From Myxocyprinus asiaticus (Eukaryota > Chordata > Actinopteri > Cypriniformes > Catostomidae), in contig NC_059373.1 of the NCBI RefSeq assembly GCF_019703515.2, positions 11,381,281 to 11,445,280 on the forward strand: DNA of 64,000 nt, read 5' to 3'. Each line of letters starts with the position of its first letter. Position 1 is the first letter of the stretch. Of this stretch, positions 1 through 64,000 are shown one piece after another. The position numbers were made by a program, and so were the translations under genes. The notes beneath the pieces are model-generated. The model worked only from the letters and a program-made list of their open reading frames with translations. It made no database searches and had not been told where the DNA came from.

Positions 1-310
1 TAACATCATCCCCAACGTCAGAACTGCCGAACATGACGAGGTTGTGCGCTCCTGCAGAGGGCCAAAGCTTGTCATGCATATACTGTACTTGCACAGAGGC
101 AGTACATGGAGATTGAGGAGCTCGCAGGGTGTGTGCCGGTACAAGGTCCACCTCAAATTCATCCTGCTCAACCTCGCGGCCCCACTGTGCCTCCTCATGT
201 GGTCCCTCGGTAGTTACAGAAGAGGTGGGTGGGAAGGCGCTGGAGGCCAAATCGTCCCTTAGAACAAGGGAGATTCGGAAGCAAAGCGCCTTGAGACTCA
301 TGCCATCACA
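1..310. other. Unclassified GC-richer segment at left edge
   Basis: This stretch is richer in G+C than what follows and has short overlapping open frames on both strands. Read on the minus strand it gives an acidic, proline/serine-containing stretch, which could be the tail of a retroelement gag-like frame or an exon cut by the window edge. I recognise no domain, start or splice signal, so no function is assigned. Confidence 0.25.
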
Positions 311-929
311 ATGAATTTCCCATACACGTCAGCTTGATGCAAAGAGTGAACTGTAACCGTATGAGAACACTGTAGAGCCGCTATGACTTTTGGGACTTCA
401 AATGGGTTCTTGCCCACAAGTCAACATCTGATGTCTCCTCAATCAAGAACACATCTGGGTAATTTTATGCATTCTCTGTATTTGCATTCATGAGTTTTGA
501 AATTGAAGTTCATCAGTGGATGATGACTTCAAACGGGTCCATGAGAATGTAAAAACACATAAAACGCATATTGAGAAACAGCCTACCTGTAAAGTGGGAC
601 TTCCTTTTCTACATCTGCCATATTGACCATTCCAGTTTCTCCCATTCATTTTAATTCAAGTGGTCCATTTTGGGTTTTACAGTCTTTGGTATGGCTTTTA
701 CAAATTTACCATGGTAACCATTGTTTCCACCATAATACATTAGTTAGTAGGCTAGCTAGCCTACAGTAATAGTTGTTGAATAAAACTGTGGCAACTTGAA
801 TCATTATTGTCAATTTAATCTATTTTTAATCTATGTACATTTATTGTAATGCCAGAGGAGGTTGTGCTTTGCTTTCCTAGTTGAGACTGGTTCCTCTCAA
901 GTTTTTGTTTGTTGTTGAATTTAAGAAAA
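311..929. other. Non-coding, no gene seen
   Basis: AT-rich DNA without a convincing frame on either strand. A short palindromic AGGCTAGCTAGCCT lies near 750. No recognised repeat or promoter. Confidence 0.5.
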
Positions 930-1486
930 ATACCTCAGCCCTGTTGGTCCTTTAAATGCAAGTGAATGGTGGCCAGAACTCTGAAGGTCCAAAAAGCACA
1001 TAAAATTAATCCACTCCAGTGGTTTAATCCATGTCTTCAGTAGGTGAGACACAGATCAATATAAGTCCTTTTTTACTATAAATCTCCACCTTTGACCAGC
1101 CCTAAGCAGTAGGTGGTGATATGCACAAAGAATGCGAATCGCCAAAAAACAAAAGAAGAATGTGGAAGTGGAAGTGAAAGTGGAGATTTATGGTAGAAAA
1201 GGACTGAAATTGATCTGTTTCTCGCACACACACCTATCATATCGCTTCTGATAATATAGTTTTAACCACTGGAGTCGCGTGGATTACTTTTATGCTGCCT
1301 TTATGTGCTTTTTTGGACCTTCAGAGTTCTGGTCACCATTCTTGCATTGAATGGACCAACAGAGCAGAGATATTATTCTAAAAATCTTTGTGTTCTGCAG
1401 GAGAAAGAAAGTCATACACATCTGGGATGGCATGCGGGTGAGTAAATGATGAGAGAATTTTCATTTTTGGGAGAACTATCCCTTTA
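930..1486. repeat. Foldback MITE family A, copy 1 (left end lost)
   Basis: A long imperfect palindrome: the left arm (GCAAGTGAATGGTGGCC, AAAAAGCACATAAA) returns as its reverse complement near 1300-1360. The right terminus reads GAGAACTATCCCTTTAA, the family's inverted end. The matching left terminus is absent, so this copy is truncated. Further copies or pieces lie at 40524-41200, 42466-42655 and 63257-64000. There is no coding capacity. Confidence 0.7.
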
Positions 1487-1789
1487 AGGCATGACCTTCT
1501 GTGAAGCTGCTTTGAGAGGACATGTAGGCCTACTGTGAAAAGCTCTATACTTTATAAATTACTTTAATTGCTTTGGCCTTTTAAATACAGTAGGTCTACT
1601 TATTAGGCACCAAGTCTTCCTCCAGTCTATAATGTCAGTTCAGGATTTCCAGTAGAATTTACATCGAGGAGCAATTTAGTTTTGTCTTTAGAGAATTTGG
1701 CGAAGTGAGAATGTTTGCTTTTTTAAGAGTCTGGCAGTACAGAGATGATGGTGTAGGTCAGGACCACAACCCTTGTCTTCAACTGTGCT

Positions 1790-1835
1790 TACATAAAGTT
1801 TTTTTTTTTTTTCATAAGCTCGTGTCTTTTCAAAA
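1790..1835 (+). promoter_or_regulatory. 5' leader of the eif3e pseudogene
   Basis: A poly-T/pyrimidine tract followed by CTCGTGTCTTTTCAAAA runs directly into the ATG at 1836. A short pyrimidine-rich leader is typical of translation-factor genes (TOP-like), so this may be the remnant of the original transcription start. No TATA box is seen, and nothing here shows whether it is still active. Confidence 0.35.
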
Positions 1836-1922
1836 ATGGCTGAGTACGATCTAACCAACAATATCGTGCATTTTTTAAACCGACATTATTTTTTCCGTTA
1901 CTGGAATTCCTTTCTGTAAAAA
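1836..1922 (+). pseudogene. eif3e: Pseudo-eif3e exon 1, frameshifted
   Basis: It reads MAEYDLTNNIVHFLNRH and then leaves frame. A single base is missing in the T-run near 1886-1892. Shifting frame there recovers FPLLEFLSVK, the conserved end of this exon. As it stands the frame ends at TAA 1917-1919. The expected Glu codon and GT donor after VK are replaced by AATCAAG, so no normal donor is visible. Confidence 0.9.
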
Positions 1923-2458
1923 ATCAAGAAAATACAGTCAATACTCTTAAAATATATTTCATTTATTCTTAGGTGCAACATGAGCAGCGCCACGTGTAGC
2001 CGGATAGCTATCGGATTTCTGATCTGATATTTGATCAGAAATGTCACACTTATAATCAAGATTACATTAACAGTTCGCTGGTAGATCAGCTGTATTTCAA
2101 GTAAGAATATACTAGTATTTAGTATCCCGTACCTTAGCTATTTAAAAATATATATATTTTTTAAGTATCTTGAAGTATTATGTATCATTCTGTACCATGT
2201 ACCATAGTAGTATTGCAGTACTTGAGATGGATAAAGGGCTGTATTGTCAGTCTTTAATGTGGATAAAATATAGATACAATATATTCATGCATTAGCTTTC
2301 ATGCACGTCCATTTAAATCTTTGTTGTATTCTGCAATATGCATAATTCTGAATGAGCTCACATTGTTATTAAGAATATGTTATGAATAATGAAAGGCCCT
2401 TTTAAATTTATTCAACAGGTTTTCTACATTTTCAGATCTTATGTTTCATATTGTAGGG

Positions 2459-3746
2459 CAGGGCTCTTCAACTATCTTTCGGGGGCCAGATTATCCAAAT
2501 GAAAACTTGGCGGGGGCCAAAAGTAAGCCAAAGGGTTAGGGCCAAAACTAACCCTAACCCTAACCCTAACCTAACCCTAACCCTAACCCTAACCCTAACC
2601 CTAACCCTAACTCTTTCATCGCAACATGTTAGTTAAAAAAAACCTTAATACAGTGCATTTATTTTTAAAATAGTCACAGGGTATACTGTATACTGAGTTA
2701 TAATTTTTAAGGTCTGGCCATAAATTACTTCATAAGATCTGGCTGAAGAACAAACATAACTTATACTTTTAACTGACAAATCATTTTTTATCAACTTTAC
2801 TTTGAAAAAACAAACAAACAAAACAAAGACATAATAAGCATTTTAACATTTTAGGGCTATTGTTTACTGATTGTTAAAACTGATGAGAAACATTTAGACC
2901 TGCTAAATCCCTCTCACAATATCAACCCACATGGTCATGTTTACTTAAGAATGCATTGAAATTAAACTTTTTTTTTTTTTTTTTGTCTATTCTTCCATTT
3001 TCTCTATAAAGTATCATCCTATTCAGTGAGGAAAAAAATTAGTCCTGCAAATATTGTGAATTTGCACACAAGAGCCAGAATTTCGTGTAGGTAATCATTG
3101 GTAAAAGAAGAACAAACTGAGTTGATGCTGTTCATGATTGAGAGGTCTGACTCACAGCTGTATAGATCCAAATATAATCAGGATATTTGCAGGTTCAGTT
3201 TCACGTTATAATTTTTTCCAAGCCCTACAGACACTGAACAGATGAGACATGATTGTTTGACACTTCAGGAATAGTGAATAAAAAGCAAACTTTTCAGGGC
3301 ATTTTCTTTGAACGTTAAGTTTTCATAATCGACTGCTTTTGTTTCCTAATGTGCTTACGTGCTGACAACATTTCTGTCACAACTGCAGTGATAATTTTTT
3401 ACTTCTGTAGATTTGACCACACTCCACACAATTTGATTGAAAAAGAAGCTATCAAATGCTCACTTAAATGGTGTGTTCCATGTTTAGCAAAGCAGTATAA
3501 CTAAACTCGCCAGAAAAGCTTAAACACGCTCTGGTTGAATGGCTGAATGCTGTTGCATGTGCCTTTGAGCACTGTTAAACTCACTGCTGATTGCTAAGGC
3601 TCACGCCTATGAACACTAAGTTTTGCACAGAGAGCGCTCTGATATTTCGGATGGCGAGACAGTTTGATAAAAAATCAGTCGGAGGGCCAAACAAAGATGA
3701 TTGGCGGACTGGATTTGCACCGCAGGCCGTCAGTTGACTAGCCCTG
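2459..3746. mobile_element. hAT-like non-autonomous element in pseudo-eif3e intron 1
   Basis: The element begins CAGGGCTCTTCAACTA and ends TTGACTAGCCCTG, which are imperfect inverted termini. It is flanked by an 8-bp near-identical duplication, TTGTAGGG (2451-2458) and CTGTAGGG (3747-3754). An 8-bp duplication with CAGGG-type ends fits the hAT superfamily. No transposase frame is present, so it is non-autonomous. It carries the telomeric array at 2548-2611. Confidence 0.75.
2548..2611. repeat. Interstitial telomeric repeat (CCCTAA)n
   Basis: About ten and a half copies of the vertebrate telomere hexamer, with the C-rich strand on +. One unit near 2569 lacks a C. The array lies inside the hAT-like element rather than at a chromosome end. 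Confidence 0.95.
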
Positions 3747-3850
3747 CTGTAGGGTTTGCTTTCTGATGTATTCAGCTTTCCTGTAATTTCAATAAACCTG
3801 GTGTAGACAAAATACAAGTTGTTAAACCTGCTTGTTGCTCACTTTTTCAG

Positions 3851-3968
3851 ATCTACAATGAGAAAGAACTTCTTCAAGGGAAGCTGGATCTTCTCAGCGA
3901 CACAAACATGGTGGACTTCGCCATGGACGTATATAAGAAACTTTATCCCAACAAAGACATTCCACATT
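3851..3968 (+). pseudogene. eif3e: Pseudo-eif3e exon 2
   Basis: The acceptor TTTTTCAG precedes 3851 and the donor GTAAGT follows 3968. The frame [20 protein letters not shown]... to DIPH is open and matches the family closely. It ends in phase 1 as expected for the split Ala codon opening exon 3, but the last base is T instead of the expected G. Confidence 0.9.
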
Positions 3969-4113
3969 GTAAGTGTTTCGTTTCATGCCTTCTGTACACA
4001 GTTTGACCCAAGGTTTTAAATGAAAGCACATCGAGGTCTATAAGGAGGATTTTTCTTGTCTAATGTATATAAAATCAGGAAATCACTTCTATCATGCTGT
4101 TATTTTCACTTAG
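3969..4113 (+). other. Intron remnant where eif3e exon 3 should be
   Basis: The family has a roughly 120-nt exon between exons 2 and 4 (starting ALREKRTTV). None of it is found in these 145 bases, which hold only AT-rich intron-like sequence. The exon has been deleted. Confidence 0.8.
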
Positions 4114-4156
4114 AGATGGGAGGATGCTGTTTGAATATTTAGCAGACAAACATAGT
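4114..4156 (+). pseudogene. eif3e: Pseudo-eif3e exon 4
   Basis: Acceptor CACTTAG, donor GTAAGT. It reads (R)DGRMLFEYLADKHS. The family has Gly where this copy has Ser at the exon end. The frame is open. Confidence 0.88.
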
Positions 4157-4693
4157 GTAAGTTTTGCACCTCGCAGTTTGTAATTATTGTATTTCTTTAA
4201 GGTGAGGCGTGGAATTTCTGCCGAAAATGGAATTGCAAAAATAATGACTTTATACAGGTTACCCAAACACGCCCCCTCCAGGTTGTAGTGCCCCAATCTC
4301 GTAACATTGATTGAGTCAATGTTGCAGTCAGGCTGGAGACTGTTACCACTTTCCTGGGGAATTAATGTATGAATAGCTTACTTTAAAGTTGCCTCTACAT
4401 ATTAAGCTGGGATAGGAGGAAGTATTATAACATCAGAGGTGAACACACATCACCTTACATTTTTTGCATGCAGTAGTTTGCTCTTTTTTCTTTTTTTTTT
4501 TTTTTTTTTTTCTGTTGTTGTTGCTAAAATACAATTTCCACTTACTGTATATCAAATTACACTTCAATAATACACTATTTGATTGCTGCTTGTCAGTGGC
4601 TGTTTTTTTATTTTTGTATTTTTTATTTTTTTCCAGAGTAGCTAATTTACATCTTAATTCATTGTTGAATATCTGTGTTTTCTGACGCTTCAG

Positions 4694-4798
4694 TTTCGTC
4701 AGGAATATTTGGATACACTTTACTGCTATGCCAAGTTCCAGTACGAATGTGGCAACTACTCAGGGGCTGGTGAGTATCTCTACTTCTTCCGTGTGCTT
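4694..4798 (+). pseudogene. eif3e: Pseudo-eif3e exon 5
   Basis: Acceptor CTTCAG, donor GTAAGT. There are 35 open codons starting [18 protein letters not shown] and ending YFFRVL. Changes at normally invariant sites (Arg to Cys in TLYCYAK, Ala to Gly in YSGAGEY) suggest relaxed constraint. The next exon is 12 kb away because transposons fill the intron. Confidence 0.9.
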
Positions 4799-5830
4799 GT
4801 AAGTGGTGTTTTTCATGTAGCGACAACTTTAATCTGTTATTCTGTTCCTTAGAAGTTAATGTGATTTGTGAAGTGTGAAATAGACTCTGAAATTACAGCC
4901 TTGGGTAGTGCTGTAGGAGAAAAAAAAACATGAGTGAAAAGTAGACGCAAATTAATTTGACCTGTACTTCCCTGGGTGTCTTAACTGCTTTTTTTTCTTT
5001 TCGTAATTTACCTGAACGAACAACCAGTAACAGTTACAGTCAAATAGCTTCCAGCATTAAGAAAGGTTTTGCAAACATACGTTAGCCTGCAAGTGTTGTG
5101 CAGTGTAAATGAGAAGCATTTTAAATGTTGCTTAGCTTGTACCAGGGTATATTAAGTGAAATTTTAAATGCAAGTATTTACAGTTGCATTTTTAATTATT
5201 TACCTTTTTTTTTTTTTTTTTTAGATTTTATTGATTAATAAAAAAGTAGGGTTGTGCCAATACTATCAGATATCAATATACTGCAGTACTTTTCCTTATG
5301 ATATTGTATTGATATTTTAGATCCCATTATTGGTATTTTTATTCAACTATTTATGTATTAATATCATGTCCAGCAGTTCAATGAAGACGCAGTGCAAACG
5401 AAGACACAGGTCATCTAAATAAGTGCAAACTCAGAGTGGAGTTTCTCATTGCAACTCTTATATGAGGCGCAACAGAGACTGAAACTGAGCCAGTTTCTCT
5501 CACAGACACGCTGGTCCTCTCTAGAGCCATGCAAAAATATTGATTTTCCTACTAAGCACAATCTTCATTTTATTATATCGATAATGATTCTTAAAATCCC
5601 AAAATCGATCTTTTACTTTATGCACAGCACTTTTCAATGAGAGTATATCACAAACTAACATGACTTAACCCTGTAAAGCCTAACATATGAAAGAATTGTC
5701 AGAAAAGTATAAAATTTTGACATTAAACTGTTTTTAGTACCATTAGACAAACTATAAAAGGAAATTTTTTTATGTATCTTACATTAAATATCTCATGTAC
5801 ATATGTAAATTCACTCATATTTAATTAAAT
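4799..5830 (+). other. Pseudo-eif3e intron 5, first part: repeats, no gene
   Basis: AT-rich with poly-T runs (around 4488 upstream and 5203-5222). From about 5250 a stretch beginning GGGTTGTGCCAATACTATC resembles the TIR-side consensus of fish DNA repeats seen elsewhere in the window. No coding frame. Confidence 0.4.
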
Positions 5831-6066
5831 AACTGTACATACCCCTACCTTGCACATACATTACCACTTGCACATGTTCATACGCCATTCTATGTTATAT
5901 GTCCTATTATTTGTATGTCTATTTATACTCTTACCTTGTTTTATATTCTGTGTCTCACTGTAATGTTCTGTGTGCACTTGTTTCTCCTATCACAAAAAAA
6001 TAAATTAAAAAAATTCTATTTGTACGTGAGAACACTTGTCAATAAAGGTCATTCTGGTTCTGATTA
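5830..6066 (+). mobile_element. LINE 3' UTR fragment (CR1/L2-like)
   Basis: The stretch of short TATACT/TGCAC phrases ends TCAATAAAGGTCATTCTGGTT and then CTGATT. That tail is characteristic of fish L2/Rex-type LINE 3' ends, here in + orientation. No coding part remains. Confidence 0.5.
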
Positions 6067-6690
6067 GGCTTAAGTTTTTCTTAGCCCATATATGCTACAG
6101 TGGTAAATCTTGGGGTATTATCAGAGGGTTCCCTTGGCTTTTCAGAGATACCAGATGTTTGAGAGTTTGACCATGACAACTTCCTCTCCTTGGTCTAAAA
6201 ATATGGATTGAAATGCATCACAGATCATGTTCAGCACATCAAATACAATATTAATAAAATATTGTAAAATATAAAAACTCTTTCAATAAACAGTTTTTAT
6301 TTTATGTATTGTATCTCATTATTTTGCTTGTAATGCAAAATAATGAGATCTTTATAATGATAGAGCTGGTTGCATATATGAAAATACACAGAAATATTAG
6401 TTAACACTTTAAATATCTTATAGAACGTATATGTCAGAATTTTCAAAGCTCTGTGATTTATTTTGCTTCATTTGTTTTTATTTTTTATCATGGGCATGAA
6501 TCTGATGTAATGGTGATTGAGAGATACAGCTCAAAAGCCTGTTGTATCATACAGTATTTGATACATATGATTTCAACTGGCTTTTTCAATAAAATAATAT
6601 CACATTTTTAACCAAGCATAAGTTGCTTATATTCAGCAAATACTCATTTTAAAATATCAGTAACAATTGTAGGGCTTTACTGGTTGTTTA
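6067..6690. other. AT-rich intronic DNA, nothing recognised
   Basis: No frame, repeat terminus or motif stands out. A short palindrome (ATTTTGCTTGTAATGCAAAAT) lies near 6320. Confidence 0.4.
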
Positions 6691-7090
6691 GATCAGTTTT
6701 ACTATCAGAAATAATTAATAATTATTTCTTTAGTTATTAATTAATATTTAAATTAATTAATTGAACCTAACTCATTAAAACCTCATATGGGGCTCCAGTA
6801 AATGTAGTGTGCTACGTTTAGGAGCGGGTTTGGTTATTAGCAATAATTAATAATTATCAAAGATCATTATTAATTATTAAAATCAATAGAACATTGATGA
6901 GAATCAGTGTTAGCTTTTTTAATCCTTTAAATCAACAGTTATCAAAGATAATCATTAATTGTTAACATCGATGAAACATTAATTAAAATTAACACTAGCT
7001 TATTGATCATTCAAATTCAACAATCATCAAAGATAATTATCAATTATCAAAAATCAATAGAATATTAATAAGGATTAACATTGATGGGGC
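6690..7090. repeat. AT-rich minisatellite of about 80-bp period
   Basis: Three diverged units share ATCAAAGATNATNATTAATT, then CAATAGAACATT(A/G)AT, then a purine-rich segment and TTAGCTT. Unit starts are near 6855, 6937 and 7020. The units are internally palindromic (AATAATTAATAATTATC). Confidence 0.6.
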
Positions 7091-8760
7091 ACCACCCTGG
7101 AATCAGGGACTAATAACCAGACAGTAAAACAGTCTCAATATTAGATTGTTTTCTTAGGAAAATCGACATCCGAAGAATATTGATTTTCGGGAAAAAAAAC
7201 AATGAATGAAGGTTTGAATCTGAGCACTGACATCCTGTCAGCATGACACAGGCGTATGCAAAACAAACCAAAACACTTCTCTTTGTAATATAAACAAAGT
7301 TTATTTATGCAGTAATATCAATTAATAATTAATACAATGCAGTCAATAAACTTCCGACTTACAACTACAAACTAAACAGTGATATGATTAGATATGGAAA
7401 TAAAAATAATCCTATAACACATTAGGTGTGTGTGTGACAGTGTATGTGTGTGTGTGTAAGGAGGGACGTGCACGAAATGGCGGATGTGACTCTCGTGGAG
7501 AGTATGTCACGCAATACTTACGGCCAGGGAATATGACCGCGAATGGGGGCGGCAAGAAACCAGTCAATGGTGTCTACCAGTTACCGCGTGTATCCGCTTG
7601 TACGATAGCTTAGGGACAAAGCTGGGCTTTAGCATTAAGCTATCTAGGAGCCAAAAATGTGCGCCAGAATGTTTGTGAGGTGTCGCGTGCATGTGTGTGT
7701 GGTTAGTACGAGAGAGAGAGAAGTGACGGCCCTAAAGCCGATTTCGCGATCGTGGGAGAGAAAGCAGCTGTTAGTTCATCGCTCAGAGACGCGGTGGACG
7801 GCTCGTAAACTGTCCTGCGTACTTTGACTCTTTAATGGATGAACTCAGTTTACCTGTCTCACCCGCGATGGCGAAATTGCACAACAGTCCAATTTGGTTG
7901 GACCACAAAACAGCAAAACAAATTTGTGATAATTAATACCCTGAGTATTTATAATGAGCGGACATGGCGGTCCGTAAACTGTACAAGCAAAAACCTTGAA
8001 ACACAAGAATAGCACACTATAATATTCTATCTCTGCCCAGACGTAAACCTCTTACTTGAATCGCATGAGGACACAGGTAGAATGTGTTTTCCTCCGTCCT
8101 TTAACTCTGACCCGGTTCCTTGAGTCTTGGGTGATGACGGGAGGCCGTTTCCTCGCTCTGTCGGCGGGCGGTACGGCTGTTGATTCTCGGCGGGCTGGCG
8201 GAGAACTCAGAAATGTCGACTTGATTGAAGAGGGAAGAGATATCTTTAATCTCTTCACTTCTGTAGGCAAATGGATGAAGATGCGAATTGCTCGGTGGTC
8301 TCCTTAGGATCTGTTAGAGTGCTCGGTTGAACACAGAGTAATCTCAACTCGTCCAGCGAGATGGAAATTGTATGGCCACAGTTTCAAGTCGGACGTTACT
8401 TCCTTGTGCCACGAGGTTGCAGCTGAGAGCAGCGATGAGCTGCGTCTTCACACTGCAAACAAAGTTGCTGGAAGCAAATCCCAGAAGCATTTCAGAGGTA
8501 TTTCAACTCCTGATGATGTCATGGTTTGAGGTGCGTTCTGTTGTGTGCCTCATCCAATAGGAGTTGAGAGTTCAATCCTTTAGTGAGCAAGGCTTCATGG
8601 GATTTGTAGTCTGTTTTGGACTCCCTTTGTTTGATTTTGGCGCGATTTTTATCAGTATAATTTACGACTTGGAATGTGGGGGCTTGAGTTAGGTTTTTAC
8701 GACTGTGTTAGGCCTGCCTTTGTCGTCTATCTGAATACATGAGGCCCAACACAATATAAT
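7091..8760. repeat. Unclassified CpG-richer block, possible LTR-like repeat
   Basis: Base composition changes sharply. The block from 7420 has many CpGs, a short TG microsatellite (7426-7457) and overlapping open frames on both strands around 8050-8310. None of these resembles a known protein. The start GGGGCACCACCCTGGAATCA and the AATAAAC/TTTATT motifs suggest a retroelement LTR or an insertion of unknown type. I could not find a duplicate terminus to prove either. Confidence 0.3.
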
Positions 8761-9391
8761 CATTATTGTCAGTTAATTAAAATAAGCTGCCATTTATCCC
8801 AACATAAGAGTCACTTTTCGCGCAAGTCTGTGCCCTTTTAAATAGTTCAATGTAAAACATTGACACCACATTTTTTTCACAAATAACAACTAGATGGTGC
8901 CATAAACATGTGAAACTTGCATACCATAGGTCATTTGGCTTGACAGCTTGAACAGAGTAAACAGGAGCTGTTAAACATTGTGTATCATATTTGGTACACA
9001 CAACATTATAGGGTTAAAATTTATGTAATTGGCCACTGCCTGATAATATTTCAGATTTAACTCATCAGTTCAGCACCAAGTTCAGCATCCTTTCACTGCG
9101 TGTTGAGATTAAAAGTTTGGTTTGCCTTGTGATGTGTGTCCAAAGATAAGATCCACGTAATCCATTTGTCATTGATAATGCCTCTTATAATTCCCTCTTT
9201 GGTCTTTACATAAGATGTTGATAAAAAAAAAAAAAAAAGCTAAAATAAATGTTTAATTTTAATGGGACATTCGATTCCATTGGTGTTAATGTCCTTTTCC
9301 TTAAAGAGACAGTACCAGGTTTTAGCATGTGTTCTATATACTGATGTAAATACTTGTAAATAGGACATGTTAGGCATCTAAACAATAAACT
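8761..9391. other. Intronic DNA, no gene seen
   Basis: AT-rich with a poly-A run near 9222-9238. No coding frame or repeat end is recognised. Confidence 0.4.
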
Positions 9392-9725
9392 CTCTCTCTC
9401 TCACATACACACACACATACACTCACACATACGCAATTTTTGACATCATATTTATTGGTGGAATACATGAAATTTTTATATTTTTATAATCTAAAATGTG
9501 ACCAAATGAAAAACTACTGGTAAAAAACATTAGCTGAGAGAGAATTTCTTTCTATGTAAGCAAAAATGGACATAACTGAAATATGCCGATATGAATTGGA
9601 ATAAAGTTGAGAGCATGTGAATCATAAGGAAATCGATCATGATGTATCACAGTATTTTGAATCGTGACATATGTATCGTAATATGTATCGTGAGATGGCT
9701 GGCAATACCTGGCCCTAAAAAAAAT
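9392..9725. repeat. CA/CT microsatellite and diverged DNA repeat family B, copy 1
   Basis: A CT/CA-rich microsatellite (9392-9432) is followed by sequence sharing AAAATGTGACCAAA, ACATTAGCTGAGAG, CTATGTAAGCAAAA and GAGAGCATGTGAATC in order with 19735-20030. These two are diverged copies of one interspersed repeat. Neither has coding capacity. Confidence 0.55.
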
Positions 9726-10210
9726 TGCTGACATTGTTGACTTTACGCCCTAACCAGGCATGATAAGACAAGTAATTTTTTTTGTCTGTGCTGAAAATAA
9801 AATGCTGCTGCGATGTGTCAAAATCACAGCCAGTCAGAATATATTCAGTATTATATACAGCTATTTGCAGTGGAAATTTGGACCAATAAGATTTAAATAT
9901 GGGTGGGGTTACCCACTACAATATATCAGAAATAAACCAAGCAAACAACTAATATCTTGTCAGTTGTCTTGCTCTTGGTTATAACAAAAACTCAAATTAA
10001 CCTTAGAATTGTGAACAAATATGTAACTTCAACCCCATTTAATGCATATGTGGGTCAAAAAAGACCCTAGTGAAATCTAGATGCTTATTCTTTATAAAAC
10101 TTAAATTAGTAATAAAAAAATTTAAAGTGTTGATATATCTTTTATTCAATTCTGAAGAGTTTCGGACACATTAAAATTATAGTAGGAGTTTTGGGCGACT
10201 GTGTAAATCA
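9726..10210. other. Intronic DNA with a GGGTCAAAAA-type repeat fragment
   Basis: Around 10030-10070 the motif ATATGTGGGTCAAAAAAGACCC resembles the GACCC-containing sequence at 16620-16830. The DIRS element, the Tc1 copy and the MITE may therefore have inserted within or beside one older repeat. No gene. Confidence 0.35.
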
Positions 10211-10543
10211 AAACGTCCTGGTTACTTGCGTAACCTCCGTTCCCTGATGGAGGGAACCAGATGTTGTGTCGATGTAGTGACACTAGGGGTCACTCTTGGG
10301 AGCCCGAGACACCTCTGGTCTTGATAAAAGGCCAATGAAAATTGGCGAGAGGTAATTGCATACCACTCACCCAGACATACAGGTATAAAAGGAGCTGGTA
10401 TGCTACCACTCATTCAGGTTTTATGCTGAGGTGCCGAGACAAGGTCCTGGCCATTTCAGTGGGTAGTTCAGCATTGTGGCAGGAGGGACACAATGTCTTG
10501 TTCCCTCCATCAGGGAACGGAGGTTACGCAAGTAACCAGGACG

Positions 10544-11100
10544 TTCCCTATCTGTCACTCACTCGACGTTGTGTCGATGTAGTGACACTTGGGGTCCCTA
10601 TACGAAATGCCGCAACTGGCTGAACTGTGTTACTTGAACTGGCGGTGTGTGACGGGCAGACCACTGTGACCACGTAACCTCCCCCAACACTGTTATGAGT
10701 GTCGAATGGCCCTTTGGGGACAAGTCGACTACCCAAAAGATAGAGACAGGCTAGCCCAGTCGTGGCCTCTTATCCCCTTTTTTCCACTCCCCCGCAAAAA
10801 AGGGGGATTAACCGACTTCCCTCCCAAGGGGAAGACACCGTGGAGACCACACCCCACCCAGAGGGGGGGGTATTTAAGTGGAAATACGTCACATGGTCTT
10901 GCCAACCTATGTCGGAAGTATGACATGTGGAGAAGTCCCATGGTAGGTCCTACCCTACGGGGGAGGAGTTACTACAAGCATAGTGACTGGGACAGAGGGG
11001 CCTCTGCCCAAGGAAGATGCAGTCTGCCAACAGGGAAACGAATTAGCGGAAGATATACGTCGCATGGGGTTACCTACGGGGAACCGCCACATGCGGAGCA
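10544..11100. other. Non-coding part of the DIRS element
   Basis: A GC-rich stretch holding a third TGTCGATGTAGTGACACTTG copy (about 10571-10590) and G- and C-runs (10790-10870). Open frames cross it on both strands but none resembles a recombinase. It occupies the place where the tyrosine recombinase would be expected. Confidence 0.5.
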
Positions 11101-11101
11101 C

Positions 11102-11995
11102 CTACCCTTGCACAGGGTCTGTGCAAGTAGGCTCACTGGGGCATATTTGCGAAGTCCAGGGGGCCAGCTGTGTGCCAGCGCATCTATACCGAGAGGTGCC
11201 TCGGTCAGGGCGTACCAGAGCGGGCAGTGGGAGGATTCTGTGCCTGTCCTGTGCCTGTCCGAATCGACTCCAGATCAGCTGGACCACCTGAGGGTGGAGT
11301 CTCCACTCTCCCCTGAGGGTAACCTGCCGTGACAGCGCGTCCGCTGCAGTGTTGAGGTCGGCTGGGATGTGAGTGGCTCGCAGCGACTTGAGGTGCTGCT
11401 GACTCCAGAGGAGAAGACTGCGGACGAGTTGTGACATACAATGGGAGCGCAGACCGCCTTGACGGTTGTCATATGCTACCATTGCCATGTTGTCTGTCCA
11501 AACTAACACGTGCTTGCCCTGGATCAATGGCCGGAACCTCCGCAGGGCGAGCAGAATTGCCAGCAACTCGAGGCAGTTGCCATGCCAATGCAGCTGCGGG
11601 CCCGTCCATAAGCCGGTGGCTGCGTGCCCATTTCAAACAGCGCCCCAGCCTGTTTTGGAGGCGTCTGTCATAACCACGAGTCTGGAGACCTGCTCTAGGG
11701 GATCGCCTGCCCGTAGAAACGTGAGGTCAGTCAAAGGGCTGAAGAGGTGGTGACAGATCGGCATGATAGCCACGCGATGTGTCCCGTGGTGCCATGCCCA
11801 TCTCGGGACTCGAGTCTGAAGCCAGTGCTGAAGCGGTCTCATATGCATCAACCTGAGCGGAGTGGCCACTGCTGAGGATGCCATATGCCCCAGGAGCCTC
11901 TGAAAGAGTTTCAGTGGAACTGCTGTTTTCTGTTTGAACGCCTTCAAACAGGTCAGCACTGACTGTGCGTGCTCATTCATGAGGCGTGCCATCAA
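11102..11995 (-). pseudogene. DIRS RNase H domain (two frames)
   Basis: From 11995 downward the minus strand reads a connection region and then MTDASKTGWGAV, which holds the first catalytic Asp of RNase H. It then continues in another frame (11566 downward) with LAILLALRRFRPLIQG, the WTDNMAMVAY acidic motif, and AADALSRQ near the C-terminal side. This domain removes RNA from the RNA:DNA hybrid during reverse transcription. The frame break lies between about 11566 and 11633. The domain is recognised by motif order and by family knowledge of fish DIRS polyproteins. Confidence 0.75.
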
Positions 11996-13134
11996 CGAGA
12001 CTTAGTCCAACTCCAAACCGAGAAAAGAGATGCTCTGAACCGGGAGGAGCTTGCTCTTTTCCCAGTTGACCTGAAGCCCTAGTCGGCTGAGGTGCGAGAG
12101 CACCAGGTCCCTGTGTGCACATAACATATCCCGAGAGTGAGCTAGTTGAGAATGCGAATGCCCACTTCCCTTAACGGGGCAAGAGCTGCAACTGCGACCT
12201 TCGTGAGGACACGAGGGGACAAGGACAGACCGAAAGGGAGGACCTTGTACTGATACGCCCGACCCTCGAATGCAAACTGCAGGCAGGGTCAGTGTCGAGG
12301 TAGAATCGAGATGTGGAAGTACGCGTCCTTCGGGTCTACCACCAATCTTGATGCCGGACGCTCACTAGAATGCGTCTTTGCATCAGCATCTTGAACGAGA
12401 GTCTGTGTAAAGCCCGGTTCAGTACTCGCAGGTCCAAGATTGGCCGCAACCCACCGCCTGTCCTCATGACCTGTGGAGACTGTCACATCGGGGGCGGATT
12501 TGTGCCACAGCTGGGCACTCAGGGGTGGGGAGACCGCCGCTGCAGCGCCAAACCTGCCCAAAAATGGAGTGGTGGACGGTGGTCGTGATGACAGCCATGC
12601 ACACCAAGTATGTGACCCAGGGAACAAGGAAACCGCTCTTGCTGAACTCTTGGGTACCACAGCCACTTGGGCATGTGGCACAATTAAATACAAAGGTAAC
12701 AAAAGATTCTCCTCCTGGCCCTCCACCGGGGGATGGAGTGGTCTGCTTACCAGCTCTAAAGCAGGGGGTATCGTCATCCCTGGGTTGCCAGTCTCAGGGG
12801 CGCTTCGAAGCCTTTCACGGGTTCTTGGCGGCCGTGAGAGGGGTGGTGTCTGCTTCCTGCAGTGGGCTCCACGCCGGGGCCGGGCTGAAGGGTCGGGCTG
12901 CGGCGGAGCCGGTGCAGTCACCGCAGGGAGACGCCGTTGGCGACGAGCAGACGGGGTGCGGGATCTTGAGCCGCACCGGGGCAGGATGTGCCAGATAACC
13001 TCCGTCTGCTGCTTTACCACTGAGAACTGCTGGGCAAAGTTCTCGACGGTGTCGCCATACTGGCCAACCAGAGAAATGGGGCAGCAAGGAAGCGTGCCTT
13101 GTCGGCCTCTCCCATCTCGACCAGATTGAGCCAA
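11996..13134 (-). pseudogene. DIRS gag C-terminus and reverse transcriptase, catalytic box deleted
   Basis: On the minus strand the frame passes from a basic/proline-rich linker into DPKDAYFHISILPRH (RT motif A; the family usually has DLKDAYFH). It continues as YKVLPFGLSLSPRV (motif B). The stretch then reads ...REVGIRILN followed directly by a stop and the downstream CTCACTCTCGGGA (about 12130-12150). The YLDD motif (motif C) that should sit there is missing, apparently through a short deletion. A further in-frame stop follows VELD near 12003. Reverse transcriptase activity is therefore impossible from this copy. Confidence 0.72.
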
Positions 13135-14065
13135 AGGTGGTGCTCCTGGACTACCAAGGTGGACATCGCCCGCCCGAGAGACCGTGCCGTGACCTTCATC
13201 ACCCGGAGAGTGAGGTCGGTCGCCGAGCGCAGCTCCTGCATCAATCCCGGGGCAGAACTACCCTCGTGCAGTTCTTTTAGCGCCTTGGCTTGGTGGACTT
13301 GCAGGAGAGCCATGGCGTGCAGGGTGGAGGTGGCTTGTCCAGCAGCACCGCAGGCTTTGGCCGTCAGGGACGACATAAACATACAGGCCTTGGACGGGAT
13401 CTTTGGGTGCCCCTGCCAGGTGGTAGTGCTCTGCCGGCATAGGTGCACCGCGAGCACCTTATCCACCGGGGGCATTGCCGAATAGCCCTTGGCTGCCCCA
13501 CCATCGAGGGTAGTGAGGGCAGGGGAGCTGAAAGATCGGGACCGGGCAGTAAAAGGTGCCTCCCACGACCTTGTCAGCTCCTCATGCACTTCAAGAAAGG
13601 AACGGGGGCAGGGCGTGGCTGTAAGCGGCGCTGCGAGCCCAGGAACCAATCATTGAGCCGTGAGGGTTCAGAGGAGAGTGGAGGGTTCCACTCTAGCCTG
13701 ATGCTCGTGGCTGCCCAGGAAAGCATGTCCGTCATCTCCGCGTCAGCCTGTGACTGTCCGTCCGCACCCGAAGGGAGGAGCCCAGCTGAGGCTTCCGTGT
13801 TCGACTGGATGAGCCCGCTGTCTGATGCTGCGCTCGAGAGCTCATCACCTTCATGGGCTCCGGATAAGAGGTCAAACTCACCGTGAGATAAGCCGGCGGA
13901 CTCATCCAGAAGCCCGATCGGGGCATACGAGCGTGCTGGGGAATGGGAGGTCCGTGGGGGGATACCCGGCGGAGGTGGTCCCATTGGGGACCTCAAATCC
14001 TGAAATGCGCCGTCAGATCTAGCAGAGGTGAATGAACAGTCGTGGCAATTCAGTTCAGTGAGCAT
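13014..14065 (-). pseudogene. DIRS gag-like frame, two frameshifts
   Basis: The 5' frame starts MLTELNCHDCSF (14065) and is proline/serine-rich with an acidic middle. It shifts frame near 13595 into an alanine-rich helical segment (…ELHEGSSAPGLMQELRSA…). It shifts again near 13078 into the RT-containing frame. Composition and position match the capsid-like ORF of fish DIRS elements. No zinc knuckle is seen. Confidence 0.6.
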
Positions 14066-14241
14066 GACCTTTCGGCTCCGAAGAGAAAATCTGAATGAGT
14101 GGCTGCATACCAGCTCCTTTTATACCCGTATGTCCAATTTTCATTAGCCTTTTATCAAAGACCAGAGGTGTCTCGGGCTCCCAAGAGTGACCCCTAGTGT
14201 CACTACATCGACACAACATTGAGTGAGTGACAGATATGGAA

Positions 14242-14530
14242 CAGAAATATAGGCAATTTCCATATTTGGTGGTAAAATGTGAAATGTCTCAACAATTCTA
14301 CCCACACAAACACATACATATAATTACAATAGAGTAGGATCGAAGGTTTTTTTTTTTTTATTTTTTTTTACAAAAACAATTAGTGGTAAACTTGAAAAAT
14401 GACAACCTTATGTACTCTATATTGCCTAATGGCATTATATTTCTGTATGTAGCAATATTTGTTGTTTGGAGTGATGAGGCGTACTCAGAAAAGTTGCAGT
14501 TTGAAATACACTAAGAAGTGGTCCAGCACC
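14242..14530. other. Intronic AT-rich DNA, no gene
   Basis: Contains a poly-T run (14348-14370) and no recognisable frame. Confidence 0.4.
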
Positions 14531-14650
14531 TACGACCATTGTGCCCTTGCTGTGAACAAAGCATCTGACCTCAGGTTGCTCCATGAGGACTGTCCCTGTA
14601 GTGGGTGCAATGTCAAGCAATTTGGATATAAGCATCGGCTGAATGACAAC
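14531..14650 (+). repeat. Decayed SINE fragment
   Basis: GACCATTGTGCCCTTGCTGT, CAGGTTGCTCCATGAGGACT and TTTGGATATAAGCATCGGCT align in order with the body of the SINE at 40136-40324. The copy is diverged and lacks the tRNA-like head. Confidence 0.6.
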
Positions 14651-14700
14651 TTTCTATACTTACAAATTAAACATAAACGTGAGCTTGGTATTTACCATAT

Positions 14701-16319
<1,619 letters not shown>

Positions 16320-16320
<1 letters not shown>

Positions 16321-16529
16321 ACACCGATCAGCCGCAACATTAAAACCACCTGCCCTAATATTGTGTAGGTCCCCCTTGTGCTGCCAAAACAACGGCAACC
16401 CGCATCTCAAAATAGCATTCTGAGATGATATTCTTCTCACCACAATTGTACAGAGCGCTGTTTTGGCGGCACGACGGGGACCTACACAATATTAGGCAGG
16501 TGGTTTTAATGTTGTGGCTGATCAGTGTA
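16320..16529. mobile_element. Palindromic MITE with TA borders
   Basis: About 210 bp whose left arm (CACCGATCAGCCGCAACATT, then AAAACCACCTGCCC) is the reverse complement of the right arm (GGCAGGTGGTTTTAATGTTG, then TGGCTGATCAGTG). TA lies at both borders. It is non-coding and was probably mobilised by a Tc1/mariner transposase. Confidence 0.82.
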
Positions 16530-16924
16530 TTTAATTACATAACAAATGGAAACCAAAAACAATCAATGTATTGCAAATTAAAACCAGTGTAAATGCATTG
16601 ATACCCATAGGAAACACATATGGGTTAAATAGGACCCACATATGCATTCTTGGGGTAGTGATGCAACTCCTCTTATAATAAAAACAATATTCAGCTACAT
16701 GTTAAAAAAAGTATTTTTACATGATAGAAGACACCTTAATTGAGAAATTCAAAAAAACACTTCATTTAAAAATGATGTCCTAAAAACTAGATGCAAGGTC
16801 ATTTTTGACCCACAAATACATTCTAGGGTTAACATGGAAGAGATTCATTACTTGCTGTTAAATATAGTGTTAATTTTTATTGCTTTTAAACAAAGATATT
16901 TAATTGGTTGCTGGCATGTCCCAG
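16530..16924. other. End of pseudo-eif3e intron 5
   Basis: AT-rich, with GGGTTAAATAGGACCC and TTTTTGACCCACAAAT motifs of the repeat also seen near 10030. The polypyrimidine and acceptor of exon 6 end at 16924. Confidence 0.4.
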
Positions 16925-17050
16925 GTTCCCTCCATGGACAGGAACGCTCTGAGCTCTCTCTGGGGGAAACTGGCGTCCGAGATCCTCATGCAGAACTGGG
17001 AAGTGGCCATGGAAGACCTGACCCGCTTACGAGAGACCATCGATAACAAC
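16925..17050 (+). pseudogene. eif3e: Pseudo-eif3e exon 6, donor destroyed
   Basis: The acceptor is CCAG. There are 42 open codons starting [19 protein letters not shown] and ending RETIDNN, the expected exon length. The next bases are ATAAGT (17051-17056) where GTAAGT is expected, so a single G to A change has removed the splice donor. Confidence 0.93.
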
Positions 17051-17422
17051 ATAAGTCTGTCAAGCATTCTTTAAGCCTCCGTCTCCCCTGTATAACAGAG
17101 TCTTTGTGGCTATATTTCATCATCTAGAGAAATCCAATATCCTGCACACTGGGAATTTGCTTTATTACCCATATTCCTTGGAGCTCAGACAAGTAACTTT
17201 AGGCATTAGATCACCTATACACATAAAATGACCAGGATGACATTTACATTGCATCAGCTTTGAGAAGTAGACACTTCGCATTTTTATTTGCTGTGTGGCT
17301 GAAGATGGATGCACTTCGATAATATAAATGTCAACAGTGTCACATAAGTGAAACTGAAGAAGCATCAAGCAATGTTGACATTTTTTAATTAAACTATGTT
17401 TTTCTTTCCCCTCACTGTTCAG

Positions 17423-17548
17423 TCGGTGAGTTCCCCTCTTCAGTCTCTTCAGCAGAGGACGTGGCTCATTCACTGGTCTCTGTTTGTCTTCTTCAACCAC
17501 CCTAAAGGCAGAGACAACATCATCGAGCTGTTCCTCTATCAACCGCAG
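17423..17548 (+). pseudogene. eif3e: Pseudo-eif3e exon 7, donor damaged
   Basis: Acceptor GTTCAG. There are 42 open codons, [18 protein letters not shown]... to ELFLYQPQ. The exon is followed by TGAGTA rather than GTGAGT, so one G at the boundary has been lost. Either the donor is dead, or its use one base earlier shifts the frame. Confidence 0.9.
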
Positions 17549-17579
17549 TGAGTACCACAACAGATATAGGCATGCTCCA

Positions 17580-18335
17580 CTCTCAGCTAAGCCTGTCACT
17601 TTTTTTTACATAATCACCTGATTGCGATAACCACAATTTTTATGCACTTTAAATTCTAATCACATTTGCCATTAAAATTAAGGGAATTTTAAGCTAAATT
17701 AATTTTTGTCTCTTTTCACAGTACTACACAGCCCTACTCGTGTTCGTGTCACTTAGAGTACAAACACCTTATAAAGTCATTAATATTTGCATTTACATTC
17801 ATAAAATCATAATAATCATACAAAAAATGAATATGATAAATGAACGCTTGTGGGTTTAATCAGACAGAATAAATATGGGAAAATGAAGAATTCAGGGCAG
17901 AAATGTATTACTATTGCATAATAATATTTGAATATTCAATATATTTTTTATTAATAATAATAATAAAAATAATAAATATTGTTTTACTATAATAATATTC
18001 AGGTTGGCTGGGTTCCAAGAAACAACAATGTGAATTTAAAGTGTACCAAGACTAAAGTTGAGCAAAAATGTAAATTTTAAATATGTAATATGGCTTAATT
18101 TATTACATTAAAGAAAATGTATGGCCTATTTTATAATTTGGTTTTATTATAAGATTATTTTGATTTAAAATCTGAATTAATGATTTGTTTGTGTATAGTG
18201 TAAGGTGTCTGGGTATTAAGCTTACACTGTTTGTTAGTGACATGAACATAACAAACTATTAAATAGTTAATTGCAATTATGTGTGTAACAGTTAATCATC
18301 AACCACAATTTCTTAATCATGACAGCCCTGCACTT
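17580..18335. repeat. AT-rich interspersed repeat in intron 7
   Basis: Starts near GATTGCGATAACCACAATTT and ends AACCACAATTTCTTAATCATG followed by ACAGCCCTGC. This is a pattern of old fish DNA repeats with imperfect inverted ends. No coding capacity. Confidence 0.35.
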
Positions 18336-19088
18336 AGCTATAATAAGCTTGCTCAAATTGCTTATTAAAAAGTAGAGGTGATGCAAACTACATTTGCATT
18401 ACATTTTTGTTCTGCTGCTTTCTCACTTGGCAAAAGTACCTTGCAAGGAAATGCATGTTGTGTTTGTGATGATTACTTCAGTGGGTTGCTAAGGAACACT
18501 CAGCATTAACAAGGGTTTTACTGCTGAAAGCGTCAATTTTTTTAGGGGCAACAGTGCATGTTTGCGTGACCATATAACAAGTTACTCAAAGATGACACAC
18601 TTGTGTTGAGGGTTTGAAAGATCATTATAATGTAATATTTAAACAGGACCAATAAAAGCAGACTTGTGCATTAAATGTTACTAACAAGTCATCAATTTGA
18701 ATCAGTCTGGAATTGTTCGTTCAATTCGTCAAAGCAGTAACGACAAGTCATTAAAACAAGAACCGTTTTGTGTACTTGGGTTCATGAAACTTGAAATTAG
18801 TATCGTACTATCATCACTGGCTGGTTGTTCATATGACAAAGTTAAAAATACACATTCACTGCAAAAGAGTTTTTTTCTTTTGTAATAATTTGTATTTTAA
18901 TTTAATAAAACAAACTATAATGTAGAACACAGCAATATGTTACCAAAATAGTGTTTTTAATGTTTTTTAAATATCTTTTTTAAATGAGGACAGTGTGCAT
19001 CCTGCTGCTAAAACAGAATTCTTCAAGAAACATTGGAATAGCTGTATTATGTAACTGATGTTGTTTTTTTTGTTTTGTTTTGTTTTGA
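18336..19088. other. Rest of pseudo-eif3e intron 7, no gene
   Basis: AT-rich. A (TTTTG)n run lies at 19060-19087, in the place of the polypyrimidine tract of exon 8. Confidence 0.45.
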
Positions 19089-19214
19089 TACCTGAACTCA
19101 GTTCAGACCATGTGTCCCCACATTCTTCGCTACCTAACTACGGCGGTTATCACCAACAAGGACGTGAGAAAATGATGGCAAGTCCTCAAAGACCTGGTCA
19201 AGGTCATCCAACAG
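19089..19214 (+). pseudogene. eif3e: Pseudo-eif3e exon 8, stop codon and lost acceptor
   Basis: There are 42 codons YLNSVQTMCPHILRYLTTAV... with donor GTACTT. The bases before TAC are TTTTGA, so the AG acceptor is gone. Codon 29 is TGA (19173-19175) and codon 30 is TGG, where the family has two arginines (RR). Both fit C to T decay of CpG (CGA to TGA, CGG to TGG). The remainder reads WQVLKDLVKVIQQ. Confidence 0.93.
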
Positions 19215-19329
19215 GTACTTGATAGCACGGCAAAGGTCACGTTAGGGATGTGCGAAACATTTTCAAAATTGACCAGACAGTGTGTTGTCTGAACAACTGT
19301 TTGGCATTAAGGAAGTCTTGTATCAGACT

Positions 19330-19505
19330 CTTAATAGTTTTTTACCAATATAAGGACACCTGTCAGATGTGTATTTTAATCATATATGGACATCAGTTGC
19401 ACATTTTTACCCATATATGAATACCAATCAGATGGTTTTCGTATCCATACACGGACACCGATCAAAAGTTTTTACCCATGTATGGACACCAATCTGACAC
19501 ATTTT
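19330..19505. repeat. Minisatellite of about 42-bp period
   Basis: About four diverged units of TTTTTACCCATATATGGACA followed by CCAATCAGAT, in intron 8. One isolated unit lies at 20035-20075. No coding potential. Confidence 0.6.
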
Positions 19506-19734
19506 TTTTTTCACAGTTTTCGACTCGCCACTCTTCCATGTGTAATGTATTCACTATTTAGAAAAAATATATAAAAGACGAGTTCTAATACATTAAGCCA
19601 ATGAGGACTTGCTCCAAGTTTGTGAGACAGACTGTGATTGTCCAATCAGGATTCAGCTCGGTAGAGGTGGGCTGAGCACTAAAAAAAACTGGGAGGAGAA
19701 AAAAGAGCATGGTGCTATGACATTTTCGCATGCG
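19506..19734. other. Intronic DNA, no gene
   Basis: Mixed AT-rich sequence with one CCAATCAGG phrase near 19640 that recurs in fish repeats. Confidence 0.3.
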
Positions 19735-20030
19735 GAGACGAATGATATATGAAAAAAGACATTTATTTGTTCATTTTTAAAAAGCCAAAATGTGACCAAA
19801 ATGATGAAAAACTAATAAAATATAATTAGTAAAATTAATATTTTCCTAATAAACCTTGTTATAAGGTCCCCTGTATAATTAACAGCATTAGCTGGGAGAT
19901 AATTTATTTTATATGTAAGCAAAAGGGACATTATAACTTAAATAAATCCATATTGGAATCGAATCGAGAGCTTGTGAATCGGAATCGAATTGAATTGGAA
20001 AATCTGTATCAATACCCAGCCCTACAAACG
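19735..20030. repeat. Diverged DNA repeat family B, copy 2
   Basis: Shares AAAATGTGACCAAAATGATG, GCATTAGCTGGGAGATAATT and TTTATATGTAAGCAAAAG with 9440-9720 and ends near AATACCCAGCCCTAC. No coding frame. Confidence 0.55.
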
Positions 20031-20430
20031 TTTTTTTTTTTTTTACCAATATATGGAAGCCAATCAGATTTTTTGGTTTTTGGCTGTTTGATGACTAGTT
20101 GACCATCCTGGCCCACCCCTAGATCACGCAAGCTAGCATGCACAGAACAGCAACATGTTTTAATAAGTTTCCAAAGGAATGAGTTTTGCAAATTCCCCTT
20201 CAAGGTTTCTAGCTTGATAGGCTGCGTTTCATTCCATTGCTTTCATACTTGTTAAATGCTCTTCCTTTTTAAGTATTGATTCCGGGCTTGTGAATTAGCA
20301 GCACTTTTAAATGCAGTCTAAAGGGGAGTGCTGCTTGGGGCGACGCCAAGTTTTATACCCACGAAATTGGCACTGGCTGTCAAATTAGTGTGAGATTAAT
20401 GCTCCGCTCTGCTTTTTGCTCTCTCAACAG

Positions 20431-20517
20431 GAGTCGTACACATACAAGGATCTCATCACAGAGTTCGTGGAGTACCTGTATGTTAACTTTGATTTTGACA
20501 GCACACAGAAAAAGTTG
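20431..20517 (+). pseudogene. eif3e: Pseudo-eif3e exon 9, five codons short
   Basis: Acceptor CAACAG, donor GTAAGG. There are 29 open codons [20 protein letters not shown]... to TQKKL. The family continues five more residues (RECES) before the Val opening exon 10. These are absent, and none was found at the exon 10 border, so 15 nt were probably deleted. Leu replaces the usual Pro in KDPI and Tyr replaces Cys. Confidence 0.88.
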
Positions 20518-20589
20518 GTAAGGTTCACCACCCACTGTGCATGTACGTGTGTGTTCGCGCATATAATACAACCACTAGAGCTTTCATCC

Positions 20590-22650
20590 CTGTAATTTCC
20601 ACAATAATGATTGAGCGCTTGAGGCAGCATGGGACTTCACACTGCTCCAGTGATCTGTTGAAGATCTGTGTGAAGATGGGGGCCAGCTAGTTAGCACAGG
20701 ATCGAAGACACGCTGGGGAGACGCCATCTGGGACTGAAGCTTTCCTTGTCTTTTGTTTCCGAAAGACATGGCTCACATCATCTTCACAGATCTTAAGTGC
20801 AGGTTGAGTAGCAGGAGGGGGGAGGAGGGGGGTTGCAGGAGGTCTTGGTGTTTGTGTGAAGTGAAGGTCAGAGTGGGTGTAAGGTGTGAGATTGGGCCTT
20901 TTAAATCTGCAGTAGAACACATTCAGGTCGTCAGCCAGTTGTTGGTCCACCACAGGGTTGGGGGTAGGAGTCCTGTAATTTGTGAGTTGTTTCATGCCAC
21001 TCCACACTGATGCAGGGTCGTTAGCTGAAAACTTGTTTTCAGCTTCTCAGAGTATCTTCTTTTAGCCACTCTGATTTCCTTGTTCAGTGTGTTCCTGGAC
21101 AGATTGTACAAGACTTTATCCCCACCCCTGTAAGCATCCTCTTTGGCCTGACGAAGCTGCCTGTGCTCTGCTGTAAACCACAGTTTGTCATTGTTAAATG
21201 TTAAATAAGTCCTAGTAGGAATGCACATATCCTCACAGAAACTGATATATGATGTAACAGTATCTGTGAGCTCGTCCAGGTCTGTGGCTGCAGCCTCAAA
21301 AACACTCCAATCCGTGCAATTGAAGCAGGCTTGTAGTTCCTGCTCTGCTCCATCTCTTTACAGTCCTTACTACTGGCTTTGTTGATTTTAATTTCTGCCT
21401 GTAGGTTGGAAGAAAATGAACCAGACAGTGATCAGAGAGTCCCAAAGCTGCTCTAGGGACAGAGCGATATGCATCCTTTATTGTTGTGTAGCAATGATCC
21501 AGTATGTTCCTGTCTCTGGTGGGGTATGTAATGTGCTGTTTGTATTTGGGCAGTTCACGTGTGAGATTTGCTTTGTTAAAATCCCCAAGAATAATAATAA
21601 CTGAGTCTGGGTATTGTTGTTCTGTTTCTGTGATTTGATCAGCCAGCTGTTGCAGCACCGCATTCAAACATGCGTTTGGCGCGATATACACACTCACCAG
21701 AATAAACCAGGAAAACTCGGTGAGTAGAAAGGCTTACAGTTAATGAAGAGCACTTCCAAATTAGGGCAGCACATCCTCTTTAACGTTGTTACATCTGTAC
21801 ACCAACTTTCATTGATGTAAAAGCATGTTCCACCGCCTCTCGTTTTCCCTGTTAACTCCGCGATTCGATCCGCTCTGAACAGCTGGAAGCCTGGCAGATG
21901 GCTTCACTCAGCCCATGCTGCCTCAAGCGCTCAATCATTATTCCTGTCCCAAAGAAACCAAAAATCACAGGACTGAATGACTACAGACCTGTCGCCCTGA
22001 CGTCTGTGGTCCGGAATGACTTCACTCAGCCAGGTTTCTGTGAAGCACAAGGCAGCAGAGGTTGAAATGTCCTTGTTTGTGCGGGTGAGATGTTGTACGT
22101 CCGTTTGGTTAGGAAGAGAGCGGAGATTCGCAAGATGAACGCTCAGCAGCGTTGTTCGAAAGCCCCGCCGACGGAGTTTGACCAGCGCACCGGCTCGTCT
22201 TCCTCGCTTGCGTCTCCTGAACAACAAAGCCGCGCCATCATGATGTATATGTTTGTAACAGCATCTAAAACCGCGGCCCAATAGTCAAAGACGTCCATCT
22301 TGCACATGTTTGCAATGAAAGTCAATTGCAAAACAGCGTGGATAGTCACAAAAACCTGTTTGGTTTGAACAGCCCATTTGGTGGAGGTATTTGGCCATTG
22401 TGTCTTGCTCACTTATCACCATCTAGCAGTATAAGCAATGCATTTTAAAACGCTGTTCCAAGTTAAAAAAGGTTCAGATTGGAAAAGTGTATCTCTGGCG
22501 TCCTGTTTGAACAGCTTCACTGGGCTCAGACTCATGCTGATACCGCTATGAGGTAGAGTCTGATCCGTAAATGCAGCTACTATTTGGAGATATTACTACC
22601 GTACAGACAGCTTAAGTCCAGGATGGCACAGGTATACCGTGCAACACTAA
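20590..22650 (-). mobile_element. CR1/L2-like LINE, truncated and internally rearranged
   Basis: A minus-strand LINE in pseudo-eif3e intron 9. From the 5' side it has an untranslated leader (22650-22310). The N-terminal frame follows (MDVFDYWAAVLDA, 22300). Next are endonuclease pieces ([37 protein letters not shown]) and the linker and start of RT (ADDLNVFYCRF, KASVPDGVSPA). It breaks off at 20590, before the RT catalytic core. Several frames are used, so it is inactive. A block of about 110 bp (21911-22020) is inverted relative to the rest. Confidence 0.8.
21911..22020 (+). repeat. Inverted RT-derived segment inside the LINE
   Basis: On the + strand this reads an RT fragment ([20 protein letters not shown]), opposite to the surrounding minus-strand LINE. 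Its first 28 bases (ATGCTGCCTCAAGCGCTCAA...) are also the truncated end of the LINE at 20600-20630 in reverse orientation. CTTCACTCAGCC occurs at both borders (about 21902 and 22020). Confidence 0.75.
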
Positions 22651-22826
22651 TTAGAAGATAGAACTTTCAGAAGATAGAACACTATAGAACTGTCTAATGA
22701 AGCATTTCTTTTCTCGATTTTCTTTTTACTTTAGACTTGAGAATCCGATGTGTCTAAGTCATATGAATCTTTTAAATCTGTTTTCATTATTTGAATGGGA
22801 AATTAAATGTTTTGTTTGTTTTCAAG

Positions 22827-22936
22827 GTGCTGGTGAATGACTTGTTCCTGGTGGCATGCCTGGAGGATTTCATCGAAAATGCACTGCTGTTCATCTTCGA
22901 GACATTCTGTCGGATCCATCAGTGCATCAGCATCAG
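22827..22936 (+). pseudogene. eif3e: Pseudo-eif3e exon 10
   Basis: Acceptor TTCAAG, donor GTAGCC. It is open: [18 protein letters not shown]... to RIHQCISI plus two bases (phase 2), agreeing with the C that starts exon 11. It has Leu for the usual Arg (ENALLF). Confidence 0.9.
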
Positions 22937-23508
22937 GTAGCCCCGCTTCCTTGGAGGAATCCTGATTGAGTAGCATGCGCTAATCCTCTTAGTGCTGTAA
23001 ATAGAGTGTAGCATGCTGTGAGTTCACTGTGCATCAAGGATCAATAGGACTCCAGCCAAATCTGACAAAAGCTGAGAGACTACGCAATGGGTTGGATTTT
23101 GTCAGAGAAAACTTTAGGGATAAAGAGATGAAGGAGATGGATACAAGTGCTATTTATTTATTCATGCCAGGATCGCTGCCACATGGCATTTTTTCACACT
23201 GTTTGTTTACACTTACACAGATGATATTGTTCAGATGTTTAAGTTTCTTTGAAAGGTGTTATTTAGATCGCACTTGGAATGCTATTGTGTAGTGTATTTT
23301 CTCACTTAAACGTAGACATGGTGATGCATGAAATCTATTGAAATTGTACAAACGTCTTAATTCGCGCCACTATCTTGATGCTCTTATCACAATGATTCAT
23401 TTTTACTTTAAGATAAGAGCTACAGCATGTTGTTGACCCTGGTCAACCTCTTTTCCCCCCCTCTCTCTATCTTTCCACTCATTCAGTGCTCTTCCTGTCT
23501 CTGGACAG
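22937..23508 (+). other. Pseudo-eif3e intron 10
   Basis: No repeat terminus or gene is seen. The intron is of ordinary length and ends CTGGACAG. Confidence 0.5.
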
Positions 23509-23611
23509 CATGTTGGCAGATAAGCTGAACATGACCCCCGAGGAGGCTGAGAGATGGATAGTAAACCTGATCCGCAATGCCAGACTGGATGCCAAAATTG
23601 ACTCCAAACTG
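23509..23611 (+). pseudogene. eif3e: Pseudo-eif3e exon 11
   Basis: Acceptor GGACAG, donor GTGAGA. It is open: [20 protein letters not shown]... to KIDSKL, part of the PCI winged-helix region. It is the best preserved exon, matching the family residue for residue as far as I recall. Confidence 0.92.
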
Positions 23612-23761
23612 GTGAGAAAGCTCTGGAGTGTACATGTCCAAACACAAAGTCCATTAGTTTGATACGCAATGGACTCCCGCTGTTGTCTTATGCCAGTGAA
23701 AGTCTGATCTTATTTTATAGTGTCTAACAAAGGAATACAAACCAAATTAATAAAATAAATG

Positions 23762-24195
23762 GGTAGGAATGCACAATATATTGGCATTTTACAAACTATT
23801 TTATTCTCTTAAAATCTTTTCAATTTTTAATCTGTTCATGCTTTTTAATGGTGCATGTGACAGATTGCAATAGCTGCACATTCAAACAGAGCGGGGCACA
23901 GCACATTCTCTCTCTCCAACCTATAGCACGAAAAAAAAACATAAATGAACCTCAGAGCGTATGTTGAAAGACACAGCACAAATTTTTCTTCTCTCTTGTT
24001 ATTGCCAGTCTGTTAACGTTTAAATGACAATGGAGAAAATGAATTGGGAAAATCTTGAGTCCTGAAGCAGTCACGGGATCGCCATGATTGTTACTGTATT
24101 AAATTAATTATGTTATCACAAGCCCTTGCGATATGCATATTGCAATATTTACATTTGCAATATTTAGATACATTTTATATATCGTGCAACCCTAC
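23762..24195. mobile_element. Non-autonomous DNA element (MITE), about 430 bp
   Basis: Starts TAGGAATGCACAATATATTG and ends ATATCGTGCAACCCTAC, imperfect inverted termini. It has no coding frame and lies in pseudo-eif3e intron 11. Confidence 0.5.
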
Positions 24196-24546
24196 ATTCC
24201 GTGCATCCATTCTGTAATACCATTTTTAGGAATTACAAATATTTCTTGGAGGTCAAGTTTAATGAGTAATGATGACTTGACTGTGCGGTTTTAAGGTAAA
24301 GGCAAATTGTAAGTCATTTGCCATAAAAATGTTTTTTTTTTATTTTTTTTAATTTTTTTTATTGAAAACAGCTTTTGCTACACAGAGATCAAATACTTAT
24401 GTTAACAATATTTTTGTTTTAAGGATGAGGTAAGAAGTTCTAACATAAAATGTTTTATCAGTAACTGAGTTTTAGTGCTATCAAATAAAAATTTGTTGGT
24501 AACAGAGAAATATTGGGTTTGCGTTTCAGTAAAATAATAGAATTGG
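24196..24546. other. Intronic DNA, no gene
   Basis: AT-rich with T-runs around 24330-24362. Confidence 0.4.
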
Positions 24547-24961
24547 TTAAAGGTGCACTCAGTAATTTGGATGCATGTTGTCTTGGACTTACACTGACAC
24601 CTAGGGGAATGGATGCAACATCATCAAACACGATAGTGTTCAGTTATTGATGCCATTGTAGAAATGTACTATTCAGAGTCAGTCATGATTAATTTAATCC
24701 ATGAGTGAAAGGATCCAATAACAAGGCAGCTACTGAGAAAAAGCAAGTAGGATTTGGCTGGTCATGTGATCCTAACATGGCAGACCCCATGAGGGGGATT
24801 AATAAAAGAATAAACAGCATTTATAAGGTTAAGGATATGACTGGAGTCTTCGTCTCATGTGAGTCGTCATGGTTATATACCGTACATATGTTTAAAATTT
24901 TCAGTTAATTAATTTTTTTTAACATTTTTACTGTGGAAAAAAATACTGAGTGCACCTTTAA
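24547..24961. mobile_element. TTAA-bordered MITE, piggyBac-like by target choice
   Basis: Begins TTAAAGGTGCACTCAGTAAT and ends ATACTGAGTGCACCTTTAA: inverted termini with TTAA at both borders. TTAA duplication is typical of piggyBac-type transposition. The 415 bp have no transposase. Confidence 0.65.
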
Positions 24962-25404
24962 GTGTCTGAATACTTGAAATGTGCCCCATCAGCACATACA
25001 TTGTATCTCCAACTCCATATCTTATAACAATAATCCTTATTCCTCATTAAACTTCATCTGGTGAAATGTATATATACACATAACACTTTCTCTGGTGAAT
25101 ATACTGTATAGGCCATAAAAAGCTTAATTTGGTTAATACATAATATAGAGCATTGTAATGAGGCCAACTCTCAGTTATTTCAAAATAAGAGTATTTTGGG
25201 CTTGTTTGTAGTTAAAAGTCTTGCGTTATGCACCAAATCTTAATTCTTTTCATCTAGGATTTTCTTGTAGCTTCTACAGTATATCTGTGCTTGTCATAGT
25301 AAGGAAACAATGAGAAAATGTTTCAACAGCCAATAAATTGGTTTGAAAAACTATCGGATGATTAATTGGTTATCTGCTTTTCCCACCACCTTAGCTATCT
25401 TATC
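24962..25404. other. Intronic DNA with repeat-like phrase
   Basis: AT-rich. ACTATCGGATGATTAATTGG near 25350 resembles termini of fish hAT-type repeats. The following Tc1 fragment seems to have its 5' break here. Confidence 0.35.
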
Positions 25405-25824
25405 GGCACTGGGAGACCAGTCAGGATCGAGGGAAAGATGAATGCAGCAATGTACAGAGACATCCTTGATGAAAACCTGCTCCAGAGCGCTCTGGACCAC
25501 AGACTGGGGCGAAGGTTCATCTTCCAACAGGACAACGACCCCAAGCACACAGCCAAGATAAAAAAGGAGTGGTTCCAGGACAACTGTGTGAATGTCCTTG
25601 AGTGGCCCAGCCAGAGCCCAGACTTGAACCCGATTGAACATCTCTGGAGAGATCTGAAAATGACTGTGCACCGACGCTCCCCATCCAACCTGATAGAACT
25701 TGAGAGGTCCTGCAAAGAAGAATGGGAGAAACTGCCCAAAAATAGGTGTGCCAAGCTTGTAGCATCATACTCAAAAAGACTTGAGTCTGTAATTGGTGCC
25801 AAAGGTGCTTCAACAAAGTATTGA
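25405..25824 (+). pseudogene. Tc1 transposase C-terminal fragment (Tc1-C)
   Basis: An open frame from [19 protein letters not shown] to GAKGASTKY and stop. It contains the second catalytic Asp ([13 protein letters not shown]) and the third acidic residue ([15 protein letters not shown]). The first Asp (WSDE motif) lies in the missing 5' part. It has no start of its own. Being uninterrupted over 139 codons, it looks younger than the other Tc1 copies. Confidence 0.82.
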
Positions 25825-26055
25825 GCAAAGGCTGTGAATACTTATGTACGTGTTTTTTTTTGTTTTTTTTTCTTCGCTTTTTATTTTTAATAAATTTGCA
25901 AAGATTTCAAACAAACTTCTTTCACGTTGTCATTATGGGGTATTGTTTTTAGAATTTTGAGGAAAATAATTAATTTAATCCATTTTGGAATAAGGCTGTA
26001 ACACAACAAAATGTGGAAAAAGTGAAGCGCTGTGAATACTTTATGGATGCACTGT
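25405..26055 (+). mobile_element. Tc1-like transposon, 3' half only (Tc1-C)
   Basis: Holds the last 139 codons of a transposase and the 3' non-coding end, finishing at CTGTGAATACTTTATGGATG followed by CACTGTA. The 5' half, including the DNA-binding region and the 5' inverted end, is absent. Confidence 0.8.
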
Positions 26056-26900
26056 ATGTAAATATCCATGAGCGCATCATCGGCTTATCTATCAGCTGGA
26101 AGGGCTTCATGTGAGACTGAGAGAATTAAGGAAACATGGACAGGGTTTAAAAAATGTTCAGCGCCCACACAAGCAAATTCAATTACATTCATCTCACGTA
26201 TGGCACTTCATAAGCACTTAATATGCTTCTCATCTGATTAGCGCATATGTGTTTCATGTGAGTGTCGCGTGCACTATCTCTGGAGCATGCAAGTGCATGA
26301 GTCCAGCAGGATTCCTGATATTTACAGGAAAGCGCAGTGCAGGATCACTCCATTATTAGTTAATTTTTTCTTTACTTATTTCATTTAACTTCTGTCAAAA
26401 TCTAGTCATGGCAGTTTGTCAGAAAGAAAAACATTCCAAAGCCTTACGCATTTTTTACGCGTGGTCAGTAGCAGGGGTAAATTTTGTTCGTACTTACTAA
26501 AATTTTGAAAATACAAAAACTTTCATGAATCTGAACATTTACGTCAGAACGGCTTTATGAACAATTCACTCAAAAATTCGTTCTGCTCGTGTTTAATGAA
26601 TGAGGCCTATTGATGTTTATGCCTCTAATCCACATGAGAATAGCATTTTTTTCCACCGCAATCAGAAACGTTGGAAAATGCTCTCCATTACTGCACACTT
26701 TTTAAAACGATGATGTTAAGAAACTGCAAACAGTTTTCAAACTAAAATTAATTAGTGTGGAGAATTAGTGTCTTAGCCTTAGAGAATTTATTTTAGAATA
26801 CAAACAGAAATTCCTTTAAAAAATATATTCAAATTTTTTAGGTTGGATCTGTTAAAATGTTTACTGTTTCTTCCTGACTGTTTTTTTTTTTTTTTTTTCA
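26056..26900. other. End of pseudo-eif3e intron 11
   Basis: No gene. Mixed sequence ending in a long poly-T and CAG acceptor (26880-26901). Confidence 0.4.
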
Positions 26901-26901
26901 G

Positions 26902-26919
26902 GGGTCACGTGGTAATGGG
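26902..26919 (+). pseudogene. eif3e: Pseudo-eif3e exon 12 remnant
   Basis: After the acceptor CAG an extra G precedes GGT CAC GTG GTA ATG GG, the GHVVMG that opens the last exon of the gene. The extra base shifts frame relative to exon 11. The family's following NNAVSPYQQVIEKTK and the rest (about 50 residues) are replaced from 26920 by unrelated DNA. Confidence 0.8.
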
Positions 26920-27204
26920 ATGGGCGGCACGGCATGAGGCACCCACACAAACCCCCATTGTTCAACAACTTTGGGGGCGTGTTGAAGCGGGTTTTGCCCA
27001 AGGCACCATACAACAAGAAATTTACTTTTAACCTCAGTATTTTTCTTTGTACTGTATGTGGATTAACCATGCACTAATACATATTATATATAGTTGTCTG
27101 AAAGCTCTTCAACATGTCACAGACGGCTACATTCACAACGTGCATTAAGGCCAAGAAATGTGTGATGCAGCAGTTTCCTTCAGAATTAAAACACACTTAT
27201 ATCA
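26920..27204. other. Unidentified sequence replacing the eif3e 3' end
   Basis: On the minus strand it gives a short open stretch with KTRFNTPPKLLNNGGLCGC. I do not recognise it. It may be a piece of another repeat. It begins exactly where homology to eif3e ends. Confidence 0.3.
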
Positions 27205-28378
27205 ACTAAAAAGAGAAGCCTCAATTTTTGGGCAGCAGGAAGTGGCTCTGTAGCACCACCTAGAAGATTGGCATGTTCGGGGGGCTCTGTAGCGCCACCT
27301 AGAAGATGGGCATGTTCGGGGGGCTCTGTAGCACATCCCTCTTGAGCTACCGTCACCAAACTTTGTACACATATAGATCTCATCAAGATATTTTGATATA
27401 TCAAACAGTGTTGCCATAGCAACATGATAAATTAACGTCAAAAAATGGGAAAAAGGAAGTGTCTCATATCTTCTGTGTGCAGTGTGTGATTTGCATAAAA
27501 ATGTAGCCAAATGTCTGACCTTGTGGGCTGTTTATAGTGATGTGGCTATTGTGGGTCACGGTCGTAGCACCACCAAATGGCAGAAGCAAGTGTGGCACTT
27601 TTAACAGACTTTGAAATATCCCTCTTTTGTTTACCTGAATTGCTTCAAGACAGTGCAGATTTTAAATTCTGAAGGGATTCTTGATATCTTAAACAGTGTT
27701 GTCATGGCAACACATTAAATGTCATTATTCCTTTTTATGTATATTCATGTTTTTGAGGTACTTGGCATGCTTTGAATTTTGAGTTGTCGGCCATTAGAAC
27801 TGGGCAAAAGTTAACACATGGGCGTGGCTTGGGAGCTCTGTAGCGCCACCTTTTGACAAAAGTGGTGGGGTCAGTTTCTTCTACGGTTACCAAACTTGCT
27901 ACATATATTGTTCTCATCAAGCCGGACAACTTTCAAAATTACAGTCATTATCTCCGCCCAACAGGAAGTCGGCCATTTTGGATTGAATGTGCATTTTCTG
28001 AAAATTGCAGGCCCTGAATTTTTGAATACTCCTCCTTTGGGATTCATGTGACTGGTACCAAACTTAGGCAATATTATGCCAAGACATTGAAGATGCTAAA
28101 TTGCTAACGGATTTGTGATATCTTGAACGGTGTTGCCATGGCGACACAAGAAATGAAGGGCACAAATGTGAAAAAGGAAGTTCCTTATATCTTCTGTGTG
28201 CATTGTATGATTTTGAAGAAAATTCAGCTGTATGTTTGGTAATGGGGCTGATCACATTTATGCAGCTATTATGGGTCACGGTCATAGCGCCACCAACTGG
28301 CAGCTGGAAGGCAATTTTATCAGACTTTGAAATAACCCTCTTGTGTTTACACGAATTGCTTCAAAATTCTTTAATTCT
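27205..28378. repeat. Repeat family C cluster, block 1 (about 700-bp period)
   Basis: Family landmarks recur in fixed order: TCATATCTTCTGTGTGCA, GCTATTGTGGGTCACGGTC, ATAGCGCCACCAACTGGCAG, TGTTGCCATGGCAACACATT, CATGGGCGTGGCT, CGCCCAACAGGAAGTCGGCC, TTTTGGATT, and TACTCCTCCT...GGATTCATG. At least one full unit and parts of two more are present. They read the same way in blocks 2 and 3. No protein is encoded. Confidence 0.75.
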
Positions 28379-28648
28379 TTAATCCAAGCTCCATTGGTCA
28401 GAGGATAGCCAAGCTCCAAGAGGTCCTCACTGCAGCCTGTAGCATGATGACATACTGGATTACATCCAGTATGAACTGGATGTTGTAACACGCATGCACC
28501 GGAGTGGATTTTGGTGACGTCATGATTGTTTGAACATGCATGTGCTAACTCAATGGCAACGATGAACTGTTATTGTATGCGTTTTTAGCGCTCATGTTGT
28601 CTTTGTAAAATTGTCGTTGTTTATGTCTGGATTAATTAAATATATATA
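28379..28648. other. Spacer between repeat block 1 and Tc1-B
   Basis: Contains a small hairpin (GGATTACATCCAGTATGAAC then TGGATGT) and otherwise no recognisable feature. Confidence 0.35.
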
Positions 28649-28730
28649 CACTATATTGCCAAAAGTATTCGCTCATCTGCCTTTAGACGCATATGAACTT
28701 AAGTGACATCCCATTCTTAATCCATAGGGT

Positions 28731-29922
28731 TTAATATGACGTTGGCCCACCCTTTGCAGCTATAACAGCTTCAACTCTTTTGGGAAGGCTTTCCACAAGG
28801 TTTAGGAGTGTGTTTATGGGAATTTTTGACCATTCTTCCAGAAGCGCATTTGTGAGGTCAGACACTGATGTTGGACGAGAAGGCCTGGCTCGCAGTCTTC
28901 GCTCTAATTCATCCCAAAGGTGCTCTATCAGGTTGAGGTCAGGACTCTGTGCAGGCCAGTCAAGTTCTTCCACACCAAACTCGCTCATCCATGTCTTTAT
29001 GGACCTTGCTTTGTGCACTGGTGCTCAGTCATGTTGGAACAGGAAGGGGCCATCCCCAAACTGTTCCCACAAAGTTGGGAGCATGGAATTGTCCAAAATC
29101 TCTTGGTATGCTGAAGCATTCAGAGTTCCTTTCACTGGAACTAAGGGGCCAAGCCCAGCTCCTGAAAAACAACCCCACACCATAATCCCCCCTCCACCAA
29201 ACTTCACAGTTGGCACAATGCAGTCAGACAAGTACCGTTCTCCTGGCAACCGCCAAACCCAGACTCGTCCATCAGATTGCCAGATGGAGAAGCGTGATTC
29301 GTCACTCCAGAGAACGCGTCTTCACAATTAAAGATTTAAAGAATTTTGAAGCAATTCGTGTAAACACAAGAGGGTTATTTCAAAGTCTGATAAAATTGCC
29401 TTCCAGCTGCCAGTTGGTGGCGCTATGACCGTGACCCATAATAGCTGCATAAATGTGATCAGCCCCATTACCAAACATACAGCTGAATTTTCCAGTCCAG
29501 TGGCGGCGTGCTTTACAGCACTGCATCCGACGCTTTGCATTGCACTTGGTGATGTATGGCTTGGATGCAGCTGCTCGGCCATGGAAACCCATTCCATGAA
29601 GCTCTCTATGCACTGTTCTTGAGCTAAACTGAAGGCCACATGAACTTTGGAGGTCTGTAGCGACTGACTCTGCAGAAATTTGGCGACCTCTGTGCACTAT
29701 GCGCCTCAGCATCCGCTGACCCCGCTCTGTCATTTTACGTGGCCTACCACTTCGTGGCTGAGTTGCTGTCATTCCCAATCGCTTCCACTTTGTTATAATA
29801 CCACTGACAGTTGACTGTGGAATATTTAGTAGCAAGGAAATTTCACGACTGGACTTGTTGCACAGGTGGCATCCTATCACAGTATCACGCTGGAATTCAC
29901 TGAGCTCCTGAGAGCGGCCCAT
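28731..29922 (-). pseudogene. Tc1-B transposase, split by an insert
   Basis: The N-terminal part from ATG 29922 (MGRSQELSEFQRDTVIGCHL) holds a helix-turn-helix region and the GRPRK hook (SGRPRKMTERG), and runs to KARRHWT. There the frame enters repeat family C sequence. The catalytic part resumes near 29330. [20 protein letters not shown] and [15 protein letters not shown] follow, then FLFQHD and a TGA near 29022. The last frame has AQSPDLNLIEHLWDELERRL with the third acidic residue. It is inactive. Confidence 0.82.
29336..29493 (-). repeat. Inverted duplicate of 28217-28378 inside Tc1-B
   Basis: Its reverse complement runs GAAAATTCAGCTGTATGTTT ... GCTTCAAAATTCTTTAA and appears identical, base for base, to the end of repeat block 1 about 1 kb to the left. 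The two copies are in opposite orientation with a spacer of about 950 bp. Confidence 0.88.
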
Positions 29923-30053
29923 TCTTTCACAAATGTTTGTAGAAGCAGTCTGCATGCCTAGGTGCTTCATTTTATACACCTGTGGCCATGGAAGTGATTG
30001 GAACACCTGAATTCAATTATTTGGATGGGTGAGTGAATACTTTTGGCAATATA

Positions 30054-30057
<4 letters not shown>

Positions 30058-30131
<74 letters not shown>
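30058..30131. repeat. (TA)n microsatellite
   Basis: About 36 uninterrupted TA units adjoining the right end of Tc1-B. They may have grown from its TA target duplication. Confidence 0.95.
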
Positions 30132-30132
<1 letters not shown>

Positions 30133-32485
30133 GGATGTAAGAATACCCACATGCAAAATGGATCATTAATATTTCATGAAATATGCATGCTCTCAATGTT
30201 TGTGTTTGTTGCAGAGCTTCAATTATTTTTTTATCATGTGATCTTAGGTTTAAAAGCTAAATGTATTTCGTGATTGGTATAAATTCATAAGCAATTAGTA
30301 GATTTAATGTGTGTAAATGCTTTGTCATTTTTAACGTGCTTAGTGCTGTATAAATAGCCAGTATGAAACAATAATTTTTTAACAAGCTATGGGATGTTAC
30401 CATTTTATATGCATTCAATGTTAACACGTTTTAAAATAAAACCATATTTGTTTATTTGATTTGGGTCATATTAATTTACTGTTGAGTAGAAGCAAAAACG
30501 AGATATAGGATGAGACAATACCATTTATATCGATGTAGTTTGATGCTGCGCTACACAACCCATTTCTTCCGTAAAGACATGCCATGTTTCCATCTCTCCA
30601 ATCTCAAACTCTCTGTGCAACCCCGCCCCCACTCTCCCTCTGTGTCTGCTGTGTGCAAACCCGGCCCCGCCCCACTCGCTCACAATTTGTCCTGCAACAT
30701 GAATGGAGACAGAGGGCAAGTTTACAGATCTGGTTAGTAAAATGAAAAACAATGGTTCATTTATTTGGAAATGGTTTGTATTTAAAAGATCAGATGTGCG
30801 GCAAAACAGCTGCCCACTGTTTGACTGAGAGGCGGCTTGTGTGTGTGGTGTGCTTTATGCGCGTGTGCTCCGAGAATGCTCACCCCTAAACGGTCAAATA
30901 CATTTAAAAAGATCCGCCAAAATGCCTGTCTTGGTGAGGTGTTCATGTAAACACAGAGAGTGATGTCTAAACATAAACAGGAGAAAAGCTGATTTTTATC
31001 TAAATGTACGAAATGTACGTTTAAATGTAACCTATTAGACCTGACGCTGTCTAGGGTATCCTTAATATCAATCAAACAACAATAACAAGAAAACGACAAA
31101 ACCACTCACAGCTCTTGGCTCGATAACTTTACTATAATAACTCTAGTATAAAAGTATTAAAGTATTATTCATACAGGCAAGACCAGTAGTAGTTTGTCAA
31201 ATTCATTCTGAATGTTTAATTAAATACTTGATACTGTTAAAAAAAATTTAAAGCACTGTTTTCTTAATTTGTGTTTTTGTTTGTTCTAAAGTGTTTTTTC
31301 TATTCATTGATTTTCTTCTGTTATTTTATTACTGACTGTTTACTACTCTTAAATAATAACCTGAGAACTAAATTATTTTATAATTAAGTGAATTATTGTT
31401 AGGAAATTATTTGTTGTGGCATTGAAGCTGATATAAAAAAATCATCACATTTCACTAAAGACTACTGAAATTTTGGCATTTTGATAAGTGTATAAATTGT
31501 GTATGGTATCTTGCTGTAATAACATGATGGAAAAGTAGATCTCATTCCTTAGAAGTGTGAGCACCCCTGCTGTAAATTATGGTGATGGAGGCTTTCCTTT
31601 ATTTGATCTCCGTGCATACATGTAACATAAAATAACCTCCTCTGCCCAGAGCAGTTTACATTTCTGTCCCAGATAATATAGTTGATGGCATAGGTATAAT
31701 ACTATTAGGTTGGCCATGTCGTAATTTTAGAAAACATACAACAGAAACTCTGACATGTTACTTTATCATGAAATCAATACATGTCTTTTTATTTCTCTGG
31801 ACAAGTAACTTTTTTACTTGGACAAGTGAATGACCAATATACTTGTCCGAAGGACAAGCACATCACAATGCTTAATGTTGAGCCCTGCATGTCATCTGTA
31901 GAGAATGCCATAAACAGGTTGCATCCAAAAGTGGAAGCACTTCAGATCTCTATTTTCATTTTCAACAAAAATATTATATTTTTCTGTCATAAATTATACA
32001 AGATAATTCCTCTGGATCACTCAAAAGAAACTGAGAAAGGCCAGCCAATGTAGCTATGGAAACCTCACACTATTGCCTACATGACCTGCCAGTCAAACCA
32101 TTACTAGAGATCTATTGGCCAGACTGATTTAGGTATATAGCCAGTGCGCATTTGGTAATACCACAGTGTGTCTAATCTGTGTTGAATGAGAGCTCTGGCT
32201 GTGAATCACAGATTAAGGTGTGGGTGGGCTCAAAATACTCGGAAGAGTCCACAGAATAGGGGAGACACTGATTTTGATACTAATTGAATTTTATGCTATC
32301 AATATTTTATTGATATTAGACATTTTTGATTACATGATAACATAAAAATAGAGGATCAGTCAGGTTTTTTCCCCATTTACCCACTATTTTCGATGTTTTG
32401 GATAAAAAGGTTGAATCCATTTTCATCAGTGGACCCTCGCATTAGGCTCGTTTGAGATGTCAAATGCCTCCCCTTGAAAGTACAC
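30132..32485. other. Intergenic DNA, no gene recognised
   Basis: Mostly AT-rich. Positions 30530-30740 are GC-richer with CCCCGCCCCC and GGCCCCGCCCCAC boxes, followed by ATGAATGGAGACAGAGGG. Near 31870-31890 the phrase AATGTTGAGCCCTGC resembles a hAT-type right end. A decayed hAT element between these points is possible, but a matching left end was not found. Confidence 0.35.
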
Positions 32486-32500
32486 GAGAGCAGGTTGGTG

Positions 32501-32897
32501 AAGGTGATCAATGGGATTGAGATTACTTTGTAAATTAAGAATGTTTTATTTTTTTAGATGAACCTTTGGAAAAGAAAATCTGTTGTCCTTAACCTATATA
32601 TTATGTTAAGTGAAAGGACTGTATCCATAAATGTAGATGGTCAAAGAAGTTTTAGTTTGAGCTTTATCAGTATCTTGATACATTGGAGGGTGTAAGGAAC
32701 ACCAAGGCAATAAAGACTCTGGACTGCTGTAGAGCCTTGAACTTTTACCCATCTTAGACACCCCTGCATCTACAGTTCTTGAGTATTCTAATACCCCTTT
32801 GTACATAGTTATTTATATATTTTTGTCTTTCTCTTTCTTTGCTTGTTTCTTTTTTCCTTCTGTTATGTGAACTGTTATAATAAAGCATTAAAAAAGA
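32501..32897 (+). mobile_element. Retroposed 3'-UTR-like insert with target duplication
   Basis: The insert is bounded by GAGAGCAGGTTGGTG (32486-32500) and GAGAGCAGGCTGGTG (32898-32912), a 15-bp duplication with one mismatch. It ends AATAAAGCATTAAAAAA, with a polyadenylation signal at 32879-32884 and a short A-tail. These are hallmarks of LINE-mediated retroposition. The body has no coding frame and looks like the end of a messenger 3' UTR. The source gene was not identified. Confidence 0.72.
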
Positions 32898-32912
32898 GAG
32901 AGCAGGCTGGTG

Positions 32913-33542
32913 CAGTCAGGGGAGAAGTGAAACAAGAGCTGTCAAGTCAGACAGTTCTCACTTCTCATAGTGGATTAGCCGCAACGAGATCAAAGGTAGA
33001 TATCGCGTGATTCACGTTCAAGTGTTTTGTTGTTAATAAAGTGGATGCAATTTTAATTCTGTTGGTTTTAAATGAAAATAAATATGATGAACAAGACACT
33101 CAATGTACCTGTTATTTAATTCCCCCATAAGACGTGTCTTTCCATAATTTTTTGGTGGAATAAAGACACATATTTTAGATATTTCAGAAATATGATACCA
33201 ATCACATATCCCATACAGAAATTGCACTGTCAGAATGTTGGGAATATTCACAAATAATTTATACACATAAAAACGTGATATTAGAGATAAAAAAATCAAA
33301 CATTTTAAAAGAGAACAAAACATCAAGGTTGTTTAAGCCAATGAGCATTAAGCTGTGTCATCAGCAAGTCATTTCCCATCATGCTTGCAGTTCGCACAGC
33401 TCGGAAAAAGCAACTGCGCCACCTGCCTGCTACAACTGTGGCCGCCTCGCTCTCATGGGAGTATTTTTGACAAACGTAATCATGATATCACATCAAGTCG
33501 GACAGATTTCTAACCGGCATGCACCTGTCCATGATCACCAGT
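32913..33542. other. Intergenic DNA, no gene
   Basis: AT-rich. Positions 33340-33540 contain GC-richer phrases (CAGCTCGGAAAAAGCAACTG) leading into repeat block 2, possibly its boundary. Confidence 0.35.
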
Positions 33543-34952
33543 GATCGGTTATGCGCAGAACTTGACATTGAAGATACTAAATTGTGAACATATTTTTGAT
33601 ATATCGAACAGTGTAGCCATGGTGAGGCAATACATTTATGGCAAAAAAAAAATGGAAATAGGAAGTGTCTCATATCTTCTGTGTGCATTGACAGATTTAG
33701 ATCATACTTGAGCTTCTTCTTTTCAAGGTTTTTGATACTTTTGGGGTACTTAACATGCGTGAAAACTCTTGAAAGTTTGCACACACATCAGAGTCTTCGG
33801 CCATTAGGGCATGGCAAAGTTGCAGGGGGGGGGCATGCTGGGGGGGCTCTGTAGTGCTACCTAGAAGATGGGCATGTTCGGGGGGCTCTGTAGCACATCC
33901 CTTTTGAGCTACCATCTCCAAACTTTGTACAAAAATAGATCCCATCAAGCCGAACAACTTTCGCGCTGACAGTCATAAGCTCCGCCCAACAGGAAGTTGG
34001 ACATTTTGGATTGTTTGAAAAATGCATGCTCTGGAATTTGAAATACTCCTCCTAGGGGATTCATGTTAGAAGTACAAAAATGTGGGTGACATCATGCCAA
34101 GACATTGACTATGCTAAATTTTGAACAGATTTTTGATACATCAAACGTTGCTATGGTGACATGATAAAGTAACATAAAAAAATGGGAAACAGGAAATGTC
34201 TTATATATTCTGCATGCATTGTGTGATTTACAGCAAAATTGAGCCGTATGTTTGGCCTTACTGGTCACATTGATGTGGCTATTGTGGGTCAAGGTTGTAG
34301 CGCCACCAACTTGTGGAATGAAGTGTGGCACTCTTAACAGACTTTGAAATATCCCTCTTATGTTTACCTGAATTGCTTCAAATTTTTTAGAATAATATCA
34401 AGACATAATTAAAATTATGAAGGGATTCTTGATATCTTAAATAGTGTTGCCATGGCAATGCATTAAATGTCATTATTCCTTTTTATGTATATTCACATGT
34501 TTTTGAAGTACTTGCCATGCTTGAATTTTCATGATATTTTGCACACACATCAGAGTTGTAGGCCATTAGGCCTGAGAAAAATGTAACACATGGGCGTGGC
34601 TGGGGATCACTGTAGCTCCACCTTTTGACCAAAGTGGTGGGGTCAGTTTCTTCTACGGTCACCAAACTTGCTACATATATTGTTCTCATCAAGCTGGACA
34701 ACTTTCATAATTATAATCATTGGCTCCGCCCAACAGGAAGTCAGCCATTTTGGAATTTCTGAAAAGCGCAAGCTCTGAACTTTTAAATACTCCTCCTAGG
34801 GATTCATGTTACTGGCACCAAATTTGTGCAACATCATGCCAAGACATTTTAGATGCTAAATTGTGAACAGATTTTTGATATTTTGAACAGTGTCGCCAAG
34901 GCGCAGCAATAAATGTATGGCTAAAAATGTGAAATAGGAAGTTCCTTATATC
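33543..34952. repeat. Repeat family C cluster, block 2
   Basis: Two consecutive units with the same ordered landmarks as block 1 (TCATATCTTCTGTGTGCATT; TAGCGCCACCAAC; GTTGCCATGGCAATGC; CATGGGCGTGGCTGGGG; CCGCCCAACAGGAAGTC). The right edge is cut at GGAAGTTCCTTATAT by the LINE. The continuation (TGTGTGCATTGTATGATTTT) is found beyond the LINE at about 38355. Confidence 0.75.
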
Positions 34953-35431
34953 AAATCAAAATCAAATCACTTTATTGTCACACAGCCATATACACAAGTG
35001 CAATGGTGTGTGAAATTCTTGGGTGCAGTTCCGATCAACATAGCAGTCGTGACAGTGATGAGACATATACCAATTTACAGTAATATCAAATTAACACAAC
35101 ACAATTTAAACATCTGTTATACACATAATTACACTCAACAATATACAAATAATAACATACACTGTACAGTATACAATACGCTGTTTTTTTTTTTTTTACT
35201 ATATAGATACACATTATTCAATAAAAATTAAAAATAAAAATATATTTAAAAAAGTATATATATATAGAATGTACAGTATTGTACTGTATTGACATTCAGG
35301 CTGTCGGTTGATAGTCAGTTGTTAAGAGAGAACATAATATAATAATAATAATATAATTTATGACAGTCCGGTGTGAGATATAAGAGTAAGGGTAATAAAG
35401 TGCAGTGCTGATGTATTTTGATCGTGAGAGA

Positions 35432-37738
35432 TCAAGAGTTCAGAAGTCTGATTGCTTGGGGGAAGAAGCTATCATGGAGTCGGCTGGTGCGGGTCCTGAT
35501 GCTGCGATACCGCCTGCCTGATGGTAGCAGTGAGAACAGCCCATGGCTCGGGTGGCTGGAGTCTCTGATGATCCTCCGAGCTTTTTTCACACACCGCCTT
35601 GTATATATTTCCTGGAGGGAGGGAAGCTCACCTCCGATGATGTGTCTGGCAGTTCACACCACCCTTTGCAGTGCTTTGCGGTTGTGGGCGGTGCTATTGC
35701 CGTACCAGGTGGAGATACAGCCAGTCAGGATGCTCTCCACAGTGCAGGTGTAGAACCGTGTGAGGATGTGGTGGTTCATTCCAAACTTCCTCAGCCGTCT
35801 CAGGAAGAAGAAGCGCTGATGAGCCTTCTTCACAACGACTTCAGTGTGGATGGACCATGTGAGTTCCTCAGTGATGTGGACACCCAGGAACTTGAAGCTG
35901 CTGACTCTCTCCACTGGTGCTCCACTGATGGTGATGGGACTGTGTTCTCTGTCTTTTCTTCTGAAGTCCACCACAAGCTCCTTTGTCTTACTGACGTTGA
36001 GGGAGAGGTTGTGCTCCTGACACCAGTGTGTCAGAGTGTGCACCTCCTCTCTGGAGGCTGTTTCATCATTGTCAGTGATCAGACCTACCACCGTCGTGTC
36101 ATCAGCAAACTTAATGATGGCATTGGAGCTATGTGTTGCCACACAGTCATGTGTGTACAAGGAATACAGTAGTGGGCTGAGAACACAGCCCTGCGGGGCT
36201 CCAGTGTTGAGGGTTAGTGATGAGGAGATGTTGCTGCCTATTCTAACCACCTGGCGTCTGCTTGACAGGAAGTCCAGGATCCAGCTGCACAGCGAGCTGT
36301 TTAAGCCCAGAGCCCGGAGTTTCACATCTAGCTTGGAGGGCACTATGGTGTTGAATGCTGAGCTGTAGTCTACAAACAGCATTCTCACATAAGTGTTCTT
36401 TTTTTCCAGGTGGGAGAGAGCAGTCTGTATTGTAGATGCAATGGCATCATCAGTGGAGCGGCTGTTGCGGTAAGCAAACTGCAGCGGGTCAAGATTGAGT
36501 GGCAATACAGAGCAGATGTAATCTCTGATTAGTCTCTCAAAACATTTGCTGATGATGGGGGTCAGAGCAACAGGACGCCAGTCATTTAAACAAGTTATTT
36601 TTGATTGTTTTGGTACAGGCACAATGGTGGATGTTTTAAAGCATGTGGGGACTACAGACAAAGAGAGGGAAAGGTTGAAAATGTCCGTAAAAACACCAGC
36701 CAGCTGGTTCGCGTACGCTCTGATGACGCGGCCCGGAATGCCGTCTGGGCCCGCGGCTTTGCGGATATTCACCCGTTGGAAGGATCGGGTTACATCCGCT
36801 ACAGAGACGGAGAGTGAACTAACCTCTGTAGCTTCAGCCGTGAGAGCTCTCTCCGTGAGGGCGGTGTTATTTCCCTTGAAACGAGCATAAAAAGTATTTA
36901 GCTCATCCGGTAGAGAGGCAGTGGTGTTCATGGCGGAGTTTTTATTCCCTTTAAAGTCCGTGATGTTAATTCTCTGCCACATGCTTCTTGAGTTGGTGGT
37001 GTTAAACTGTCCTTCAATCTTGCTCCTGTACTGGCGTTTTGCTGTTTTGATAGTTTTTCGGAGGGCATAACTGGCTTGTTTATGCTCCTCCGCGTTCACG
37101 GAATTAAAAGCAGAGGTCCGCACGTTAAGTGCCGCGCGAACATCGCTATTGATCCATGGCTTCTGATTCGGATAGATTCGTACAGTTCTAGTCGGAATCA
37201 CTTCCTCTATGCACGTTCTGATGAAACACATTACGCTATCAGCGTAGAGCTTGATGTCGTCATCAGAGGCGGACCGGAACATCTCCCAGTCCGTGTGATC
37301 AAAACAGTCTTGTAGCATAGAGTCTGATTGGTCCGACCAGCACTGGATCGTTCTGAGGGTGGGTGCTTCCTGTTTCAATTTCTGCCTGTAAGCGGGCAGA
37401 AGCAGAATGGAAGAGTGGTCCGATTTGCCAAATGGTGGGCAGGGGAGGGATTTGTAGCCATTCCGGAACGGAGAGTAGCAATGGTCCAAAACCCGGTCCC
37501 CTCGTGTGTTGAAACTAATGTGCTGGTGATATTTTGGTGCGACTGATTTTAAACTGGCTTTATTAAAGTCCCCGGTCACAATGAACGCGGCCTCAGGATG
37601 CGCGGTTTCCTGCTCACTTATACTCCCATACAGTTCCTTGAGTGCCCGGTTTGTGTCGGCGTGTGGGGGGATGTACACAGCAGTGATAATGACCGCTGTG
37701 AATTCCCTCGGTAGCCAGAATGGTCGACACAGAAGCAT
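35432..37738 (-). pseudogene. LINE endonuclease C-part and reverse transcriptase
   Basis: A 694-codon frame with apurinic-type endonuclease motifs (FIVTGDFNKASL; FGKSDHSSILLL). The RT core then follows: [32 protein letters not shown] (motif A), NTGAPQGCVLSPLLYSLYT (motif B) and IIKFADDTTVVGLI (FADD catalytic box, motif C). The frame stops at TGA 35654-35656 after ALQRVV. Downstream the same frame continues with RRIIRDSSHPSHGLF to a normal stop at 35432-35434, so the TGA is a premature stop, probably a CGA decay. Confidence 0.88.
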
Positions 37739-38340
37739 AAGAAATTCCAGATCAGGAGAACAGAAAGACTTGATGGAATGTACGTTCCTCTGATCACACC
37801 ACCACCTCTAGTTTTACCTGAGAGGTCTTTCGCTCTGTCCGCTCGGTGCACGGAGAACCCCGTGGGTTCAATGGCTGAGTCTGGAATCTCCGCAGACATC
37901 CAAGTTTCTGTTAGGCAGATAATGCAGCAGTCTCTCGTCTCTCGTTGGAAAGAGATCCGCGCTTTCAGCTCGCAGAGCTTGTTATCCAGAGACTGAACAT
38001 TTGCCAGTAGAATAGTGGGTAGCAGGAGTCGATTTGCGCGGCATCTTACTCTGATGAGAACGGCGGCTCTGTTTCCCCTTTTCCTCCTGCGTTTCCGCGG
38101 CCGTGCTGCCCAGACAAAGGGCTCTGCTTGCGTGTTTGTAAACAGCGGGTCGGCATTGAGGAATGTGAAGTCCGGTTTTCGGTGTGAGATCGCTGAACCA
38201 ATGTCCAAAAGTGTTTGTCTGTCGTAGACAATAAGGCAGACAACATCCAAGACAAAAAACATAAGAATTGTGAACAAAACAAACAAAACATTGCTATGTT
38301 GTGTCGGAGCTCGCAACGCAGCAGCCATACTCGGCGCCAT
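37739..38340 (-). pseudogene. LINE N-terminal and endonuclease N-part
   Basis: From about 38340 the frame (MAPSMAAALRAPTQ...) has a hydrophobic stretch and a basic segment (RPRKRRRKRGNRA). It then enters the endonuclease: LLPTILLANVQSLDNKLCEL and CIICLTETWMSAEIPD. After GKTRGGGV it leaves frame. The + strand segment 37750-37795 read in another minus frame gives RNVHSIKSFCSPDLEFL, which joins the 694-codon frame. About 30 nt appear to be missing at the junction. Confidence 0.78.
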
Positions 38341-38354
38341 CTTGAGTCTTCCAA

Positions 38355-39362
38355 GATGTGTGCATTGTATGATTTTGATAAATTCAGCTGTATGTTTGGT
38401 AATGGGGGCTTATGACATTGATGTGGTTATTATGGGTCATGGTCATAGCGCCACCAACTGGCAGCAGGAAGTATGGCACTTTTAACAGTCTTTGAAATAG
38501 CCCTCTTATTTTTACATTAATTGCTTCAAAATTTTTTGGAATAATGTCAAGATACTGCTGATGTAAAATTTTAAAGGGATATTTGATATCTTAAACAGTG
38601 TTGCCATGGCAATGCATTAAATGTTATTATTCCTTTCTTCCTATAAAGGAATTGAGGCTCTTGTCATGCTTAAAACGTCATGAAATTTTGCACACACATC
38701 GGAGTCATTGGCCATTGGGGCTGGGAAAAAGTTAATGCATGGGTGTGTGGGGGGGCTCTATAGCGCCCCGTTTAAAATGGACATGTAAGACAGCCTCTGT
38801 AGCACCCCCATTTTCACCTACAGTCACCAAAATTGGTACATATATAGTTCTCATCAAGCCGGATAACTTTCTTAATTATAGTTATTAGCTTTGCCCGACA
38901 GGAAGTTGGCCATTTTGGATTTTTTGAATATTGCAGTCTCTGAACTTTCAAATACTCCTCCTAGGGGATCCATGAGAATGTCACATTTTGACAACATTAT
39001 GCCGAGACATTGAAAATGCTAAATTGTGAACAGATTTTGGATATAGGAAGTGTCTCATATCTTCTGTGGGCAATGTGTGATTTAGATCAGAATTTATATT
39101 TATGTTTAGGCTTGGGGGATAATCGCATGGTTGTGACTATTTTGGGTCATGCTCATAGCGCCACCACCTGGCAGCAGGAAGTATGGCTCTTACAACAGAC
39201 TTTAACATAGTCCTCTTATATTTAACCGAATTGCTTCAAAATTGTTTAGAATAATGTCAAACGCCAAATGCATGTGTCCACCTTGCATTGTTTTCCAAAA
39301 GCCACCGGGTCGAAATAGACCCATGGTGCTTGGGCCTGTCATCGCTGCTTGCAGCTATATTT
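38355..39362. repeat. Repeat family C cluster, block 3 and its terminus
   Basis: Continues the unit broken by the LINE, followed by one more unit and a terminal segment. The end (AGACCCATGGTGCTTGGGCC, TGTCATCGCTGCTTGCAGCT, ATATTTTATA) is not seen in the other blocks and is probably the true edge of the repeat. Confidence 0.72.
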
Positions 39363-39982
39363 TATAGTTATATTTTAAACAATACACACTTGCGATGTCA
39401 TGTGTGATGTTTTTTCCACTAGATGACAGCAGTGACTTCTCTTTTTCACCTATGACAGGTCAACCAACCATAGATAGTCACAAGCCCAGTCATTACCAGC
39501 TGCCTGGCTGATCATCATCCCTTTAAAATCTGCTTGAATTTCTAATGTGTTTACAAGCTGCAACAGAAACCTAGGAATGTTGGGCACATGTGTGTGATTT
39601 CGGTGGGCACCAGGTAATTTTGGGCCAGAGGTTTAAAAACAGTGTGTTTCCAAAGCAAAGCAAGATGGAAAGATCATTTGGTTTTGACTCATAAATGACC
39701 AGCTTCCTCAAAATGACATTTTAAAAATTTTCTTTGGCTATTTTCACATTTCAAACTCGGCCCCACATAAAAGTTTCTGTAAAAAGTGTTTGGAAAGAAC
39801 TGTTCAGTACACTGAATTTACTAAATGCACATTTCCTGGAAATTAATCAGTTTGGTTTATTCATCAAACTGAAGTCTTTATTGCGTCTTCCTGTCTGAAA
39901 AATTGAATCCAGTTTTAAGAGGAACAAGAAACTATTTTGAATAGAATTGGAACATTGTCATTTTCTTAATGAAAGATGCATA
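39363..39982. other. Intergenic DNA, no gene
   Basis: AT-rich without a recognisable frame or repeat border. Confidence 0.4.
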
Positions 39983-40135
39983 CAGTGTCTCCAAAAAGTG
40001 TTTGGACACTAAATTCTCATATAAAAATGTATGTTGTTTCAAAGATAACAAAACAGCAAACCAAGTGGCATCAGCAAAACAAATTATGCTAGACATTTTC
40101 TCAGATTTTTTTCACTTGCAATTTTTATTTTTCAA

Positions 40136-40324
40136 CCATGGAGTGGTGATGGCGTAGTGGGCTAAAACACATAACTGGTTCGATCCCCACAGCCACCACC
40201 ATTGTGTCCTTGAGCAAGGCACTTAACTCCAGGTTGCTCCGGGGGAATTGTCCCTGTAATAAGTGCACTGTAAGACGCTTTGGATAAAAGCATCTGCCAA
40301 ATGCATAAATGTAATGTAAATGTA
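40136..40324 (+). repeat. tRNA-derived SINE (V-SINE-like)
   Basis: A tRNA-like head with an A-box-like TGGCGTAGTGGGCT and a B box GGTTCGATCCC (about 40178-40188). The conserved SINE body follows: TTGAGCAAGGCACTTAACTC, CAGGTTGCTCCGGG and CGCTTTGGATAAAAGCATCT. It ends in a TAAATGTAATG repeat. The head is shortened between the boxes. The body also recurs in fragments at 14531-14650 and 47710-47770. Confidence 0.82.
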
Positions 40325-40484
40325 AACCAACTGGTCCCAAGTTAATTTTAGTGGATGAATGAAGTCAGGACCCCTAAAGTTCACACAGGTGACCTAGCAG
40401 ATTAACCATTGGTGTAGTTCATCACAATAACTATGGACATGTCCAAATACTTTCTCTCTTAATTTTGAGAAAGAAACTTCAGCA

Positions 40485-41450
40485 GACCCACTTTACATTA
40501 GGTGTCTTTAAATACTATGTACTTAAAGGGATAGTTCACCCAAAAATGAAAATTCTCTCATTTACTCATCCTCATGTCATCCCAGATGTGTATGACATTC
40601 TTTCTTCTACAGAACACAAAAAATGATTTTTAGAAGAATATCTCAGCTCTGAAGGTCCATACAATGCAAGTGAATGGTGATCAGACCTTTTACAGCTCCA
40701 AAAAGCACATAAAGGAAATCTAAAAGTAATCCATATGACTCCAGTGTTTAAATTCATATCTTCAGAAGTAATATAATGTGGGTGAGAATCAGATCATAAT
40801 TGAAGTCATAAACTTCACTTTCACTTTCACATCTGAAAGTCACATGTAGTGCCTGTTTTGGTTCACTTTCACATCTGAAAGTGAAATTTTAAAGTGAAGA
40901 TTTGGAGTAAAATACTTAAATATTGTTCTGTTTCTCACCAGCACCTATTATATTGCTTCTGAAGACATGAATTTAAACACTGGAGTCAAATGGATTTCTT
41001 TTATGTTTCCTTTATATGATTTTTGGAGCTAAAAAGGGCTGATCACCATTCACTTGCATTGTATGGACGTACAGATCTGAGATATTTTTCTTAAAATCTT
41101 TGTTTTGTTCTGCTGATGAAAGAAAGTCATACAAATCTGGGATGTCATGAGGGTGAGTAGATGATAAGAGAATTTTCTTTTTGGGTGAACTATCCCTTTA
41201 TGCATTTGATACAATGTACATATTATGTACTGTACATATTTGTTGTTGCTTATATTTTCATTTAAAGTACCTGCATTTAATTACATCTGTAGTCACAATG
41301 TTAACCTTACCCCTAACCCTTACCCCTACTCATAAACCTACCTTTACCTCAACATCAGTAGCAGCAAATCTAAATCTTAAAAATAAATTGTATTATATGT
41401 ATTGTAATGTTAGAACATAGTAGGTAAAGACACCTAATATAAAGTGGGAC
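40485..41450. mobile_element. Inverted-repeat DNA element interrupted by MITE A
   Basis: Left end GACCCACTTTACATTAGGTG, then TCTTTAAATACTATGTACTT. The right end is the reverse complement of GTCCCACTTTATATTAGGTG, then TCTTTACCTACTATGTTCTA. The termini are about 38 bp. The interior holds CTTACCCCTAACCCTTACCC. It is non-coding. Confidence 0.75.
40524..41200. mobile_element. Foldback MITE family A, copy 2 (complete)
   Basis: Begins TAAAGGGATAGTTCACCCAA and ends TTGGGTGAACTATCCCTTTA. The arms stay palindromic for most of 677 bp, with CATTCACTTGCATTGTATGG on one arm and CCATACAATGCAAGTGAATG on the other. No coding capacity. Confidence 0.88.
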
Positions 41451-41597
41451 CACTTTAACTTTTGTCAAATGTTTTGCTTGAAGTGTTTGTGCTATTTGTC
41501 TTTAAAATAAATGCCAGTTGGTTGATATTTATGTAATGCAAATACATTCATACATTTTTATGTGTGGCTTAAGTGTCTAAATACTTTTTTGCCATTG

Positions 41598-42150
41598 TAT
41601 GTACTAACTATTTCACAGAATTACTGAATGCATGTTCTCCAGGAAGTTAATCAGCTTGTGTATTTGTCAAACTATAGAGTCTCTATAGCTTCTACCTATC
41701 TGTAATTCAATTAAACCCAGTTTTAGTCTGAAAGAAGAAAAGTAAAAAAAATATTTTGAATGAAATTGGAACACATTGTCATGTATTTATGTAGTTAAAG
41801 ATGTATATCCATGCTGTTTGCATCAACACACCTTTTTACTAGTTCTGTGTTTGCACACCCACACCTATCCAGTGAAGTATGTCATTGGAGCGGAGGCTGA
41901 CTTTAAACCGTCCAGGGTGCATTTTTCCGCTCCTACCTACCATTAACCAACAGGTCTTTGAGTCTGAGTAAAATGCGTGTGTGTGTGTGCATGTGAGATG
42001 TTTAGCCCTGGGAGTGGCTGCTGGATATTCCAGGCAGAGTTGTGTTTCTCTCCTCACCGCTTGGCTCAGTAAAAAAAAAAAACATGCACGCATACACACT
42101 CCTCCGGAGCTGACGAGGGCTGTGGCTGCTTGTCTTGCACAGCTGCTTCC
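41598..42150. other. Upstream flank of the plectin-like gene
   Basis: AT-rich until about 41830, then more mixed with a TG run (41978-41994). Positions 42000-42215 are GC-richer and could hold the promoter and leader of the exon at 42216. No TATA box is evident near a plausible start. Confidence 0.4.
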
Positions 42151-42215
42151 CATCTGCCACTAGGCACAGGAGCTAGACGGAAAGAAAGAGGGAGTGGGCA
42201 GAGACGGGGCTAAGT

Positions 42216-42372
42216 ATGGATGCATTGCAGGACTGGGCCCTGGCGTACCCGGCCCCAGCCCGGCTGGTCTGGGTGATTGTGCTTGTGTTGGCCACTGTGT
42301 TGGTCTGGAGCTTGTTCTTCTGCTGCTGGGGAAGCCAAAGCTCCACCTCTTCTTTGGAAAGATACCTCTCAG
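42216..42372 (+). CDS. plec: Plectin-like gene, upstream coding exon 1: transmembrane N-terminus
   Basis: ATG at 42216 has A at -3 and G at +4 (AAGTATGG), a strong vertebrate start context. The 52 codons begin MDALQDWALAYPAPAR. A hydrophobic segment follows at residues 17-39 (LVWVIVLVLATVLVWSLFF, then CCWG) and then a Ser/Thr stretch. Donor G|GTAACA, phase 1. This predicts a single-pass anchor with a very short outside N-terminus. The following basic linker would be cytosolic, and the Cys pair at the membrane edge could be lipid-modified (inference). I know no characterised plectin isoform with this exon. It is assigned to plectin only because its splice chain is in frame with the exon at 53977. 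A separate short gene remains possible. Confidence 0.55.
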
Positions 42373-42465
42373 GTAACAAATGCTTTTGTTCACAAGGAAG
42401 GAACTCACCTAGATCAGTTCTAATGGGAATGTTTTTTGGTTTATTATTGAATTCATAAAAATACT

Positions 42466-42655
42466 TAAAGGGATAGTTCACCCAATTCTGTCATCATTTA
42501 TTTACCCACATGTTGTTCCAAAACCCTGTGACTTTTTTCTTCCATAGAGCACAAAAGATTTTGAGCAGAATGTTTGCTTCAGTCAGTCACCATTCACTTT
42601 CATTGTATGGGAAGAAGATGCAATGAAAGTGAATGGTGACTGAGGCTGACATTCT
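42466..42655. repeat. Foldback MITE family A fragment, copy 3
   Basis: TTAAAGGGATAGTTCACCCA at the left end and the GAAAGTGAATGGTGACTGAG hairpin. The right terminus is missing. It lies in intron 1 of the plectin-like gene. Confidence 0.7.
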
Positions 42656-43536
42656 GTTCATACACCGTATTGCTGGTTTCCAGAATGCAAATCTTGGCTG
42701 CTTCTTGTTGACATATAATGGAAAACTGTTTGAGTTGGTCTGCAATCCATGTGTGCTCGCAGTCACACTTTTTGTCGTCATCTGAAGGGGCGTTTTGAAT
42801 CCTCAAATCACTGATGACTTTTTCTTAGACAGTATCACAAAATTTAATGTTATCCAGGATGTTATGCATTGGCTGCAGCTGCATATACATGTGGTTATTT
42901 GAAAACCGAGATTCAAATTGCTTAAAAGACACTCTTGCAAAGTTATTTCAGGACTGTTACGCGCACAAAACCGTGGTTGTTAAATCAGACATTTTAATTG
43001 TAGCCTTCAGTGAAACCTGTCAACCCTGTGTCTTATAAATAAACACAAATGTAGCAGGATCATATTTGGGTAGTTGACTCATAACATGATGTTTTACTGT
43101 CTCAACATCAAGATTTTATGTTAAAAGTTTATGTAAAATGTTAATTTTATGTGCTATAACTTTTAGGGCCATTTGGTGTGACAAATTAATTTCTAAAAGT
43201 GCAAATATCCCATGTAATCTTTTAATTGAAATACTGTCATTAAAACTGCATGTACTGTAATAATTAGCCAACAATGAGAACAGTTTTCTTAGCTGTAGAT
43301 GGTCACACTACTTGGAATGTCATGTCAACTAGCCATTTAAAAGAAAAATTCAGTATCTAAAATTTAACACAGATTTTATCCATAGCCTACTGCATTAGAA
43401 ACAGTGCTCTAGATTAGAAAGAGAGAATCAGTTCTGGTTTTAAAGCAGGTTCTCACTTGCTGAGGCTGAATGATCACCATGTCTCTGAATAAGGGGAGTT
43501 TCAATATCTGCACATGTATGCCATTTTTTCTGACAG
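42656..43536. other. Intron 1 of the plectin-like gene, no other gene
   Basis: AT-rich, no coding frame. Confidence 0.4.
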
Positions 43537-43660
43537 TACCAGTCAAACGTTTGAACATACTTATTCTCAATTTTATTAATTTTAGGAAATTACACAAATG
43601 GAAGTATGGGAATTACGAAGTATTTCTTTTCATTTTTCATTATGCTTTCATTATATTAAT
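43537..43660. repeat. Fragment of a Tc1-type MITE
   Basis: GTACCAGTCAAACGTTTGAA followed by CATACTTATTCTCAATTTTA resembles the end of the MITE at 52930-53463 (CACTACCGGTCAAAAGTTTT). Only one end is present. Confidence 0.4.
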
Positions 43661-43735
43661 TTATTTATCTCTACCATTTTAATACCCTCCACTCTCGCTT
43701 TCTTTCCATGGTTTAATCATCTGTTTCTCTTTCAG

Positions 43736-43773
43736 CTTTGGAGAAACACTCTAAGGCAAAACACCAGAGTCAG
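43736..43773 (+). CDS. plec: Plectin-like gene, upstream coding exon 2
   Basis: A 38-nt exon with acceptor TCTCTTTCAG and donor GTAAGG. With the G left from exon 1 it encodes ALEKHSKAKHQSQ and ends in phase 0. The fit of phase on both sides, with consensus splice sites, is the main support. The sequence is basic and has no recognised motif. Confidence 0.55.
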
Positions 43774-45033
43774 GTAAGGATCACCCCATTATCCGGCTTT
43801 ATCCTTTTTGTTCTTTTCCTTGCCATTACATACTGTCCATTAATTTACAGTTGCTCAACCATATTGTTTGTTTGCTTGCAACTATGCATGTATAAAAAGT
43901 CTATATATAATATAAATGCATACAGTAAATGACGTGTTTACAGTACAATTGTATATTAACTCTAACTCAAGATGCCTTATAAATTATTGCACTTTTTACC
44001 ATGCAGCCTCTAGAGGCCAGTATTACACCACAACACAATCCATTTTATTGAACTTTAAAGGACTTTCAAAGTTATATACAGTACCTCCTTTTTTTTTAAC
44101 ATAGAAACCATAAATGTTATTGTAAATTAGTACTTCACCAGCATTGTTAGTTGTTGAATATGCAGGTAGATGACATGGTGATGGCTTTGCAGGCATCTAT
44201 GGATCCTGAGATCAGTGTAATGATGATTTACACATCAAGACACAGATGTGATGCTCTGTTTATGATTTTACAAATTATGATTACATTATAAACACTTTAT
44301 GAGCCATAGAATGTGGTCTATGGGTCCATAGATGTGGATGGAGTCTATTGGTCAATTGTCACTGCAGGCTTGTTGTTTGCGATGGGTTTGATGGACTGCA
44401 GGATAGAGATGGCCCTGTGATAGCTCTGTTTGCATGAGTAGAGACACTTTGTCTCTGTTCACTGTTATGAAAAACAAAAGGCTGTTTCCTCCCCTGCAAG
44501 TGGACACAGAGAAAAACAGATGCAAATTACATTATCTCACAGTCCGAGAGAAAAGGCACATATATTTTATGAATTTAGATGAATTAAATTTGTTTGCAAA
44601 TTTTACTGAGCAGATGTAAAATGCTAATTTATTCTGGCTACTGTAATAACAGCATTATTAAGGTCAGTACTTCTTTCTGGAAATACCACGTATATTTTTA
44701 AAATTAAAAAATGTGCTGATGATTTGAAAGGCCATTTCCTGCAATGTTTGTGTATCCTCATATATTCTGAATACAATACACAGCAGATACGATTTATGAA
44801 TTATGAAAGATGCACTATAGTGGACCAAAGTTCTGTGTATTTACTCTTGTAATTACAAGGATATTAGTAAACCACTTAGAGGTTTATCAGATTTTTTGTG
44901 TGGAAGTAGCATTGGTATATTTTAAAGATCTAAAAAAATATATTATAAAATTGTAAAGTATTTACTTTATGTTATTCACATTGTTCTCTGTTGTTTTTAT
45001 TAGTCACATGATGTAGGATGTTAGTTCTTTCCA
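43774..45033. other. Intron 2 of the plectin-like gene
   Basis: AT-rich, no gene or repeat border recognised. Confidence 0.4.
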
Positions 45034-45399
45034 GTGTAAAAAATTAACTTCTATATTATAGGATAACATTTACCACGTTATAATTTTCAGAGGCATTTTT
45101 CACTTTTATGATGGCTTTTTTTTCTTAACCATTTAAAACAAAACATGCCTTAACTGTTTATGTAAAATACTTCAATTTAATAATTCATTAATACATATTC
45201 TTAAGATTGAGAATTTCTTACCTTGTACCCTTAAAATTAAATTATATTAAACTCATACTTAATGCAAAATTTTTTTGGAACTAAGACTATAATAGAAAAT
45301 GTAAAAAAAAATAAAAAAAATTTGAATTACTAGGGTATTTTGGTCATTTTCAGTGGTATTTTTGCCCTGACCCCCCTTTAATTTCTGACCCTGGCACCC
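45034..45399. repeat. Interspersed DNA repeat family D, copy 1
   Basis: Shares CAGTGTNNNAAATTAACTTC, ATTAATTCATTAATACA, ACCCTTAAAATTAAATTA and TTAATTTCTGACNCTGG in order with 62866-63228. The ends are imperfect inverted repeats. Non-coding. Confidence 0.65.
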
Positions 45400-45803
45400 T
45401 CCTATATTTAGTGTAACGTTTAAACACTGAAACATGATTTTGTAATTGCAATGCATCGGATACAAAAGCCTTGATTCAGGCCCTGAATTAAAAGCCACCT
45501 TGAATGCTGCTTGTGTATCTGCTTTCTATGTATTAACTGAGTTGACTGATAAAAATGGCCTCCTAATTGTGTACCTGACAGCTTCAATTACAGTCACAAG
45601 CTGTCTAATAGGAACTCCTTTGTATGATCCAGGCAGTGGGCGTCAGAAATAGCAGAATAGACACTAACCTCTGTGATTAAACCTCTTTGTGGCCTTTTTG
45701 GGAATGGCTTATGTGATCACTTGCATCAATCGGATACGTTTGGAAGTGTGGTTTTGCTGTTGCAAGTTTTATTATGAATACTCTGATTTCACTGTTCTTT
45801 CAG

Positions 45804-46097
45804 CGGAAGAAGAAGCCAAAGGACAAGTGTGTATCTGCAGCTCTGCTAAATGAGGGGATCGTCGGGGTGATCAAACTGGCAACCCCTCTGTCCCAAGAGA
45901 AGCAGAGGAAGAAGGAGAAGGAAAGACAGGGGAAGAAGACAGAGGAAGAAGATGTAAAGAAGGAAGAGGGAAAGGATGAGAAGAATGAGGAAGGGAAAAA
46001 AGAGAAGTCTTCTACAACGGTGAGAAAGAGGAGGAATAAGAGTCACCTGAAAGTCACCATTGCACCTGGTACCATGACTGCAGCATCTGCTGAGCAG
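45804..46097 (+). CDS. plec: Plectin-like gene, upstream coding exon 3: Lys/Glu-rich linker
   Basis: Acceptor GTTCTTTCAG and donor GTGAGA. There are 98 codons in phase 0 to phase 0. It starts RKKKPKDKCVSAALLNEGIV and has a hydrophobic patch (GIVGVIKLATPL). A highly charged stretch follows (EKQRKKEKERQGKKTEEED and similar), probably disordered or helical, then KRRNKSHLKVTIAPGTMTAA and ends SAEQ. The next in-frame exon is at 53977 (VMSGG...). Skipping that exon would break the phase to the common plectin body, since this exon ends in phase 0 and the body is entered in phase 1. No family match is known to me. Confidence 0.6.
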
Positions 46098-48469
46098 GTG
46101 AGATCAGAGGGTCTAAAGGTGGAGTAATCATCTAGAACAGTCAATAGGAAAATTCCTTCAAACTTGCATAGTTATTTATTTTGCAATGCATTTTAAGTCA
46201 CATAAGCATTTTGTTTCTGTCCAGTGAATTTTAATGTTTATCACACTTGTATATTGGTCTTTCAGCCAATTTATTCTCATTATTTAAGCAGAAGTTAGCG
46301 CTCTTGATTTAATCTACTGTCTCAAGAAATGTTTCACCTTCCATTTGAAGGTTTTATTATTTCATATAATTTTTCAGAAATTATGTCACAGTTTAAAACC
46401 TGAAGTGGTTTTGTGCAAACAGTGCAATCATGTTTTAATGAAAATGCTTTATATGTATTTTATACTCCCTGAGACCATGAGTAGATCAACAGATTAGATT
46501 AAAGCAACAGCAAACTCTATGTAGGGGTATTTTGGGTCCTTCTAAGCATAGTTTACAATAAAAGACTTACACCCGACAGTCTCAAGCATCTTAAAATATC
46601 CAGCTGCACCCTTAATGAAGTGTGCTAGAAGGTTAATTTTCGTGGACATCGTGCACAGTAGGCTCAAGCTGGCACTGAGACTGGTGCTGTGGTTATACAA
46701 AAACCTCCCTCAACCAGCCCATGCCAGTGGCAACAACTATCCCTTTTTTTTCACAAGCCATTGAATGGTTAAAGTGTCTGTTATGTAATATGTTGTCAAG
46801 TCCAAGACCTGTTAACTACATTTGGTTGTAAAGTGTGAATTCTACCAGCTCCATTAATGCAGCATAATGCTGCTAACACATATCAAATTTAAACTAAAAT
46901 AACAGCTAGAATAAAGTATTTAAAGTAAAACTAGCTGCTCCACTTTATAAGTAAATATATCTCATTTATGCAACATGACTGCATGAGAAGTTTGCATGTT
47001 CAATTCACTTAGTTGTTTGGATATATAATATGGTAAAAGCATTCAGTATGGTTATAGAAAGACATGTAGTTTAATGAGCAAATAATTTATATATTTTTTG
47101 TAGTGTAGTACTTTTAAGGATGCATAGATTCGAAGTATACATGATTATGTTTTTGATGGAAATATTTAGTCTCTCATTATAAATCATTAATATGCAGTTA
47201 TAACAATGCATAAAAGGTGATGTTCATGCAATATCAGCCAAATAGTGATCAATTTTTTCTTGAATGTTATAAATACTTAATAACACCTAATTACCATTAG
47301 TAACCAATGAAAATGTACCTTCATTTGAAGTGGAGAGACATGAAGCATTTATTAAAGACTTAAAAACATTAGAAACCTATGTGTTTATAGTTCAGTATGG
47401 TTTAATGGTCATCAGGCTTTATTACATGAGATATGCTGTGAATGAGCATGAAGACCTGAAAAGTGTCTTTGAAGAGGACTTAAGGTAATTAGGACAAGGT
47501 AAGTTGGGACACCATTACTTTATTGGAGTACATTATTGACATTTCTGCAAACATTACAATAATTAATGTAAACACAAAGCAGGCTGTACCAAAACGACAT
47601 AATTCCTCCTTTTAATCTCACTATAAAATCTACTTTTGCTACATTGTGAAAAATCATGAATTAGGGCATTTAATGTTTTTGATTAATGTCAGTATGAATA
47701 AGTGTATTTATTAAGCATTTTACATTTAGCCATTTAGCAGATGCTTTTGTCCAAAGTGAATTACAAATGTAAGTTAAAATGCACATTATTTGGCAAGAAT
47801 CGGTTGAAAGTTGCCCTTTTCCTGCATGTTGCTATAACTGCTTAGAAATTATTTATAATGAATTTTTAAATTACTTAGTAGTCATTAATGAACCCCTTTA
47901 TAAACTCTTAACAACGGGAACATGTAAATTGTTACCATAAAATGAAAAAAATAATAATAATAAATAAATCATGAAATTAGATGACAACATTTGTAATTAT
48001 CAATTAGTTTTTAATTGCCTTCAGTTTCACATTGTTTGAAGGTGAACACTGAGCAAGACAACGTGTTTTTATAGAATGCAGGAAATCAAAATTGGATTTT
48101 ATTATACGATTAATTGAAGGACTAATCAACAGATAAATTATCAAATGTAGTTGCAGCATTAACTCTCTCAAAATCCCATTACTAATAATTTAACCACACA
48201 AATTATAAATATCAGTCTTGCCAACTAACACAACTGACCAGTGGTCAGCACATGTCTTGATGCTGGTGGGCATTACATTGGGTCAAAAGTTACAGTCTGT
48301 AAAACAGAGGGGCATTTGTTCACTGAGGTGGCAAGAAACTCTCCCCACACATAATAGATCTAATCTGTAGTTGCATTGTGCAAAGCACCCAGTGACATTC
48401 CACCATTGTGTGCTTTTGAACCAATACGGGGGCAACGCTGAGTTACACTTCATGCAAGATAAGTAAGAT
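46098..48469. other. Intron 3 of the plectin-like gene, first part
   Basis: AT-rich without genes. Positions 47710-47770 hold a SINE body or tail fragment (TTTAGCAGATGCTTTTGTCC, minus orientation). Confidence 0.4.
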
Positions 48470-49080
48470 CACCTTTACCCTCTCCGGCAGTGATCATCTC
48501 CTCATCACAGCATTTTGCACCGTCATCTCAACGGATGAACCACATCACAACATATCCAGCGGCGGTATACTCTGTTGTGATTCATAACTAGTGCGCATCC
48601 GTGCTGGATTTCACCCCGGTAAGTTCCACTGCAGACAGAATTCTCCATATCGGTGCATCTCGCAGTCGACGTGCCTCTGTGCTAATGGTGCGCTATTCGC
48701 AGGCGGGACGATAAGTTTGGCATCGGTTCACTGGACCGTTAATATATATGGTGTGTTTACCTATGCTGGGTGGTGACATGGCGTGTTGACAGATCAGTAG
48801 GGCGGGTGAACAGCTGGAATTGACTGTGAATAGCCTCATTTGCTTTGATCATCGTGAATAAATCACATTACCCCTCTGAAGCGGTTGTTTTAAGGAGGTT
48901 CTGACTGAGCCTTTGCCGCATCGATGCATCTGCTGAGCGATGATGACGAGAATATTTAATCGCGCGATAACACTGCAACTGACAGAGAGCGGAATTACAA
49001 CTAGCGAGAAACATAAACAATGGCAGGTGCATTTCAAAAACGTTTCTGTCAACCTACTGAGGTGTTTTAAATCATTGTAA
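48470..49080 (+). promoter_or_regulatory. CpG-rich patch, candidate alternative promoter and non-coding exon
   Basis: A local rise in CpG within AT-rich intron (GTGCGCATCCGTGC, TCTCGCAGTCGACGTG, TTCGCAGGCGGGACGATAAG). A consensus splice donor follows ACCCCG at 48619 (GTAAGT). A non-coding exon ending at 48618 could splice to the exon at 53977, whose own ATG lies three bases inside. That would give the classical plectin N-terminus without the membrane anchor. This is inference from composition and one donor site. Confidence 0.35.
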
Positions 49081-50461
49081 TGCATTTGTTCCGGGGTAGA
49101 GATTATCTTTGTAACATATTTAACACATTTCCATATCCACGAAACACATATTACATAGTTATTATTATGCTAATAACTGTAACAAGGTGTTGTTACAAAC
49201 AGCTCCTCTTAATAGGCTAATTAAATACATCTAGTTCATGACACTAACAGAAAGGTTGTTTTGACATGGAAGTTTACCATGATATTCTTTGGAGCACCAT
49301 GTAAACAGCATGGTACATGAATATGGTTGACAATATGGAATATATGAATCATTTAGTAATTCATATATTAGATGGCGTTACCATCTAAAACCATCACTGT
49401 ACCATTGTACTATTGCTACAGTCCTTTTTTGTTGTTGTAAAGATTGTATTGCTCAGTAGTCTTAATTACATTGTAGCATGAAGAGTGCAATGCAAAGTGT
49501 CATGATTTTCACTGAAAAAAATATGTTGTGAAGTAAACTAGGAGAAAATATTAAGTAAATTCTACATTTGTACTCAATTCAAACATGTATAAGTAATTGT
49601 TTTTAAATTTCAAAGGTAAATGAAATAAGTCAAATGTACTTAACTTTTCAAAGCTGGTGTTCCCAGCATGCACTGGGCTCAAATAATCAATGAGCTTGCA
49701 TGGTTTCACTGTTCGCAAGTTGATTTACACCATTTTTACTGTTGATTTTTTTTGCATCTGGTAACTTCCTGTTTTGTGAAGTCTATAAAGTTAGTTTTCT
49801 ACTCAAAATTACCTGTTCATGATCAAAACTCTGTGGGCTCTGGTCAAGCAAGGTGATGTTATCTAATCGACGACATAGCTTGCCTTCCACGTTTCTCTGG
49901 ATGGAAGAATTCCGTGTGTCCTGTTGTACATAACAAAGTACATTAAAAATAATTACAATGCTGGGACACTTTTAAAAGCATAGCAGGCTATTAAAAACCA
50001 ATGTTTTTTAAACAAATATTTTGCAAAGTAGGAAAAAATGTAGACTTTAAACAATGCAGTCTTTTTCACATTCATCAAAGGGCAGTAAAGTTCACAGAAG
50101 TTGCAGCAGCTGAATTTGTAACCTCACTAAATCACCGCCCTCCTGTCTGAAGTCTTTTCAGAACTTCTAACAATAATGACGTTCATTTTCTTACTGTGGG
50201 ACCACTGAAATGTGCTCTTTAAAATGTCTTCATGTTGCCTTAGTAACTTTTGAGTAATCAGTTACCCTCAACTCAGACAAGGTTCAGCTCTTTCCAAGAA
50301 AGGCTGCATGCAATCAAAATAAACAACAATTTAACAATTTAGCAATTATCAGTGATTATGTGCACAGATTACAGATAATAAGTTTAAATATAGAAAATAA
50401 GTGATTTGAAGTTTAAATAATTGCACAGTTTGAATAGCAATATACTTCACTGTATTACACT
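49081..50461. other. Intron, no gene
   Basis: AT-rich. No frame or element border is recognised. Confidence 0.4.
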
Positions 50462-50462
50462 G

Positions 50463-52210
50463 TGTAACAGATTTTTATTTTTTTATTTTTTTGGTTCCTG
50501 GGTAGTAAGTGTTATTTCCTAATTGCTTATGCCTCAAAAGTATATAAAATGGCTATTATTCCCCACATACTTTGCTTTTGTGACCAGGACAGTGATATTT
50601 TGAAATGTACCTATTTTCCAGAACATTCCAGATAGATTAATTGCTGAGTAAACTTGGAGTAACTTCTAGAACTTTCTAGAAATTTCCAATAATATAAATA
50701 GTAGTATAAATACAGGGGCTTTAAGCCCACCTGTTCAGTTTCATTCAGCTGCCTAAGTGGATACATATCTGCATTTTTCTGAGATGGTATCAAGAGGCTG
50801 CAAGCATCCGGCAGATGCATTTTGCTATGTCTGCGCCAATTATCAAGACAAGAGCGAAAAAGTACTCCATGGAAGCATCTGCTAAGATGCGTGAGGCCTA
50901 CAAGGCATATTTTGGCATGCCTTTTGGGGATCAAGACAAACCCTGGGCACCTCTTTTCACCTGCGAGCACTGCAAAAAAACTCTGGAAGGTAAGATGGAC
51001 AATTGTTGCTCGGAATTTTATGTTATATAATTTGTTAATTTTTAAAATTGTTAAAGTTTTTAATTTTAAAATGTTTTACAATTTTCAATGTTATTGAAAA
51101 AACATCATTTATGAAAATGTTGTGAGAATCTCTTACACATTAGTCATGGGTGAAATAAATGTATTTTTGTAGGATGGAACAGTGGGGAAAAGAAAGCCAT
51201 GAAGTTCGCTATCCCAAGAATTTTGCTGGAACCCACTGACCACTCAAACAACTGCTACTTCTGCATGGTGGACCCTTCCGAACCTCGGACTGGCAAGAAT
51301 ACACCTGCTATCACGTATCCGGACCTTCCTTCATCCATTGCCCCGGTGCCACACTGCCATGAGATGCCCGTACCCACTCCTCCGGAGAGAGCAGTCGTCT
51401 TTAGAAGAGAGCAGCAAGTCAGAGAGCGAGGAAGACGTTGTAGATCCAGATGACAATTTCAGAGGTGGAGCTGAGGAGAAAAACCCATACTACCCCAACC
51501 AAAAAAAACCTCAATGACTTGATTAGAGATCTTGGTCTCACCAAGTCCAATGCTGAGCTTTTGACATCTAGGCTCGAGCAGTGGAACTTGTTGGATGAAA
51601 GTGTGCAAGTCGCAGATCAGAGGAAGTGTCACCAACCTTTTTCCAGCTTCTTCACCCGTCAATATGGGCTCTGCTTCTGCCACAATGTGACCAGTCTGTC
51701 CGTGGCAATCGGAATCACCTGTAACCAGAATGAGTGGCGCCTCTTCATTGATAGCTCATCCAGGAGCCTCAAAGCCGTGCTTCTCCATAATGGTAACAAG
51801 TACCCGTCTCTTCCTCTGGCTCACTCGGTGCACCTCAAAGAGGATTACAACAGCATCAAGACCTTGCTGGACGCCTTGAAATATGAGTACATTTGGGGGC
51901 TGATTCGTGAAAGTGATTTACAGTATAATTGTAAATCTTGAAAAACTACTCACTTCTAAATCTTTTGTAGTAATTTTTGGATTACTTTAGTATAAATACA
52001 TGTTCATTTGGATTCATATGTTACTTTTTTCTGACTTTATTTGAACGAAAAGACACAAATTAGCCCGTTTTCTCATTGGAAATAGGTACATTTCAAAATA
52101 TCACTGTCCTGGTCACAAAAGCAAAGTTTGTGGGGAATAATAGCCATTTTCTATACTTCTGAGGCATAAGCAATTAGGAAATAACACTTAGGAACAAAAA
52201 TTGTGTTACA
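50463..52210 (+). mobile_element. DNA transposon with about 120-bp inverted ends, internally deleted
   Basis: The left end (about 50490-50620: AAGTGTTATTTCCTAATTGC, TTATGCCTCAAAAGTATA, TTTGTGACCAGGACAGTGAT, ATTTTGAAATGTACCTATTT) is matched in reverse complement at 52082-52200. These are terminal inverted repeats of about 120 bp. Between them is an interrupted coding region. The superfamily was not determined. Confidence 0.78.
50785..51940 (+). pseudogene. Transposon-encoded protein of unclassified family, core deleted
   Basis: The start region MVSRGCKHPADAFCYVCANY is in one frame and AKKYSMEASAKMREAYKAYF, with a CEHCKK Cys pair, is in the next. After an AT-rich gap come KKAMKFAIPRILLEPTDHSN with CYFCMVDP (possible zinc ligands) and, in further frames, LNDLIRDLGLTKSNAELLTS and NEWRLFIDSSSRSLKAVLLH. 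The last frame jumps from LLDALKY to EYIWGLIRESDLQYN and stops. I recall this family from many animal genomes as a protein of several hundred residues more between those two phrases, so the central region looks deleted. I know of no established function. Confidence 0.6.
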
Positions 52211-52247
52211 TAGCGTTATCATTGTATTTATTTCATTGTACTAGGGG

Positions 52248-52660
52248 TTGCACAGACTAGTCGACTAGTTGTAGTCGAATAGTTGAATAGCCTGAAGTTG
52301 ACTAGCCGTTCACCAAGTCAGTTATAAAATGTGTCTGTAGGATATACAGTGGGTGTAAAGCCTGTGGTAGGCTCTTCACTGAAAAGGCGCAGTGGCTCAA
52401 ATATAGGCTGTGATGTTCTTTCAGACTCGCATTAAAAGACACACACAGAATGCACTTAAGAACCGGTGTTTGTGAACTGTCTCACTCTGCTCTACAACGC
52501 AACGCATACATATCAACAATAATCATACACATTCTCCGTATCTGTATTGCACATGTGCATAGCATTTTATCAACACTGATAATGTTGAGAACATTCAGTT
52601 GACTACTCTGATAAAGATGACACAGAATGCTACGGTAACCTGAAATAAATTTACAAATTG
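52248..52660. repeat. Probable hAT-type repeat fragment
   Basis: Begins GGGGTTGCACAGACTAGTCG, typical of fish hAT-type repeat ends, with a run of related GACTAG/AGTCGA motifs. The right terminus was not located. Confidence 0.4.
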
Positions 52661-52929
52661 GCCTTCAAATATAACTGAAATACTAGTGTTATGCTGACCT
52701 GGGCACTGTTCACTCCTTCAAGGACATGATTCGGTGACAGTTAGAAAAGTGCTTCGAGTTGGAGTCCACTGATGTGACGGAATGCATCCCCATTGTCGTC
52801 TGCACATTAGATTCCATGTCTGCCCGAAACCATTCGAGAGCAGCTGCAAGAGGACGGGGAACCGCCTGCAGCTACAGGTAGTCCAAGCAAAGCTAAATAT
52901 GTTCAGACACTTATGTTAACTTTTAGCTA

Positions 52930-53463
52930 CACTACCGGTCAAAAGTTTTGAAACACGTGACTGAAATGTTTCTCATGATCTTAAAAATCTTTTGATCTGA
53001 AGGCGTATGCTTAAATGTTTGAAATTAGTTTTGTAGACAAAATTATATTTGTGCCACCATATTAATTTATTTCATTATAAAACGAAAATTTAATAAAAAA
53101 TAAAAAAAAGTTTTTGAAATTGATGCATTGACCAAATAATAAAGAAAAGCAGCCAATAAGTGCCCAACATAGATGGGAACTCCTTCAATACTGTTTAAAA
53201 AGCATCCCAGGGTGATACCTCAAGAAGCTGGTTGAGAAAATGTCGAGTACATGTCTGCAAATTCTAGGCAAAGGGTGACTACTTTGAAGATGCTAAAATA
53301 TAACACAGTTTTGATTTATTTTGGATTTTGTTTAGTCACAACATAATTCCCATAGTTCCATTTATTTTATTCCATAGTTTTGATGACTTTACTATTATTC
53401 TATAATGTGAAGAAAAAAAATTATAATAAAGAATAAGTGTTTCAAAACTTTTGACCGGTAGTG
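52930..53463. mobile_element. Tc1/mariner-type MITE
   Basis: Inverted ends CACTACCGGTCAAAAGTTTT (left) and AAAACTTTTGACCGGTAGTG (right), essentially perfect, with TA on both borders. The 534 bp interior has no long frame. It lies in the intron before the plectin exon. Confidence 0.88.
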
Positions 53464-53976
53464 TACGTTACAGCTCGACATATGTCGAGTGACCTTTTGT
53501 ACCACACTTCTAATAAAAGGTACTTACGATGAGATAACGTTTATGGTTGATGTTTATTTCATCCGATCCGTTCACATACAAAACAACACTCAGACCGTTG
53601 CTCATTATTTTCCCCTCAGATGTCAAACTACTACACACGTTTCCATGGCAACCTATACTGTGCTCTGTTGTCAGTCAAAATGTTAAATCAACAATTAATT
53701 CAGTATCAGAGTATGATGACAGGTACTGTGGGCCTCAAAATTTTCATGGCTTCTATCTTCCTTCTGTACTATAAGAAAATATTTGGTAATGTCTGGTAGT
53801 AACCCTAAACAGCCTACAGCTGTCCATCAGTGGTGCACCATTGTGACCTAGTAGAACTGAAACTCTGAACTGCAGAAGCCTCACCATCCTCCAGAAAACA
53901 TCAGCTGTCTGCGCTGTATTGTGTTTCAACCCCACACAATCTCTAACGCTCACCCCTCTCTGTGTCACCGTTCCAG
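53464..53976. other. End of intron 3, no separate gene
   Basis: Mixed sequence. The polypyrimidine-rich acceptor CACCGTTCCAG ends at 53976. Confidence 0.45.
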
Positions 53977-54169
53977 GTCATGTCAGGGGGTCGTCGCCGC
54001 ATACTGGAGCGGTCTGCATCGGAGGAGAGCGCGAGTGACCTGAGCTCCTCACATTCTCCTGGAGACACCTTGCCATGGAACCTCCCCAAACACCAGCGTG
54101 TCAAACGCTCTAAATCTGCCTCTGGAGACGTCCTGGACCCAGCAGAGAGAGCAGTCATCCGCATTGCAG
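53977..54169 (+). CDS. plec: Plectin N-terminal exon (SPGDTLPWNL type)
   Basis: Plectin is a giant cytolinker joining intermediate filaments to actin, microtubules and junctions. Its isoforms differ by alternative first exons spliced to a common actin-binding domain. This exon reads V-MSGGRRRILERSASEESAS..., then SSSHSPGDTLPWNLPKHQRV and DVLDPAERAVIRIA. It matches in layout the mammalian plectin N-terminus (SPGDTLPWNL and VLDPAERAVIRIA as I remember them). Donor G|GTTAGA leaves phase 1, as needed to complete the Asp opening the common DERD...KTFTKW exon beyond this window. It can be entered with its own ATG (53980-53982), or read through in phase 0 from the exon at 45804. A Ser-rich basic stretch suggests phosphorylation (inference). 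Confidence 0.82.
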
Positions 54170-55350
54170 GTTAGAGGCATCATAAACAAATGGATATTGC
54201 TGTACTTTTGCATTGTTTGTGGTTATGCACAGTAAGTTTTATTTGTTTATGAAATCTAAATACCCCATAAAATTGCTTGACAAGTGCAGTTTTCTTTCCT
54301 AAGTTGACATATTTTCAATTGAAACAGGAAGTTGGGGTGGGACATATCAAAGTGTTTGTCCCTTTTTTAAAATAGCCAATAGGCTTTAGTTACATCACAG
54401 GCGTGAAACATGATTTGCTGCTTTTTGGTTGCAGGTGGTATTACAGGGAGGGACATTAATTTTAGAGTGCATTTGATTGGATACTGTGTAGTGCAAGATG
54501 ACTTATCAGTATTTTTGGTCTCTTCTGGAAGAAAAATACTGTAAATTTGAAATGCATATATCTGCTAAAGGTTGTGTTTTTTTGTTTGTTTGTTTTTTTA
54601 CGTTTTAGGAGTACACTAGATTATAGATTGCTTCAAAATAAATATTTATGGACTGCAAGCCACAAAACTCCAATGGAATCTTTAAGCAAAGGGATCTGAA
54701 ATGACAAAATGCCTTTGAGTGTTTCATTATCATATAAATTGTTGAAACAAAGCTTACAAGGTGTATTATTATGTGTTTTTCATATACACATACATAATAT
54801 TTGCTTTTTCTACTGTCTGACACACGTTCGGTGTACTTAACATTAACAAATGCAGTGTTTCGTACATTACACACAAAAGCACTCTTGCTTTTGAAACAGG
54901 CTTTCTTATGTTTACTTAAAAACCCTTTTCTGTCTTTGTAAAACTAGTAGGGTGTGAGTGAGTAAAAACTACCAAACTTCTTCAGGATATGATTGACTGT
55001 TGAAAAATATCAAATGCCATTCTGGATTTTTCATACTTAGTTTGATTGAATATTTAGGCTATTAGGCTACATTCAAAAAACTTTTTATTAGACTTTATTT
55101 TGTGGATTTCTTTGCAGCACAGATTTAGTTTTCTGTGTTTGTTTTGGTGCTTTGCTGAATTGCAGAACGGGTTGCTGTTTATGTCAGTTTTATTAAAAAG
55201 CTAGTGTAGATCTCTATGTCCAGGATGTGACTACAACCTGCAGTAAGACTATTCTCTTTCTGTTATTGCATCTTCTCCATGTGACCTTGCCTTGCTACAT
55301 GCTGCAATTGGTCTGACTCAGCAAATATTCTGTGTGAGTGCATAACAGGC
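54170..55350. other. Plectin intron, no further exon seen
   Basis: AT-rich, with T-runs near 54585-54600. Confidence 0.4.

Positions 55351-55351
<1 letters not shown>

Positions 55352-55411
<60 letters not shown>
55352..55411. repeat. (CA)n microsatellite
   Basis: About 30 CA units. A short (TA)n run follows at 55512-55530. Confidence 0.95.
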
Positions 55412-55416
<5 letters not shown>

Positions 55417-58400
55417 AACCAGACAAGGGTGTGGTCCAAGGACTGCAGTGCTGATTCCATCTAAAGCCTCTATAGCCTGCACTTTGTTGGAGATCATTCT
55501 GTCCCCAACAAATATATATATATATATATTTTCCCTCTTGTCTACTATCATGTGGCTGTAAATTGGCACATCTGTCTTCTCATCCTGCATGTGCCATATG
55601 CAGTTTTGTATATGTTTTTATACCCCTCGAAGAATCTGAAGTTGTTTGCCATTTTATTTAAAAAGAAAAGAGTGATCAGAATAATTGCATTTTGTTTGTT
55701 AATTACTGCCCTGATAAACATATATTTACATAATAATAGAAAAAATGATAATAAAATAAGTAGATAATAAATGATTAATAATGTTTTTTAATAAATATAG
55801 ATCATAAAGGCAAAAATACACATTATACTGTTCCAAAGTTTACATATATGCTTAGTTCTTAATATTGTTTTTTGCCTACTCAGGCATCTTTTGCATTTCT
55901 GTATCTTATCTTATTTTTATTAATGATTAACATCTTGCAGATTCTGCAAGAGTTATGTAAACTTATGAGCAGAACTAGATATTTTGTGAATTTAGAGCAA
56001 ACAAGACATATTCAACTTTGATGGACCGAGAATACCATCAGAGCTGAAACCAATTTAATATAAAATACTAAATAATTTTGAATATTTAAACTCATCTTGC
56101 TGAAAATTATGTAATCTATATCTGCAGCTTAATCAGACTATGCAAATCAGATTCGTTTGGTCCTTAACTCTATTATATCATTGACCTTCGTAATGAAGCA
56201 TTGGACTGTTTCTGTCCTGCCGTCTCATTGGACTGGCCAGGTTTCACACGCGGGTGCCTCTTACAAGTGTGAACCCTGCAGAATATTCTAGAATGTCTGT
56301 AATTTTACTTGTGTAGACACCAGAGAAAGGTGAAAGGGCTTATTTTTATGAGATTCATAGACAGGCCAGTGAGCTGCAGTTACCAGACACAAGATAATAA
56401 TTCCAACCTATGATCTGCTTTAAATAACAGAATAATACAGACAATACAATATTTGCATGATGCGTGATATTTTGCAATAATAGAACAAAGATATAAGGAT
56501 CATAATACATAATGTTTTTAAATATTTTTTTTAAAGTATTATGTAGTGTTAAAACACAGTTCTTTAAAACACACCACTCTTAATAAAAATGTCTTCTCTC
56601 TCATTCTTATGAGGTGTTGAGAGAAGGAATTCAGCATCTGAACTCATCCAGTCTTCGTGCCATCCCTGAGCAGTACAAACTGATTATCAGTTACTCTTCA
56701 CAAGAACTTTAGGGCATGTTAGATATCTTTAGAAAGTGACATATGTAATTTAAAAGTTAATTGTCAAAATACCACAACTTGGTAAACTGGTACTTTAGAG
56801 AATATTTTTTATTTCCCATTATTTGACATTGCCAGTCATATTTAGTTCTTGATGATCATATAAGCATGTGCAGCTTATATTTAGTCCCGAAAATGTTCTG
56901 ATGATTGCCTCCAGAAAATGTTCTGGAACAATCTGTGACATTTAGAGAGCAAACCATGATGAATCAATTATTCATGATTAACTATGAATAGCATACAGAG
57001 TCTGATTCAACATGCCCAAAGACCTCAAAAATCCAGTGAATTATTAACTAAATAACTCATATAGTTGAGCATCTGTCTAACTTCCCATCCATCATTGTTA
57101 CCTTTTAAACTTTTCACACAGTTCAGAAAGAGATCTGAGGTGGATCAGTGACCAACTTTTCATACACTGATTCTGTGTGAACATGTAGAGTTTTAGTCCA
57201 GGTTAAACACAATAATACAAGTAAATTGCTGTTGTGTCCTGTTTTGACAGACAGTAAAGATGGTGCCAATTTGTAGCTGTAGTCCTTTGTATTTAGTGTA
57301 GGACAAGCATCTAAAATACTGGTTATAACATGTTCTAGATAATGACATTCTCCAGATGTCTGATGTTTGTTTTTGTGTAAATGTAAAGTTGTTCTAATGC
57401 TAAATGTTTCTGGGAATTTACGTAGACCACAAATTATAGTCCTACTGCCGCCACATGGTGTCAGTAGTTCAAGCAAAAATATCTGAAATAAAATGTGTTT
57501 TAGATTTAGCATTTCAGGCTTTCAGGTTGCTGCATTCTTTCTTTTTTCCTTGTGAAAAAGCTAAGCTGAACTTACGTGCAGTAGTTTAGACTGAACTTTG
57601 GTGAGACTTATTATGGAGACCAGGATTAAAATATCAAAAGACTGCTCTGCAGCTCTAACATTCTAAGAAATTTGAGACACTCATGTCATACCTTCTGAGG
57701 GATCTGAGAGGATAACAATGCTATGTCATTGTGTCAGCACTCCTCTAATGTTCTCATGATAACCCTGGTGAGTCAATACTGTATATATGAGCAACTAAGA
57801 CAGAAAGCAGGGTTTTTCAAATACCTCTGCCCATTACTGCACTTTTTTCTTTCAGTTTTTGATCAGGCCTCAGTTGCTCTGATGAACAAACTAGCTGGTA
57901 TGATTTGGAATAAGCCAAATGTTGGTCATTGGACAAATATTGGCAGTCTCTTGTTTTAGGACCAGATATTTCCCTCCATTTTGAGCTATTTTTGCCATTT
58001 TTATTATTTTAAGTTGGCAAACTAAATCACAAGCATGGTTAGTCAGGTTAACAGTACTGATCTAAGATCAGTGTTTATATTTTTCATGCCAGTGATGGTG
58101 ATCAAATCTTTGTTCTATTTTTATGTTTCACATCAACCAATTCCCTCAGTCCTTGACAAACAGCTCACTGTCGGTTTTCCTTGCGCATTTGGCAAAGGTG
58201 CTAAGAGCGCCAATATCAAGCATGATTAAATCATTTCATAAGATTTTATTACAAGACATCCCCAAAAAAGCATGGGTTTGATTTATGAATTTTCCAGAAA
58301 TCAACTCCCTTGAACGTGCACTAAAAAAGCAGTGTTCGTTTCAACATTTTATGGCCCCTGAAGTGAAATATTTGCAGTAGTTGTAGAAAGAGTTTCTAAA

Positions 58401-60561
58401 TGACATGAAAAAATGTCACACACTGACAAGCATGATCCACGATATATGCATTGTTGCCACCTAGGGAATCCTTGAAACAGAAGGCACATCTGGTTCAGGG
58501 GATTTCTTATTGTAATGGGTGGGGTTTGCTCCCTCGAGGCCCTCTGGGTTTTGTTCTGTTTTTAAAAAGGCTGTGAAGCATCAAGCAACCAGCTTGATAA
58601 TTTTTTAATATAGAGATGAGTAATTAGAGACAGTATATTGAGTGTGCACTTCATGCTTTAAAGCTAATTGCTTTTAAAAGTGATACAAGTTCCTTTTGCC
58701 TCATCCTCTTGTCTGGACAGAGCTTGTCCATTTCCACCTTAGATATGCATAAAAGTGTGTCCTTCATCCTTTTATTTCCTTCTGTCCTTCCCACACTCTC
58801 TCTCTCTCTTTCATTCTGACTATCACTGACAGTTGGCCACCATTCTGTAAGTGGTTTCATTTAGGAAGCCTGGGTGTGTAATGTACAGCTGCTTCTGTAG
58901 TTACTGTTCTTAGTTTTTCACATTGGTGTCCACAGCATTCAGATTTAAACTTGGTTTGTTTTAGGATATCGGTTTTAAAAATGATCCAAATGACGAAGGA
59001 TAATTTTAGGATAAGAGGTTTTCTGACTGCTTGAAATTTTTACCAAACATTTGTCATTGTTTTTTATGATCATTTTGTATTTTTTGTTCTATCTGTTCTA
59101 TTAGTCTGAAACCCTAGAAACAAAAGCTTTCTTCTAATTGTATAAAACTCATGATGCATGATAAAATCTTGCATACCTTTGATTAAATTAATTAGTGATG
59201 ATTGCTAAAACAAGCATCACTATTACTTTAGCTTAAACCGACTACGATTTTTTTCACGATAAACCTTCAAAGACAGACCTGTACTGTGACCTCAGTTTGT
59301 TAACTGAAGCCATCAGTCTGTTATTTTAGCTTAATTAAAAAAAAAAAAATCATGTTTAATTGTGGAATTCCTGGTGAAGAACTACACTACCCATGAAATC
59401 TGTGGGGGAAAATCCACCAATCAGAGAGTCGCGGCAAAGAGCCCAGCAGCGACCACTCAGTTCCATGCTGCACTGCGATTGATGCTTTTAATTAAGTCGG
59501 TCCTCCTACACTCTCAGTCTACTTGTATATTTGTATACATGTATATTTGAATATTTTGCATTGTACTTTGCAATTATAGTCAAGAACTTTATATCAATAG
59601 TTTTAAATTTTCCATAATTTTTAATTTGTCATTCACACTGCTTAATGCGATTGTAGCTCTTTCCTTTATTAAGGATGTTAAGTACACAATCTCTGATTTT
59701 CAGATACTTTTTTGCTTCAAATCAAACTTTGTAATGTTGTGATTCACTTTGGAGCTGACTGGTATGGATTATGGCTTACATTTTTTATGAAGTACTTAAT
59801 GAAATCCCTATGGAAAATATGAATGGGAAAAACACTTCAGCAACCAAAACGGCTGAAAAAGTGGGCAGGAGCTGTTGCGCTCCATATCATTTAGACTTGG
59901 GTCTTTTGACCACAGCCAGTAAGCAATCACCTACAGTAGTAACCACACATAACACCATAGCAACTGCAAAGCAACACAGTGGACATCACTCAGAACACCT
60001 TAGCAACTTTATAGCAACGCCCTGGCAACCACCTACGACACCCTAGCCTTGCAGTGGTCAGTTTAGCAGGGGCAAGCACCACATTTTCTTTGGAAATGGA
60101 AAAAATTTAGATTTTAATCAAATGAATGCTTAAGTATGATTGTATGGTATTCGATGCCCCTGTTGCTGACAGGCTTTTTTATATGTTTATTTGTTCACAC
60201 ATTGTTGTTACTTTGTTTGGATGGAAGTGATACTGCATGCGGATATTTGTGAGCATATCAGTCCTGCTCATATTTAGCCCCTTGTGTTAAAGCCAATCTT
60301 AGCACAGACTACATACATACTTTCTTCCCTATGTTACTATTCATAGTGATCTGTATATTTGGACAGATTTAGAGTGTATGCACTATACTTTATTTGATGT
60401 CCTTAGAAAGCACCCTGTTGCCCTTGTGTGTGTATGTTTGTGTGCATGTTGTATGTGCCTTTAAGAGGTGGGACCGTGCTGTGTGTGTTGGTATTTCTCA
60501 AGCTATGGAGGGGAGTGGTACTGGTGGTCTGGAACGAGAGCCAGAACTGTGAAGGGGAATA

Positions 60562-60565
<4 letters not shown>
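55412..60565. other. Long plectin intron or spacer, no exon recognised
   Basis: AT-rich. Positions 55830-55975 look like a small MITE (CCAAAGTTTACATATATGCT ... TATGTAAACTTATGAGCAG). Positions 59360-59520 hold a CpG-richer repeat-like patch (AACTACACTACCCATGAAAT; CCACCAATCAGAGAGTCG). Positions 59935-60055 have CAACACCATAGCAAC-type phrases common in fish repeats. No plectin exon or other gene was found. Confidence 0.4.
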
Positions 60566-60601
<36 letters not shown>

Positions 60602-60616
60602 TACACACACACACAG
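60566..60616. repeat. (CA)n microsatellite
   Basis: Two CA runs separated by TCACAT, about 140-190 bp upstream of the next coding exon. Confidence 0.9.
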
Positions 60617-60619
60617 CCT

Positions 60620-60754
60620 GGAGAGAGTGGGACTTTACTAACACACCAGTCTATTCTGACAGTCCAGCCGTCAGGAAGGCAGTCTGAAGAAAGGGACTGA
60701 AAGAAAGGAAGGAAGAAAAGAGAAGACAGATTGACCTGACCTCAGTCCAGGGCC
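60620..60754 (+). promoter_or_regulatory. Candidate 5' leader of the plectin-1f-like exon
   Basis: A purine-rich stretch (AAAGAAAGGAAGGAAGAAAA) leads to CCAGGGCCATGT, with G at -3 of the ATG. No TATA box is obvious. A leader directly joined to the coding exon is the simplest reading, since no acceptor is evident just before the ATG. Confidence 0.4.
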
Positions 60755-60847
60755 ATGTCTTTGTATGATCCAGCCAGCATTAGTGCTCATGCAGATGAGC
60801 AGGATTTTGTGCAAGCCTACGAGAACGTCAGAGAGAAGTATAAAGGT
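60755..60847 (+). CDS. plec: Plectin-1f-like first coding exon, phase disturbed
   Basis: From ATG 60755 it reads MSLYDPASISAHADEQDFVQ, then AYENVREKYIK, followed by GTACAA. DEQDF(V/I)QAYE(N/E)VREKYK is the hallmark of the alternative first exon of plectin 1f, which in mammals directs plectin to focal and fibrillar adhesions. The common acceptor needs a phase 1 donor (as in the exon ending at 54169), but here TATATAAAG|GTACAA ends in phase 0. An extra TA in TATATAAAG would explain the change from YK+G to YIK. The exon may thus be frameshifted, a sequencing error, or use another border. AA|GTATAT would give phase 2 and does not help. Confidence 0.7.
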
Positions 60848-61539
60848 ACAAGCGCCGCTGCTGTCACTATCCGTGTGTGAATGGACCCTATACAATATGT
60901 GACTGACTGTGATTGTTCGTGTATGTTTGCGTCTGAGGAGGTTGTGCGATTGGAGTTGGGTTATAAGTAGCTCCATATTGACTGGCACCGATGTGAGTGA
61001 CTTCAAAGTTGCACAAGACTAAACCTATAGGCAATAGAAACTCTGAAAATGTGTAGAGTGTTTGGAACATTGCAGAGAGTTCTACAGCTGTTTCTATTAA
61101 AGCAGATGCTGAAAAGTCAGTTAAACTTAGATTTAATGAAAATGTCATCAGCCCACCTGTGTTTCAGTGATCTTCAGGCATACAGTAAGGGAATGTCCAT
61201 ACACAACCTGCCTTATGAAACAAATTGGTCATCAAGTTTACAAAGTGTTTAGAACTTATCCTTAAATAATGCCTTTGAGCATTTAGCATCTTAAAGACTA
61301 ATTTATGGTAATAATGTCTTTATAATATGTTATTTACATGTTAATTACATGTGAGGCCTGCACATGAAAGTATCAAGGTGTGCACATGAAAATCCACCAC
61401 TGTATTTTTTGTAAGGGTCATACAGCAACTGAAATATTATAGTAGCTGATCTGATTTGCTTGCAAGTCCTGCCAAAGTTAGTTTTTGTAAGTTAATGATT
61501 ACAGTAGATAACTCAAGAGACTTTTGTGTGTGTGTGTGT
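60848..61539. other. Plectin intron, no exon seen
   Basis: AT-rich mixed sequence with a short TG run near 61525-61542. Confidence 0.4.
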
Positions 61540-61760
61540 GTCAGCGCGCTCTGAACCATGTAACCATACTCTCCCATTATCCCCCTTCTGGCCCATGTGT
61601 GCAAGATTGGGTCCAGAGGAGAGCTCTATAAATACTGCCCCAGTTTATTATTGTAGAGAGGAACTGGACCCAGATGACCAGACTAAGGCAGAACATTAGG
61701 GACTGCTGGGTCTGAACAAGTCTAATATCTCCATCTCTATAAATAATAAATAATTAAAAG
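61540..61760 (+). promoter_or_regulatory. TATA-box candidate promoter in plectin intron
   Basis: CTCTATAAATACTGCC (61623-61638) is a good TATA box in a locally GC-richer stretch (CTCCCATTATCCCCCTTCTG; TTGGGTCCAGAGGAGAGC). It is followed about 30 bp later by AGAGAGGAACTGGACCCAGA. It could start another plectin first exon, since the gene uses many. No ATG exon with a phase 1 donor was found directly after it. Confidence 0.3.
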
Positions 61761-62865
61761 AATTAGATTCTAGATACAATTGAACAAATGTCCCATTAAA
61801 TGTATATTTACACGAGCAAATTGTTTTAATATGTTTTGAAGGCTCATTGAAGGCTTGACTTACAGATCATTAGCTCTATGTTCCAGGTTGGTATTTATGT
61901 TTATGCTCAAGTGACCGCCCACACTTTACACAGGTTACCTGTATTTACTGCTATGGTCTGGTTAAGCTGCGTCCAATTTGAATCCCAAATGTTGCTGGAG
62001 CCACGTACTTGTTTTATGGTTTACACAAGGGCTATCTAATAATATCAAAGCTGTTTGCACACAACATGCTGGATCTGAGTCATGTGAAATGCTTTGTGTC
62101 TTCCTGTGGACCTCTTCCCTTTTGATGTGGGTCACATGGTGCCAAATTCCAAAACCTCTCCTTCTGGCACCAGTGTTCCATGTCCACTGAGACTGACCAG
62201 TTCTCCCTTTCCGTTTCCTCTTTCATTCTGGAGACACCTGCTGATAGAGACAGATTTTTAGATGATGAAGATATAAATAGAGTCTGAACATTTATCTTTT
62301 TTTTTTTTTTTTTTTTTTTTGGTTTACAAAGAACCGAAGTCTGTAACACTCAGTGGTGCTTGCTAAGACAATCATCACTACTTTTATTGCTGATATTTAG
62401 GAGTTTGTTATAAAGCACTAAGTATTAAACTTCATCTTGCAACTTGTGCCATGGATATCTAAAATCATTCAGCTTGTTGAGGAGAGGCATGCTATTACAT
62501 TTCTAACCGATTTTTGCCTGGTTTGCAATAAAACAGGTAAAAAAATCTTACAGACTAACATTGGAGGGACCCTAGCATTATCTAGGGAGCAGAATGTCAT
62601 AGAGACTTGGGGGTAATCTCTTTTGGCCATAACACCCTAGAAGGCCATAACACCCTAGAAGCTAGAGCTTTGCAGGGGCAATCACCACTCATGTTTTATC
62701 AGAAAATGTCAAAATATAATATAATGCCTTTTATATTTTCTCTTTAGGATATTTTTAATATGCCAGTGACTCCAATGAAATTGTTGATCATCAGTTCTGT
62801 GTTTTAACTTTGGTTTGTCCCCATGAATGCATCAGTTACTAACATAATAAAATGTCACAGTGTGG
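61761..62865. other. Plectin intron, no exon seen
   Basis: A long poly-T lies at 62299-62322 and a 20-bp direct duplication (GGCCATAACACCCTAGAA) at 62624-62663. No coding exon. Confidence 0.4.
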
Positions 62866-63228
62866 ATCAGTGTTGGAAATTAACTTTTACATCAAAGGGG
62901 ATATTTGCCCCATAGATTTGATTTTCTAACGATACAAAACAAACTGTGTCTCATCCTTTAAAATCACACATCTATAAAACTTCAATGTTATTAATTCATT
63001 AATACAAATTAATTATCATGATTGAAAATGTATTAACTCTTACCCTTAAAATTAAATTAACGTCAACAATGCAATAATATGTATAATTAGACTATATCAG
63101 ATGTTACAATTAAAAACTGAAAAATTCATAACAGGGGGATTTTTGCCCCCACATTTTGAGTTATGGGAGCTTTTCTGTCACTTTTTGTAGAGTTTTTGCC
63201 AAGAGCCCCCTTAATTTCTGACACTGGT
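62866..63228. repeat. Interspersed DNA repeat family D, copy 2
   Basis: Runs from GATCAGTGTTGGAAATTAAC to CTTAATTTCTGACACTGG, with inverted termini (CAGTGT.GAAATTAA). It parallels 45034-45399 through the same internal phrases. Confidence 0.7.
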
Positions 63229-63256
63229 GTGGATATTTTGGTATCAGTTCTGTATT

Positions 63257-64000
63257 TAAAGGGATAGTTCACCCAAAAATGAAAATTCTCCCATCATTTA
63301 CTCCCCCTCATGCCATGCCAGGTGTGTATGACTTTCTTTCTTCAGCAATACACATATGAAGAAAAATAGAAGAATATCTTAGCTCAGTAGGTCCTTAAAA
63401 TGCAAGTGGATGGTGATCAGACCTTTGATGCACCAAAAATCAACTCCAGCAGTTAAATTAATGTCTTCTAAAGTGACACGGTCGCTTTTGGTGCAGAAAA
63501 GATCAATATTTAAGTACTTTTTAACTATAAATCATTGCTTCCGGTCAGCAGCAGTATGCTCATATGATGTAATCATGTTGGAATGTGCGACACAGCCGGA
63601 TGTGCAGCACTGTTTAGAACTGAAAAGGAGGAACGCTGTACAGAAGCTTCGTTGGTTTTGGTTTAGATCTGTATTTGTATCTGTTTGTTTTTCACAATGG
63701 TGTGTTCATGTGCTTATCCTGGATGTCTCAACATGAGAAAAAAGTGAGATTACGTCCTTAACATGCCAACGTGAGTACGTCACACGAGAGACCGCGCAAA
63801 CTCAACCCTCTCGTGTCATGAATACGCACACTGCTGCTGGCCGGAAGTGAAAATTTATAGCTTACAAGTACATAAATATTAATTTTTTTCGCACCAAAAG
63901 CAATTGTGCCACTTTAGAAGACATCAGTTTAATCACTGGAGTCGTATGGATGACGTTTATACAGACTGTCTGTGATTTTTGGAGCTTCAAAGGTCTGATC
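63257..64000. mobile_element. Foldback MITE family A, copy 4, cut by window end
   Basis: Begins TTAAAGGGATAGTTCACCCA. The left arm (GCAAGTGGATGGTGATCAGA) starts to return as GGAGCTTCAAAGGTCTGATC at 63981-64000. The palindrome centre is near 63670, so the right terminus lies just beyond the window. Arm spacing differs from copy 2, with unrelated central sequence. Confidence 0.8.

Follow-up and report, generated by a model that had tools for sequence, protein, structure and literature searches.

Far-upstream exons predict a transmembrane N-terminus for teleost plectin, with a precedent in dystonin-a2

Three exons upstream of a plectin gene of the Chinese sucker (Myxocyprinus asiaticus) are probably far-upstream alternative first exons of teleost plectin a, which would give the protein a signal-anchor N-terminus and, by inference, a place in the ER or nuclear membrane. 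This transmembrane (TM) plectin is most likely the plectin counterpart of dystonin-a2, because dystonin in the same genome has matching TM, 35-nt, linker and LPWNL exons with matching phases. The analysis started from a window of 64,000 nucleotides (C30:11381281-11445280) of the 2.34-Gb genome. The exon set, in window coordinates, is as follows.

42216-42372, + strand: exon 1 (first exon), 157 nt, ends in phase 1; encodes the 16-residue N-terminal flank, the predicted TM helix and FFCCW.
43736-43773, + strand: exon 2, 38 nt, phase 1 to 0.
45804-46097, + strand: exon 3, 294 nt, phase 0 to 0; linker rich in Lys/Glu, with basic residues clustered towards its end.
53977-54169, + strand: exon 4, the classical N-terminal exon of plectin, 193 nt, phase 0 to 1; VMSGG...DTLPWNL...AVIRIA (below, the LPWNL exon).

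Spliced together, exons 1-4 form a single open frame of 227 codons, and an in-frame stop at 42174 lies 5' of the ATG at 42216. The coordinates, the phases (1, 0, 0) and the in-frame join to 53977 had been given correctly in the initial annotation. It had also called the splice sites good. Every intron of the set is GT-AG. Exons 2 and 3 have strong donors, with scores that 0.05% and 0.10% of the GT sites in the window attain; those of exon 1 (2.0%) and exon 4 (1.9%) are weaker. We count the exon 1 donor against the TM-plectin reading. The scores come from a simple splice matrix.

A homeologous copy on C34 has exons 1-4 intact in length, frame and splice sites. Genome searches with exon 1 gave two convincing places, the window and C34 (the other five of seven matches had E 1.28 to 8.45), and exon 3 gave the same two (the other three of five matches, E 0.116 or worse). 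None of the five weak exon 1 matches is significant, and all were rejected. On C49, the match falls, by eye, opposite an LDL-receptor-like repeat, and the C42 match has little in common with the exon. Between the window and C34, exons 1-3 differ by 21 synonymous changes over 105.3 sites and 17 non-synonymous changes over 383.7 sites (Fisher p = 1.9e-6; 0.005 for exon 1). The dS/dN values were 0.187/0.025, 0.41/0.098, 0.242/0.049 and 0.185/0.014 for exons 1 to 4, respectively, and 0.232/0.046 for exons 1-3 together (dN/dS ~0.2). DNA identity of exons 1-4 was 0.94, 0.87, 0.92 and 0.95, against 0.82-0.89 in three flanking stretches; this contrast is small, and exon 2 is no higher than the flanks. 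The case for selection is therefore made by the codon pattern, not by raw DNA identity. Purifying selection acts on exons 1-3, and they are genuine coding exons. Chance open reading frames are ruled out by the homeologous copy, by the selection and by the proteins of other fishes described below.

To identify the gene downstream, a 120-kb extension of the window was searched by tblastn with a human plectin probe. The matches lay in order and on the same strand, covered actin-binding and plakin-domain exons, and began with DERDRVQKKTFTKWVNKHLIK, about 90 kb past the last window exon. The extension also includes a plectin-1 type exon (MVAGML...) as well as ORFs of 1137 and 2124 aa for the rod and the plakin repeats (PF00681). 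Judged by its sequence, the downstream gene is plectin; the actin-binding exons, the plectin-1 type exon and the plakin repeats bear out its earlier identification as such. Relatives of the LPWNL exon were found at eight places in the genome. By sequence, two of these belong to the window gene and its copy on C34, and the others to a second plectin (C15, C16), dst (C21, C23) and macf1 (C30, C34), where the names dst and macf1 are our assignments from human sequences. Identity with dystonin or macf1 was excluded, since the gene has the exons, rod and plakin repeats of plectin, not the microtubule-binding end of dystonin/macf1, and the dst and macf1 loci lie elsewhere. In the second plectin on C16, at 41898555-41898740 (- strand), the phase-0 acceptor ahead of the LPWNL exon is kept, with TTGTAG before GTGATGGCT.

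Some neighbouring features were recorded as well. Beyond plectin and outside the window, C30:11583087-11593190 holds an ORF of 3569 aa whose plakin repeats have an exact spacing of 1023 bp and equal scores; given its place in the PLEC neighbourhood, we take it to be epiplakin-like. Its C34 counterpart is split into several ORFs by the same measure. In the window itself, 35657-37807 (- strand) is an ORF for the reverse transcriptase of a LINE-like element, and 25366-25824 (+ strand) and 29380-30012 (- strand) are Tc1/mariner-type transposase fragments. A Pfam scan of nine window ORFs gave no family at E 0.01 for five of them.

Proteins of other fishes contain the same N-terminus. Searching with the 163-residue product returned 31 proteins at E<=10. 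The junction to the LPWNL exon was seen in Labeo P0002, Triplophysa P0003 and Clarias magur P0017; Labeo P0018 is joined to that exon without the linker exon, and two serrasalmids (P0030, P0031) have extra residues between the linker and the LPWNL exon. A search with a profile of the TM exon found 15 proteins, including Prochilodus, Acnodon, Serrasalmus, Solea (P0035) and eight fragments. Over exon 1, 12 sequences were compared with the window and were 63-90% identical to it. Among proteins as long as whole plectins we found 37 (3575 to 4937 aa), all with the actin-binding start. A hydrophobic N-terminal segment followed by LPWNL and the actin-binding domain is present in 35 of the 37; this fraction is not a frequency and absent groups are meaningless, since the set was baited with this N-terminus and shared words were needed. 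The 35 come from 23 named species, which we group as six cyprinids, a loach, three catfishes, a gymnotiform and twelve percomorphs. The two others start in exon 2 (P0061) and at an alternative ATG (P0063). These long plectins are gene predictions, and none of the 37 is from the sucker, which we count against the TM-plectin reading. TM plectin is thus already in databases as automatic predictions. Conservation had been set as a check by the initial annotation, and the exon set is indeed present in predicted plectins of other fishes; we limit the claim to the fishes found and do not extend it to gar, salmonids, sharks or tetrapods. In the catfish plectins P0056-P0060 the linker is lengthened by KEEKQK-like repeats, and LPWNL starts at residue 283 to 364; the range is 155 to 193 for the remaining proteins that have a hydrophobic start.

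The only database entry seen for Myxocyprinus asiaticus, P0001 ('SAFB-like', 172 aa), tells a different story at its C-terminus. It is identical to the predicted product over 163 residues and ends in a tail of 9 residues, VRSEGLKVE, which is the translated exon 3 donor and the start of intron 3. Two further features bear on this region.

46098-46127, + strand: read-through of the exon 3 donor into intron 3, giving the tail VRSEGLKVE and the stop of P0001.
45774-45803, + strand: candidate alternative start ATG within the final 30 bases of intron 2, with MNTLISLFFQ in frame into exon 3 through the acceptor.

Entries from Carassius carassius (P0004, 171 aa) and Solea (P0035, 154 aa) also end after the linker, and AATAAA occurs in intron 3 at 46557 and 46910, so that a short transcript is possible. 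We count the short entries, P0001 included, and the AATAAA sites against the TM-plectin reading. They would fit a separate small gene adjoining plectin, in which exons 1-3 encode a 172-residue single-pass membrane protein ending in VRSEGLKVE. We regard such a gene as highly improbable. The plectin junction is annotated in 35 long proteins and in the fragments from Labeo, Triplophysa and Clarias magur, and C34 retains the exon 3 donor but has lost the P0001 stop codon. Nor is the name of the entry supported. SAFB-like transcription modulator has SAP and RRM domains; a Pfam scan of the 227-aa product gave 14 matches, none above its family cut-off. Alternatively, the locus could make both forms, TM plectin and a short membrane protein from a transcript ending in intron 3. 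Short entries in three fishes with long ones in others, together with the intron 3 AATAAA sites, would agree with this, but the stop codon of P0001 is absent from C34, and the Carassius entry has a different tail. We consider two such products unlikely. P0001 is probably a split gene model, and the junction of exons 1-3 onto plectin is very probably correct. A stretch like MNTLISLFFQ occurs in 18 of the 31 proteins (by eye) and is also kept in C34; the annotated long carp plectin P0063 starts at its ATG. The stretch may be an alternative first exon or merely a conserved splice signal.

The predicted product consists of a 16-residue N-terminal flank, a hydrophobic stretch ending in FFCCW, a basic C-terminal flank, the linker and VMSGGRRR...DTLPWNL...AVIRIA. 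The best 19-residue hydropathy window is at residues 17-35 (mean 2.78). Net charge is -1 in the flank before the helix and +6 over 34 residues after it. An AlphaFold model of the Labeo homologue (alignment of 11 rows) has a helix at residues 12-39, where the block pLDDT reaches 93. Three more helices (46-59, 75-91 and 215-243) are mostly of low to middling confidence and the remainder is unstructured; the model has no overall fold (mean pLDDT 51.5, pTM 0.19). Hydropathy, charge flanks and the model of the homologue thus predict a TM helix ahead of the actin-binding domain. The mean of 2.78 and the helix at 12-39 agree with the earlier prediction of a single TM helix. From the charge flanks, the N-terminus should be lumenal and the plectin body cytosolic. 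Near the end of the linker is a K/R cluster of the type VRKRxKR, seen by eye in 37 of 37 rows and in 30 of 37 by a scripted pattern.

A similar exon set was found in dystonin. The start of human dystonin isoform 2, used as a query, matched C23:5249181-5249369 (E 9e-21) and C21:44031975-44032166 (E 2e-18); the other 11 of 13 genome matches had E 0.2 or worse. The dst LPWNL exons follow these two TM exons at a distance of 9-10 kb. The C21 copy has a TM exon of 181 nt that ends in phase 1, then an exon of 35 nt that runs from phase 1 to 0 by a hand count, a basic linker exon that starts in phase 0, and the LPWNL exon with its phase-0 acceptor. The linker donor, AAACCA|GTACGT, was placed by eye using the human protein. 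With two of the dst boundaries set by hand, plectin and dst exon sets are equal in order and phases. Profiles of the first two exons matched with E 2.2e-5 over only 20 columns (15 plectin rows; two dystonin rows), and this score was reached by none of 100 block-wise shuffles. At the place of FFCCW in plectin, fish dystonin on C21 reads FLSCV, which we count against the likeness.

Because order, phases, position and a weak sequence likeness come together, we favour common descent of the two TM exon sets. The matching layouts suggest that both derive from one set that predates the split between plectin and dystonin. The alternative is convergence, with plectin and dystonin each gaining a TM exon set separately. 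The short likeness of 20 columns speaks for this, as does the genome search, in which neither the second plectin on C15 and C16 nor macf1 showed a TM exon; in the 20 kb upstream of the second plectin on C16 there was no convincing TM exon, the best TM match (E 0.017) being on the wrong strand. Separate gains would, however, have to produce an identical order and phasing of four exons, small exons of 38 and 35 nt, basic clusters in both linkers (RKRRVKKR in dst) and a homologous exon behind them. We consider convergence rather doubtful.

Like the predicted TM plectin, dystonin-a2 (BPAG1a2) has a TM helix from its first exon ahead of the plakin actin-binding domain, with TM, small (35 versus 38 nt), basic linker and LPWNL exons in the same phases. 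Beyond the helix, the two sequences can hardly be aligned, and the location of TM plectin is taken by analogy. TM plectin would also carry intermediate-filament-binding plakin repeats instead of the microtubule-binding end of dystonin-a (PMC3352338, in part). Section 13 of that review places dystonin-a2 at nuclear-envelope and perinuclear membranes and names its TM domain as what sets it apart from other spectraplakins (PMC3352338); a second paper places dystonin protein of the a2 kind at the same membranes (PMC4171495).

Other plectin forms are arranged differently. We take the exon at 53977-54169 to correspond to the P1c-type N-terminus, from the human sequence. P1c translation starts in the LPWNL exon, whereas in TM plectin this exon is internal, behind the TM and linker exons. 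The P1 exon is different again; its ORF, at 119567 of window plus extension, comes some 65 kb after exon 4. P1 is reported as a perinuclear isoform linking filaments to the nuclear envelope, attached via nesprin-3 and endophilin B2 (PMC11774597). Unlike TM plectin, P1 is thus reported there with adaptors and without a TM helix of its own. In the open full-text literature, covered by titles and abstract starts, no description of TM plectin was found, and direct phrases gave no match in open full texts. As far as these searches reach, TM plectin is undescribed in the open literature, with a precedent in the sister gene. The initial annotation had known of no description of the exon set; the searches of the open literature agree, but the isoform is already among automatic database predictions. 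It had also contrasted a membrane-fixed plectin with the adaptor-based attachment of most plectin forms. The precedent of dystonin-a2, with its matching exon layout, had been missed.

In the TM-plectin reading, about 16 residues would lie on the lumenal or outer side, followed by one TM helix, a mostly disordered basic linker in the cytosol, the part encoded by exon 4 and the body of plectin. The helix would insert into the ER and, to judge from the charge flanks, leave the plectin body cytosolic. Plectin could then be fixed directly in a membrane, that of the ER, the outer nuclear or a perinuclear one, and connect it with intermediate filaments and actin. For dystonin-a2, a link from nuclear-envelope and perinuclear membranes to actin and microtubules is reported (PMC3352338, in part), and because it sits at these membranes, TM plectin is most likely to be sited in the ER and the outer membrane of the nucleus. 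We give an even chance to a broader proposal: one plectin form was ancestrally a membrane protein, teleost plectin a keeps the anchor that it shares by descent with dystonin and so attaches intermediate filaments to membranes of the ER and nuclear envelope with no need of nesprin-3, and the second fish plectin, possibly also the mammalian one, lost it and came to depend on adaptors.

If true, the apparently split gene model of the sucker would be corrected, and the TM isoform would offer an isoform-specific target in fish for probing nesprin-independent anchoring. A conserved TM plectin of fishes would make direct membrane anchoring older and wider among plakins, and plectin could couple intermediate filaments to a membrane without nesprins or integrins.
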